Shown here: one piece after another, positions 1 to 34,002 of the stretch | How the letters are laid out: every line of letters starts with the position of its first letter | Position numbering within the stretch: position 1 is the stretch's first letter | From: an uncultured bacterium | GTDB lineage: Bacteria > Verrucomicrobiota > Kiritimatiellia > CAIKKV01 > CAIYGI01 | Assembly: GCA_903925685.1 (NCBI GenBank) | Contig: CAIYGI010000072.1 | Coordinates: 1-34,002, forward strand | DNA length: 34,002 nt | Reading direction: 5' to 3' | Notes under the pieces: model-generated | Database searches by the model: none | What the model saw: the letters and a program-made list of their open reading frames with translations, nothing else | Told to the model about the DNA's origin: nothing | Translations under genes and position numbers: made by a program

Positions 1-37
1 CCATTGCGCGGGCGTTCTTGGTCTCATGCCGTCTCTT

Positions 38-58
38 ATATCAATCCATAATTGATAT
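38..58. promoter_or_regulatory. Perfect inverted repeat upstream of the ketosynthase operon
   Basis: ATATCAAT at 38-45 and ATTGATAT at 51-58 form a perfect 8-bp inverted repeat with a 5-nt spacer. It lies in an AT-rich island about 140 nt before the ketosynthase start at 199. The shape suits a dimeric regulator site. The rest of 1-198 is non-coding as far as can be seen: it has a direct repeat CAGGGCTT (96-103 and 136-143, approximate) and AT-rich stretches at 150-162 and 172-198, but no convincing -35/-10 pair. Binding by any regulator is inference. Confidence 0.3.
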
Positions 59-198
59 TGTCAAGAAATAAAAAACACCCCATGCCCTTTATTTTCAGGG
101 CTTCGCTCTGCTCCTCGCTCTCAACTCCCGCAGAACAGGGCTTGGCGGTATGAAATAATATAGTGGACCTGTTGTCAACAATAATTGGCTGATTTTAT

Positions 199-1398
199 AT
201 GGAACGTAATCGGGTGGTCATAACGGGCCTGGGCGTTTTGGCTGCGAACGGTTTGGATGTCGAATCTTTTTGGCGCACGCTGCTGGCTGGCGAGAGTGGA
301 ATAGGCCCGATCACGCTCTTCGATGCCCATGATTTGCCGAGTCGGATTGCCGGTGAATTGCCGGGTTTCGATCCCTTGAAGTTGTTGAATTCCTCAATGA
401 AACCGCGCCGGATGGGGCGTTTCACCCAAATGGCACTGATTGCCGCCAAGCAGGCTTTTGCAGATGCCCAACTGGATGACAAACTCTTAAAAACTCCGCG
501 CATTCCGATCGTCATGGGGGTCAGCACCTCGGCGATGGATGTGCGTGAATTACCAGCCCGCGCCTATTCGGCCATCACCGGCATACCTCACGCTTGCACC
601 AGCACCATTGCCTACACCTATCATCTTGATGCCCGGTTGTTGACCGTCTCGGACGGTTGCGCATCCTCTCTGGATGCCATCGCGCTGGCGGCGGAAATTG
701 TTCGCGGCGGACAGGCGGACTGGGCCGTCGCTGGCGGCTCCGATGGCGCCATTACGCGGTACGTGTTCGAATGCATGAGTCAGGCGCGCAAATTATCCAC
801 CCGTAACGACGATCCCCGGCGCGCCAGCCGACCCTTCGATCGCCTGCGGGATGGCGGCGTGATCTCCGAAGGCGCCGGCATTGTGATTCTTGAAAATCTG
901 GAGCATGCCCTGGCGCGCGGGGTGCGGCCCTATGCCGAAATCGCCGGCTATGGAAGTTGGGCGGATCCGTGCGACGGCGAGGAAGGCGGCGGCATGGCCC
1001 GCGCCATGCAACTGGCGCTGGCCAACGCCGGCCGGCGGGCGGAGGACGTGGATCACATCAGCGCCCACGGTCCCGGCGACCCGCACATGGATGCGCTTGA
1101 AAGCAGGATGATCAAACAGGTCTTTGGACGGCGGGCGCACCAGATTCCCGTGACATCCATCAAGGGGGCCACCGGCAATCCCATGGGCGCGGGCGGCGTA
1201 CTTCAGACCATTGCCGCCGCCCTTTCGCTTCGGCACGGGCTTGTGCCTCCCACCGCCAACTATGAGGAGCCCGATCCTGAATGTGACCTGGACATTGTGT
1301 CCCGACAGGCGCGCCGCCAGGCCATCCGCAGCGTTCTGGTCAACACCCACGGCTTCGGGCGTGGCAACAGCAGCATGCTTCTCGACCGCTTCGAATGA
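199..1398 (+). CDS. Beta-ketoacyl-ACP synthase-like (KAS I/II type) condensing enzyme
   Basis: A 399-residue condensing enzyme of the thiolase fold, the usual length for KAS I/II. The N-terminus RVVITGLGVLAANG is typical of the family. The nucleophile is Cys154 in SDGCASSLDA, His290 lies in SAHGPGDPHMDALES (family form HGTGTxxND), Lys322 is in SIKGATGNPMGAGG, and a glycine-rich C-terminal NTHGFGRGNSSM is present. Oddly, the second catalytic histidine (GHxxGAAG in KAS I/II) is Asn327, giving a Cys-His-Asn set that resembles KAS III chemically but not in overall sequence. It should form carbon-carbon bonds between acyl groups, but no acyl carrier protein, reductase or other lipid gene is nearby, so substrate and pathway are unknown. 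No clear Shine-Dalgarno site precedes the ATG. The stop overlaps the next start by ATGA, which implies translational coupling to the histidine kinase. Confidence 0.88.
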   Translation: MERNRVVITGLGVLAANGLDVESFWRTLLAGESGIGPITLFDAHDLPSRIAGELPGFDPLKLLNSSMKPRRMGRFTQMALIAAKQAFADAQLDDKLLKTPRIPIVMGVSTSAMDVRELPARAYSAITGIPHACTSTIAYTYHLDARLLTVSDGCASSLDAIALAAEIVRGGQADWAVAGGSDGAITRYVFECMSQARKLSTRNDDPRRASRPFDRLRDGGVISEGAGIVILENLEHALARGVRPYAEIAGYGSWADPCDGEEGGGMARAMQLALANAGRRAEDVDHISAHGPGDPHMDALESRMIKQVFGRRAHQIPVTSIKGATGNPMGAGGVLQTIAAALSLRHGLVPPTANYEEPDPECDLDIVSRQARRQAIRSVLVNTHGFGRGNSSMLLDRFE

Positions 1399-3908
1399 CC
1401 ATGCAAGTCACACCCGTCATCCTGCTGTTCATTTTCACCACCACCCTCGGCATTGCTCTGGCGGTTATTTTTGCCAACCACCGGCGCGCGCAGAATCAAC
1501 ATTTCTTCATATTTTCCCTGACGCTGAATGCATGGGTGTTGTGCGTGCTGGGTGTTGTGCTGTCCAAACACGCGACCATGGCGGAATGGCTGATCCGTAC
1601 GGCGTCCTTCTGCGGCGTATTCATCCCGATTTCCTTCCTGCTGCTTTGCATGGCCATCAAATCCCCGGATAACAGCCTGCGGCAGCGTCTATACCGCGCC
1701 CGCTGGATACTGATGCTCGGCGCGCTGGTCGGACTGTTGTGTTTCACACCATTCTTCATGACCGGGGTGCGGATGCCGGTCGAAGCGCGATCCGTCTGGG
1801 AAGCTCCCCAAGCATTATACGGCATGGGATTCCTTTTTTTCATCCTCTATATGCCCTTGGCTTTTGGATTCACCGCATTCTATTTCATACGGTTGATGAT
1901 CATTTCGTCCGGCATGCAACGGGCCGAACTCCAGTTCACGCTGCTGGGCATGGGCAGTTCCGTGCCGATAGCGGTGCTGGTGCATGTGATTGCGGTGATC
2001 ACAGGGGACAATACGGTGCAGCAATTTGGTCCATTGTGTATCTTGCCCATGGACCTGATCATCGCCTATGGCGTGGCCACGAGGCGACTGATGGGGGTGG
2101 CGACGTTTCTGCAGAAAACTTTGGCCTACAGTCTGCTGGCTATATACTTGTCGGCGGTTTACTTCGCCGCCCTGACGGTCAGCCGGTTTGTGCTGCTGGG
2201 CATTTTCCCCAACCTCCCCGCCGGGATTGTCCACTGGCTGGCTACGCTCGCGATGGTTTTTGCCTATGTTCCCGCCCAGCGGTTCATGGAAAAAGTGGCC
2301 CAAAGGCTCTTTTTCGCGGCCACCTTCACGAACATGCACAAAACCATCCAGCATGCCAATCTGCTGCTGCAAGGCATTTCCACGCTGGATGAACTGCTGC
2401 GCCAATTTTACGTGCTGATCGCCCAGGCCTTTCATAGCGAAAAAAATCTGATCATGTTCAGGCAGGCGGATCTCTTTGCCCAGCGCTATCCGGAAAGCGC
2501 CGCTGCGCCACAGCTCACCATGGCCGCCGCGTCCGCCATCGTCCATCTTCTGGAAGCCAACCATGAGCCCGTGGTGGCCGATGTCTTGCAGCGGCGGGCG
2601 CCTTCTCCGTTATCCGACCAAGCCCTGCGGCAACTGGTCGAACTCAAGATCAACATGGCCGTCGGGATTTATTTGAAGAATCAGGTGGCGGGCATCCTGC
2701 TGCTCGGTCCGCGGGATTCCAAAAAAATGTACGACCGGCTGGAGCAGGACACCCTGCAGATCATGTGCAACGAACTGGCGGTCGCCATCGAAAACGCCAA
2801 GCTTTACACGGAAGTGCAAAACAGCAAAATCTACAACGAAACCCTGCTCGACCAGTTGACCAGCGGCGTGATCGCCATTAATGCGAGTCACACGATCACG
2901 GTCTTCAATCGCGAAGCGCGGCGTCTCACCCGGCTGACCGCCGCCGTGCTGAACCAACCCGCGACCCTGCTGCCCGCGCCGCTGACCAATGCGCTTTTGC
3001 GCACGCTGGAGACGCGCGCAGGCCTGCGCGATATGGATGTCCAGTTGGAATCCGAACATATGGATCCGATCGTGGTGCGGCTGACCAGCTCGATTTTCAT
3101 CGCGGAAGACGGAACGGTGCTGGGCGCCCTGCTGGTCATGCGGGACCAGACGATTTTGCGCCGGCTCGAGGATCAAATCCGCCGCAACGACCGCCTGGCC
3201 AGCGCGGGCACGCTCGCGGCCGGCATGGCGCATGAAATCAAGAATCCGCTGGTCACCCTCAAGACCTTCGCCCAGCTTCTGCCCGAACGCTACGACGATC
3301 CGGATTTCCGGCAGACCTTCTCCTCGCTGATCGGCAAGGAAGTCACCCGCATCGATTCGATCGTCAATCAACTGCTGAAATTCACGCGGCCCGTAAAGCC
3401 CAAATTATATCCCATGCAGTTGCATTCGACGATCGCCCATGTGCATAAATTGGTGGATCAATCCCTGAAACAGAACGGCGTCGTTCTAAAACAAGAATTG
3501 ACGGCGGATGGGGATTGGATTATGGGTGATAACGATCTTCTGGTTCAAGCTCTGTTGAACTTTTACCTAAACGCGGTGGATGCCATGGAAAAGGGAGGCG
3601 TGATCACGGTGCGCACGGAAATAGTCCGGATTGCTTCTTCCATGCGCGATCTGTTGGGCGCGCCCATAACGGAGCCCTACATTCGCGTGAGCATCCAGGA
3701 CAACGGCAGCGGAATCGCAGAATCCGACCTGCCGCATATTTTCGATCCCTTCTTCACAACCAAAGCCAAAGGCACCGGCCTGGGGCTTTCCGTATGCTAT
3801 AACATCGTCCAGGAACACGGCGGATCGGTCGAGGTCAAGAGCCGACCCGGCGTTGGCACGGTCTTCTTCCTGATGTTCCCGCTGACGACGGTGGAGTCTG
3901 CCGCATGA
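1395..3908 (+). CDS. Membrane sensor histidine kinase (7TM-GAF-PAS-HisKA-HATPase)
   Basis: An 837-residue sensor kinase. Residues 1 to about 290 hold around eight hydrophobic segments resembling the histidine kinase N-terminal 7TM region, ending in the typical AYGVATRRLMG. A GAF-like domain (about 315-475) follows, then a PAS-like domain (about 485-600) and a short coiled linker. The HisKA phosphoacceptor is His613 in GMAHEIKNPLVTLKTF. The ATPase domain shows the N box around Asn726 (NFYLNAVDAM), the G1 box at Asp769 (DNGSGI) and the G2 box KGTGLGLSVCYNI, so it looks catalytically intact. It is most like NtrB/AtoS-type kinases. The start ATG overlaps the ketosynthase stop and its own stop overlaps the next kinase start, so the three genes form one unit. 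No response regulator is in the window, so the output is unknown. The XrtA-associated PrsK kinases have a similar plan, but nothing else here supports that assignment. Confidence 0.92.
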   Translation: MTMQVTPVILLFIFTTTLGIALAVIFANHRRAQNQHFFIFSLTLNAWVLCVLGVVLSKHATMAEWLIRTASFCGVFIPISFLLLCMAIKSPDNSLRQRLYRARWILMLGALVGLLCFTPFFMTGVRMPVEARSVWEAPQALYGMGFLFFILYMPLAFGFTAFYFIRLMIISSGMQRAELQFTLLGMGSSVPIAVLVHVIAVITGDNTVQQFGPLCILPMDLIIAYGVATRRLMGVATFLQKTLAYSLLAIYLSAVYFAALTVSRFVLLGIFPNLPAGIVHWLATLAMVFAYVPAQRFMEKVAQRLFFAATFTNMHKTIQHANLLLQGISTLDELLRQFYVLIAQAFHSEKNLIMFRQADLFAQRYPESAAAPQLTMAAASAIVHLLEANHEPVVADVLQRRAPSPLSDQALRQLVELKINMAVGIYLKNQVAGILLLGPRDSKKMYDRLEQDTLQIMCNELAVAIENAKLYTEVQNSKIYNETLLDQLTSGVIAINASHTITVFNREARRLTRLTAAVLNQPATLLPAPLTNALLRTLETRAGLRDMDVQLESEHMDPIVVRLTSSIFIAEDGTVLGALLVMRDQTILRRLEDQIRRNDRLASAGTLAAGMAHEIKNPLVTLKTFAQLLPERYDDPDFRQTFSSLIGKEVTRIDSIVNQLLKFTRPVKPKLYPMQLHSTIAHVHKLVDQSLKQNGVVLKQELTADGDWIMGDNDLLVQALLNFYLNAVDAMEKGGVITVRTEIVRIASSMRDLLGAPITEPYIRVSIQDNGSGIAESDLPHIFDPFFTTKAKGTGLGLSVCYNIVQEHGGSVEVKSRPGVGTVFFLMFPLTTVESAA

Positions 3909-5932
3909 ATCCCCCGCTGAACGGCCTGCTTTATACCCAGGACGCCGCCTTGGTGCAGCGCCTGGGCGGATTGCTCAATGAAAGGGCCGCCCTCTACCAT
4001 GCGTGTACGCCGGCCCAGCTTGAAAAGCGGCTGGCGCAGGTTGGTCCCTCGCTGGTTCTGATGGATGCGCGGACCGACGCCTTTCCGGAATTGCTTGCGC
4101 GCTTGTGTCGCGCCGATCCGGGCCATGTGCTGATTGTGCTGGGCGAGCCCCGCTCCGACCCCGTTCTGGAAGCCGCGATGCAGAACGTGTTCGCGGTGGA
4201 ACTGCTCGAACCCGAAAGGATGCACTTTCAGGCGCTGGTTGGCCGCGGCTTCCGGCATCTGGAGCTCCAGCAGGAAAACGCCCTGCTGCGCGCGGATGCG
4301 CGGCGCGCGCCTCCGCCCCCGGCGGGGACGCCCGCCATGGGCATCGACACCGCCATGCCGGTGCAGTTTTTCGCCCGGGCCTTGCGGAATTTCGACAACG
4401 TTCCGGCCCTGGCGGAGAGCATCGTGGAAGGCCTGGCCGCGGCCGCGCGCGTAACGCGCGTCGGCCTTTTCGCCACCGGGCGCGCCGGCGACCGCTTCAA
4501 ACTGCGCGCCGGCGTGCGCTGCCTGGAAACCGCCCAGGCCCTGCAATATGAGGAAACCCATCCGTTTGTCTTATGGCTTGACCGCAACGCGCATCTGCTG
4601 ACGCGCGACGGGCTGGAATCAATCCGCGACACGGGCGAGCGGCTGGTGCTCAAGCAGGCGCTGGACGAAATGGGCGCGGAGGTCGTCGTGCCCCTGCTGG
4701 CCCGCGGATGCATTCTGGGGTGGTTTTTCGTTGGCCATCGGGCTACCGGCTGGCCCTATAATTACACGGATTTGGAAAATTTCACCGTGCTGGCGGAACA
4801 CATCGCCACCACCCTCGAAAACGCCCTGCTGTACGAAGCGATTGCCCTGCAGAAAACCCTGGCGGAAACCCTCCTGCATACCATGGAGGACGGTATTGTC
4901 GCGGCTGGCGAGGACGGCGTGGTTCGCTGGTTCAACCGGGCGGCGGAAACTATCCTGGATCTGCCCGCCGCCGAGGTGCTGGGCCATGCGGTGGAAGTGC
5001 TGGGCAGCCGCTTGAGCGACCTGTTCCGGCGCACCATGGCCCGGGAGGAGGTGGAATCTCCACAGCAGTGGCGCCTGACCTGGAACAAGAAACTGGTGAA
5101 CGTGGAAATCCGGCCGCTGATCGAAGACCGCGCCTGTCTCGGCGCCGTGGCCCTGATTCGCGATGCCTCCGCCGAGCAGCGTATGTCCGAACGGGAAGAA
5201 CAGTTGCGGCGCGGCGCCTTCTGGAATGACCTGGCCGCCAGCATGTCGCATGAAATCCGCAATCCGCTTACGGCCATCAAGACCTTTGCCCAGCTTCTGC
5301 CGGAACGTTACAACGACCCGGAATTCCGCGACGAATTCAGCAAGCTGGTGAATCACGAAGTGGGCCGTCTGACCGGCTTGATCGATCAGATCAATTCCTT
5401 CGCCCATCCAACGCCGTTGAAACAGGCGCCCCTGGACATCTTCGCGCCGATGAAAACGGCCATCAAACTGGCTTCCGCCCGCCACCCCTCCGCCAACATC
5501 AAGCTGGAATTGCTGGCGGAAGGTGTCCTGCCGCCGGTCATCGGCGATGAACAGGCCCTTGCCGAGGGCTTCAGCCACCTGCTCGTGAATGCCCTGGAGG
5601 CCTTGCAGGGACGCAAAAACGGCGAAATCGCCTTTACCGCCCAGCGCGGGTTCGGAAATGACGGGCAGGAAGTCGTGCGCGTAATTATCCGGGACAACGG
5701 CCCCGGCATTCCGCCCGACATTCGAGCCAACGTTTTCTCGCCATTTTGCACCACCAAGGCTCGCGGCATGGGTCTCGGCCTCTCCATAGCCCAGCGCACC
5801 GTCTTCGATCATAACGGCCAGATCAATATCGATACCTCCGAACGCGGCACCCGTATTTCCATCGACCTGCCGGTCCACAACCGGGCCGGAACGTTTGGCG
5901 ACGAAGATCAGGGCAAAAGCGTCCCGAAATAG
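3905..5932 (+). CDS. Cytoplasmic sensor histidine kinase with pseudo-receiver, GAF and PAS domains
   Basis: A 675-residue soluble kinase with no membrane segment. Residues 1 to about 125 look like a receiver domain: Asp54 in LVLMDAR is at the phosphorylation site, but the N-terminal acidic pair and the conserved lysine are not apparent, so it is probably a pseudo-receiver. A GAF-like domain spans about 145-310 and a PAS domain about 320-435. The phosphoacceptor is His449 in SMSHEIRNPLTAIKTF. The ATPase boxes include NALEAL, Asp597 in DNGPGI, and GMGLGLSIAQRT. Its HisKA region is very close to that of the upstream kinase (both have KTFAQLLPERY followed by DPxFR), which suggests a tandem duplication and perhaps heterodimers. 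It begins with an ATGA overlap with the upstream kinase and ends about 130 nt before the giant protease gene. The partner regulator is not in the window. Confidence 0.9.
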   Translation: MNPPLNGLLYTQDAALVQRLGGLLNERAALYHACTPAQLEKRLAQVGPSLVLMDARTDAFPELLARLCRADPGHVLIVLGEPRSDPVLEAAMQNVFAVELLEPERMHFQALVGRGFRHLELQQENALLRADARRAPPPPAGTPAMGIDTAMPVQFFARALRNFDNVPALAESIVEGLAAAARVTRVGLFATGRAGDRFKLRAGVRCLETAQALQYEETHPFVLWLDRNAHLLTRDGLESIRDTGERLVLKQALDEMGAEVVVPLLARGCILGWFFVGHRATGWPYNYTDLENFTVLAEHIATTLENALLYEAIALQKTLAETLLHTMEDGIVAAGEDGVVRWFNRAAETILDLPAAEVLGHAVEVLGSRLSDLFRRTMAREEVESPQQWRLTWNKKLVNVEIRPLIEDRACLGAVALIRDASAEQRMSEREEQLRRGAFWNDLAASMSHEIRNPLTAIKTFAQLLPERYNDPEFRDEFSKLVNHEVGRLTGLIDQINSFAHPTPLKQAPLDIFAPMKTAIKLASARHPSANIKLELLAEGVLPPVIGDEQALAEGFSHLLVNALEALQGRKNGEIAFTAQRGFGNDGQEVVRVIIRDNGPGIPPDIRANVFSPFCTTKARGMGLGLSIAQRTVFDHNGQINIDTSERGTRISIDLPVHNRAGTFGDEDQGKSVPK

Positions 5933-5968
5933 CCACTGCATAAGGGCGAAGTCCGTCCAAAAGTCGTT

Positions 5969-6010
5969 GTCGCGCGCCTGGATTGTTTCAGGCTAGGCTG
6001 CCTGCGCGAC
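5969..6010 (+). other. Potential RNA hairpin between the kinase operon and the giant protease gene
   Basis: GTCGCGC at 5969-5975 pairs perfectly with GCGCGAC at 6004-6010. Smaller pairings (CCTG with CAGG, AGGC with its partner CCT) can fold inside the arm. No T tract follows, so it is not a standard intrinsic terminator. It could end the kinase transcript in another way, act in the leader of the protease mRNA, or be chance in GC-rich DNA. A weak TATTAT lies at 6016-6021 without a matching -35. Confidence 0.25.
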
Positions 6011-6063
6011 AGCCCTATTATTCCTGCCTCCTAAGCTGCCCAGCCGCTTCTTAATGTACGTTT

Positions 6064-9000
6064 GTGCGTAAGAATGCTACAATTCCGATGCAAGATTGGG
6101 CGAACATGAGTTCTCAATATTTAGAAAGTCACCGCGCTGGCGGCTGGCGGGGGTGGAATAGGCCCTTTTGGGCGGCGTTTTGCCTCGCGCTGATCTGGCC
6201 CATGGCGGGACGGGCCGTTTCCGTCGAGTGGCTGGGCGGAACCAACCTGGACGGGCGGGTGGCCGTGCGCTGGATGACGTCCGATGAACCTATCGAACTT
6301 GCCTTTCGCGTCGAACGTCAGGATGCCGATACCGGACGCTTTACGGCGGTGCTGCCCGAGCCGCTGCCAGCCCGCGGTTCGGCGCGCGGCGCGATCTATA
6401 CGCTGATCGATCCCAATGCGCCCGTGGGCGTTCCGGCAACCTATCGCCTGGCGGCCCTGCTGGACGATACGAACACGATCGCCTTCGGCCCCTATCCCGT
6501 ATTGGTTCCAGTTGACAAACTCCGCCTGCAGTCGAAACTCGCCGATACCGATCCATCGACCCTTTTCAGCGCCACCGACCTGCCGCTGACGGATTTCGAA
6601 CTGCAGCGCAACCAGGAACGGCAGGCCGAATTGTTGACGGTCCAGGCCATGCTGGCGGCGTCGGCTCCTGGCGCGCGCAAGAAAATGGCCACCGTCGGCG
6701 TGGCTACGCTCGCGGGTGGCGCGACCCCGCTGGCCGGCGCGGGCGCGGTGCAACGCCTGAAGATCGGGGTCATGACCACCGGCGTGTACCGGCTCTCGGC
6801 CGCCTATCTGGCCGCCGCCTTCAACCTTGCCGAGAGCGATCTGCAGACAGCCATCCGGGCGACAAAAGTGGCGCTCAGTTGCCAGGGACACGATGTGGCC
6901 TGGGCGGCCGACACCAATGCCAGCGCCGTGCTTTTTTACGGCATCCCCGCCGTTTCCCGCTACACAACCGAGAACATCTACTGGCTTAGCCTCACCAATG
7001 GCTTCAACCTGCTGCCGCGTCCAACCGCGCCGGCCGCGCAGGCCGACACCAACCAGTCCTTTTTGACGACGCTGCATTTCGAGAGCAGCAACCACTTTTC
7101 GTATGCCCAAGGCCGTTCATTGGATGGACCCCTTGTGGTGAGCGGGACTTTGCCCCAATCCTCCACGGTTTCGCTAACATTCAACCTGATTGAGGCGGTG
7201 TATACCAACGCAACAATTACGGTCATTCCCACGCTGATTTCGCGCATGACCGAAGCCTCGCCCGATACGCATAATGTGGGCGTGCTGGTCAACAGGTCCA
7301 GCGTCACTAATGTCGCTTGGAACGGCGAGGCGCTCATGAATCCGGTCGCGCAGTTCTCCCAGTCGATACTTTCCAATGGCGTCAACACGCTCCTTTTGAC
7401 CAACGCCACCCGAACATCGGCGGGGTACGTGCTTTATGCGGGTTTCGACGTAACCTACTGGCGGACTTATCGCGCCAGCGGAGACGCGCTGGGTTTCGTC
7501 CCGTCGGGCAACACCACGGTGACAATCTGGGGTTTCACAAACGGTCCGCCAACGATCTGGGATGTGACGGATCCGTACGCGCCGTCTTGGATTGAGGGCG
7601 CGTCGAACTGCTTCACCAACGGTGCCTGGCAAGCAACCTTTACGCCAGGGGCGCCAACCAACCGTTTCTTCGCCTTCTCGTCCGCCGGTTATCTCGCGCC
7701 GTCACGCCTCAAAGCCGAAGGCGCGGCGACAGACCTGTGCGCCGCGACAAATGGCGCCGACTGGGTGATGGTGATCCCGCCCTTGTACCGGCTGGTAAAT
7801 TTCCGTAACCAGGCGGAGCGCCTGGCGGCCTGGCGCTCCGCGCAGGGCTTGTGTACCATGGTGCTGGACTACGAAGACCTTTGCGATGCCTTCCGTTACG
7901 GGCTCGACACTCCCTTTGCGATTCGCGATTTTGTGGGCGCATCCGCCCGGTGGATTACTCCACCACGTTTCCTCGTGCTGGGCGGGCATGGCGACTACGA
8001 CTACCTGTGGAACATTACGAACCAGTGCCTGCTACCGCCCTACATGGTGCCGTCCACGGACGTGCCTTACAGTGAAGGGGCGGGGTTCTTCAGCGCCGAT
8101 TCGGGACTGGTGGACGCCAATGGAGACGGCATGCCGGATCTGGCGGTAGGACGCATTCCAGCGGTATCGAGCAACGAATTCGCGCGTTTCGTGGATAAAG
8201 TCATCACGTACGAGTCGCCGGCGGACAAGAAAATGCGCATCGAAGTCATCGCCGATGACCCGAATTCCAGCAGCGGTAAGTATGCTTTCGATACGGGTTG
8301 CGACAGCATGTCCGCCTGTATTCCGACCAATACTTACACCGTTTTCAAGGACTATGCTTATTCCGGAAACTTTTTGACACTCAGGTCTGCCGTTACAAAC
8401 CACTTGTGGAACGGCGTGGGGTTGATGAGTTTCTTTGGTCACGCAACCACTTGGAGCATTGCCGCTGGAAGCGGAGAACTCCTTAACAGCCAATATGATT
8501 TTCGGTGGCCATTCCCAACTATTGGGGTGGGGTTGGCCTGCTCTCTGAACAGATACGAATATCCGGGGGCTGTCATTGGAAGTAACCCATTGCCTTCGTT
8601 TGGCGAAGTGGGTGTCGCGTCGACCAATGCGTTCTCCGCCTTCTTTGCCTGTTCCGGTCCCGCGGATGTCGCCGGGGATCGAGCGATCGGCGAGGAATTC
8701 TACAAGTCCATGTTCGTGAACAAGGCGGCGCGGCTGGGCGAGGCCACGCAGACGGCGATACGCGGATACTGGTCGCAACTGATGAGGTTTCAATACATGG
8801 TGGAGATGTACACCCTGCTGGGCGATCCGGGAATGGTGATTGACCAGAAACGGCTGACGGTGTCCAGCGCCGCGGGGCAGGCGTGGCCACCCGTCGGGAG
8901 CGACTGGATCGGGGACTTCACCAATCTCGCCTGCGCGGTCACGAACGGCGTGCTGACCCAGGGGACCACGCAATTGGTCTGCACGGGCTGGAGCGGCGCC

Positions 9001-12000
9001 GGCAGCGCGCCGACCTCGGGCACGACCACCAATACCGGTGTCTTTTTCGTGACGCAGGACGCGACCGTACACTGGCTCTGGAAAACCCAGTACCTGGTGA
9101 CGGCCGGCGCAGACTCCAATGGCGCCGTGTGGGGTTCCACCGGTTGGGTGGACCGCGCCGCCACCGCGCGCCTTACCGCCGTGCCGGCCGACGGATACCG
9201 CTTCCTGGGCTGGATAGGCGCTGTCGACTCCACGAACAATCCGCTCAATCTCGTTGTAACCGACGCCGTCGCGGTGGCCGCCACGTTCACAAACAATGCG
9301 CCGGATTCCTGGACCATCACCGCGTTCGCCGGTGCGCATGGCACGGTGAATCCCGCCGGCGGTATCCAGGTTGACAGCAATGGCGCCAGCTTCGCGATTA
9401 CGCCCGACGCATATTATCACGTCGCCGATTTGACGGTGGATGGTGTGTCTGTTGGCGCTGCGACGAATTACGCTTTCACCGCGGTCGACAGCAATCATAC
9501 ACTGGCGGCTGCTTTTGCGGCGGACACGCGGACGCTGGACGTCGTTGCGGATCGCGGCCAGGGCGACCCCTCCACGGGCAACCATGCGGTGGACTATGGC
9601 GCCGGACTCGCCGCGCGGGTGACCAATAGCGTGGTCTACGAGGGCGTCAACGCCACGCAATACGTGTGCGCCGGATGGGCCAGGACGGGCAGCGCGCCGG
9701 CGTCCGGCACAAACGCCAGCACTGAACTTTTCACGATTACGAACGACACAACCGTTGCCTGGTTCTGGCGGACCAATGTTTTCCTGAACGTCGCCGCCGG
9801 CAACGGCGGCAGCGTGGATGCGGCCAGCGGCTGGCGCGCGCTGGGCGCCGCCGTGACCATTACGGCCACGGCCGCCGCGCATTATGATTTCGACCATTGG
9901 GAAGGAGACACGAACGCCACCGTGTCGTTGTCCAGCAATCGCGCGACGTTTGTCATGGATCGCGCGCGCGGACCGCTGACCGCCGTTTTTTCGCCGCGGC
10001 ATTATACGTTGACCATCGGCGCACAGCCATACGGCACGCCCGACCCCGCGGCGGGCGTCACCACCAACGATTTAAATGCCGTGCTACGCTGCGGCATCTC
10101 CGGATCGCCGGTCGAACTCAGCCCGCAGACCACGCAATTCGTCTGCCTGGGCTGGACGGGAACCGGCAGTGCGCCGGCATCGGGCCCTTACACCTCCACG
10201 GTATTTCGGATGACCGCCGATTCGACGCTCGATTGGTTCTGGGCGACCAATCTGTGGCTGAGCGTGATCACCAACGGTCCTGGTATGGTGGATGTGGCAT
10301 CCGGTTGGCAGGCATTGGGGAGCAACGTGACGTTGACGGCGACTGCCGGCGCGCACTGGCATTTCTTCGAGTGGACGGGCGACATCGAAGGCGGAGGCTC
10401 GACGGGCGCGGCGCTGACCGTGCCGATGAACCATCCGCGCGCGGTGACGGCGAACTTTGCCTGGGACCAGTATACGCTGACCGTGGCGTCGCCCTGTGGC
10501 CAGACCGAACCGGCGCCGGGAGTGTACACGAACGATTACGGAACGCAGGTATCGGCCGGAGTGACCAATACGCCGTACGAAATAGCGGCGCTGGCGACGC
10601 AGTTGGTTAGTGTGGGCTGGAGCGGCACGGGCAGCGCGCCGGCCTCTGGGACGGAAACGAACACCGGATTCTTTGCGCTCACCAACGCTGCGACGGTGGA
10701 TTGGCTGTGGCATACGAATCTCTATCTGGCGGCCTCGGTGTCGGGCTTCGGCACATTGGACGTAGCCTCCGGCTGGCAGCCGCGCGGAACGACAGTGGTG
10801 GTGCGCGTGACCCCCGACTACAAGAACCATCTTGTCGGCTGGAGCGGCGGCACGAACGGCTGCGTGATGGGTTCGAACTCGATTGCCGTGCCAATGACCG
10901 CGGCGCGTCAGATCGAAGCCCTTGTGGAAACCAACAGCCAACAGAAACTGACGGTGGTATCGGACGTGGGCCAAACCGAGCCTCTGCCCGGACAGTACGA
11001 ATACGATTTCGGCGCGGAAGTGGCCAGCGGTGTGACGAATGCGATTCTGTACGCGGGGCTGGATGCCACTCAGTATGTGAGCATGGGATGGACCGGCACC
11101 GGCAGCGCGCCGGCGTCTGGCGTTGGAACGAACACCGGGAACTTTAATCTGACATTACCCTCGGTGGTGACCTGGCTCTGGCGGACCAATTATCACCTGG
11201 GCGTAACGGTTACGGGCGGCGGAACGACGGACGTCGGCATGGCGTGGGTAGAAGCTGGGACGACCGCCACCGTACACGCCGTGGCAGACCCGCACCGGCA
11301 CTTTGCCTTCTGGAGCGGCGATCTCGATGGCGCCTCGATGACGGGCGCCGTCATCAGCGTGGTCATGGACCGGCCGCGCGCAGTGACGGCGGTCTTTACC
11401 AGCAACGAGTGGTACACGTTCACGGTTGCCTCGGCCCACGGCGCGGGCGATCCGGCGCCGGGCGCGACGTCGCACGAGTGGGGCACGAGCCTGTCGGCCG
11501 GATTAACGAACGCGACGGTCTACGACGGCGTGCTGGCGACGCAGTATGTCAGCCTGGGCTGGACCGGTACCGGCAGCGCGCCGGCATCGGGAAGCAGCAC
11601 GAACACCGGTTCGTTTGCGATTACCAACGACACGACGCTCACATGGCTTTGGAAAACCAATTATTATCTTGATCTGAGCGTGGAAGGCAACGGCGGAATT
11701 AACCAAACCTCGCACTGGTGCATGCTCGGCTCCAACGTGGTTGTGCTTGCCAGCAACGATCTGCAACATGTATTCCTCGACTGGGGCGGGGATACCAACG
11801 GTTGCGGGATTACCAACAACAGCCTGACGGCGGCTATGAATCAGTTCCGCCGCATCGTGGCGCGTTTCGATGCCGTGACGGCGGAGGCTTATATCCCCGG
11901 GGCAAATGCGGTCACGTCGTCCGTGCCGATGTACCAGAACAACATCAACCTTTACCCGATACCAGGCCATCGGGACCCGGGCTTTGGAATCTGTTTCGCG

Positions 12001-13794
12001 ACCTACGTGGCCGACGTGCTGGGTTATTGGGACCGGACCACGTATACGAACAATGGCATCCAGTACTGGAACCTCGTGGATCACGGAGTGGCGCCGTTGC
12101 GCCAGCCGGTAGGCGCCGGACAGGAAGACGCCGACGTTTACGGGCTGATCCTGCCTGTCGGGACGATGTATTACACGACCAACATGCCGTCGGACGGTGG
12201 GTGGGACGATGTCGTAATCCGGCAGCAGTGCAACACCAATCTCGGTCTGGCGTTCGGTTCGACCTTGTATCCGGGTCAGATAAAGGCCTCGACTCCCGAC
12301 CAGTTTGTAACTTTGTACACGCAGATCGTGGTCGAGGTTGACGCAGGCCATCCCGTGGGAGCCGGCTTCTATGGCAGCACATATTTCGGCAGCGCCCACC
12401 AGGTGCCGGTGCTGGGTTACGTGCGTATGTCGAATATGGTTGACAGCCTGCTGTACATCCATCGTAATCAATCCCCTGCGCGCTCGGAATACATCAACTA
12501 TTTCGCCGCGTCCAGCGGCACGGAACGCGACATGGCGACGATCATTCCCGGGGGTGTTCCGGTGGACGGATATCACCGCGCCGGAATCGGAACGAACGCC
12601 GCGACGGCGGCTGCGCTAAATCCCGACGATCCATACGGATTCCGGCAGACGCATTGCTTTACCTCCACCGCTGACGCGGTCTGGATCGCCCTGACCAACC
12701 TGGCGGGCCGCCAATACACGGTGGACATCTGCCACCGCGGCACCAATGCCGACACGCTGCTGACGCTGCTGGCCGGGGATAGACAAACGGTGGTGGCGCA
12801 GGGAAGCACGCAACTGACGTGGCGCTGTTGGACGACGGGCGCCAACTACCTGGTTGTCACGCCCGGCTCCGGAGTGGCCAATGGGGCGTGGGCCTGGGCG
12901 AACTTCGATGTCGAGGTGGATTATACGAACGTTAATCCGTGGCTGGTGGTCGCGAGTCCGGTCGGCGGAACCTGGCCGACGGTTGGAACGAACGCCGGCT
13001 TCACCAACGGGGCGGTCATCTCGGCGAGCGTGACCAATAGTCCGTTCACGGTCGGCGGCGGAACCCAATACGTTTGCGCGGGCTGGACGCGGGACGGCAG
13101 TGCGCCGGGGTCGGGAACAGGCGCCAGCACAGGTCCTTTTACGCTCACCAACGATACAATCCTGGCCTGGCAGTGGACGACGAACCTGTTTTTGTTGGTG
13201 CAGACCACCAATGGCCCGGGCATCACCGATCCGACCAACGGCTGGTTCCAGTCCGGGACCAATACGCCGGTGACGGCGCAACCGGGGGACTACTATCACT
13301 TCGCAGGATGGTCGGGCGATACCAACGGGATAGTGTCGGTGGTCAGCAACCTGGTGAACGTGCCTATGACTGTTCCGCGCGTGCTGACAGCCTCATTCCA
13401 GCCCAACCTGGCGACCAACCAGACTCCCGAGTGGTGGCTGGCGGCGCATGGACTGACCAATGGAGGATTCAATGCCGGCGCCATGGACGATGCGGATGGC
13501 GACGGGATGCCGAATTGGGCGGAGTACCGGGCAGGCACGGATCCTACGAACCGGTTTTCGCTGCTGATGTTTGACAGCGTCGCTCCGGAAGCCAACAGCA
13601 CCTGGATCGTGATGCGGTGGCAAAGCGCGGGCGGCAAATCCTACCGTCTCGAACGCGGAACCAATCTGACGGACCAGGCGCCGTTCAGCACCCTTTTGCG
13701 GACAAACATCACCGCTACCGCGCCCATGAATGTTGAGACCGACAAGACAGCGGTTGGAGAAGGCCCATGGTTCTATCGGATTGAACTGGAGTAG
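6064..13794 (+). CDS. Giant secreted protein with C25 (gingipain-type) and C39-like cysteine peptidase domains and InlB-like repeats
   Basis: A 2576-residue exported protein. The GTG at 6064 gives the longest form; ATGs at 6088 and 6106 also precede the hydrophobic signal segment (WAAFCLALIWPMAGRA) and no Shine-Dalgarno site decides between them. Residues about 215-330 resemble the N-terminal region of C25 peptidases (GVYRLSAAYL, QGHDVAW). The catalytic region, about 565-930, has FFGHATTW with His793 and GLACSLNRYEYPG with Cys826. The 33-residue spacing equals that of His211 and Cys244 in gingipain RgpB. Repeats of about 155 residues follow. A C39-like papain-fold domain (about 1943-2140) has Cys1977 in GICFATYVADVLGYWD, His2112 in GSAHQVPVLGY and possibly Asn2135. 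A pre-peptidase C-terminal (PPC)-like domain (about 2188-2270), one more repeat, a calcium motif DDADGDGMPNWAEY and a terminal beta domain end the protein. No anchor or sorting signal is obvious. It probably degrades or processes extracellular protein. Confidence 0.85.
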   Translation: MRKNATIPMQDWANMSSQYLESHRAGGWRGWNRPFWAAFCLALIWPMAGRAVSVEWLGGTNLDGRVAVRWMTSDEPIELAFRVERQDADTGRFTAVLPEPLPARGSARGAIYTLIDPNAPVGVPATYRLAALLDDTNTIAFGPYPVLVPVDKLRLQSKLADTDPSTLFSATDLPLTDFELQRNQERQAELLTVQAMLAASAPGARKKMATVGVATLAGGATPLAGAGAVQRLKIGVMTTGVYRLSAAYLAAAFNLAESDLQTAIRATKVALSCQGHDVAWAADTNASAVLFYGIPAVSRYTTENIYWLSLTNGFNLLPRPTAPAAQADTNQSFLTTLHFESSNHFSYAQGRSLDGPLVVSGTLPQSSTVSLTFNLIEAVYTNATITVIPTLISRMTEASPDTHNVGVLVNRSSVTNVAWNGEALMNPVAQFSQSILSNGVNTLLLTNATRTSAGYVLYAGFDVTYWRTYRASGDALGFVPSGNTTVTIWGFTNGPPTIWDVTDPYAPSWIEGASNCFTNGAWQATFTPGAPTNRFFAFSSAGYLAPSRLKAEGAATDLCAATNGADWVMVIPPLYRLVNFRNQAERLAAWRSAQGLCTMVLDYEDLCDAFRYGLDTPFAIRDFVGASARWITPPRFLVLGGHGDYDYLWNITNQCLLPPYMVPSTDVPYSEGAGFFSADSGLVDANGDGMPDLAVGRIPAVSSNEFARFVDKVITYESPADKKMRIEVIADDPNSSSGKYAFDTGCDSMSACIPTNTYTVFKDYAYSGNFLTLRSAVTNHLWNGVGLMSFFGHATTWSIAAGSGELLNSQYDFRWPFPTIGVGLACSLNRYEYPGAVIGSNPLPSFGEVGVASTNAFSAFFACSGPADVAGDRAIGEEFYKSMFVNKAARLGEATQTAIRGYWSQLMRFQYMVEMYTLLGDPGMVIDQKRLTVSSAAGQAWPPVGSDWIGDFTNLACAVTNGVLTQGTTQLVCTGWSGAGSAPTSGTTTNTGVFFVTQDATVHWLWKTQYLVTAGADSNGAVWGSTGWVDRAATARLTAVPADGYRFLGWIGAVDSTNNPLNLVVTDAVAVAATFTNNAPDSWTITAFAGAHGTVNPAGGIQVDSNGASFAITPDAYYHVADLTVDGVSVGAATNYAFTAVDSNHTLAAAFAADTRTLDVVADRGQGDPSTGNHAVDYGAGLAARVTNSVVYEGVNATQYVCAGWARTGSAPASGTNASTELFTITNDTTVAWFWRTNVFLNVAAGNGGSVDAASGWRALGAAVTITATAAAHYDFDHWEGDTNATVSLSSNRATFVMDRARGPLTAVFSPRHYTLTIGAQPYGTPDPAAGVTTNDLNAVLRCGISGSPVELSPQTTQFVCLGWTGTGSAPASGPYTSTVFRMTADSTLDWFWATNLWLSVITNGPGMVDVASGWQALGSNVTLTATAGAHWHFFEWTGDIEGGGSTGAALTVPMNHPRAVTANFAWDQYTLTVASPCGQTEPAPGVYTNDYGTQVSAGVTNTPYEIAALATQLVSVGWSGTGSAPASGTETNTGFFALTNAATVDWLWHTNLYLAASVSGFGTLDVASGWQPRGTTVVVRVTPDYKNHLVGWSGGTNGCVMGSNSIAVPMTAARQIEALVETNSQQKLTVVSDVGQTEPLPGQYEYDFGAEVASGVTNAILYAGLDATQYVSMGWTGTGSAPASGVGTNTGNFNLTLPSVVTWLWRTNYHLGVTVTGGGTTDVGMAWVEAGTTATVHAVADPHRHFAFWSGDLDGASMTGAVISVVMDRPRAVTAVFTSNEWYTFTVASAHGAGDPAPGATSHEWGTSLSAGLTNATVYDGVLATQYVSLGWTGTGSAPASGSSTNTGSFAITNDTTLTWLWKTNYYLDLSVEGNGGINQTSHWCMLGSNVVVLASNDLQHVFLDWGGDTNGCGITNNSLTAAMNQFRRIVARFDAVTAEAYIPGANAVTSSVPMYQNNINLYPIPGHRDPGFGICFATYVADVLGYWDRTTYTNNGIQYWNLVDHGVAPLRQPVGAGQEDADVYGLILPVGTMYYTTNMPSDGGWDDVVIRQQCNTNLGLAFGSTLYPGQIKASTPDQFVTLYTQIVVEVDAGHPVGAGFYGSTYFGSAHQVPVLGYVRMSNMVDSLLYIHRNQSPARSEYINYFAASSGTERDMATIIPGGVPVDGYHRAGIGTNAATAAALNPDDPYGFRQTHCFTSTADAVWIALTNLAGRQYTVDICHRGTNADTLLTLLAGDRQTVVAQGSTQLTWRCWTTGANYLVVTPGSGVANGAWAWANFDVEVDYTNVNPWLVVASPVGGTWPTVGTNAGFTNGAVISASVTNSPFTVGGGTQYVCAGWTRDGSAPGSGTGASTGPFTLTNDTILAWQWTTNLFLLVQTTNGPGITDPTNGWFQSGTNTPVTAQPGDYYHFAGWSGDTNGIVSVVSNLVNVPMTVPRVLTASFQPNLATNQTPEWWLAAHGLTNGGFNAGAMDDADGDGMPNWAEYRAGTDPTNRFSLLMFDSVAPEANSTWIVMRWQSAGGKSYRLERGTNLTDQAPFSTLLRTNITATAPMNVETDKTAVGEGPWFYRIELE
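8851..13407 (+). repeat. Seven InlB-like protein repeats, about 465-477 bp each
   Basis: Within the giant protease, copies begin near 8851, 9532, 10000, 10470, 10945, 11413 and 12937. The last is separated from the others by the C39-like and PPC-like domains. Each copy carries a core of the form GW-x-x-x-GSAPxSG, then a TNxxxLxVxxxGxG strand, a SGW segment and a closing VPM-like strand before the next copy. A short extra unit lies at about 9301-9530. The DNA core GGCAGCGCGCCGGC or a close variant recurs at about 9001, 9688, 10165, 10630, 11101, 11572 and 13096, so spacing in the central block is 465-477 bp. Such bacterial beta repeats usually act as stalks or adhesive segments. Confidence 0.8.
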
Positions 13795-13825
13795 TGAGTA
13801 GTGAGTGGTGAGTGGTGTGTGGTAA
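13791..13825 (+). repeat. Heptanucleotide tandem repeat overlapping the protease stop codon
   Basis: Five 7-bp units run in succession: GTAGTGA, GTAGTGA, GTGGTGA, GTGGTGT, GTGGTAA. The TAG stop of the giant protease (13792-13794) lies in the first unit. TGA recurs at 13795, 13802 and 13809, so all three forward frames are closed within 17 nt. The tract lies in the 69-nt spacer before the pqqD-like gene. Confidence 0.8.
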
Positions 13826-13851
13826 AGTGTTTGGCTAAAGGTGATCGACTC

Positions 13852-13859
13852 AGGGAGGA
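13852..13859 (+). promoter_or_regulatory. Shine-Dalgarno site that fixes the pqqD-like start
   Basis: AGGGAGGA lies 4 nt before the ATG at 13864. It favours this start over the upstream in-frame GTG at 13801, whose extra residues would come from the heptanucleotide repeat. Confidence 0.7.
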
Positions 13860-13863
13860 CCAA

Positions 13864-14160
13864 ATGACAGTGGCCATCAATGAAACATACCGGCGCATGC
13901 CGCAGGTAGTGGCTCGCGAAGTGGCGGGTGAACGGCTATTGATACCGATTCACGGCAAGCTGGCGGACATGCGGCAGGTCTTTACGCTCAATGCCGTGGC
14001 GGCCCGCATCTGGGAGTGGATGGACGGCGGTAAAACGCTGGCGCAGATCGCCGCGGCGGTCGAGGAGGAATTCGAGGTGGAGCAGGGGCAGGCACAGGCC
14101 GATGTTTGCGAACTGGCCGGTGATTTATTGAAGGCGGCGTTGATCGAACCGGTGGTCTGA
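13864..14160 (+). CDS. PqqD-like RiPP recognition element protein
   Basis: A 98-residue protein of the PqqD family, which folds as a winged-helix RiPP recognition element that binds precursor leader peptides and presents them to radical SAM enzymes. Visible features are the N-terminal strand region (RMPQVVAREVAGERLLIPIHGKLAD), the family-typical LNAVAARIWEWMDGGKTLAQIAAAV, and a C-terminal helix with VCELAGDLLKAALIEPV. The length is normal for a stand-alone PqqD. The start at 13864 is set by a strong Shine-Dalgarno site. The stop is immediately followed by the ATG of the radical SAM gene, so the two are translationally coupled. PQQ synthesis itself is unlikely because no pqqA-, pqqB- or pqqC-like gene is near. 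I infer that it binds the leader of the small peptide encoded at 15247-15390. Confidence 0.88.
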   Translation: MTVAINETYRRMPQVVAREVAGERLLIPIHGKLADMRQVFTLNAVAARIWEWMDGGKTLAQIAAAVEEEFEVEQGQAQADVCELAGDLLKAALIEPVV

Positions 14161-15228
14161 ATGCAGTGCGCGGATCCAGAGCAGATGCAAGCCGGAGGAT
14201 TTTTTCCCCGGCTCGTTCGCAAGGCCGAGGCCGCCGGGGTGCCGATTTCCGGTACCTTCGACCTGACCTGGCGCTGCTGCTTTCGCTGTCTGCACTGCTA
14301 TGCCGGCCCGGCGCGCGACCGGCGCGGCGAATTGACCACGGCTGAAGCCCTGGATTTGCTGGACCAGATGGCGGCGGCAGGCTGCCTCGATCTGCTTTTC
14401 AGCGGCGGCGACCCGTTGCTGAGGCGGGATTTCGAGCGTATCTACCGCCATGCCCGCGAATGCGGGATGTTCCTCAAGGTGTTCACCAACGCCGCCCTCG
14501 TCAGCGAACGCATTGCCGACCTGTTTGCCGATTATGCGCCGGACTACGTTGAAGTATCGCTCTACGCGGCCACCGACGCCACGGCGGCCATTGTCACCGG
14601 CGACCCGCAGGGGCTGCGCCGCACACTGCGCGGCATAGACCGGCTGCGGCGGCGCGGCGTGCGGGTGCGTCTGAAATCGGTGTTGATGGCCACGAATGCC
14701 GCCGAATTTCCCGCCATCGAGGCGCTGGCCACATCGCTGGGTCTGCCCTTCAGGATGGACGTGGCGATTCTGCCGCGGCTGAACGGCGACATGGCCCCGC
14801 TGGCCCTGCGGGTGCCGGCGGAAGAAGCGGTGCGCATCGAATTCTCGGATCCCGAACGACGGCAAAAATGGGCGCGATATCTGGAGCAACTGCGTAAAAT
14901 GCCGCCCACCAACGCGCGCTTTGTCTGCAAGGCCGGCCGCACCGATTTTCATCTGGATCCCTACGGAATACTGCGTCCCTGCGTGATGTTCCCGGGTGGC
15001 GGATCCAACGCGCGCGTCCTGTCGTTTTCGGAGGCCTGGCGGCAGGTTTCGACGCTGGTTAAAAAAGCTACAATTGCAGTTGACGTTTCATGCCGGTCGT
15101 GTAACAATAATGCCTTGTCAGGTTCATGTAGTGCAGTTGCAGAGCTTGAAACCGGATTTGCGGATCGGTGTTCGGGTTATTTGTGTGACCTGGGCAGGGA
15201 GAGGGCTGATTTAGTGGGTAGTCAATGA
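14161..15228 (+). CDS. Radical SAM peptide-maturing enzyme with SPASM domain
   Basis: A 355-residue radical SAM protein. The catalytic cluster motif CxxxCxxC is Cys39-Cys43-Cys46 (WRCCFRCLHCYAG), in a segment DLTWRC typical of PqqE-like enzymes. LLFSGGDPLLRRDF supplies the SAM-contacting GGDP. The C-terminus has seven cysteines that fit a SPASM domain binding auxiliary iron-sulfur clusters: Cys256-x12-Gly-x4-Cys274 matches the classical first half, then Cys311-x2-Cys314, Cys323, Cys337 and Cys342, with wider spacing than the textbook CX2CX5CX3C. The enzyme should use a 5'-deoxyadenosyl radical to modify a peptide side chain or backbone. It begins at the base after the pqqD-like stop and ends 18 nt before the small peptide gene. 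By eye its last 180 nt are richer in A and T than the rest. The modification chemistry (thioether, C-C crosslink, epimerisation or other) cannot be read from the sequence. Confidence 0.92.
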   Translation: MQCADPEQMQAGGFFPRLVRKAEAAGVPISGTFDLTWRCCFRCLHCYAGPARDRRGELTTAEALDLLDQMAAAGCLDLLFSGGDPLLRRDFERIYRHARECGMFLKVFTNAALVSERIADLFADYAPDYVEVSLYAATDATAAIVTGDPQGLRRTLRGIDRLRRRGVRVRLKSVLMATNAAEFPAIEALATSLGLPFRMDVAILPRLNGDMAPLALRVPAEEAVRIEFSDPERRQKWARYLEQLRKMPPTNARFVCKAGRTDFHLDPYGILRPCVMFPGGGSNARVLSFSEAWRQVSTLVKKATIAVDVSCRSCNNNALSGSCSAVAELETGFADRCSGYLCDLGRERADLVGSQ

Positions 15229-15234
15229 TAATTT

Positions 15235-15240
15235 GGAGGT
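15235..15240 (+). promoter_or_regulatory. Strong Shine-Dalgarno site for the precursor-like peptide
   Basis: GGAGGT lies 6 nt before the ATG at 15247. It is one of the best ribosome binding sites in the window and is the main reason to accept this short reading frame as a gene. Confidence 0.8.
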
Positions 15241-15246
15241 GGGTGT

Positions 15247-15390
15247 ATGAAGAAGACACAGAAAGCCAAGTACGAAAAGCCCCAAGTTAAGGCCGTGGAA
15301 CTCGCCACGGAGGAAGTCCTGAGCAGCGGTTGCCGTGAGATAGATAGGTGCGACGTCAACGGTAGCTTTAAGGGCGCAGACGGCTCTTAA
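15247..15390 (+). CDS. Candidate RiPP precursor peptide, 47 residues
   Basis: This small gene encodes a lysine-rich N-terminal half (MKKTQKAKYEKPQV) and a C-terminal half with two cysteines. Tyr9-x2-Pro12-x-Val14 matches the YxxPxL-type leader motif that lasso peptide recognition proteins bind. Residues 15-25 form an acidic, probably helical stretch (KAVELATEEVL). The likely core begins near Ser26: SSGCREIDRCDVNG and then SFKGADGS, with Cys29 and Cys35 spaced CX5C and a C-terminal Ser47. There is no Gly-Gly cleavage site, no PqqA-type Glu-x3-Tyr and no MftA-type Val-Tyr end. It lies just after the pqqD-like and radical SAM genes and is followed by two hairpins and an HprK-like kinase gene. 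I infer that it is the substrate of both enzymes; the mature product is unknown. It is too short to appear in many automatic annotations. Confidence 0.8.
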   Translation: MKKTQKAKYEKPQVKAVELATEEVLSSGCREIDRCDVNGSFKGADGS

Positions 15391-15418
15391 GCCCGGTTCA
15401 GTTCTTGCGGCGAGTTTG

Positions 15419-15444
15419 CCGGACGTGGAAGTGGTCCGGTTTTG
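15419..15444 (+). terminator. First hairpin after the precursor-like peptide gene
   Basis: CCGGAC at 15419-15424 and GTCCGG at 15434-15439 form a perfect 6-bp stem with a 9-nt loop, followed by TTTTG. It may act as a weak intrinsic terminator or 3' stabiliser 28 nt after the peptide stop. Confidence 0.4.
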
Positions 15445-15452
15445 AGTTTGCG

Positions 15453-15489
15453 AACCGTTTGCGAAGAAAATTCGCAAACGGTTTTCTTT
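15453..15489 (+). terminator. Strong hairpin (13-bp stem) between peptide and kinase genes
   Basis: AACCGTTTGCGAA at 15453-15465 pairs perfectly with TTCGCAAACGGTT at 15471-15483 across a GAAAA loop, and TTCTTT follows. This is the most stable-looking hairpin noticed in the window. It probably ends or attenuates the pqqD-radical SAM-peptide transcript, so that the kinase and downstream genes are made at a lower level. An in-frame TTG at 15442 would place this hairpin inside the kinase gene, which argues for the later GTG start. Confidence 0.65.
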
Positions 15490-15513
15490 ACCATTGTTGT
15501 CAAGGGGCGCATT

Positions 15514-16422
15514 GTGTCAGCACAGCGATTCTGGATCGGTGGTTTGGCTTACACTTACGAGGGGGATTTCGATCTCGATGTGACGATGTGGCCGTCATTC
15601 TATCGGGGCTTCGATCAGCCGCAACCCCTTCCGGACGGTGATCAACTGGTATGGCGTGTGCATTTGGCCGGCTGTGGCGCATCCAGACCGGCGGGGACGC
15701 CAGAGTTGGAATCGGAATCCTGGAGCCTGTGGCGGCAAGGAATGGTGCGTACCATTGCATTCGACGCTGCGCCGCATGCTCCTCCGCGCTGGACGGCGGC
15801 GATGGATCTGCGGGCGGGACGCGCGGAAGTGCGCTGGGATTCGCGTATGGAATACGCCCGGAGTAGCGGCGCGCTGGTCGAAAATCTGCTGGCGTTTAAC
15901 CTTGACCGTTTCTTGACGTTGTACCGTCTGGCCGAATCGGGCAGCGGGATGCTTGTGCATGGCGCCGCGACCGATTTCAGCGGGCAGGGGTGGCTTTTCA
16001 TGGGGCGTTCGGGTCATGGCAAGAGCACTTTATCCAATCTGCTCCATCAAACCCAAACAGCACTTGTGTTGAGCGACGAAAGGGCCGTCGTACGCAAATT
16101 GAAGAACGGTTTCTGGCTTTGCGGTACACCCTGGCCCAGCAGCGCCGGGTTTGCAAAAGCCGCCGTGTGCCCGCTGCGCGGGCTGGTGTTTCTGGAACAT
16201 GGGACCCAGAACGAGCTGATCCCGCTGAAGCCGCCGGAGGCCCTGAGGCGACTGCTCGTTGTGTCGTCATGTCCATGGCACGATAAGGATATCTTCGATC
16301 CGCTCGTAACGCTGGGCGGTGAATTGGCTCAAACATTGCCGGCCTGGGAATTGCGCTTCCTGCCCAACGCGAGCGTGACGGAGTTTTTGCGCGAACGGCT
16401 GGCGGGCAAACGATCGGGGTGA
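15514..16422 (+). CDS. HPr kinase-like protein (HprK-related kinase) of the RiPP locus
   Basis: A 302-residue protein from GTG 15514, chosen because AAGGGG lies 6 nt upstream and the earlier in-frame TTG at 15442 would read through the terminator hairpin. The C-terminal half has an HprK-type P-loop, GRSGHGKST (Gly164 to Lys170 and Ser171), preceded by the family-typical LVHGAATDF and followed by LVLSDERAVV, which resembles the HprK switch region. The N-terminal 140 residues are unrecognised. I do not see the C-terminal signature of true HPr kinase/phosphorylase, and no ptsH gene is nearby, so control of the sugar phosphotransferase system is unlikely. Related kinases occur with PqqD-like proteins and in some lasso peptide clusters, where the paeninodin kinase phosphorylates the C-terminal serine of the precursor. 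I infer that it phosphorylates the 47-residue peptide or its product. The hom gene starts 6 nt downstream. Confidence 0.78.
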   Translation: MSAQRFWIGGLAYTYEGDFDLDVTMWPSFYRGFDQPQPLPDGDQLVWRVHLAGCGASRPAGTPELESESWSLWRQGMVRTIAFDAAPHAPPRWTAAMDLRAGRAEVRWDSRMEYARSSGALVENLLAFNLDRFLTLYRLAESGSGMLVHGAATDFSGQGWLFMGRSGHGKSTLSNLLHQTQTALVLSDERAVVRKLKNGFWLCGTPWPSSAGFAKAAVCPLRGLVFLEHGTQNELIPLKPPEALRRLLVVSSCPWHDKDIFDPLVTLGGELAQTLPAWELRFLPNASVTEFLRERLAGKRSG

Positions 16423-16428
16423 TTTGCT

Positions 16429-17730
16429 ATGAAAGAAATCGGCATCGGGCTTCTGGGGTTCGGCACCGTCGGCGCGGGCGTTGTCGAAGCGCTGCGGAAG
16501 AATGGCGACCTTTTGGCCGCCCGCACGGGCGTGCGGCTGGTGTTGCGCAAAATCGCCGATCTGGACCTGGATCGCGACCGCGGCGTGGCGTTGGATCGCT
16601 CGCTGCTCACCACTGACGCCATTTCTGTCATCGACGACCCCGCCATCCAGATTGTCGTGGAACTGATCGGCGGCACAAAGATCGCCCGCACCTTCATCAC
16701 GCGCGCGCTGGAACACGGCAAGCCGGTGGTCACCGCCAACAAGGCCTTGCTCGCCGAATGCGGCGCCGAAATTTTCCGTCTGGCCGCGAAGCACGGCACC
16801 GCGGTGGGTTTTGAAGCCAGCGTGGCGGGCGCCATACCGATCATCAAGGCGCTGCGCGAAGGGCTTGTCGGCAACCGCATCGCCCGCGTCTACGGTATCT
16901 TGAACGGCACCTGCAACTACATCCTGACCCGCATGGAGCGCGAGGGTGATACTTTCGATCACGCGCTCAAGGAAGCCCAGGCGCACGGCTACGCCGAGTC
17001 CGATCCGACGCTCGACGTGGACGGCTGGGACACCGCGCACAAGGCGGTCGTTCTGGCCTCGCTGGCCCATGGGTTCCCGGTGGACATGGCCGCCGTGTAC
17101 GTCGAAGGCATCCGCACGCTCGCCAAGGTCGATATAGATTATGCCCGCGTTCTGGGCTATCGCGTGAAACTGCTTGGTGTGGTCAAGGCCGAACCCGACG
17201 GCATCGATGTGCGCGTCCACCCCACCTTGATCCCGGCGAACCACATGCTGTCCTCGGTCAACGGAGTTTTCAACGCCGTCATGGTGGACGGTGACATCGC
17301 CGGCCAGACGGTCTACTTCGGACGCGGCGCCGGCCGCCTGCCCACGGCCAGCGCCGTCGTGAGCGATCTGGCGGACCTGGCCGTGACCATGGCCGCCGGA
17401 GCGCCCTTTCCGCCGACGCTGCCGCACGACCTCCCCGGCCGCTGCCTGAATATAGGCGATATCAGTTCGCGATATTACCTGCGGATTTCGCTGCTCGATA
17501 AACCGGGCGTGATGGGGGTGCTTACCACCGTGCTCGGCAACCACGGCATCAGCATCGCCTCGGTCGTGCAAAAAGAAACCCACGCCGGACGCAACGTGCC
17601 GGTCATCATCGTCACCCACCGCGCCCGCGAAGCGGATATGAATGTCGCGCTGGCCGAGATTGACGCCCGCCCGTTCGTCGGCGCCAAGACCATCCGGCTG
17701 CGCATCGAGGATCTTGATGGACAGATATAA
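16429..17730 (+). CDS. hom: Homoserine dehydrogenase
   Basis: A 433-residue NAD(P)-dependent homoserine dehydrogenase, which reduces aspartate semialdehyde to homoserine on the way to threonine and methionine. The N-terminal Rossmann motif is GLLGFGTVGAGVVEAL. The linker VVTANKALLAECG and the catalytic-domain signature GILNGTCNYILTRM are intact, as is the substrate-region segment AESDPTLDVDGWDTAHK. A C-terminal ACT domain (about 345-430, YYLRISLLDKPGVMGVL) suggests feedback control by threonine. Length and order match the common monofunctional bacterial enzyme. GGGGTGA at 16416-16422 overlaps the kinase stop and serves as Shine-Dalgarno for the ATG at 16429, so hom may be cotranscribed with the HprK-like gene. 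Aspartate kinase follows 71 nt downstream. Confidence 0.97.
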   Translation: MKEIGIGLLGFGTVGAGVVEALRKNGDLLAARTGVRLVLRKIADLDLDRDRGVALDRSLLTTDAISVIDDPAIQIVVELIGGTKIARTFITRALEHGKPVVTANKALLAECGAEIFRLAAKHGTAVGFEASVAGAIPIIKALREGLVGNRIARVYGILNGTCNYILTRMEREGDTFDHALKEAQAHGYAESDPTLDVDGWDTAHKAVVLASLAHGFPVDMAAVYVEGIRTLAKVDIDYARVLGYRVKLLGVVKAEPDGIDVRVHPTLIPANHMLSSVNGVFNAVMVDGDIAGQTVYFGRGAGRLPTASAVVSDLADLAVTMAAGAPFPPTLPHDLPGRCLNIGDISSRYYLRISLLDKPGVMGVLTTVLGNHGISIASVVQKETHAGRNVPVIIVTHRAREADMNVALAEIDARPFVGAKTIRLRIEDLDGQI

Positions 17731-17753
17731 TGTGTCCGGTGTTCATCTATCCC

Positions 17754-17789
17754 GAACACTGAACACTGAACACCGAACACCAGAACAGT
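17754..17789 (+). repeat. Heptanucleotide tandem repeat between hom and lysC
   Basis: Four perfectly spaced 7-bp units run from 17754 to 17781: GAACACT, GAACACT, GAACACC, GAACACC. A fifth related unit, GAACAGT, follows at 17783-17789 after a 1-nt shift. GTGTTC at 17739-17744 is complementary to GAACAC in the repeat, so a hairpin is possible. The tract fills most of the 71-nt gap. Confidence 0.8.
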
Positions 17790-17801
17790 ATCGAGAGCCA
17801 C

Positions 17802-19178
17802 ATGATTCGCAAAAAGAAAGCCTTTGCCATCAAGGTCGTAAAATTCGGCGGCAGTTCGCTGGCCGATGCCCGTCAGGTTCGCAAGGTGTTCGAGATCGTG
17901 CGCGCCGATCCGGAACGGCGCATCGTGGTTGTCTCGGCGCCCGGCAAGCGCTCGCCGGAGGACATGAAGGTCACCGACCTGCTGATCGCGCTGGCCGAAG
18001 CCCAACTCGCGGGCGCGCCCACCGCCGCCGCTCTGGATCGCGTGGTCGAACGCTACCGCGAGATTCAACGCGCGCTGGAGCTCCCGGTTGCCGTCACCAG
18101 TGACGTTGAGAACGACCTGCGCCGGCGCCTGGCCGGCGATACCACGCACCGCGGCCGTTTTTTCGACAACCTCAAGGCCGCCGGCGAGGACAACTGCGCC
18201 CGCGTCGTGGCGGCCGTTTTCAACAAACTCGGACTGCCGTCGCATTACGTGGATCCGCGCGAGGCCGGTTTGCTGCTGAGCGACGACTTCGGAAACGCCA
18301 CCGTACTGCCGGAGTCGTTCGACCGCCTGAAATTGCTGCGCGACACGCCCGATGTCGCGATCTTCCCCGGCTTCTTCGGCTACACCGTCAAAGGCGAGGT
18401 CGCGACCTTCCCGCGCGGCGGATCGGACATCACCGGTTCCATTCTGGCCGCCGCCGTGAAGGCCGATTTATACGAGAATTTCACCGATGTGGATTCGGTC
18501 TATGCCGTGGACCCGCGCATCGTCCCCGACGCCCGCGCAATCTCGGTCATCACCTATCAGGAAATGCGCGAACTCGCCTACGCCGGGTTCGGCGTTTTTC
18601 ACGATGAAGCCATCCTGCCCGCCGTACAGGCCAAGATTCCAATCTGCATCAAAAACACCAACCACCCCGAGGCTCCCGGCACACGCATCGTGCCCGAACG
18701 GCCCTATGCCTCGGGCGTCGTGGTCGGCATCGTTGGCGCCGAGGGTTTCTGCACGCTCTATGTCAGCAAGTACCTGATGAACCGCGAGATCGGCTTTGGC
18801 CGGCGCCTGCTGCAAATCGTAGAGGATGAGGGGCTTTCCTACGAACATGCGCCTTCCGGAATAGACAACACTTCGGTGATCCTGCGCGAACAAGACGTGA
18901 CGCCTGAGATCGAGGCCCGGCTCTGCGAGCGGGTCCGCGACGAGCTGGGCGCGAACGACGTCGGCTTCGAACACGGCCTTGCGCTGCTCATGATCGTCGG
19001 CGAGGGCATGCGTTACACCGTCGGGCTGTCGGCCAAGGCCTGCACGGCGCTGGCCGCCGCCGGGGTCAATATCGACATGATCAACCAGGGCTCCTCCGAA
19101 ATCAGCGTCATGTTCGGCATCAAAGCCACGGACCGTAAACGGGCGATCAAGGCCCTCTACAATGCGTTTTTCCCGTAA
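17802..19178 (+). CDS. lysC: Aspartate kinase
   Basis: A 458-residue monofunctional aspartokinase, which phosphorylates aspartate in the first step of lysine, threonine and methionine synthesis. The kinase domain starts with VVKFGGSSLADARQV, and GYTVKGEVATFPRGGSDITGS supplies the nucleotide and substrate site. VDSVYAVDPRIVPDA is the standard aspartokinase segment. Two C-terminal ACT-type regions follow: VVGIVGAEGFCTLYVSKY with the rest of that domain, and ALLMIVGEGMRYTVGLSAKA through VNIDMINQGSSEISVMFGI, the typical allosteric site for lysine or threonine. The ATG at 17802 follows a weak AGAG about 10 nt upstream. It is paired with hom on the same strand and converges on the tolC-like gene, whose stop is 13 nt away. 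No clear terminator is seen in that short gap. Confidence 0.96.
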   Translation: MIRKKKAFAIKVVKFGGSSLADARQVRKVFEIVRADPERRIVVVSAPGKRSPEDMKVTDLLIALAEAQLAGAPTAAALDRVVERYREIQRALELPVAVTSDVENDLRRRLAGDTTHRGRFFDNLKAAGEDNCARVVAAVFNKLGLPSHYVDPREAGLLLSDDFGNATVLPESFDRLKLLRDTPDVAIFPGFFGYTVKGEVATFPRGGSDITGSILAAAVKADLYENFTDVDSVYAVDPRIVPDARAISVITYQEMRELAYAGFGVFHDEAILPAVQAKIPICIKNTNHPEAPGTRIVPERPYASGVVVGIVGAEGFCTLYVSKYLMNREIGFGRRLLQIVEDEGLSYEHAPSGIDNTSVILREQDVTPEIEARLCERVRDELGANDVGFEHGLALLMIVGEGMRYTVGLSAKACTALAAAGVNIDMINQGSSEISVMFGIKATDRKRAIKALYNAFFP

Positions 19179-19191
19179 GATTATTTCGAGA

Positions 19192-20718
19192 TCAGCGAAG
19201 ATCCGCGACCGGTTCGCGGCCGGGGGCGTCGAGCCCGCGCCGTTCTAGCAGCGAGCCTTCCAGCCTGTAGAGTTCGATGTAGGCGTCGAGATGCGTCACG
19301 ATCGCCAGGCTCTCGGTGATCTGGCTGTTCAACAGATCACGTGCCGCCACGGCCACCAGCAAGGCTGTCGATTTTCCGACCAGCAACTTCCCGGTTTCCG
19401 CTTCCAGCACCTCTTCCTGGAGCTGCCGCGCCGCCGACGTGGCCGCCACCTGTTCGCGTGACCGGACCACCTCCACATAGGCCGAGCGCACGTCCACTTC
19501 GGCCAGTTGCTTCAGGTTGTCCATGGCCTCGCGGGTTTGATCGAGGCTGTATCCCGCCCGCCGGCGCCTGGCATTCGCATCGCGATTGCCCAGCGCATAT
19601 TCGAACTGCAGCCCGAACGATATGTCGTTGGCGTTGCCCTTGAGATCGCTTACCGACCGCCCGAACGAATCGCCGTAGCCGGTCTTGCCCAGGTTGACGA
19701 AGGCATCCAGCCGCGGCAGCAAGCCGTTTTTTGTCTTCACGATTTCCAACTCGCCGCGGCGAACGGATAAACGCGCCTGGTTGAGATCCGGACGCATCCG
19801 CATGGCCACGGCCACATGCGCGCCAACCTCGTCCAGGGGTTCCTTCGGAACCGGCGGGGCGTCCTTCAGGATAATCTCGCGGTCCCATCCACCGGCGCCG
19901 GGGGGGGTGACCAGTTGGATCATTCTAAGGCGGCCCTTTTCCATGGCGCCTTGCGCATCGATCAGAAACTCGCGGCGCAAGGCCACTTCGGCCTCGGCCG
20001 ATTTCAATTCCACGCGCGAGAGTTTGCCGACGCGGATTCGCGCCGCGATTTCGTCGCGCTGCTGTTCCGCCACCGCCAGGGATTGCTTCACGATCTCCAG
20101 CTGCCGGCGCGCCAGCGCCAGGCTCCAGTAGGCGGTTTCGACCTGCGCCACAAAGGTCTCTGTATAACCGCGCAATTCGTATTCCGTCACCCGCGTGTCG
20201 AGGCGGGCCTGCCGCAGGCTGGCCAGGTTGACCGCCGTGCCAAATCCATTGAGCAGCGGCTGGCTCGCGGACAGGCCCACCCGCGTCGCTGCCTGGCGGT
20301 CGCCGTAGAGCGTCGAGGTGTCCGTCTCGGTTGTTCCCTGCAGCCCGATTCGCGTCCCGGTCGGAAGAAACTCGGTGATTCCCACAGCGCCGGAGATGCT
20401 GTCGGTATTTGCCTGGTTGGTGCTTGAAAAAGGCGCGATCTGCGCATTGTTGGCCCTGGTCTTTTGCGCCTGCGCGGTCAGGCTGGGATCGAAGGCCGCC
20501 ACGGCCTGTTGCTCGAAGGTTTTCTGAATGGCCGGATTCCAGCGCTGCACACGCAGTGCCGGGTTGTTCTCCAGCGAGATTAGCAGGGCTTCACGGAGGG
20601 TAAGTTCCACGGATGCTCCGGAAGCGACAACCACCGCTCCCGTGGATTCGGAAGGCGCGGGCGCCGCGCCGGAAAGCGACAGTACCGCAAGAGACAGACC
20701 GCAAATGAAAGTTTTCAT
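19192..20718 (-). CDS. TolC-family outer membrane efflux protein
   Basis: A 508-residue outer membrane channel subunit of the TolC family with an N-terminal signal peptide (MKTFICGLSLAVLSLSGAAP). The first repeat starts at LTLREALLISLENNPALRVQRWNPAIQ, a family hallmark. The second half begins near DLNQARLSVRRGELEIVKTKNGLLPRLDAFVNLG, the matching internal repeat. Long helical segments (VEKAYWSLALARRQLEIV-like, and KQLAEVDVRSAYVEVVRSREQV) would form the periplasmic barrel. It should be the exit duct for the RND pump and membrane fusion protein encoded further up the same strand at 24216-28462. It is separated from them by the recQ-like and dprA-like genes, and its ATG is only 35 nt after the dprA-like stop, so it may share their transcript. 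No strong Shine-Dalgarno site is seen. Confidence 0.93.
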   Translation of the reverse strand: MKTFICGLSLAVLSLSGAAPAPSESTGAVVVASGASVELTLREALLISLENNPALRVQRWNPAIQKTFEQQAVAAFDPSLTAQAQKTRANNAQIAPFSSTNQANTDSISGAVGITEFLPTGTRIGLQGTTETDTSTLYGDRQAATRVGLSASQPLLNGFGTAVNLASLRQARLDTRVTEYELRGYTETFVAQVETAYWSLALARRQLEIVKQSLAVAEQQRDEIAARIRVGKLSRVELKSAEAEVALRREFLIDAQGAMEKGRLRMIQLVTPPGAGGWDREIILKDAPPVPKEPLDEVGAHVAVAMRMRPDLNQARLSVRRGELEIVKTKNGLLPRLDAFVNLGKTGYGDSFGRSVSDLKGNANDISFGLQFEYALGNRDANARRRRAGYSLDQTREAMDNLKQLAEVDVRSAYVEVVRSREQVAATSAARQLQEEVLEAETGKLLVGKSTALLVAVAARDLLNSQITESLAIVTHLDAYIELYRLEGSLLERRGLDAPGREPVADLR

Positions 20719-20753
20719 GATTCGTAACTACTCAACGGGAAGATTGGACATGG

Positions 20754-22019
20754 TCATCCATTCTGTCGTGCATAACGAACCGGGCGGCTCAGTTTCCGTA
20801 TCTTCTTCTCGTCCACAGCCCGCTTCAGCCACACCTCCAACTGCGTTTTCGACACCTCCAACTGCTTCGCCAGCTTGACGACGGGCGTGGACTTCTCCAA
20901 GGCGGCGAGGATGACCGGCAGCACGACGTCATAGATGGATACCGCCTCCGGGCCACTCGGAGTTGGAGGCACAGTCGGCGCCTTTTCCCAAACTGACGGG
21001 GTTTCTCGAACCATAGCGACGGTCTGTTTGCCGTCCGTGGGTTGACGGAAAAGGGGAAGCTCGCTTTCTTGCTCCTGTGGCGTCTTTGCACAGACCGCCC
21101 CCTTCAGCAGCGTCGCGGGGTCCTGAGTATCGGCGACGGACGGGAAAGCCACCGCCCCAAGATCAATCAGTTTGCGGTTTCCCATCGGAACTGAGTCGCC
21201 CAAGCGTACGAATACTGGGCGTCCCGGCTTGCGCCTCAGTTCCTCTTGAGCCCCCTCCCATGTACCGCCCTTCTTGTGATCGGCGCTGACCACCAGTCCA
21301 TAGTCGGCTAGAGCGTAGATCAACTTGTTACGCCCCATGGCATTGCCAACGTTGAACCCGGCATCGGGATGGTAGGGTGAAATCAGGAGTAGACGTCCAT
21401 CGGAAAGGGCGTAACGGGCTTCCCGTGAAACGCTTTTCCTCAAAAGCGTGTCCGCGAGTACGCCAATGGCAACCCCGCCGGTCTCCAACGCGCTCGCCAT
21501 GGCAATTTGATCAACTCCACGCGCCCCACCGGAAACCACCGGCATGTCGCCCCGCGCACACCATTCCGCCACGTCTCGCGCAAAACCTTCACCCTCGGCA
21601 TCCACGTTGCGGGATCCAACAATCGCCAATCCCCCCCCCTGCAACAGGGATCGTTCACCCGCGCCGAACAAAATGGGAGGGGCCTTATCCTTTAGGTGGT
21701 TCTTGTACCGGGCGGGGTACTCAGGATCGCTCCGGCAGATCACCCAGATGCCGCTTTGGTTCCATCCCTCGACCGCAAAACCGAGCTTGACCCCCCGTTT
21801 CAACAACGCGGTCAGGCGACCCACCGCAATGCCCGTATCCTTCGCAAGGGCGGGAACATGCTCCGGCACCAGCAGATCGGCTGGCCGCAGGTTCTGGCTC
21901 AACAACCACCGGACCACCTGATTGTAGTCCTGTTGCGCCAGCGGCTCCGCCTCCGATTCACTGCCGAGATGCCCGCAAAGTAACAGGATCGCTTTCGCAT
22001 CTTCGCTCATCACGTTCAT
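20754..22019 (-). CDS. DprA/Smf-like DNA-processing protein
   Basis: A 421-residue DprA-like protein. The Rossmann-fold core shows LAIVGSRNVDAEGEGFARD (about 131-150), VVSGGARGVDQIAMASALETGG (161-182), GRNKLIYALADYGLVVSA (229-246) and a KKGGTWEGAQEEL segment, in the order expected for DprA. Residues 1-120 form an N-terminal helical region and about 360-421 (LEKSTPVVKLAKQLEVSKTQ onward) look like a winged helix. DprA protects incoming single-stranded DNA and loads RecA during transformation, and related proteins occur in defence-type loci. The ATG at 22019 was chosen over a longer in-frame form from 22157 because TGAGGT precedes it and it starts 8 nt after the recQ-like stop; the longer form would overlap recQ by 130 nt. 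The close spacing implies joint work with the RecQ fusion. Confidence 0.88.
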   Translation of the reverse strand: MNVMSEDAKAILLLCGHLGSESEAEPLAQQDYNQVVRWLLSQNLRPADLLVPEHVPALAKDTGIAVGRLTALLKRGVKLGFAVEGWNQSGIWVICRSDPEYPARYKNHLKDKAPPILFGAGERSLLQGGGLAIVGSRNVDAEGEGFARDVAEWCARGDMPVVSGGARGVDQIAMASALETGGVAIGVLADTLLRKSVSREARYALSDGRLLLISPYHPDAGFNVGNAMGRNKLIYALADYGLVVSADHKKGGTWEGAQEELRRKPGRPVFVRLGDSVPMGNRKLIDLGAVAFPSVADTQDPATLLKGAVCAKTPQEQESELPLFRQPTDGKQTVAMVRETPSVWEKAPTVPPTPSGPEAVSIYDVVLPVILAALEKSTPVVKLAKQLEVSKTQLEVWLKRAVDEKKIRKLSRPVRYARQNG

Positions 22020-22027
22020 CGTGTACC

Positions 22028-24133
22028 TCAATCCATACGCGGTGAGTTCATGGCGAGCGCGAGCGGAAATACCGCCGCGCAACCCGCTTTTCGCAAAAGC
22101 GCTGCCGCCACCGCAAACGTCCAACCGGAATCGATCGTGTCGTCCACAAGCAGGCATGGCCCTCGGGACATAGCGGCCTCGTCGACTGCGAAAACGCCGT
22201 CAAGATTATGAGCCTGCTGAAAACTATTCTCCATCTCTTTCTGCGGTGGATTGGCCTTAACCTTCTGAAGACAAGGATGGAAAACCAACCCCAGCGACAT
22301 GGCCAAACGCTTGGCAAAGCCCGGCACCAACTCCGGACGGTTCAATGAGGGAATGCAGGCGACCCACTTCGGTGCGGGTGCTGGATTCCATTGCCGGATC
22401 ATCTCGGCGCAGGCCGTCACCAGTTCGTCGTCGAAATGTCCCGCCTCATACTTGCCGGACGCCACCATTCGTCCCCATCCGGCATCGCGCCACAGACACA
22501 AGGCGCGTCCTTCTTCTGCGCGCAGGCCGTCGCCAATGTTACTTGTAAAACCGTAGATCGGCAGCGCACGCCCACTGGGCCATTGCTTGCGGGGAGGCAG
22601 GGGTTGGTAACTGCGCTTCAGGAATATCGCAGCCCGATTGGCGAGATCGTGATCGCACTCGGGATCGAGAAGCGGCTCACCCCTGCACCCCGCACACTTG
22701 CCGCAAGGGCCGGCCTGAGGATCGTCCAGCGCCCGCGCGAGGAATTCCATCAGGCACCCGGGATGCGCCATGTAAACCTGCATCTGCGACTGCTCCTCCC
22801 TGCGGATGGCGGTGATGGCATCCACGTACTCTTGGTCAATGCGGTAGGTTTTGCCCGCCGCGGTCACATTCCATTTCGGGCCAATCTTGGTGATGGGTGC
22901 CGGCGACTCGACGGAAAGGTACTTCAGCGCCTTCTCCAACTGCGAGTGCTTGAGGTTCAACCGCGCCTCCAACTCGCGCACCGACAAGCCTCCGTCAACC
23001 TTGTCCAATTCCTGGAGAATCGCATCGACGTGTTTCTGCGGCGGAAATGCACTGCTGATGAAGAAATCCGCGATACGATCATCTTCCTCGCCGTGCAGAA
23101 GGATGCCGAAGGCCTCATCTACAGCGCGCCCGGCACGCCCTACCTGCTGGTAATAATGCACAACGGACGCCGGACGCTGGAAGTGAATCACGAATCCCAG
23201 GTCCGGCTTGTCAAACCCCATGCCGAGGGCCACCGTCGCCACCAGCACCTTCACGTCGTTTCTTAGCAACTGCTGCTCGAGTTCCTCGCGCTGCGAGGCC
23301 CCGTTCTCGCCGTCCGCCACGTCCGCGTGATACGCCTTGGCCACGATGCAGTTGATGCGCAGCCACTCGGTGACTCGTTCCGCGTCCCGCTGGGTCAGCG
23401 TGTAGACGATGCCGCTACCAGGCAGTGTCGGTATAACCTTGGCAAGCCAGGCCATGCGGGCGGCGGGACTCGCCATCGTGATGTTCTGCAACTTGAGGCT
23501 TTCGCGCACCAGGGGGCCACGAACCAACTGGATATCCTTCCCGAGTTGGCGGATCACGTCGCTGACCACGCGGTCATTCGCCGTCGCCGTCGTGGCCAGG
23601 ACCGGGATGTTGGAAGGCAGGGCCTGAAGCACGCGGACAATCCGTCGGTAGTCCGGCCGGAAGTCATGCCCCCAATCGGATATGCAGTGCGCCTCGTCCA
23701 CAACGAACAGCCCCACGTGATCGGCAATGGGTGCCAGCACATTGACCCGGAACTTATCGTTTGCCAACCGCTCCGGCGATACCAACAGGATGTCAATCTT
23801 GTTGGCGCGTAAATCCTGCTCGATTACGGTCCAGTCGTCAGGGTTCGAGCTATTGATCGTCGCCGCGCGCACGCCAATGCGGGCCGCGGCCTCCAGCTGA
23901 TTGCGCATCAGGGAAAGCAACGGGGAAATCAGTAGACTGACGCCGGCGCCGCCGTCCCGCAAAAGGCGGGTTGCGAGGAAGTAAACCATGCTCTTGCCCC
24001 AGCCGGTGCGCTCGACCACTAGCAGTCGTCGGCGGTTCAGAATGGCCTCGATGCTTTCCCACTGTCCCGGCCTGAAATCCGCATCGGCCCGGCCCAGCGC
24101 GGTTCGCAGGTATGTCAAAGCCTTATCTCTCAT
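22028..24133 (-). CDS. RecQ-family DNA helicase fused to a phosphoribosyltransferase domain
   Basis: From the ATG at 24133 the protein has 701 residues. Helicase motifs are complete: Walker A TGWGKS with Lys47, DEAH at 146-149 followed by CISDWGHDFRPDYRRI (RecQ-specific), ATTATANDRV, GIVYTLTQRDAERV, and VATVALGMGFDKPDL with HYYQQVGRAGRA. A RecQ zinc site is formed by Cys460, Cys477, Cys480 and Cys483. Instead of an HRDC domain, the C-terminal 120 residues form a ComF-like phosphoribosyltransferase, with the PRPP-loop LLVDDTIDSGWT at 661-672. An in-frame ATG pair at 24176-24181 would add 16 residues, but that DNA is heptanucleotide repeat, so I prefer 24133; no strong Shine-Dalgarno site decides. 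It should unwind DNA, and what the transferase domain adds is unknown. The dprA-like gene follows by 8 nt. Confidence 0.9.
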   Translation of the reverse strand: MRDKALTYLRTALGRADADFRPGQWESIEAILNRRRLLVVERTGWGKSMVYFLATRLLRDGGAGVSLLISPLLSLMRNQLEAAARIGVRAATINSSNPDDWTVIEQDLRANKIDILLVSPERLANDKFRVNVLAPIADHVGLFVVDEAHCISDWGHDFRPDYRRIVRVLQALPSNIPVLATTATANDRVVSDVIRQLGKDIQLVRGPLVRESLKLQNITMASPAARMAWLAKVIPTLPGSGIVYTLTQRDAERVTEWLRINCIVAKAYHADVADGENGASQREELEQQLLRNDVKVLVATVALGMGFDKPDLGFVIHFQRPASVVHYYQQVGRAGRAVDEAFGILLHGEEDDRIADFFISSAFPPQKHVDAILQELDKVDGGLSVRELEARLNLKHSQLEKALKYLSVESPAPITKIGPKWNVTAAGKTYRIDQEYVDAITAIRREEQSQMQVYMAHPGCLMEFLARALDDPQAGPCGKCAGCRGEPLLDPECDHDLANRAAIFLKRSYQPLPPRKQWPSGRALPIYGFTSNIGDGLRAEEGRALCLWRDAGWGRMVASGKYEAGHFDDELVTACAEMIRQWNPAPAPKWVACIPSLNRPELVPGFAKRLAMSLGLVFHPCLQKVKANPPQKEMENSFQQAHNLDGVFAVDEAAMSRGPCLLVDDTIDSGWTFAVAAALLRKAGCAAVFPLALAMNSPRMD

Positions 24134-24144
24134 AACAGTCGCTT

Positions 24145-24229
24145 GCCTGACCTCTGATTTCTGACGTCCGTCGCTCATCATTCTTCATTCTGCATTCAGC
24201 CTTGCTCCCCACTGTTCACTGTTCACTTC
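24145..24229 (-). repeat. Cluster of three heptanucleotide repeat tracts between the RND gene and recQ
   Basis: Read on the plus strand, CTGA recurs at 24147, 24154 and 24161. CATTC recurs at 24179, 24186 and 24193. CACTGTT stands at 24210 and 24217, with CACTTCC at 24224. Each tract has an exact 7-bp period but a different unit. The RND stop codon (24216-24218) lies inside the last tract. The tracts account for nearly all of the spacer before the preferred recQ start. Confidence 0.75.
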
Positions 24230-27200
24230 CACGCTCGCCAAAAAGGCGATGGGACGCCATTTGGGCCCTTTCCATATAGAGATAGAACACCGGGGTGACA
24301 TAAAGCGTCAGGGTTTGCGAAAATAACAGACCGCCGACAACCGCCAGCCCGAGGGGCTGGCGCGCTTCACCGCCGGCGCCATAGCCGAAGGCGATGGGCA
24401 GGCCGCCCATCAGCGCCGCCATGGTAGTCATCATGATCGGACGGAACCGGATCATGCAGGCCTCGTGAATCGCCTCGTCGGCCGACTTTCCCAGACGGCG
24501 CGACTCGATGGCGAAGTCAACCATCATAATGCCGTTCTTCTTCACCAATCCCACCAGCATGATGATGCCGACGAAGGCGTAGATCGAGAGTTCGGCGTTG
24601 AAGAGCAGCAGGGTCACCAGCGCGCCGAAGCCCGCGAAAGGCAGCGCTGAGAGAATCGTGATGGGATGCCAGAAGTTCTCGTAGAGGATCCCCAGCACGA
24701 TGTAAATGACCACGATCGCGAGAATCAGCAGGATGCCCATGCTCTTGATCGAATTCTGAAACGCCTGCGCCTCGCCCTGAAAATTGCCCGAGACCCCGCC
24801 GCCGGCCAGCTGCCGTTCCACGATCTTGTCCACCTGGTTCACCGCATCGCCGATGGAGACGCCGGGCTTGAGATTGAACGAAATCGTCACCGACGGGAGC
24901 TGGCCGAAGTGGTTGATCGTCAACGGGCCGACGCCCGGCCGCAGGTCGGCCGCGGCATTGATCGGCACCAGCAGGCCGGATGAGGAGCGGACATTCAGGA
25001 GCGGCAGCGCCGCCGCATTCTGCTGGTATTCCGGCAGCAGCTCCAGGATCACCTGATACTGGTTGTTGGGCGCGTATATTGTGGAGGCCTGACGGGAACC
25101 GTAGGCATTGTACAAGGCGTTTTCGATCTGCGCGACCGACAGGCCCATGGACGAGGCCAGGTCGCGGTTGACCTTGATGTCGAGCTCGGGATTCTTCAAC
25201 TGCATGTCGCTGTTCACGTCCTGAAATCCCGGCAGGGTTGCCATCGTCTCCATCAGCCTGGCGGCCTGCCGGTATAGTTCGTCAGCGTCCGTCGCCTGCA
25301 GCGTATACTGGTATTTGCTCTTGGACGACTGGCCGCCGATCGGGATGGTCGGAGGAATCACCGCGTAGGCCCGGATGCCAGGCACGGACGCCAGGAGCGG
25401 CTGCAATTTGCGAATCACGCCGTCCACGCCCAATTTCCGCTGGGCGCGTGGTTTCAACCGGACCATCATGCGTCCGACATTGCCGCCGCTGCTGCCGCGC
25501 GAACCGCCGCTCGACATGAAGGCCTCGATGTTCGGATCCTTGCGGATCAGTTCAGCCAGCGCCTGTTGATGCGTCACCATAGACTTGAAAGAGATGCCTT
25601 CCACGGCTTCGGTGGTGATTGTAAACATGTCGCGATCCTCGCTGGGAATAAAACCCATCGGCACGATCATGAACAGCCAGCCCGTCAAACCCAGCGCCAG
25701 GATGGCCAGCATCAGCGTTCTGGCGGGGCGTCGCAAAACCCACCAGAGGGTCCGGTGGTAGAACCCCAGCATGGCCTGGAAACCGCGCTCCGTGACGGCA
25801 TAGATATGGCCATGGTGAATCGAGGCCGGCGCGCGCAAAAAGCGGCTGCACAACATGGGCGTCAGGGTCAGCGAAATCACGCCCGAAATCAGCACCGCCG
25901 CGCCGATGGTCACCGCGAACTCCCGGAAAATCCGGCCCATCAGTCCACCCATAAAAAGGACGGGAATGAACACCGCCGCCAGCGACAGCGTCATGGATAC
26001 GATGGTAAAGCCGATTTCCCGCGCCCCGTCCAGCGCCGCATCCATGCGGTTCTTGCCCATCTCCATGTGCCGCACTATGTTTTCGAGCATCACGATGGCA
26101 TCGTCCACCACGAACCCGATGGCCAGTGTCAGGGCCATCAGCGACAGGTTGTCCAGGCTGTAATTCAATACGTTCATCGCCGCGAAGGTGCCGATCAGCG
26201 ACATCGGCAGCGCCAGCGCGGGAATCACGGTCGCCGACACGTTGCGCAGGAACACAAAGATGACCAGCACCACCAGCATGAAGGTCAGAACCAGCGTGAA
26301 CTCGGCGTCGTGAACCGAGGCGCGAATCGAAAGACTGCGGTCGAACAAGGTTGTCAGCGTGACCGCCGTCGGCAGTTTTGTTTGTAGCTCGGGCATCAGC
26401 GCCTTCACGGCGTCGGCGACCTCAACCGTGTTCTTGCCCGGCTGGCGCATGATGGCCAGAATCACGGCGCGCTGCTGGCTGACCGCCGTGCAATACCAGG
26501 CTGCGACCTTGTCGTTTTCGACGCTGTCCGTGACCCGGCCGAGGTCGCCCAGCCGCACCGGCGCACCCTTGCGGTAAGTCACGATCAGCGAACGATACCC
26601 ATCCGCCTTCATGATCTGGCCGTCGGTCTGAATCGTGACCGCGCGGTACGGGCCGTAGAGGATGCCGGAGGGTTGGTTCACATTGCCCTGGTCGATCGCG
26701 TCGGCCACCTCGTTGATGCCGATCCCGTGGGCGGCCAGCGCCATCGGGTCGACCTGGATGCGCACGGCATACTTCTGAGATCCGAAAACCTGGACCTGGG
26801 CCACGCCGTCCACCATCGAAATCCGCTGCGCCATCAGCGTCTGACCGTATTCGTCCAGCGCCGACAACGGCAGCGTCGGACTGGTCAGCACCAGATAAAG
26901 GAACGGCTGGTCGGCCGGGTTAGTCTTCTGAAAGGAGGGGGGGGACGGCATGTCGGACGGCAATTGCCGCCCGGCGCGGGCAATCGAGGCCGTCACGTCC
27001 AGGGCGGCGGCATCGATGTCGCGATCCAGGGCGAAGGTCAGCGTGATTTGCGAACTACCCAGGGCGCTGGAGGAGTTCATGGACTCCAGTCCCGCGATCA
27101 TCGAGAACTGCTTCTCCAGCACGGTGGCCACCGAGGAGGCCATCGTTTCGGGACTGGCGCCCGGCAGGGAGGCCGATACCTGGATGGTGGGGTAATCCAC

Positions 27201-27317
27201 CGTGGGCAGGTCGCTGACCGGCAGGCTCCGGAATCCGATGATTCCGGCAAGCAGAATGCTCACCATGACCAGCGTGGTCGTGACGGGGCGTCGGATAAAC
27301 AGGGCGGCGATGTTCAA
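24216..27317 (-). CDS. RND-family inner membrane efflux pump (AcrB/MdtB-like)
   Basis: A 1033-residue proton-driven pump subunit of the hydrophobe/amphiphile RND family, full length for the family. The N-terminus MNIAALFIRRPVTTTLVMVSIL is a standard start with transmembrane helix 1. SLPVSDLPTVDYPTIQVSAS and PGASPETMASSVATVLEKQF are porter-domain hallmarks, closer to MdtB/MdtC than to AcrB by eye. The proton relay is present as Asp405 and Asp406 in GFVVDDAIVMLENI, with the lysine in MLVGLVKKNGIMMVDFAI. Two six-helix bundles and two large periplasmic loops are seen. It begins with a TTG whose last two bases overlap the stop of the membrane fusion protein gene (TTGA), so coupling is tight. Its outer membrane partner is probably the TolC-like protein at 19192-20718. 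The substrate cannot be predicted. Confidence 0.95.
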   Translation of the reverse strand: MNIAALFIRRPVTTTLVMVSILLAGIIGFRSLPVSDLPTVDYPTIQVSASLPGASPETMASSVATVLEKQFSMIAGLESMNSSSALGSSQITLTFALDRDIDAAALDVTASIARAGRQLPSDMPSPPSFQKTNPADQPFLYLVLTSPTLPLSALDEYGQTLMAQRISMVDGVAQVQVFGSQKYAVRIQVDPMALAAHGIGINEVADAIDQGNVNQPSGILYGPYRAVTIQTDGQIMKADGYRSLIVTYRKGAPVRLGDLGRVTDSVENDKVAAWYCTAVSQQRAVILAIMRQPGKNTVEVADAVKALMPELQTKLPTAVTLTTLFDRSLSIRASVHDAEFTLVLTFMLVVLVIFVFLRNVSATVIPALALPMSLIGTFAAMNVLNYSLDNLSLMALTLAIGFVVDDAIVMLENIVRHMEMGKNRMDAALDGAREIGFTIVSMTLSLAAVFIPVLFMGGLMGRIFREFAVTIGAAVLISGVISLTLTPMLCSRFLRAPASIHHGHIYAVTERGFQAMLGFYHRTLWWVLRRPARTLMLAILALGLTGWLFMIVPMGFIPSEDRDMFTITTEAVEGISFKSMVTHQQALAELIRKDPNIEAFMSSGGSRGSSGGNVGRMMVRLKPRAQRKLGVDGVIRKLQPLLASVPGIRAYAVIPPTIPIGGQSSKSKYQYTLQATDADELYRQAARLMETMATLPGFQDVNSDMQLKNPELDIKVNRDLASSMGLSVAQIENALYNAYGSRQASTIYAPNNQYQVILELLPEYQQNAAALPLLNVRSSSGLLVPINAAADLRPGVGPLTINHFGQLPSVTISFNLKPGVSIGDAVNQVDKIVERQLAGGGVSGNFQGEAQAFQNSIKSMGILLILAIVVIYIVLGILYENFWHPITILSALPFAGFGALVTLLLFNAELSIYAFVGIIMLVGLVKKNGIMMVDFAIESRRLGKSADEAIHEACMIRFRPIMMTTMAALMGGLPIAFGYGAGGEARQPLGLAVVGGLLFSQTLTLYVTPVFYLYMERAQMASHRLFGERGSEQ

Positions 27318-28462
27318 GGTTTGGCGGTCCCGTTTTTCGTGTTGCCGTCCTTGAGCTCGACCTTGGAGCCCGGCGCCAGCCGCAACTGGCCATCCGTCAC
27401 CACCCGTTCGCCGGCAGCTACGTCTCCGGGCGCCAGGACGGTGTCCTCATCCATGATGCGGTTCACGCTGACCACGCGATCCTCGACCGTCTGGTCCAGC
27501 TTGACCACGTAAAGGTAGGTTCCCTTCTGCCCGGTGAGCACGGACGACGAGGGTACGACCAGAGCGTTGGTTTCCACGACCAGTGTCAGCTCGACACGCA
27601 CGAACTGGCCCGGCCACAAACGCTTGGCCTCGTTGGCAAAGGATCCCTTTATCTGCAGTGTGCCGGTGGTTTTGTCCACCTCGTTATTGATAAAGGTGAC
27701 GGTTCCGGATTCGGGCAGGTTGGTGTCGCCGCCGATCATGGCCTTGACAAGCAGGCCGTTGGCGGAGGCCGGCATCAGCCGCGGCAGATCCTGCTGCGGC
27801 ACGGCAAACGAAACGCGGGCGGGGGCAATGCGGTTCAGGACCAGCAGGACGGTTTCGTTGGCCATGACGACATTGCCGGGATCGACCAGGCGGGCGCCGG
27901 CGCGGCCGTCGAAGGGCGCGCGGATGGTGCAGTATTCCAGCATCAGGCGCGCGTTATCCACGGCCGCCTCGTCCGCCTGGACCGTGGCCTCCATGGCCAG
28001 CGCCGCCGTGTGCGCCTGGTCGCGCGCATCCTCCGCCGCAAAACCCTTCTTAAGCAGTTCGTCCTGGCGTCCGGCTTCCTTGGCGGCGTTGTCGCTCTGA
28101 GCCCTGTCCTTGGCCAGATTGGCCTCCGCCTGGCGCAGCGCCGACAGCGCCGGCCTGGCGTCGAGCGTGAAAAGCAGGTCGCCGGCGTGGATGTCCTGGC
28201 CTTCCTTGAAATAAACGTTGGTCACCAGCCCGCCGACCTGCGGCTTGACCGCGGCCGTCTCGTAGGCTTCCACGGTGCCAAACGTCCGCAAGGTCACCGG
28301 CATGGCCTTCTGGACCACCTCCGCCATGGTCACGGGAACCGGCCCCGCCCCCTGCCTGCCGCCCGCTCCGGCCTTCCCGCCGGCCCTGGTTTTTTCATAG
28401 ACCCGCCAGCCGCCCAGCCCGGCCACAACCACCACCAGCAGAATCAGAATCGTTTTTTTCAT
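27314..28462 (-). CDS. Periplasmic membrane fusion protein of the RND efflux system (HlyD/AcrA family)
   Basis: A 382-residue adaptor linking the RND pump to a TolC-type channel. The ATG at 28462 was chosen because MKKTILILLVVVVAGLGGW is a clean N-terminal anchor or signal segment; an in-frame extension to 28561 would bury it. A first lipoyl half-motif, VEAYETAAVKPQVGGLVTNV, is followed by FKEGQDIHAGDLLFTLD. A coiled-coil hairpin of roughly 70 residues comes next (RQAEANLAKDRAQSDNAAKE onward), then the second lipoyl half (YCTIRAPFDGRAGARLVDPG), and beta-barrel and membrane-proximal domains with FVRVELTLVVETNALVVPSS. There is no lipobox cysteine, so it is not a lipoprotein. It is the first gene of the minus-strand efflux unit and overlaps the RND start. 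Expression is probably driven from 28463-28835. Confidence 0.94.
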   Translation of the reverse strand: MKKTILILLVVVVAGLGGWRVYEKTRAGGKAGAGGRQGAGPVPVTMAEVVQKAMPVTLRTFGTVEAYETAAVKPQVGGLVTNVYFKEGQDIHAGDLLFTLDARPALSALRQAEANLAKDRAQSDNAAKEAGRQDELLKKGFAAEDARDQAHTAALAMEATVQADEAAVDNARLMLEYCTIRAPFDGRAGARLVDPGNVVMANETVLLVLNRIAPARVSFAVPQQDLPRLMPASANGLLVKAMIGGDTNLPESGTVTFINNEVDKTTGTLQIKGSFANEAKRLWPGQFVRVELTLVVETNALVVPSSSVLTGQKGTYLYVVKLDQTVEDRVVSVNRIMDEDTVLAPGDVAAGERVVTDGQLRLAPGSKVELKDGNTKNGTAKP

Positions 28463-28571
28463 GGTACTCTGCTTCAAAAGCATTTCGTGACTGGCCCGCC
28501 GGACACCTGCTTCGACCGGCAACAAGCCATCATTATCGCCGGAATCCCGCCCTGCTGTCAAACGCTAATTA

Positions 28572-28596
28572 CACATTGACAACCTTTCTCAATGTG
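28572..28596. promoter_or_regulatory. Perfect inverted repeat, candidate operator for the efflux genes
   Basis: CACATTGA at 28572-28579 and TCAATGTG at 28589-28596 form a perfect 8-bp inverted repeat with a 9-nt spacer, 109 nt before the fusion protein start on the minus strand. Dyads of this size often bind TetR- or MarR-type efflux repressors. No regulator gene is adjacent, so this is inference. Confidence 0.4.
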
Positions 28597-28742
28597 AAGT
28601 ATTTGGATCGATTCCGAGTTCAACCCGCCGGAGCACGGTGGGGCGGCGACCGCCTAGTTTGCTGAAAATAGAAAAGTCAGTGTGCCCTGTAAATAGCCAT
28701 ATATTCCGCAAAATAGTCGCAATACTTATGCCGTAAAACTTA

Positions 28743-28771
28743 TTGACAGGCAAGGAATGGCAACGTATCTT
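28743..28771 (+). promoter_or_regulatory. Candidate sigma-70 promoter for the second giant exoprotein
   Basis: TTGACA at 28743-28748, a 17-nt spacer and TATCTT at 28766-28771 form a good sigma-70-like pair. Transcription would start near 28778, about 57 nt before the ATG at 28836. AAAGG at 28825-28829 is a weak Shine-Dalgarno site. Confidence 0.5.
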
Positions 28772-28835
28772 AAAAGTTTGTTTTGTGAAAAGGCATTAAG
28801 AGATGGGCGGCGCTACATATACGCAAAGGCAGCGC

Positions 28836-31800
28836 ATGAAGATCATGTATCACGATAAAGGTGTTTTGCTCCTGGCGTTTGCAATTGTTGTCTCTTGTTT
28901 GCCGCGGGCCGCCGCGCGAGCCCGTGCGCTTCTCGACACGATACAAGACAACGAAAACACGAATTTGACGCTGACATTGCCAGGCTCTGGCTACGAAGGT
29001 CAGTCGTTCACCAACGGTGGGCAGGTGACAATTGGTGGGGCGTTGACGAACGATCTGGCGGTAATACTGGAGTCGGTGTACCCTGCGCAATCGCCGGCAA
29101 GTGACACGGTGAGCATTTTGGCTGGACAAACAGCGGTTTGTTTCACCGTCGCTTTGCCGGTGGGAATGCCACCCGGGGTGCAGACTGGGATCGTGACGGC
29201 GAGTGCGGTTGGGTTTACACCGGCGAGCGCATCGATTCTGGTGCAAGACGCCGACCTGGGCCATTTTGTGTTCGGAGATATAGCCAGTCCCCAGACCTCT
29301 GCCGTACCGTTCAACGTGGGGCTTGCGGCAACCGACGTGAACGGAGCGACAATTACCGTATACCAAGGTTCCGCGGGATTCAGCGGCACGGGCGATAGCG
29401 GGGCGATGACCGTTCATCCAACGAGTCTCGTCAACTTCGTCAATGGCATTTGGATTGGGAACGTAACGGTGACGGGTCTTGATAGCAACGTGCGCTTGAC
29501 CGTGAGCGATGGAGCGGGCTATTCCATGACGAGCACGCCGTTCGATGTAGTCGCCGGACCGTTGCATCATTTTGCCTGGGGTTCTGTGGCAAGCCAACAG
29601 TACGTGAACCTACCGATCCCGGTTACGATTACGGCTCAGGATGCCGGGAACAACACCGCTGTGGATTTTGCAGGTACTGTCATGCTTTGTGGCGCAACAG
29701 TGCCTGCAACCAATCGGTTAATGCAGCCCAATTTGTCGGGGAACATATACAGCACCGTAGGCTTTCCAACACACGGAATTCAGTTCCGGCCTGCGAATAA
29801 TATAACCGTGACGCACGTTCGGCATTATTGGGGCACCAATATTTCTGTTTGGACTGATAGCGGGGTCCTTGTCGCCAGCAAGAATGTAGCGAGCGTCAAT
29901 GGTACTTGGCGGGAGACACCGCTCGATGCCCCGGTGGTGCTAAGTTCCGGCACCGTATACCGCGTTGCGGGCGCTGGCACTCCCTACTACTATCGCTCGC
30001 CCGGCGGCATGCCAACGAACTTCACCGACGGGATCATTCTCAATGGTGTGTACGCTAATGGTGGCGGAACTTTTCCAAACTTTACGAACACTATTAGATA
30101 CTTGGTTGATTTGCGTTACACCCCCCGTGGTTCGGTCACCATCACGCCGACGAACTCCGGCAACTTTGCATCTGGCGTCTGGACAGGTTCCGTAACCATT
30201 TTGCAACAAGCCACGAATATGTACCTGCAGGCAGTTGACGGCACAGGACATACTGGTGCAAGTGCGACGTTTCGTGCCTCTAGCACGAACATGGTGGTGG
30301 CGTTACCGCCCTCTGGTTATGAAGGGGCCTCTTGCTTAACGGGGGGCGTGGTTTCGATCGACATGACGCTGGCCTATGATCTGCTCGTTAGGCTCGATTC
30401 GTCGGATACCAACGAAGTGGTGGTGCCGGACATGGTCACAATTCCGGCGGGGAAGACGGTCGCGTGTTTTTACATTGTTCTGCCGCCGGACTACGCCATG
30501 GTCGGCGTGAAGACGGGAATCGTGACGGCGAGCGCGGCGGGATTCGGGTCGGGCAGCGCGTCGATACTCGTGCGTGATGCCGACTTGCACCATATCGAAT
30601 TTCAACCGGTTACGGGCGGACAGACAGCCGGAGTGCCGTTCGATGTCGGGTTGTCTGCTGTAGACGTGAACGGGGAGACGATTGCCGTCTATTCCGGCAA
30701 AGCGCATTTGTGCGGCATCGCCGATGGCAGTCCCGTGATGGTGCAGCCCGATTACACGGGCTCTTTCAGCGCTGGACAGTGGACTGGAAGTGTGGCGGTT
30801 TATGGCGCGGCCACTAATGTACGGTTGACTGCCGTGGCCGAAAACGGGCGCGCCGGAACCAGCGTGGTCTTTAATGTGGAGGCCGGTCCGGTTCACCATT
30901 TCACCTGGAGTCCGATCGCGTCTCCCCAGTTCGTCGGCACGCCGTTTGCCGTCGTGGCGACGGCACGGGACATCGGCGAGAATACCGCCATTGGTTTCAC
31001 TGGCACAGTTGAGGTCGGGGCCTGGAGCGACGTGGAGACGCCGTCGGCGCGCTTGCAGACTACGCCGGGCAACTCGGCGGCATTCTCCGCGGGGACATGG
31101 ACGGGCACGGTGTCCGTCTGCGATCCGGCTACGCGGGTGACTCTGCGTGCGGACGACGGATTGGGGCATCTGGGTACCAGTGCCGTCTTTGCCTTACAGT
31201 CAGCGGCTTTCCGGAGCGCCTATGCAATGAACGGGCTCTCGGTTCAGGGCGACATTGCGACGAATTTGTGGCTGACGGGCGACTACATGTGGTTCGGCGT
31301 GGCCGAGTGCGCCGGGTTGCTGACGAACGCGGCCATTACGTATCGCGCTGTTGACGCAGCGGCGCCATACGCAACGACTGTCTGGGGCGATGCCGCACAG
31401 ACACGCACGTTGTTCCGGGTGGAAGGCGCCGCCTCGACCAACGGCGCGGGAATCGTGCTTGGCGGTACTAACGGCGGACCGTTTTTCTTCACTTTCTGCG
31501 AAACCAATCGGGCTTACAGCGTCGACAAGGGCATTTACCAAAGTTTCGACGCTTGGCCGGCAGGAGCTTCCAACTACGGAGGCTGGACCAGTTGCGTCGC
31601 TCTCGGCATGGCCGACTTGGATCGTACCTACCGTGTACGCAGTGCCGTGCTGCCGACGAACGCTTGGCTGGCGACGCCGCGTCTCGCGAATGGTATTGGC
31701 CAGGTCCGTTTCTGGTTCCGGGACTATCCGCTCAACGGCGCGCCGCCAGCTGAGTGCCGTCTGGAGAAGTCGACGGATGGAACGAACTGGACCACTCTGA

Positions 31801-34002
31801 CAAACCTGACCGTTGGCACCACCATGTATGCGGCCTTGACGCTGACCGTTGAGGACCGCGACAGCCGCTATTTCCGGTGGTTCAACGCCACCACAAATAG
31901 CGCTTTGTGCATTGACGATCTCGTGGTGACAGAGCCCTTCTGGCCCGCGGTTGCCTTTGGTCCGGCGACCCATCTTCCGGCGGCGCCGACTGCCTTGGAA
32001 CCCGTCATGGTTTCCGTGCGCATTGATCCGGTGGCAGGCGCATCTAATCTTGCGGCGACACTCTTCTACCGTATTGGTACGGATGGAGAATACACGCCGC
32101 TCGCCATGGCCAACAACGGACCGGTGTTCTCGAACCGGGTGGCGATCCCGGCTGGCATCGGACCAGAAGGCGGTGCCGGAATCGTGCAGTACATGATTCG
32201 TTGCGATTATCAGGGGTTTAACAGTTTGTACACGAAGCCGCTATACGCACCAGCGGACATCAACTGCCCGTTTGCCTATACGATTACGCGGTCATATATG
32301 GTGCTGACTAACTCGGCGGTGAGTCCGGCCTCGCCAAACACGACGAATGCAATGTCCTTCTCCGTCGAGGTCGTGCCTTTTGCGGCGGCGTCAAACGTTA
32401 CGGTTACGGCCTACTACAGTGTCGGGCGTCCGGCTGGCCCATACCTACCCCTGGCGATGAGCACCGTGGGCACGAACCGCTATGCGACCGTGAGTTTGAT
32501 CCCGCCGGTTACGGAACCCGGTACGTACGTCTATTACTACTTCACGGCGTCATGCGACGGCTCCAGTCCGATCCCCGCCAACTATCCCGCGGGCGGTGCG
32601 AGTGCACCGCTGGCTGTTCAAATTCATGCCTCCCCGTTCACCTCGGCCTACACGAATCTTGTCGTAAGCGGAAGCGGGTTGAACCCCAACATGATTCTGG
32701 TCGGCAATGGCGTCTGGCAGGGCGTGGCGTTAGTCGCCAATTTGGTCGATGCGGGGTTCGTATTCAACGGGCAGGGTGCTGACGCCGCCAATTTCGGGGC
32801 GGCTGTCCAGACAACGATTTCGCCGTTCTATGGAACCGCGGTGAACGGCGGGGAAAATATCGTACTTGCCGGCACGAACAACGGCTGTCTGGTTTTCAAC
32901 TTCGACGAGAACTGCCATACATGGAACGTGCTCCGGGCGGCCTACGTTAACTTCGACATATGGACTAATGGCACGGGCGGCTTTGGCGTTTATACGAACG
33001 GCGAAGGGTGGGTACTGTCGGATGGCCGTGTCACCAGCAACGCGCTGCCAGACAGCGGGTGCGCATTTGTCGGACGCTCGGCCATTCTCAATGCTGGGCC
33101 CGGAACGAATCAATGCCTGCGGTCGCCGGATCAGTCCAACGGTATCGGCCAGATTAGTTTCTGGTACCGCAATGCGCAGAGCAACGGCCAGCCACCGGCC
33201 GGATTCACTGTGGAAGTCGCCCCGGCGACAACTGGCCTTTGGTCTGTTATCGCTTCTGTCACGAACGTGATTTCCGGCGAGTACGCGTACTTTTCGACAA
33301 CGCGCGGCGATCATAACACCAGGTGTGTGAGAATCCGCAATTTGACCGCCAGCGGACATCCGGCTCTCTGTCTGGACGAGGTCGTTGTCGCGGAGGTTGG
33401 GTCGGAATTGGGTTTCCGCGACGTGACCAACACTCCGGCCGCGCCGACATTCCTCGACAGCGTCGCGATCTCCTGTTCCATCGACTCACTGGCCGGCGCT
33501 ACCGGTATAGACGCGCGGGTGCATTATCGAGACAACCAGGATTCCGCTTTCGGCGTAGTGGCGATGACGAACGACTTTGGCGATCATTACACCACGGTTA
33601 CCCCTCTATTGCCAACGGCGCCCGGCAATACCGTACAGTATTACATAACGGCCACTTATCACGGGTTCCAGGGCGATGCCGTTGCCCAGTATCCGTCGCC
33701 AGGTCAACCCCTGCTAGCTTACCAGGTTGGCGATTTGACGAATGATATCAACCGAGTGCAGGGTTTCGAGACGTATCCGTCGGCCAAGCCAGCCGTAATC
33801 AATACGGGCACGAAGAATTATTCCGATGGATGGTCCTTCCACAATCTTGGCATATACGGTACGGTTCCACAGGAACCCAACATTGTCTTCAACGGGACAA
33901 ACTCCGCACAGTTGAATAAACTCTCGATTGGCGATTCATGGATACAAAGTCCGGTGATTAGCAACGGTGTTGGATCGCTTATGTTCTATGCGCGCAGTGC
34001 GC
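28836..34002 (+). CDS. Second giant exported modular protein (3' end beyond the window)
   Basis: The frame is open from ATG 28836 to the window end, giving 1722 residues without a stop. An N-terminal signal peptide is clear (KGVLLLAFAIVVSCLPRAAARA). Two related beta-sandwich blocks follow, at residues about 44-480 and 486-785, sharing GYEG, GIVTASAxGF, SASILVxDADL, VPFxVGL and HHFxW motifs. The first block contains an insertion resembling DUF4082 (about 304-430, with GTWRETPLDAPVVLSSGTVY). From about residue 789 a different module recurs, at 31200-31940, 32637-33402 and again from 33750, with SNGIGQISFWYRN-like and ALCIDDLVV-like motifs suggesting jelly-roll domains. Between them lie Ig-like linkers with VQYxI and YYYFTA strands. 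No catalytic site is recognised. It may be an adhesin, a polymer-binding protein or the front part of a larger enzyme. A promoter candidate lies 65-93 nt upstream. Confidence 0.85.
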   Translation, partial: MKIMYHDKGVLLLAFAIVVSCLPRAAARARALLDTIQDNENTNLTLTLPGSGYEGQSFTNGGQVTIGGALTNDLAVILESVYPAQSPASDTVSILAGQTAVCFTVALPVGMPPGVQTGIVTASAVGFTPASASILVQDADLGHFVFGDIASPQTSAVPFNVGLAATDVNGATITVYQGSAGFSGTGDSGAMTVHPTSLVNFVNGIWIGNVTVTGLDSNVRLTVSDGAGYSMTSTPFDVVAGPLHHFAWGSVASQQYVNLPIPVTITAQDAGNNTAVDFAGTVMLCGATVPATNRLMQPNLSGNIYSTVGFPTHGIQFRPANNITVTHVRHYWGTNISVWTDSGVLVASKNVASVNGTWRETPLDAPVVLSSGTVYRVAGAGTPYYYRSPGGMPTNFTDGIILNGVYANGGGTFPNFTNTIRYLVDLRYTPRGSVTITPTNSGNFASGVWTGSVTILQQATNMYLQAVDGTGHTGASATFRASSTNMVVALPPSGYEGASCLTGGVVSIDMTLAYDLLVRLDSSDTNEVVVPDMVTIPAGKTVACFYIVLPPDYAMVGVKTGIVTASAAGFGSGSASILVRDADLHHIEFQPVTGGQTAGVPFDVGLSAVDVNGETIAVYSGKAHLCGIADGSPVMVQPDYTGSFSAGQWTGSVAVYGAATNVRLTAVAENGRAGTSVVFNVEAGPVHHFTWSPIASPQFVGTPFAVVATARDIGENTAIGFTGTVEVGAWSDVETPSARLQTTPGNSAAFSAGTWTGTVSVCDPATRVTLRADDGLGHLGTSAVFALQSAAFRSAYAMNGLSVQGDIATNLWLTGDYMWFGVAECAGLLTNAAITYRAVDAAAPYATTVWGDAAQTRTLFRVEGAASTNGAGIVLGGTNGGPFFFTFCETNRAYSVDKGIYQSFDAWPAGASNYGGWTSCVALGMADLDRTYRVRSAVLPTNAWLATPRLANGIGQVRFWFRDYPLNGAPPAECRLEKSTDGTNWTTLTNLTVGTTMYAALTLTVEDRDSRYFRWFNATTNSALCIDDLVVTEPFWPAVAFGPATHLPAAPTALEPVMVSVRIDPVAGASNLAATLFYRIGTDGEYTPLAMANNGPVFSNRVAIPAGIGPEGGAGIVQYMIRCDYQGFNSLYTKPLYAPADINCPFAYTITRSYMVLTNSAVSPASPNTTNAMSFSVEVVPFAAASNVTVTAYYSVGRPAGPYLPLAMSTVGTNRYATVSLIPPVTEPGTYVYYYFTASCDGSSPIPANYPAGGASAPLAVQIHASPFTSAYTNLVVSGSGLNPNMILVGNGVWQGVALVANLVDAGFVFNGQGADAANFGAAVQTTISPFYGTAVNGGENIVLAGTNNGCLVFNFDENCHTWNVLRAAYVNFDIWTNGTGGFGVYTNGEGWVLSDGRVTSNALPDSGCAFVGRSAILNAGPGTNQCLRSPDQSNGIGQISFWYRNAQSNGQPPAGFTVEVAPATTGLWSVIASVTNVISGEYAYFSTTRGDHNTRCVRIRNLTASGHPALCLDEVVVAEVGSELGFRDVTNTPAAPTFLDSVAISCSIDSLAGATGIDARVHYRDNQDSAFGVVAMTNDFGDHYTTVTPLLPTAPGNTVQYYITATYHGFQGDAVAQYPSPGQPLLAYQVGDLTNDINRVQGFETYPSAKPAVINTGTKNYSDGWSFHNLGIYGTVPQEPNIVFNGTNSAQLNKLSIGDSWIQSPVISNGVGSLMFYARSA
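28965..31195 (+). repeat. Two-copy beta-sandwich block in the second giant exoprotein
   Basis: Copy A starts near 28965 (LTLTLPGSGYEG) and copy B near 30291 (MVVALPPSGYEG). Both run through ILAGQTAVCF/IPAGKTVACF, TGIVTASA, DADL and HHFAW/HHFTW motifs and end in a GTV strand followed by FASGVWTGSV or FSAGTWTGTV. Copy A is longer because a DUF4082-like segment (about 29745-30126) interrupts its last domain. Confidence 0.7.
31200..34002 (+). repeat. Recurring jelly-roll-like module in the second giant exoprotein
   Basis: Three occurrences are visible, the last cut by the window end: 31200-31940, 32637-33402 and 33750 onward. Shared landmarks are FxSAY at the start of the first two copies, an (A/S)NGxGxxxF(W/Y) strand in all three, and ALCxD(D/E)xVVxE at the end of the first two. 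Each appears to be followed by Ig-like linkers. Divergence is high, so these are protein-level repeats, not recent DNA duplications. Confidence 0.6.

Follow-up and report, generated by a model that had tools for sequence, protein, structure and literature searches.

A candidate peptide-modifying cassette with a radical SAM enzyme and an HprK-like kinase, adjoining a secreted C25 protease gene in Kiritimatiellia

The window analysed here, meaning the whole stretch of 34,002 nucleotides, carries a four-gene cassette that, judging by its sequence and by structural models, probably represents a new RiPP class. A PqqD-like protein would bind the leader of a short precursor peptide, a radical SAM (rSAM) enzyme would modify its cysteine, an HprK-like kinase would phosphorylate its terminal serine, and a C25 protease would process the product or serve as its partner. 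The original prediction had proposed a peptide natural product that combined rSAM modification with phosphorylation; two patterns among related loci support this proposal, namely that cysteine in the peptide tracks the presence of an rSAM gene, and that the terminal serine is conserved.

All four genes were found consecutively on the plus strand, as predicted, with intact and open frames. The first, pqqD (13864..14160), encodes a PqqD-like leader-peptide recognition protein of 98 aa (Pfam PqqD, E = 1.6e-16, over the cut-off), which is the single PqqD match in the source genome. The rSAM gene (14161..15228) encodes a radical SAM/SPASM maturase of 355 aa, with CxxxCxxC at residues 39-46 (Radical_SAM, E = 3.8e-21, over the cut-off); its start abuts the pqqD stop, in keeping with the tight spacing described beforehand. 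The strong ribosome binding site reported for the peptide gene was recovered by direct reading of the sequence as GGAGGT (15235..15240, plus strand), and is followed by the precursor gene itself (15247..15390, plus strand). This encodes 47 aa, MKKTQKAKYEKPQVKAVELATEEVLSSGCREIDRCDVNGSFKGADGS, with a YEKPQV leader motif, a conserved Cys29, a second cysteine at position 35 and a terminal Ser47. The kinase gene (15514..16422, plus strand) specifies an HprK/lasso-kinase-like peptide kinase of 302 aa from a GTG start, and contains H149, GRSGHGKST and SDER. The PqqD, CxxxCxxC and P-loop motifs were all intact, as had been claimed; the SPASM cysteines, included in the same claim, are arranged as CX2CX8C, which is a non-canonical spacing. 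The peptide-kinase intergenic region contains a terminator-like hairpin (15453..15489, plus strand), recognised from sequence and folding, with 13 perfect pairs and then a T-rich run. A terminator was rejected as a general feature of the cassette because the corresponding gap is only about 25 nt in locus L034.

On the 3' side, the cassette is followed by ordinary housekeeping genes, a homoserine dehydrogenase and an aspartokinase-type amino acid kinase. Neither an exporter nor a dedicated leader protease was present within the four cassette genes. On the 5' side, the original prediction did not count a giant gene (6064..13794, plus strand) that ends 69 nt before pqqD and is probably the first gene of the operon. 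Its product contains a Peptidase_C25 domain (nt 7798-8835) and InlB B-repeats. Directly 5' of this gene, two tandem sensor histidine kinases, preceded by a ketoacyl synthase, were observed at 1395-5932.

The distribution of the cassette was surveyed within one phylum, where the genomes of relatives are mostly fragmented. When the rSAM protein was searched in 388 genomes of that phylum, relatives were found in one genome of the same genus at 92% identity and in about two dozen genomes of the same class at 30-42%; by direct protein scan of genome contigs, the sister genome was the sole match. The best matches listed in a plasmid search were all PqqE, MftC or generic rSAM proteins. A second set of loci was gathered with a kinase profile, and the neighbourhoods were annotated with profiles made in this analysis. 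By profile search, the kinase family was present in 80 of 346 genomes of the same class, and across the phylum just four of its matches, all distant, fell outside that class. At 47 loci, a total of fifty pqqD genes had rSAM and then kinase behind them in the same orientation; three of these loci carry two pqqD genes, and L059 carries several rSAM genes. The order pqqD-rSAM-peptide-hprK was kept in about 47 loci, from many families of one GTDB class. A recognisable peptide lay between rSAM and hprK in nearly all loci with room for one, so the conserved four-gene neighbourhood that the original prediction asked for was found. Homologous loci devoid of a peptide gene, which it had named as grounds for refutation, were looked for, and nearly every locus encoded a peptide. 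Within the same class, L059 and L127 combine three rSAM genes with a kinase and pqqD, in a layout resembling SynChlorMet. Elsewhere, a near-identical 47-aa ORF, MAKSDAFAKTSKKRFEVADASEVKLGVGGTFKAEQIGTLGINSGNV(E/K), occurs 5' of orphan kinases at L128 (1195-1338) and at L130 (minus strand), with no pqqD detected.

The peptides form a family with more than 50 relatives, and no Pfam or NCBIfam model covers them. Comparison with the sister genome gave a dN/dS of about 0.1 over 43 codons, indicating purifying selection; for these two reasons, a chance ORF was ruled out and the peptide gene was accepted as real. Tyr, Pro and Cys were invariant in the aligned peptides, which share a layout of YxxPx(V/L/I) near the N-terminus, a hydrophobic stretch, the Cys, usually then Lys, and a variable tail mostly bearing one to three further Cys. 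Such a short encoded precursor, with conserved leader, variable core and adjoining tailoring enzymes, is what is generally expected of a RiPP. One cassette (L043, 7791-8207) contains two tandem peptide genes, whose leaders match and whose cores differ. Between the window (15247-16422) and the sister genome (L032, 4395-5536), dS was 0.74-0.82 for peptide and kinase, and 0.20-0.27 for pqqD, rSAM and homoserine dehydrogenase, as if peptide and kinase had been swapped together as one unit.

The residue addressed by the rSAM enzyme was approached through cassettes with and without it, using a peptide scan that did not take Cys as a criterion. Peptides contained Cys at 47 of 47 loci with rSAM alongside, while all eight cassettes comprising pqqD and kinase without rSAM (seven with C25 upstream) encoded Cys-free YxxP peptides. 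For this co-occurrence, Fisher p was 8e-10, although loci were counted as independent despite being related, and the value is thereby too strong. Since the presence of Cys tracks that of rSAM, this pattern points to Cys as the target of the enzyme. A kinase and a Cys peptide were found apart from rSAM at L104, L106, L107, L060 and L145, where the genomes, in those cases checked, have such an rSAM elsewhere. The sister pqqD-peptide-kinase cassettes without rSAM (L129, L131, L132, L133, L134, L142 and L144) mostly have C25 upstream. Their Cys-free peptides have LDxGGNYV(S) in common, after the YxxP motif. At one rSAM-less locus (L123, 1478-4179, genome G223), two tandem peptides closely resemble the Cys type, with Gly or Pro at the Cys position.

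By profile search, the closest solved relatives of the rSAM enzyme were SkfB (5e-34) and PqqE (1e-24), and its AF2 model (pLDDT 90.5) matched the folds of PqqE, SkfB, SuiB and anSME, with PqqE at the top. Some SPASM cysteines are absent in several members of the family. Both the relatives of the enzyme and the co-occurrence with Cys agree with a putative sactipeptide or ranthipeptide assignment, in which the bond formed would be a thioether. SkfB, from that group, and the streptide enzyme SuiB are among the closest solved relatives, and SkfB likewise has a Cys-containing precursor; the present system differs from both in having PqqD as a protein of its own and a kinase besides, and there is no matching precursor family.

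The kinase of the window matched HPr kinase and ScmC weakly, ScmC being its best NCBIfam match, and both profiles and an AF2 model (pLDDT 90.9) gave the fold of HPr kinase and PEP carboxykinase (PEPCK). Its family has the H, GxxGxGKS and DD catalytic motif, together with the HPr kinase fold, of HprK-like lasso kinases. H149, the GxSxxGK loop and D188 were conserved throughout, or nearly so, in 22-25 relatives; in the window, the second motif Asp is replaced by Glu (SDER, i.e., D-E for D-D). The H, P-loop and Asp positions are part of the catalytic motif reported in PMC10368454 for BsfK, a lasso kinase, and for characterised kinases related to it. Lasso-peptide kinases recognise a C-terminal Ser, and this was the final residue in 48 of 53 peptides, including that of the window, in a scan that did not require Ser; another ended in Thr, and Ser made up 7% of internal tail residues. 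When the peptides were placed in 42 similarity groups, 37 were exclusively Ser-ending and two were partly so. Given the lasso-kinase motif and the fold shared with HPr kinase, the leading reading of sequence and model is that the kinase phosphorylates the terminal Ser. The terminal Ser is not universal, however, because the peptide of the sister genome ends in Tyr and four others also lack it. The kinase of that genome has Lys instead of the nearly invariant Arg following the Asp pair. The conserved terminal Ser is also absent in rSAM-less cassettes, though a kinase is present there, and the residue phosphorylated by the related kinase BsfK is Ser3, not the terminal one.

The upstream protein (2576 aa) has a C25 domain scoring far above the Pfam cut-off (E = 8.8e-47; 160.6 bits against 23), InlB repeats and, by inspection, an N-terminal signal peptide. 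A homologous C25 gene, in the same orientation as pqqD, preceded it at 27 of 47 rSAM loci and at 8 of 9 rSAM-less loci; contig ends truncate many of the other rSAM loci. The gap between C25 and pqqD had a median of 21 nt, and several start and stop codons overlapped; the C25 gene probably belongs to the same operon as the cassette. Of 27 cassette genomes, 25 had C25, as against 3 of 25 cassette-free genomes; this tally takes in strong matches alone and omits three kinase-positive genomes. A second type of cassette (type II, with LED-motif peptides) mostly lacked an upstream C25. In sharing the domain, the protein resembles gingipains and other C25 peptidases; it differs from them in being paired with a peptide-modifying operon, and no account of such a pairing was found in the part of the literature covered. 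On this evidence, C25 may act in extracytoplasmic processing of the peptide, or may be regulated by it. We suggest, tentatively, that a secreted C25 protein of gingipain type, with a caspase fold, is functionally linked to the RiPP pathway, such that the radical-modified and Ser-phosphorylated peptide is released by C25, controls it or tags it, and that rSAM is an optional module on a C25-PqqD-peptide-kinase core. Two candidate points of contact were discarded. The C-terminal tail of C25, considered as a specific partner site, proved to be a generic tail with DPDGDG-type repeats. Cleavage at the C-K motif of the peptide, as a gingipain Lys site, is not favoured because rSAM-less peptides have no C-K, and yet they also have C25.

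It is also conceivable, if unlikely, that the peptide is an intracellular phosphopeptide signal or regulator, for example of C25 or its secretion, and that the kinase targets a non-terminal Ser. HPr kinase is itself regulatory, the cassette has no transporter, C25 shares an operon with both types of cassette, with and without rSAM, and what the rSAM-less peptides have in common is GGNYVSP rather than a terminal Ser; all of these would suit such a role. Against it, a conserved leader joined to a variable core is typical of exported RiPPs, and the signal peptide of C25, as identified by inspection, makes direct contact with a cytoplasmic peptide unlikely.

The combination of a PqqD-type chaperone, a SPASM rSAM enzyme resembling PqqE or MftC and a short peptide is equally the layout of PQQ and mycofactocin loci, and PqqE was the top fold match. 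The cassette might then make a redox-cofactor precursor, with rSAM and kinase producing a small excised moiety for another enzyme, and the association with C25 being incidental. This was considered distinctly improbable. The mycofactocin (MftC) score of 91 bits is far under its curated cut-off of 265, as is the PqqE score of 81.5 bits under its cut-off of 381, and PqqD reached 29.8 bits against 46, for which reasons membership of either system was rejected. The cores differ widely among species, whereas the modified core of a cofactor precursor stays fixed; no recurring dehydrogenase partner was seen; nothing in PQQ or mycofactocin corresponds to the conserved terminal Ser; and the kinase and C25 set the cassette apart further.

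The remaining alternative, a lasso-like system with its cyclase and leader protease encoded elsewhere in the genome, deserves hardly any credence, since the YxxPx(V/L) leader, PqqD-like B1 protein and HprK-like kinase that it shares with kinase-bearing lasso loci are set against an rSAM enzyme and conserved Cys that are foreign to lasso systems, scores of 33.8 and 31.2 bits for lasso PqqD families with cut-offs of 70 and 80, no match to the B2 leader protease (Transglut_core3, PF13471) in a genome that is 96% complete, and no asparagine-synthase-like cyclase among the window genes scanned. The original prediction that the locus belongs to neither the lasso, PQQ nor mycofactocin class was thus upheld: scores fell below curated cut-offs, and the genome lacks the lasso leader-protease family.

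Two known systems remain instructive by analogy. Kinase-bearing lasso loci (paeninodin PadeK, ThcoK, SyanK and BsfK) have, as here, a discrete PqqD-like protein and an HprK-like kinase that relies on the same set of catalytic residues; the YxxPx(L/V) leader motif is reported for Bradymonadales precursors, and the likeness between the precursors lies mainly in the C-terminal Ser. The presence of C25 is a further difference from these loci. SynChlorMet cassettes bring together an HprK-like protein (ScmC), a PqqD-like protein (ScmD) and SPASM rSAM enzymes (ScmE and ScmF), but have two rSAM enzymes where the present cassette has one. Membership was rejected, with ScmC, ScmD, ScmE and ScmF at 23.9, 27.1, 67.6 and 45 bits against cut-offs of 125, 100, 400 and 400. 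To our knowledge, neither the peptide family nor C25 is a part of SynChlorMet. By analogy, both systems are conceptual precedents for the cassette; no described peptide natural product or paper combining all of its parts was found in the portion of the literature covered.

In the favoured RiPP pathway, the PqqD-like protein would bind the 47-aa precursor via the YxxPx(V/L) motif, as its family and that motif suggest, and hand it to the SPASM rSAM enzyme. This enzyme would modify the conserved Cys that co-occurs with it, most likely by putative thioether-type cross-links, and the kinase would phosphorylate the terminal Ser. The secreted C25 protease, to judge by its genomic association, probably cleaves the exported peptide or is the target of the finished product.

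If true, what would define this RiPP class is that each peptide is modified in two ways, at Cys by radical chemistry and at the terminal Ser by phosphorylation. Cassettes with and without rSAM would amount to a natural experiment that predicts the residue touched by each enzyme, and the more than 50 peptides are directly testable substrates. The sharing of an operon with a gingipain-family protease suggests that C25 proteins have a role beyond nutrition and virulence.

Follow-up and report, generated by a model that had tools for sequence, protein, structure and literature searches.

Background

The closest described relatives of the system considered here are the kinases of paeninodin-type lasso pathways (PadeK, ThcoK, SyanK and PsmK), in which an HprK-like enzyme is encoded beside a precursor with a YxxP leader and a discrete RiPP recognition element (RRE), and the C-terminal serine of the precursor is the conserved site. 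PadeK phosphorylates this terminal serine, and the lasso kinases need a His-Lys-Asp-Asp (HKDD) motif (review PMC9266682). In the pathways of linear polyphosphorylated peptides (LPPs) an HprK-like kinase and an RRE occur without lasso enzymes; here the kinase, LppK, acts on an internal residue, Ser3, and the clusters described encode a SpI-type peptidase, an NTP-transferase and an MsbA-like exporter (PMC13381572). The YxxP pattern is a leader motif bound by discrete RREs (PMC13381572). The SynChlorMet cassette (ScmC/ScmD/ScmE/ScmF, NCBIfam TIGR04248-04251) also brings HprK-like and PqqD-like proteins together with radical-SAM/SPASM proteins, of which it has two. Kinase activity and the terminal-serine rule are already known from lasso peptides, as is the pairing of a kinase with an RRE in the absence of lasso enzymes from the LPPs.

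The locus analyzed here lies in a stretch of 34,002 nucleotides (the window) from an uncultured member of the class Kiritimatiellia and constitutes a RiPP operon coding for a C25 peptidase, a PqqD-family protein, a radical-SAM enzyme, a precursor peptide and an HprK-like kinase (Table 1). The initial annotation, which left out the PqqD, radical-SAM and C25 genes upstream of the peptide, had proposed that the kinase phosphorylates the C-terminal serine of the peptide, Ser47, in a locus devoid of lasso enzymes. Having placed the peptide in its operon and compared it across the class, we consider it probable, with some reserve, that the kinase of this RiPP operon phosphorylates Ser47 of the precursor, much as PadeK, ThcoK and PsmK do in the lasso pathways.

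Table 1. Features of the operon (coordinates refer to the window)
Feature	Coordinates	Strand	Remarks
C25 protein gene	6064..13794	+	2576 aa, secreted-looking; first gene of the apparent operon
PqqD-family protein gene	13801..14160	+	Pfam PqqD, E 2.5e-16
Radical-SAM enzyme gene	14161..15228	+	Pfam Radical_SAM, E 4e-21
Precursor peptide gene	15247..15390	+	47 aa, sequence MKKTQKAKYEKPQVKAVELATEEVLSSGCREIDRCDVNGSFKGADGS
YEKP leader motif (Y9-P12)	15271..15282	+	YxxP pattern
Ser40 codon (VNGS40F)	15364..15366	+	Rival phosphorylation site; kept in the sister species
Ser47 codon (TCT)	15385..15387	+	C-terminal serine, proposed kinase target
Hairpin	15453..15491	+	13-bp perfect inverted repeat and T-run between precursor and kinase; folding z -4.5
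HprK-like kinase gene	15514..16422	+	Probable GTG start, 302 aa; start in the ORF list is TTG 15442
His149 codon	15958..15960	+	Catalytic His of the HKDD motif; His in 90/90 kinases having the column
Walker A GRSGHGKST	16003..16029	+	Lys170 invariant, 90/90
Asp188-Glu189	16075..16080	+	Acidic pair of the HKDD motif; D188 in 87/90

Results and discussion

Composition of the operon

The peptidase C25 (gingipain-family) domain occupies residues 579-924 of the first gene product (Pfam PF01364, E 9e-47), which additionally carries InlB-type B-repeats (PF18998). The PqqD-family protein is predicted to be the RRE that binds the leader. The radical-SAM protein combines a CxxxCxxC motif with a Cys-rich C-terminus, is 92% identical in the sister species and has many relatives within the class, and is probably a peptide-modifying enzyme. 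In a phylum-wide search with this protein (E 1e-30) all matches came from the same class, where genes for PqqD, a radical-SAM enzyme, a short peptide ORF and the kinase recur in this order. Downstream of the kinase lie genes for homoserine dehydrogenase and aspartate kinase, which look unrelated to the operon, and the other neighbors scanned code for an AcrB/HlyD/OEP efflux set, DprA, a DEAD helicase, two histidine kinases and a ketoacyl synthase. Among the Pfam and NCBIfam matches of the operon and of these flanking genes there was no lasso cyclase/macrolactam synthetase or B2 peptidase, so that, within this scope, the absence of lasso enzymes in the earlier description stands; unlike in the paeninodin-type loci, a radical-SAM enzyme and a C25 peptidase are present instead. 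The SpI peptidase, NTP transferase and MsbA-like exporter of the LPP clusters were likewise not seen among the operon and the neighbors scanned, and there is a single radical-SAM protein, in contrast to the two of the SynChlorMet cassette. Rfam had no match in the window.

The precursor ORF is preceded by a GGAGG ribosome-binding site (15235-15239), and its translation confirms the C-terminal end Gly-Ala-Asp-Gly-Ser read previously. As the sister species keeps it in the same position at 89% protein identity and a leader model matches precursor counterparts in 55/346 genomes of the class, we regard it as a real gene. The Tyr and Pro of the YxxP motif are invariant in the leader alignment, and the core residues Cys29 and Cys35 are conserved in the sister species (L002) and in L082, the nearest peptide outside the genus.

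The kinase and its start

The earlier identification of an HprK-like P-loop protein just downstream of the peptide is borne out by the Walker A motif, by NCBIfam matches and by the fold of a structural model. The NCBIfam matches (ScmC, HprK_rel_B and HPr(Ser) kinase) are weak: the best, to ScmC, scores 24 bits against a cut-off of 125, and all Scm scores lie far below the curated cut-offs. The AF2 model (pLDDT 94) superposes on HPr kinase/phosphorylase (HprK) with a Z of about 11.5 and 2.9 Å over 126 residues (2.6-3.1 Å over about 120-128 residues across the HprK superpositions), and PEPCK superposes too. In its active-site residues (H149, K170, D188 and E189) and its fold the protein fits the HprK/PEPCK-fold serine kinases. 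It has the order of active-site elements seen in HprK, namely His, Walker A and acidic pair, but shares only about 20% identity with it over the kinase domain, differs in the N-terminal region and, judging by context, has a small-peptide substrate. We judged the correspondence to the HKDD motif by position in the profile match to the L. casei HprK; residue counts refer to the 90 homologs having the respective columns (89 for position 189). The acidic pair is Asp-Glu here, as opposed to the Asp-Asp of the characterized lasso kinases; at position 189 the homologs have Asp in 63 and Glu in 26 cases, and hence one or the other in 89/89. The kinase query found matches in 80/346 genomes of the class.

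The TTG start of the ORF list is probably wrong, given the hairpin and T-run that follow it; the L002 kinase starts at an aligned GTG (L002:4631), and taken together with the hairpin this makes the GTG of the window the likely start. L002 has a similar hairpin with one mismatch. Hairpin and T-run form a probable attenuating terminator, which probably keeps kinase expression below that of the peptide.

Elsewhere in the class we noticed single ORFs matching both the radical-SAM and the HprK-like kinase profiles (L020:4715-6733, L101:1534-3654 and L112:6779-9091), whose organization suggests radical-SAM/kinase fusions acting on one substrate. Near L101 and L112 the precursor leaders follow a WxxP pattern (WTRP, WIRP), and the peptides terminate in GAS and GTS.

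Conservation of the C-terminal serine

To avoid circularity we built a profile from the leader alone (from YxxP to the conserved Cys), searched 346 genomes of the class with it, and read the C-termini afterwards. Fifty-three kinase-adjacent precursors were recovered in this way, with 45 ending in Ser, three in Tyr and two in Leu; Thr, Ala and Gly are each found once. Serine-terminated members occur in 20/24 families, the serine being mostly preceded by Gly and, in one subgroup, by Pro. A chance origin of this ending can be rejected for the family when 45/53 precursors, spread over 20/24 families, are set against a background of 9-14% terminal serine in the PqqD, radical-SAM and kinase proteins of the same loci and of 10% in chance short ORFs; the corresponding binomial value of 4e-37 ignores relatedness and is not a probability, the spread over families being the better measure. 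Entropy, computed for the 39 cores that could be delimited by a pattern, is lowest at positions -1 and -2 (0.73 and 0.63 bits, respectively) and ranges from 2.8 to 3.7 bits over the next 13 positions. In nine precursors the terminal serine is the only one in the core.

The terminal serine is encoded by TCN codons in 49/49 cases, with all four third bases in use, whereas 44% of the other core serine codons are AGY. Such exclusive use of TCN fits long selection for serine, to which we give moderate weight because the terminal serine codons of neighboring proteins are also mostly TCN (22/25, against 3/25 AGY): the value of 3e-13 for this codon lock becomes about 0.002 once those codons serve as the comparison.

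Based on these patterns, we propose that phosphorylation of the terminal serine is well supported as a prediction for the family, and that it is likely for the window peptide itself.

Departures from the rule

The main exception is the nearest one. L002, the one further member of this genus and family among the genomes searched, keeps the kinase (73-75% identical), but its peptide ends in ...VNGSFKGY, so that the two peptides have Ser40 in common and the terminal serine is not kept. The initial annotation had taken a terminal serine that is not conserved among homologs retaining the kinase as a refutation of its proposal and, read literally, this is what the L002 pair displays. We do not accept L002 as an outright refutation: the class displays the serine rule, and the Tyr codon (TAT) of L002 is one base away from the Ser codon of the window, beside a 9-nt in-frame difference. 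It does weaken the terminal-serine claim for this genus. The terminal serine accompanies the kinase in 45/53 precursors of the class, but not in L002. The proposal for Ser47 itself, less certain than that for the family, draws support from the family rule (45/53, 20/24) and from the kept kinase residues, with the Tyr ending of L002 and the availability of Ser40 counting against it.

The remaining ends lacking serine are GCAY, EGY, PGT, DPSL, TGSA and PEG. Tyr is further found in L071 and in one L080 copy, Thr in L051, and both Leu ends (...DPSL) belong to one sister pair. It is suggestive that the in-place changes are to hydroxyl residues. However, in the LPP system, where the HprK-like kinase uses the internal Ser3, Thr or Tyr put at that position was not modified (PMC13381572), and the Tyr endings are therefore not obviously substrates. 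L080 (2407-2904) contains two tandem precursors that lack the leader Cys and do not end in Ser; they adjoin PqqD and kinase genes, with no radical-SAM gene alongside.

We also looked, through related radical-SAM loci and the leader-only genome search, for precursors that have no kinase gene next to them. Nine of these with a complete core end in Ser (L132, L133, L134, L151, L152, L153, L155, L156 and L157); the L154 precursor ends in EVLGVGAVV, having lost the Cys and the core, and that of L136 is cut off. Most such loci are on contigs of a few kilobases or are truncated at a contig end, have a kinase elsewhere in the genome, or belong to genomes in which the search detected no kinase and no radical-SAM enzyme either; none of them provides a clean kinase-less comparison.

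Alternative explanations

The main rival is the internal Ser40 (VNGS40FK) as the target of the kinase in place of Ser47. Its retention in the sister species, where the terminal serine is not kept, is in its favor, and it resembles the near-terminal serine of LPP-like precursors of the class (LGNSIIE, INSGNVE). The kinases themselves point in the same direction, as those of the window and L002 branch next to LPP-like kinases (support 92/94) and, like them, have Asp-Glu as the acidic pair; yet this placement is not firm and the stems are long. Moreover, L082 has Leu at the position of Ser40 and keeps a terminal GGS, and Ser40 is not a feature of the family. On balance we consider modification of Ser40 unlikely, though it deserves to be taken seriously.

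A somewhat less probable explanation is that the Gly-Ser end serves some other purpose, such as recognition by a protease, an exporter or the radical-SAM enzyme, with the kinase acting elsewhere or on another molecule. It would account for the retention of Gly-Ser in the precursors without an adjacent kinase and for position -2 being as conserved as -1. Against this, most such precursors found do have a kinase alongside, related RiPP kinases act on a C-terminal serine, and the subgroup ending in Pro-Ser keeps Ser rather than Gly. That the kinase-like protein is a non-catalytic peptide-binding or regulatory protein appears highly improbable: the Asp-Glu pair departs from the lasso kinases, but His149, Lys170 and Asp188 are retained, and Glu occupies the second acidic position in 26/89 homologs, which keep the other motif residues.

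The C25 peptidase and a second type of cluster

Among the radical-SAM-type loci whose upstream sequence extends for 1 kb or more, 30/52 have a C25 gene at most 3 kb upstream of the PqqD gene and on the same strand, a count that leaves out L002, whose contig starts inside the C25 gene. C25 also precedes PqqD in 8/9 loci that lack a radical-SAM gene and contain PqqD and kinase, and it directly precedes the orphan precursors L152 and L157. The loci with C25 directly upstream of PqqD include many of L015-L019 and L051-L116. In the genome of the window there are just two C25 domains. Lys or Arg follows the leader Cys in 34/39 cores. It is possible that the C25 enzyme is the leader peptidase; that it cuts at the Lys/Arg following the leader Cys is speculation on our part.

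A second type of cluster (L015, L016, L058, L060, L069 and L081) codes for C25, PqqD, a precursor, an HprK-like kinase and an ABC exporter, with NTP_transf_5 in L069 and L081 and no SpI noticed. Their precursors carry Ser at position -4 or -5 (LGNSIIE, INSGNVE) and no terminal Ser, and it is beside the kinases of this cluster type that the tree puts those of the window and L002. Such clusters, from the same class as the operon described here, resemble the LPP family, but with C25. At L056, L061-L063, L065, L066 and L120 an HprK-like kinase adjoins a conserved small peptide of the MAKSDAF...GTLGINSGNVE type, and PqqD was not found near these loci.

Proposed pathway and implications

From the gene order, the conserved terminal serine, the kinase active-site residues and the fold we infer the following pathway. 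The PqqD protein would capture the precursor through its YxxP leader, and the radical-SAM enzyme would then modify the Cys-containing core, a thioether, as in sactipeptides and ranthipeptides, being our guess as to the product. The HprK-like kinase would place one or more phosphates on Ser47 of the leader-bearing precursor, by analogy with the lasso kinases, and a protease, perhaps the C25 enzyme, would remove the leader. Generalized to a class-wide RiPP family, with radical-SAM core modification, (poly)phosphorylation of a C-terminal Gly-Ser and leader removal by the C25 peptidase of the same operon, this scheme is tentative, and we think it rather doubtful that it holds in every part.

Among the open-licence papers searched we found no description of the combination of radical-SAM enzyme, kinase and C25 peptidase, nor an assignment of a C25 peptidase to RiPPs; the recurrent C25 genes suggest a leader-processing enzyme new to RiPPs as covered by the papers found. 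The sister peptides ending in Tyr and Ser make the specificity of the kinase directly testable. If confirmed, the proposed reaction would extend HprK-like phosphorylation to radical-SAM RiPPs across dozens of genera of one class, the C-terminal serine rule would hold outside the lasso peptides, and a terminal [GP]S together with a YxxP leader would provide a simple search signature.

Follow-up and report, generated by a model that had tools for sequence, protein, structure and literature searches.

A YxxP leader code common to several RiPP chemistries is already known from the accessible parts of two papers. The first (PMC12710340) puts FusE, McjB, PqqD and StsC, the last a sactipeptide RRE, in one W/Y/LxxP group, and the second (PMC13381572) adds the linear polyphosphorylated peptides (LPP) to the users of YxxP-type recognition. 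According to the latter, LppB uses D70 to bond the Tyr of the leader and N33 to hold the kink at Pro, and the complex is weakened when one of these residues is mutated; the structures solved for LppB and PbaB1 with their leaders show the residues right after the motif as an extension of the RRE beta sheet. In paeninodin-type systems the kinase adds phosphate to the Ser at the C-terminus of the precursor (PMC9266682, accessible part), and LppK phosphorylates the internal Ser3 and refuses Thr at its own site (PMC13381572, accessible part).

The locus described here lies in the window, by which we mean the whole analyzed stretch of 34,002 nucleotides from an uncultured bacterium of the Kiritimatiellia. 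It contains a small precursor with a conserved leader next to an RRE-fold protein and a modifying enzyme, together with a kinase gene and a large protease gene (Table 1). The reading that we prefer, and hold to be reasonably probable, is that of a RiPP cassette in which the RRE grips the leader, the radical SAM enzyme modifies a Cys-containing core, the HprK-like kinase phosphorylates Ser47 and the C25 protease is a candidate for maturation. The larger finding is that this cassette, with its predicted C-terminal phosphoserine, is widespread.

Table 1. Positions of the cassette features in the window.
Feature	Position	Strand	Remarks
C25 peptidase (gingipain/PorU-like)	6064..13794	+	2576 aa; PF01364, E 8.8e-47
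PqqD-like discrete RRE	13864..14160	+	98 aa; PF05402, E 1.6e-16
Radical SAM enzyme	14161..15228	+	355 aa; PF04055, E 3.8e-21; CxxxCxxC, degenerate SPASM-like Cys tail
Precursor peptide	15247..15390	+	47 aa; stop codon included in the positions; encodes MKKTQKAKYEKPQVKAVELATEEVLSSGCREIDRCDVNGSFKGADGS
YEKPQV leader motif, Tyr9 to Val14	15271..15288	+	direct reading
Core region, conserved Cys29 to C-terminal Ser47	15331..15387	+	putative core boundary
Hairpin, 14 pairs, loop of 5, then T-rich tract	15452..15484	+	between precursor and kinase
HprK-like kinase	15514..16422	+	302 aa from GTG; start picked by alignment with G013

Direct reading of the precursor gene locates its start codon ATG at 15247-15249, with GGAGG upstream at 15235-15239, and its stop codon at 15388-15390. 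The codons for Tyr9 (15271-15273), Pro12 (15280-15282) and Val14 (15286-15288) place Tyr9-Glu-Lys-Pro12-Gln-Val14 in the peptide, just as the sequence-only reading had claimed. That reading also called the acidic stretch behind the motif helix-like; in the LppB and PbaB1 complexes, the residues at this place belong to the extended beta sheet. The core harbors two cysteines, Cys29 and Cys35. Among the 17 genomes of the order, the sole one of the same genus (G013) encodes a peptide that is 91% identical over 43 aa, and over the first 42 codons the two genes differ by 11 synonymous and 4 non-synonymous changes (pN/pS ~0.13), indicating that the precursor is a gene and no chance ORF. The window precursor matches no family of NCBIfam or Pfam, and family scans of 17 other precursors gave stray weak matches only. 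No export signal is visible by eye in the precursor sequences.

The hairpin between precursor and kinase (-21.1 kcal/mol, z -5.39) has a counterpart at the same place in G013 (z -3.99). It is terminator- or attenuator-like and was not listed by a simple consensus terminator scan. A strong hairpin in both genomes suggests that the precursor is made in excess of the kinase. Directly downstream of the kinase follow genes for a homoserine dehydrogenase and an aspartate kinase, which look like housekeeping genes. Between the C25 gene and the kinase of the window no exporter gene was identified, a point against the RiPP cassette. Farther along, at 28770-33359, the window holds four minus-strand ORFs of 209-277 aa that match no Pfam family at E 0.001.

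Searches with the window radical SAM protein reveal how far the cassette extends. At the level of the order, 7 of 17 genomes contain a relative at E 1e-40, and at that of the phylum 19 of 288 do so at E 1e-60, the window's own genome being counted in both. The GTDB contigs yielded at least 516 relatives, from which 80 loci were kept, and the titles among the matches listed name Kiritimatiellia, Verrucomicrobia, Nitrospirae, Aminicenantes, Omnitrophota, Aerophobetes and Desulfobacteraceae; the viral contigs searched yielded none. By profile searches, we defined a core set of 33 loci with a radical SAM profile score above 320 bits, after removal of the duplicates L032 (of L018), L033 (of L017) and L128 (of L025). 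Of the 80 loci, L028, L030, L031, L034-L043, L048 and L061 were viewed apart from this set, and L044-L047, L049-L060 and L062-L098, which have a radical SAM match without RRE or kinase, were left out.

The order RRE, radical SAM, precursor, kinase is found in 29 of the 33 core loci. The others comprise L131, which ends near a contig edge, L121 (G186), whose kinase sits on another contig, and L018 (G001) and L122 (G054), where precursor and kinase adjoin each other elsewhere in the genome, away from the radical SAM gene. This persistent pairing of precursor and kinase argues for the RiPP cassette. Beside the radical SAM genes of the divergent loci L036, L040, L041, L048 and L135 no clear precursor was seen.

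To judge the motif in a motif-blind manner, we listed all ORFs of at least 35 aa in 29 gaps between radical SAM and kinase genes. The pattern Y..P.[VLIMFA] occurs in 27 of 40 same-strand ORFs and in 1 of 32 on the opposite strand. Three gaps lack a motif ORF because the precursor overlaps the 3' end of the radical SAM gene and begins inside it; once such precursors are counted, all 29 cassettes have a YxxP peptide. Adding a second precursor in L132 and the one of L121 gives a set of 31, falling into 25 clusters at 60% identity. Every member carries YxxPx[VIL], compared with a mean of 0.57 and a maximum of 4 of 31 for shuffled residues; since this collection was partly guided by the motif, the gap-ORF comparison is the fair one. 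In the Omnitrophota, 78 of 285 genomes have an RRE match, and in 60 RRE loci fetched as a subset of the matches [YW]xxP is present in 36 of 266 small ORFs on the RRE strand versus 8 of 293 on the opposite strand. Removal of repeats, of members of the first set and of one further peptide left 33 Omnitrophota peptides.

Beyond the motif, the precursors share features of the core. All 31 contain at least two cysteines, one of them 20-21 residues past the Tyr (one precursor has an extra Cys within the motif), and in 27 of 31 this conserved Cys is directly followed by Lys or Arg. All 33 core radical SAM proteins retain CxxxCxxC, and the radical SAM profile finds the sactisynthase SkfB as best match among solved structures (3e-28), followed by PqqE. 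The core cysteines and the kinship with SkfB together point to Cys-directed chemistry. The enzyme would alter the core at Cys29 and Cys35, a thioether or a related Cys-directed bond being the most likely product. Of the 33 proteins, 23 keep an intact SPASM-like CxxC-C-C tail. In the other 10, among them that of the window (14161-15228), the tail is broken, so that these ten may have a changed auxiliary cluster or none; for the window enzyme, this loss counts against the RiPP cassette. None of eight radical SAM proteins matched the Pfam SPASM domain, and the NCBIfam matches shown for the radical SAM protein all score below cut-off.

The opposite end of the peptide shows the most striking regularity. 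Ser is the last residue in 28 of the 31 precursors, Thr in two and Tyr in one, and it is preceded by Gly (27) or Pro (4). A C-terminal Ser or Thr thus occurs in 30 of 31 precursors versus 34 of 364 long background ORFs of the same loci (9%). The sequence-only reading missed this regularity; its interval, 15247-15330, comprises residues 1-28 and stops just before the conserved Cys29. Among the Omnitrophota motif peptides, Ser is the final residue in 17 of the 21 whose locus has a kinase, compared with 4 of 12 without one (5 of 12 when Thr is included) and with Ser or Thr at the end of 36 of 230 motif-less ORFs.

The kinase itself fits this pattern. Its predicted model (pLDDT 90.2) matches the folds of HprK and PEPCK, and in a 12-row alignment H149, K170 and D188 are invariant; the neighbor of D188 is D or E (E189 in the window protein). 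These invariant residues fit the His-Lys-Asp-Asp set of lasso kinases. A phmmer search of the kinase against PDB sequences gave no matches, and the ScmC model is matched at E 2.6e-5, below its cut-off. The profile of the kinase matches its counterpart in a paeninodin cluster of Priestia (2.4e-12), a Paenibacillus relative that lacks annotation (1.2e-10) and the kinase of a lasso-like cluster in Thalassobaculum (1.3e-8). WKKPEL is present in the Priestia precursor, whose last residue is Ser. The Priestia cluster lies on a plasmid, and its gene at L260:3464-4399, which matches the HprK-like kinase profile and has a P-loop and SDD, is annotated as an 'aldolase', an annotation that looks wrong from its sequence. 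By analogy with paeninodin kinases, a strong precedent, the window kinase would phosphorylate the side chain of Ser47.

Several observations speak against C-terminal phosphorylation: the precursor of G013 ends in Tyr despite the presence of the kinase, two precursors end in Thr, the G254 genome (89% complete) has no detected kinase and yet its precursor ends in Gly-Ser, and there are the five Ser or Thr ends among kinase-less Omnitrophota loci. Formylglycine-forming radical SAM enzymes oxidize Ser. The C-terminal Gly-Ser might accordingly be the target of the radical SAM enzyme, for instance for Ser oxidation, with the kinase acting on another residue or on another protein. The Ser ends without a detected kinase, in G254 and in 4 of the 12 kinase-less motif peptides, would fit such an arrangement, as would the internal Ser3 used by the related kinase LppK. 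However, it would leave the conserved core cysteines without a role, the kinase adjoins or pairs with the precursor in nearly all cassettes, and paeninodin-type kinases act on exactly the C-terminal Ser (PMC9266682, accessible part). We therefore regard this alternative as unlikely and retain the RiPP cassette with a phosphorylated Ser47.

Leader removal is the weakest step of the RiPP cassette. The C25 protease is the best candidate for this step, or else may be a partner of the exported product. The window protein comprises seven stretches of PF18998 InlB-like repeats and a TSP3-like C-terminal part, and judged by eye its sequence probably includes a signal sequence. A short run of GTGAGTAGTGAGTGG-like repeats lies between the C25 and RRE genes (13794-13825). 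Of the 30 core loci with enough upstream sequence, 15 have a same-strand C25 gene no more than 1.2 kb upstream. L012 (G013) was scored as a miss; its contig starts inside a protein, the C-terminal part of which matches the window C25. In whole-genome searches, 8 of 9 genomes contain one to four C25 matches (two in the window's genome) and the ninth none, and with so few copies per genome the adjacency to the cassette is unlikely to be chance.

This association could also mean that the peptide serves the protease, as a regulator or partner, the modified peptide activating, inhibiting or riding on the exported enzyme. The rarity of C25 genes set against their frequent position next to the cassette is in line with such a role, as is the C25 gene lying ~5 kb from the precursor-kinase pair of G001. 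The adjacent gene is nevertheless missing in half of the judged loci, which weighs against the RiPP cassette as well; in addition, the precursors lack an export signal by eye, and the scores of C25 proteins with PorU models stay under the cut-off (122.1 bits for the window protein with the T9SS_sortase PorU model, NCBIfam cut-off 420). A service to the protease thus appears distinctly improbable. Taking the RiPP cassette further, we suggest, as a tentative proposal that may well prove wrong, a new widespread RiPP family of Kiritimatiellia/Verrucomicrobia, Omnitrophota and further little-cultured lineages that unites a lasso-type leader, a radical SAM enzyme for a Cys core, a C-terminal phosphoserine made by the kinase and an exported C25 partner that matures the peptide or is itself controlled by it.

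The remaining component of the RiPP cassette is the reader of the leader. The sequence-only reading had placed a pqqD-like product at 13864-14160, as the Pfam match confirms, and had proposed that it reads the YxxP motif. The RRE profile finds the lasso protein TbiB1 best among PDB sequences (E 6.4e-10); PbaB1 and TfuB1 come next, and the matches to PqqD and LppB are weaker. For the AlphaFold2 model of the RRE (pLDDT 87.6), the six best Foldseek matches are TbiB1 and TfuB1 complexes with their leaders. The two LppB residues that contact the motif correspond to D80 (LppB D70) and N43 (LppB N33) of the window RRE, and among the core RREs the Asp is present in 33 of 33 and the Asn in 27 of 33. 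Co-occurrence with the motif, the B1-like fold and the N43/D80 pocket all support the proposal, so that binding of the leader via Tyr9 and Pro12 is a well-supported prediction from sequence and model. The RRE would grip the leader at these two residues in the manner of lasso B1 proteins and offer the core to the two enzymes.

In a wider set, all 50 Tyr leaders are accompanied by the RRE Asp, compared with 8 of 17 other leaders (Fisher p 5.7e-7, uncorrected for kinship). A tree of 67 RREs indicates that kinship accounts for part of this pairing; by eye, the Asp was lost in about three separate places, many forks of the tree being weak. Among the other leaders, the Asp is found with 8 of 12 WxxP leaders and with none of the five that have neither Tyr nor Trp at the site. 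As it also accompanies WxxP leaders, the Asp is no Tyr-specific mark. A strict rule drawn from three cases, with RRE Asp for Tyr leaders and Glu or Gln for Trp leaders, was rejected, being broken by these same eight WxxP leaders. Reading of the motif by the radical SAM enzyme itself, with some other task for the PqqD-like protein, is highly improbable: the enzyme co-occurs with the motif as strictly as the RRE does, but in its fold, pocket residues and best structural matches the RRE agrees with proteins that bind YxxP, and replacement of its Asp is confined to lineages with leaders lacking Tyr.

Some loci depart from the common leader. In a single Omnitrophota genome (G299), loci L156-L161 and L034 encode at least 12 precursors with [YFW]xxMxI...KLNPEQAVLSCC-type leaders, most of them ending in Ser-Ser, and the one RRE found there has Glu replacing the Tyr-binding Asp. 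Loci L226, L235, L238 and L240 feature KFKPxIxxVKLNPEQAVL leaders with the aromatic residue one place off, and in their RREs Glu or Leu takes the place of the Asp. Locus L258 encodes several YxxP peptides with IKRIQAASVAEGEFVEGIGH-like tails; the locus has no kinase and the peptides have no C-terminal Ser. Perhaps these represent another RiPP family on the same leader code.

The sequence-only reading had further suggested that one leader code may be shared with a different modification chemistry. The cassette agrees with this idea, which is not new, being in print for lasso peptides, PQQ, LPP and a sactipeptide RRE. What the cassette contributes is an extension of the YxxP code to a combination of radical SAM enzyme and kinase across several little-cultured phyla. 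In the literature searched, with most subscription journals and preprints lying outside it, we found neither a cassette that combines a radical SAM enzyme with an HprK-like kinase and a lasso-type RRE nor a core that is both radical-modified and C-terminally phosphorylated. In the accessible part of PMC9902471, PqqD-like and radical SAM genes are reported as frequent in the clusters of genomes from anoxic basins and the cassette goes undescribed; the accessible parts of PMC11123730 and PMC4289311 contain nothing on it. The cassette also makes a sharp prediction, namely phosphorylation of the terminal residue itself. How an RRE distinguishes one leader from another can be studied with the near-constant pairing of leader Tyr and RRE Asp, for which natural variants are at hand on both sides: WxxP, FxPxI and xxMxI among the leaders, and E, Q, K or L among the RREs.

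Several known systems come close to the cassette. SynChlorMet (Scm, NCBIfam) likewise brings together PqqD-like, HprK-like and radical SAM proteins, and among NCBIfam models the kinase matches ScmC best, although the scores are far below cut-off (in bits, score/cut-off: ScmC 23.7/125, ScmD 27.1/100, ScmE 67.6/400, ScmF 45/400) and Scm has two radical SAM genes where the cassette has one. With sactipeptides (SkfB, StsB/StsC), it shares cysteines in the core and a radical SAM enzyme whose nearest solved structure is SkfB, and StsC belongs to the W/Y/LxxP RRE group (PMC12710340, accessible part). In contrast to sactipeptides, the cassette possesses a kinase and a C-terminal Ser, its radical SAM enzyme is without the full SPASM auxiliary cluster domain, a sactipeptide criterion, and the scores are low (StsB 86.3/625 and SkfB 47/300 bits).

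LPP systems resemble the cassette in their YxxP leader, discrete RRE with Asn and Asp, HprK-like kinase and lack of a lasso cyclase (PMC13381572, accessible part). Peculiar to LPP in that same part are a SpI-like peptidase, an NTP transferase, an MsbA-like transporter and Ser3 phosphorylation, and a Pfam scan of 15 window proteins found none of these three protein domains. A radical SAM enzyme, by which the cassette differs, is not named in the accessible part of the LPP paper (0 occurrences of the term).

The paeninodin-type lasso clusters (PadeK/ThcoK, PbaB1) differ from the cassette, which has a radical SAM enzyme in place of macrolactam cyclase and B2 peptidase, and a Cys-containing core. 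PF00733, the macrolactam cyclase, is absent among the 15 Pfam-scanned window proteins, and no match to the B2 transglutaminase-like leader peptidase PF13471 turned up when the whole genome, which is 96% complete, was searched at E 0.1. The leader type of lasso systems, a [Y/W]xxPx[hydrophobic] leader with a B1-type RRE, is present. As in the paeninodin-type clusters, a discrete PqqD-like RRE goes together with a [Y/W]xxPx[LV] leader, an HprK-like kinase with H-K-D-D residues and a C-terminal Ser.
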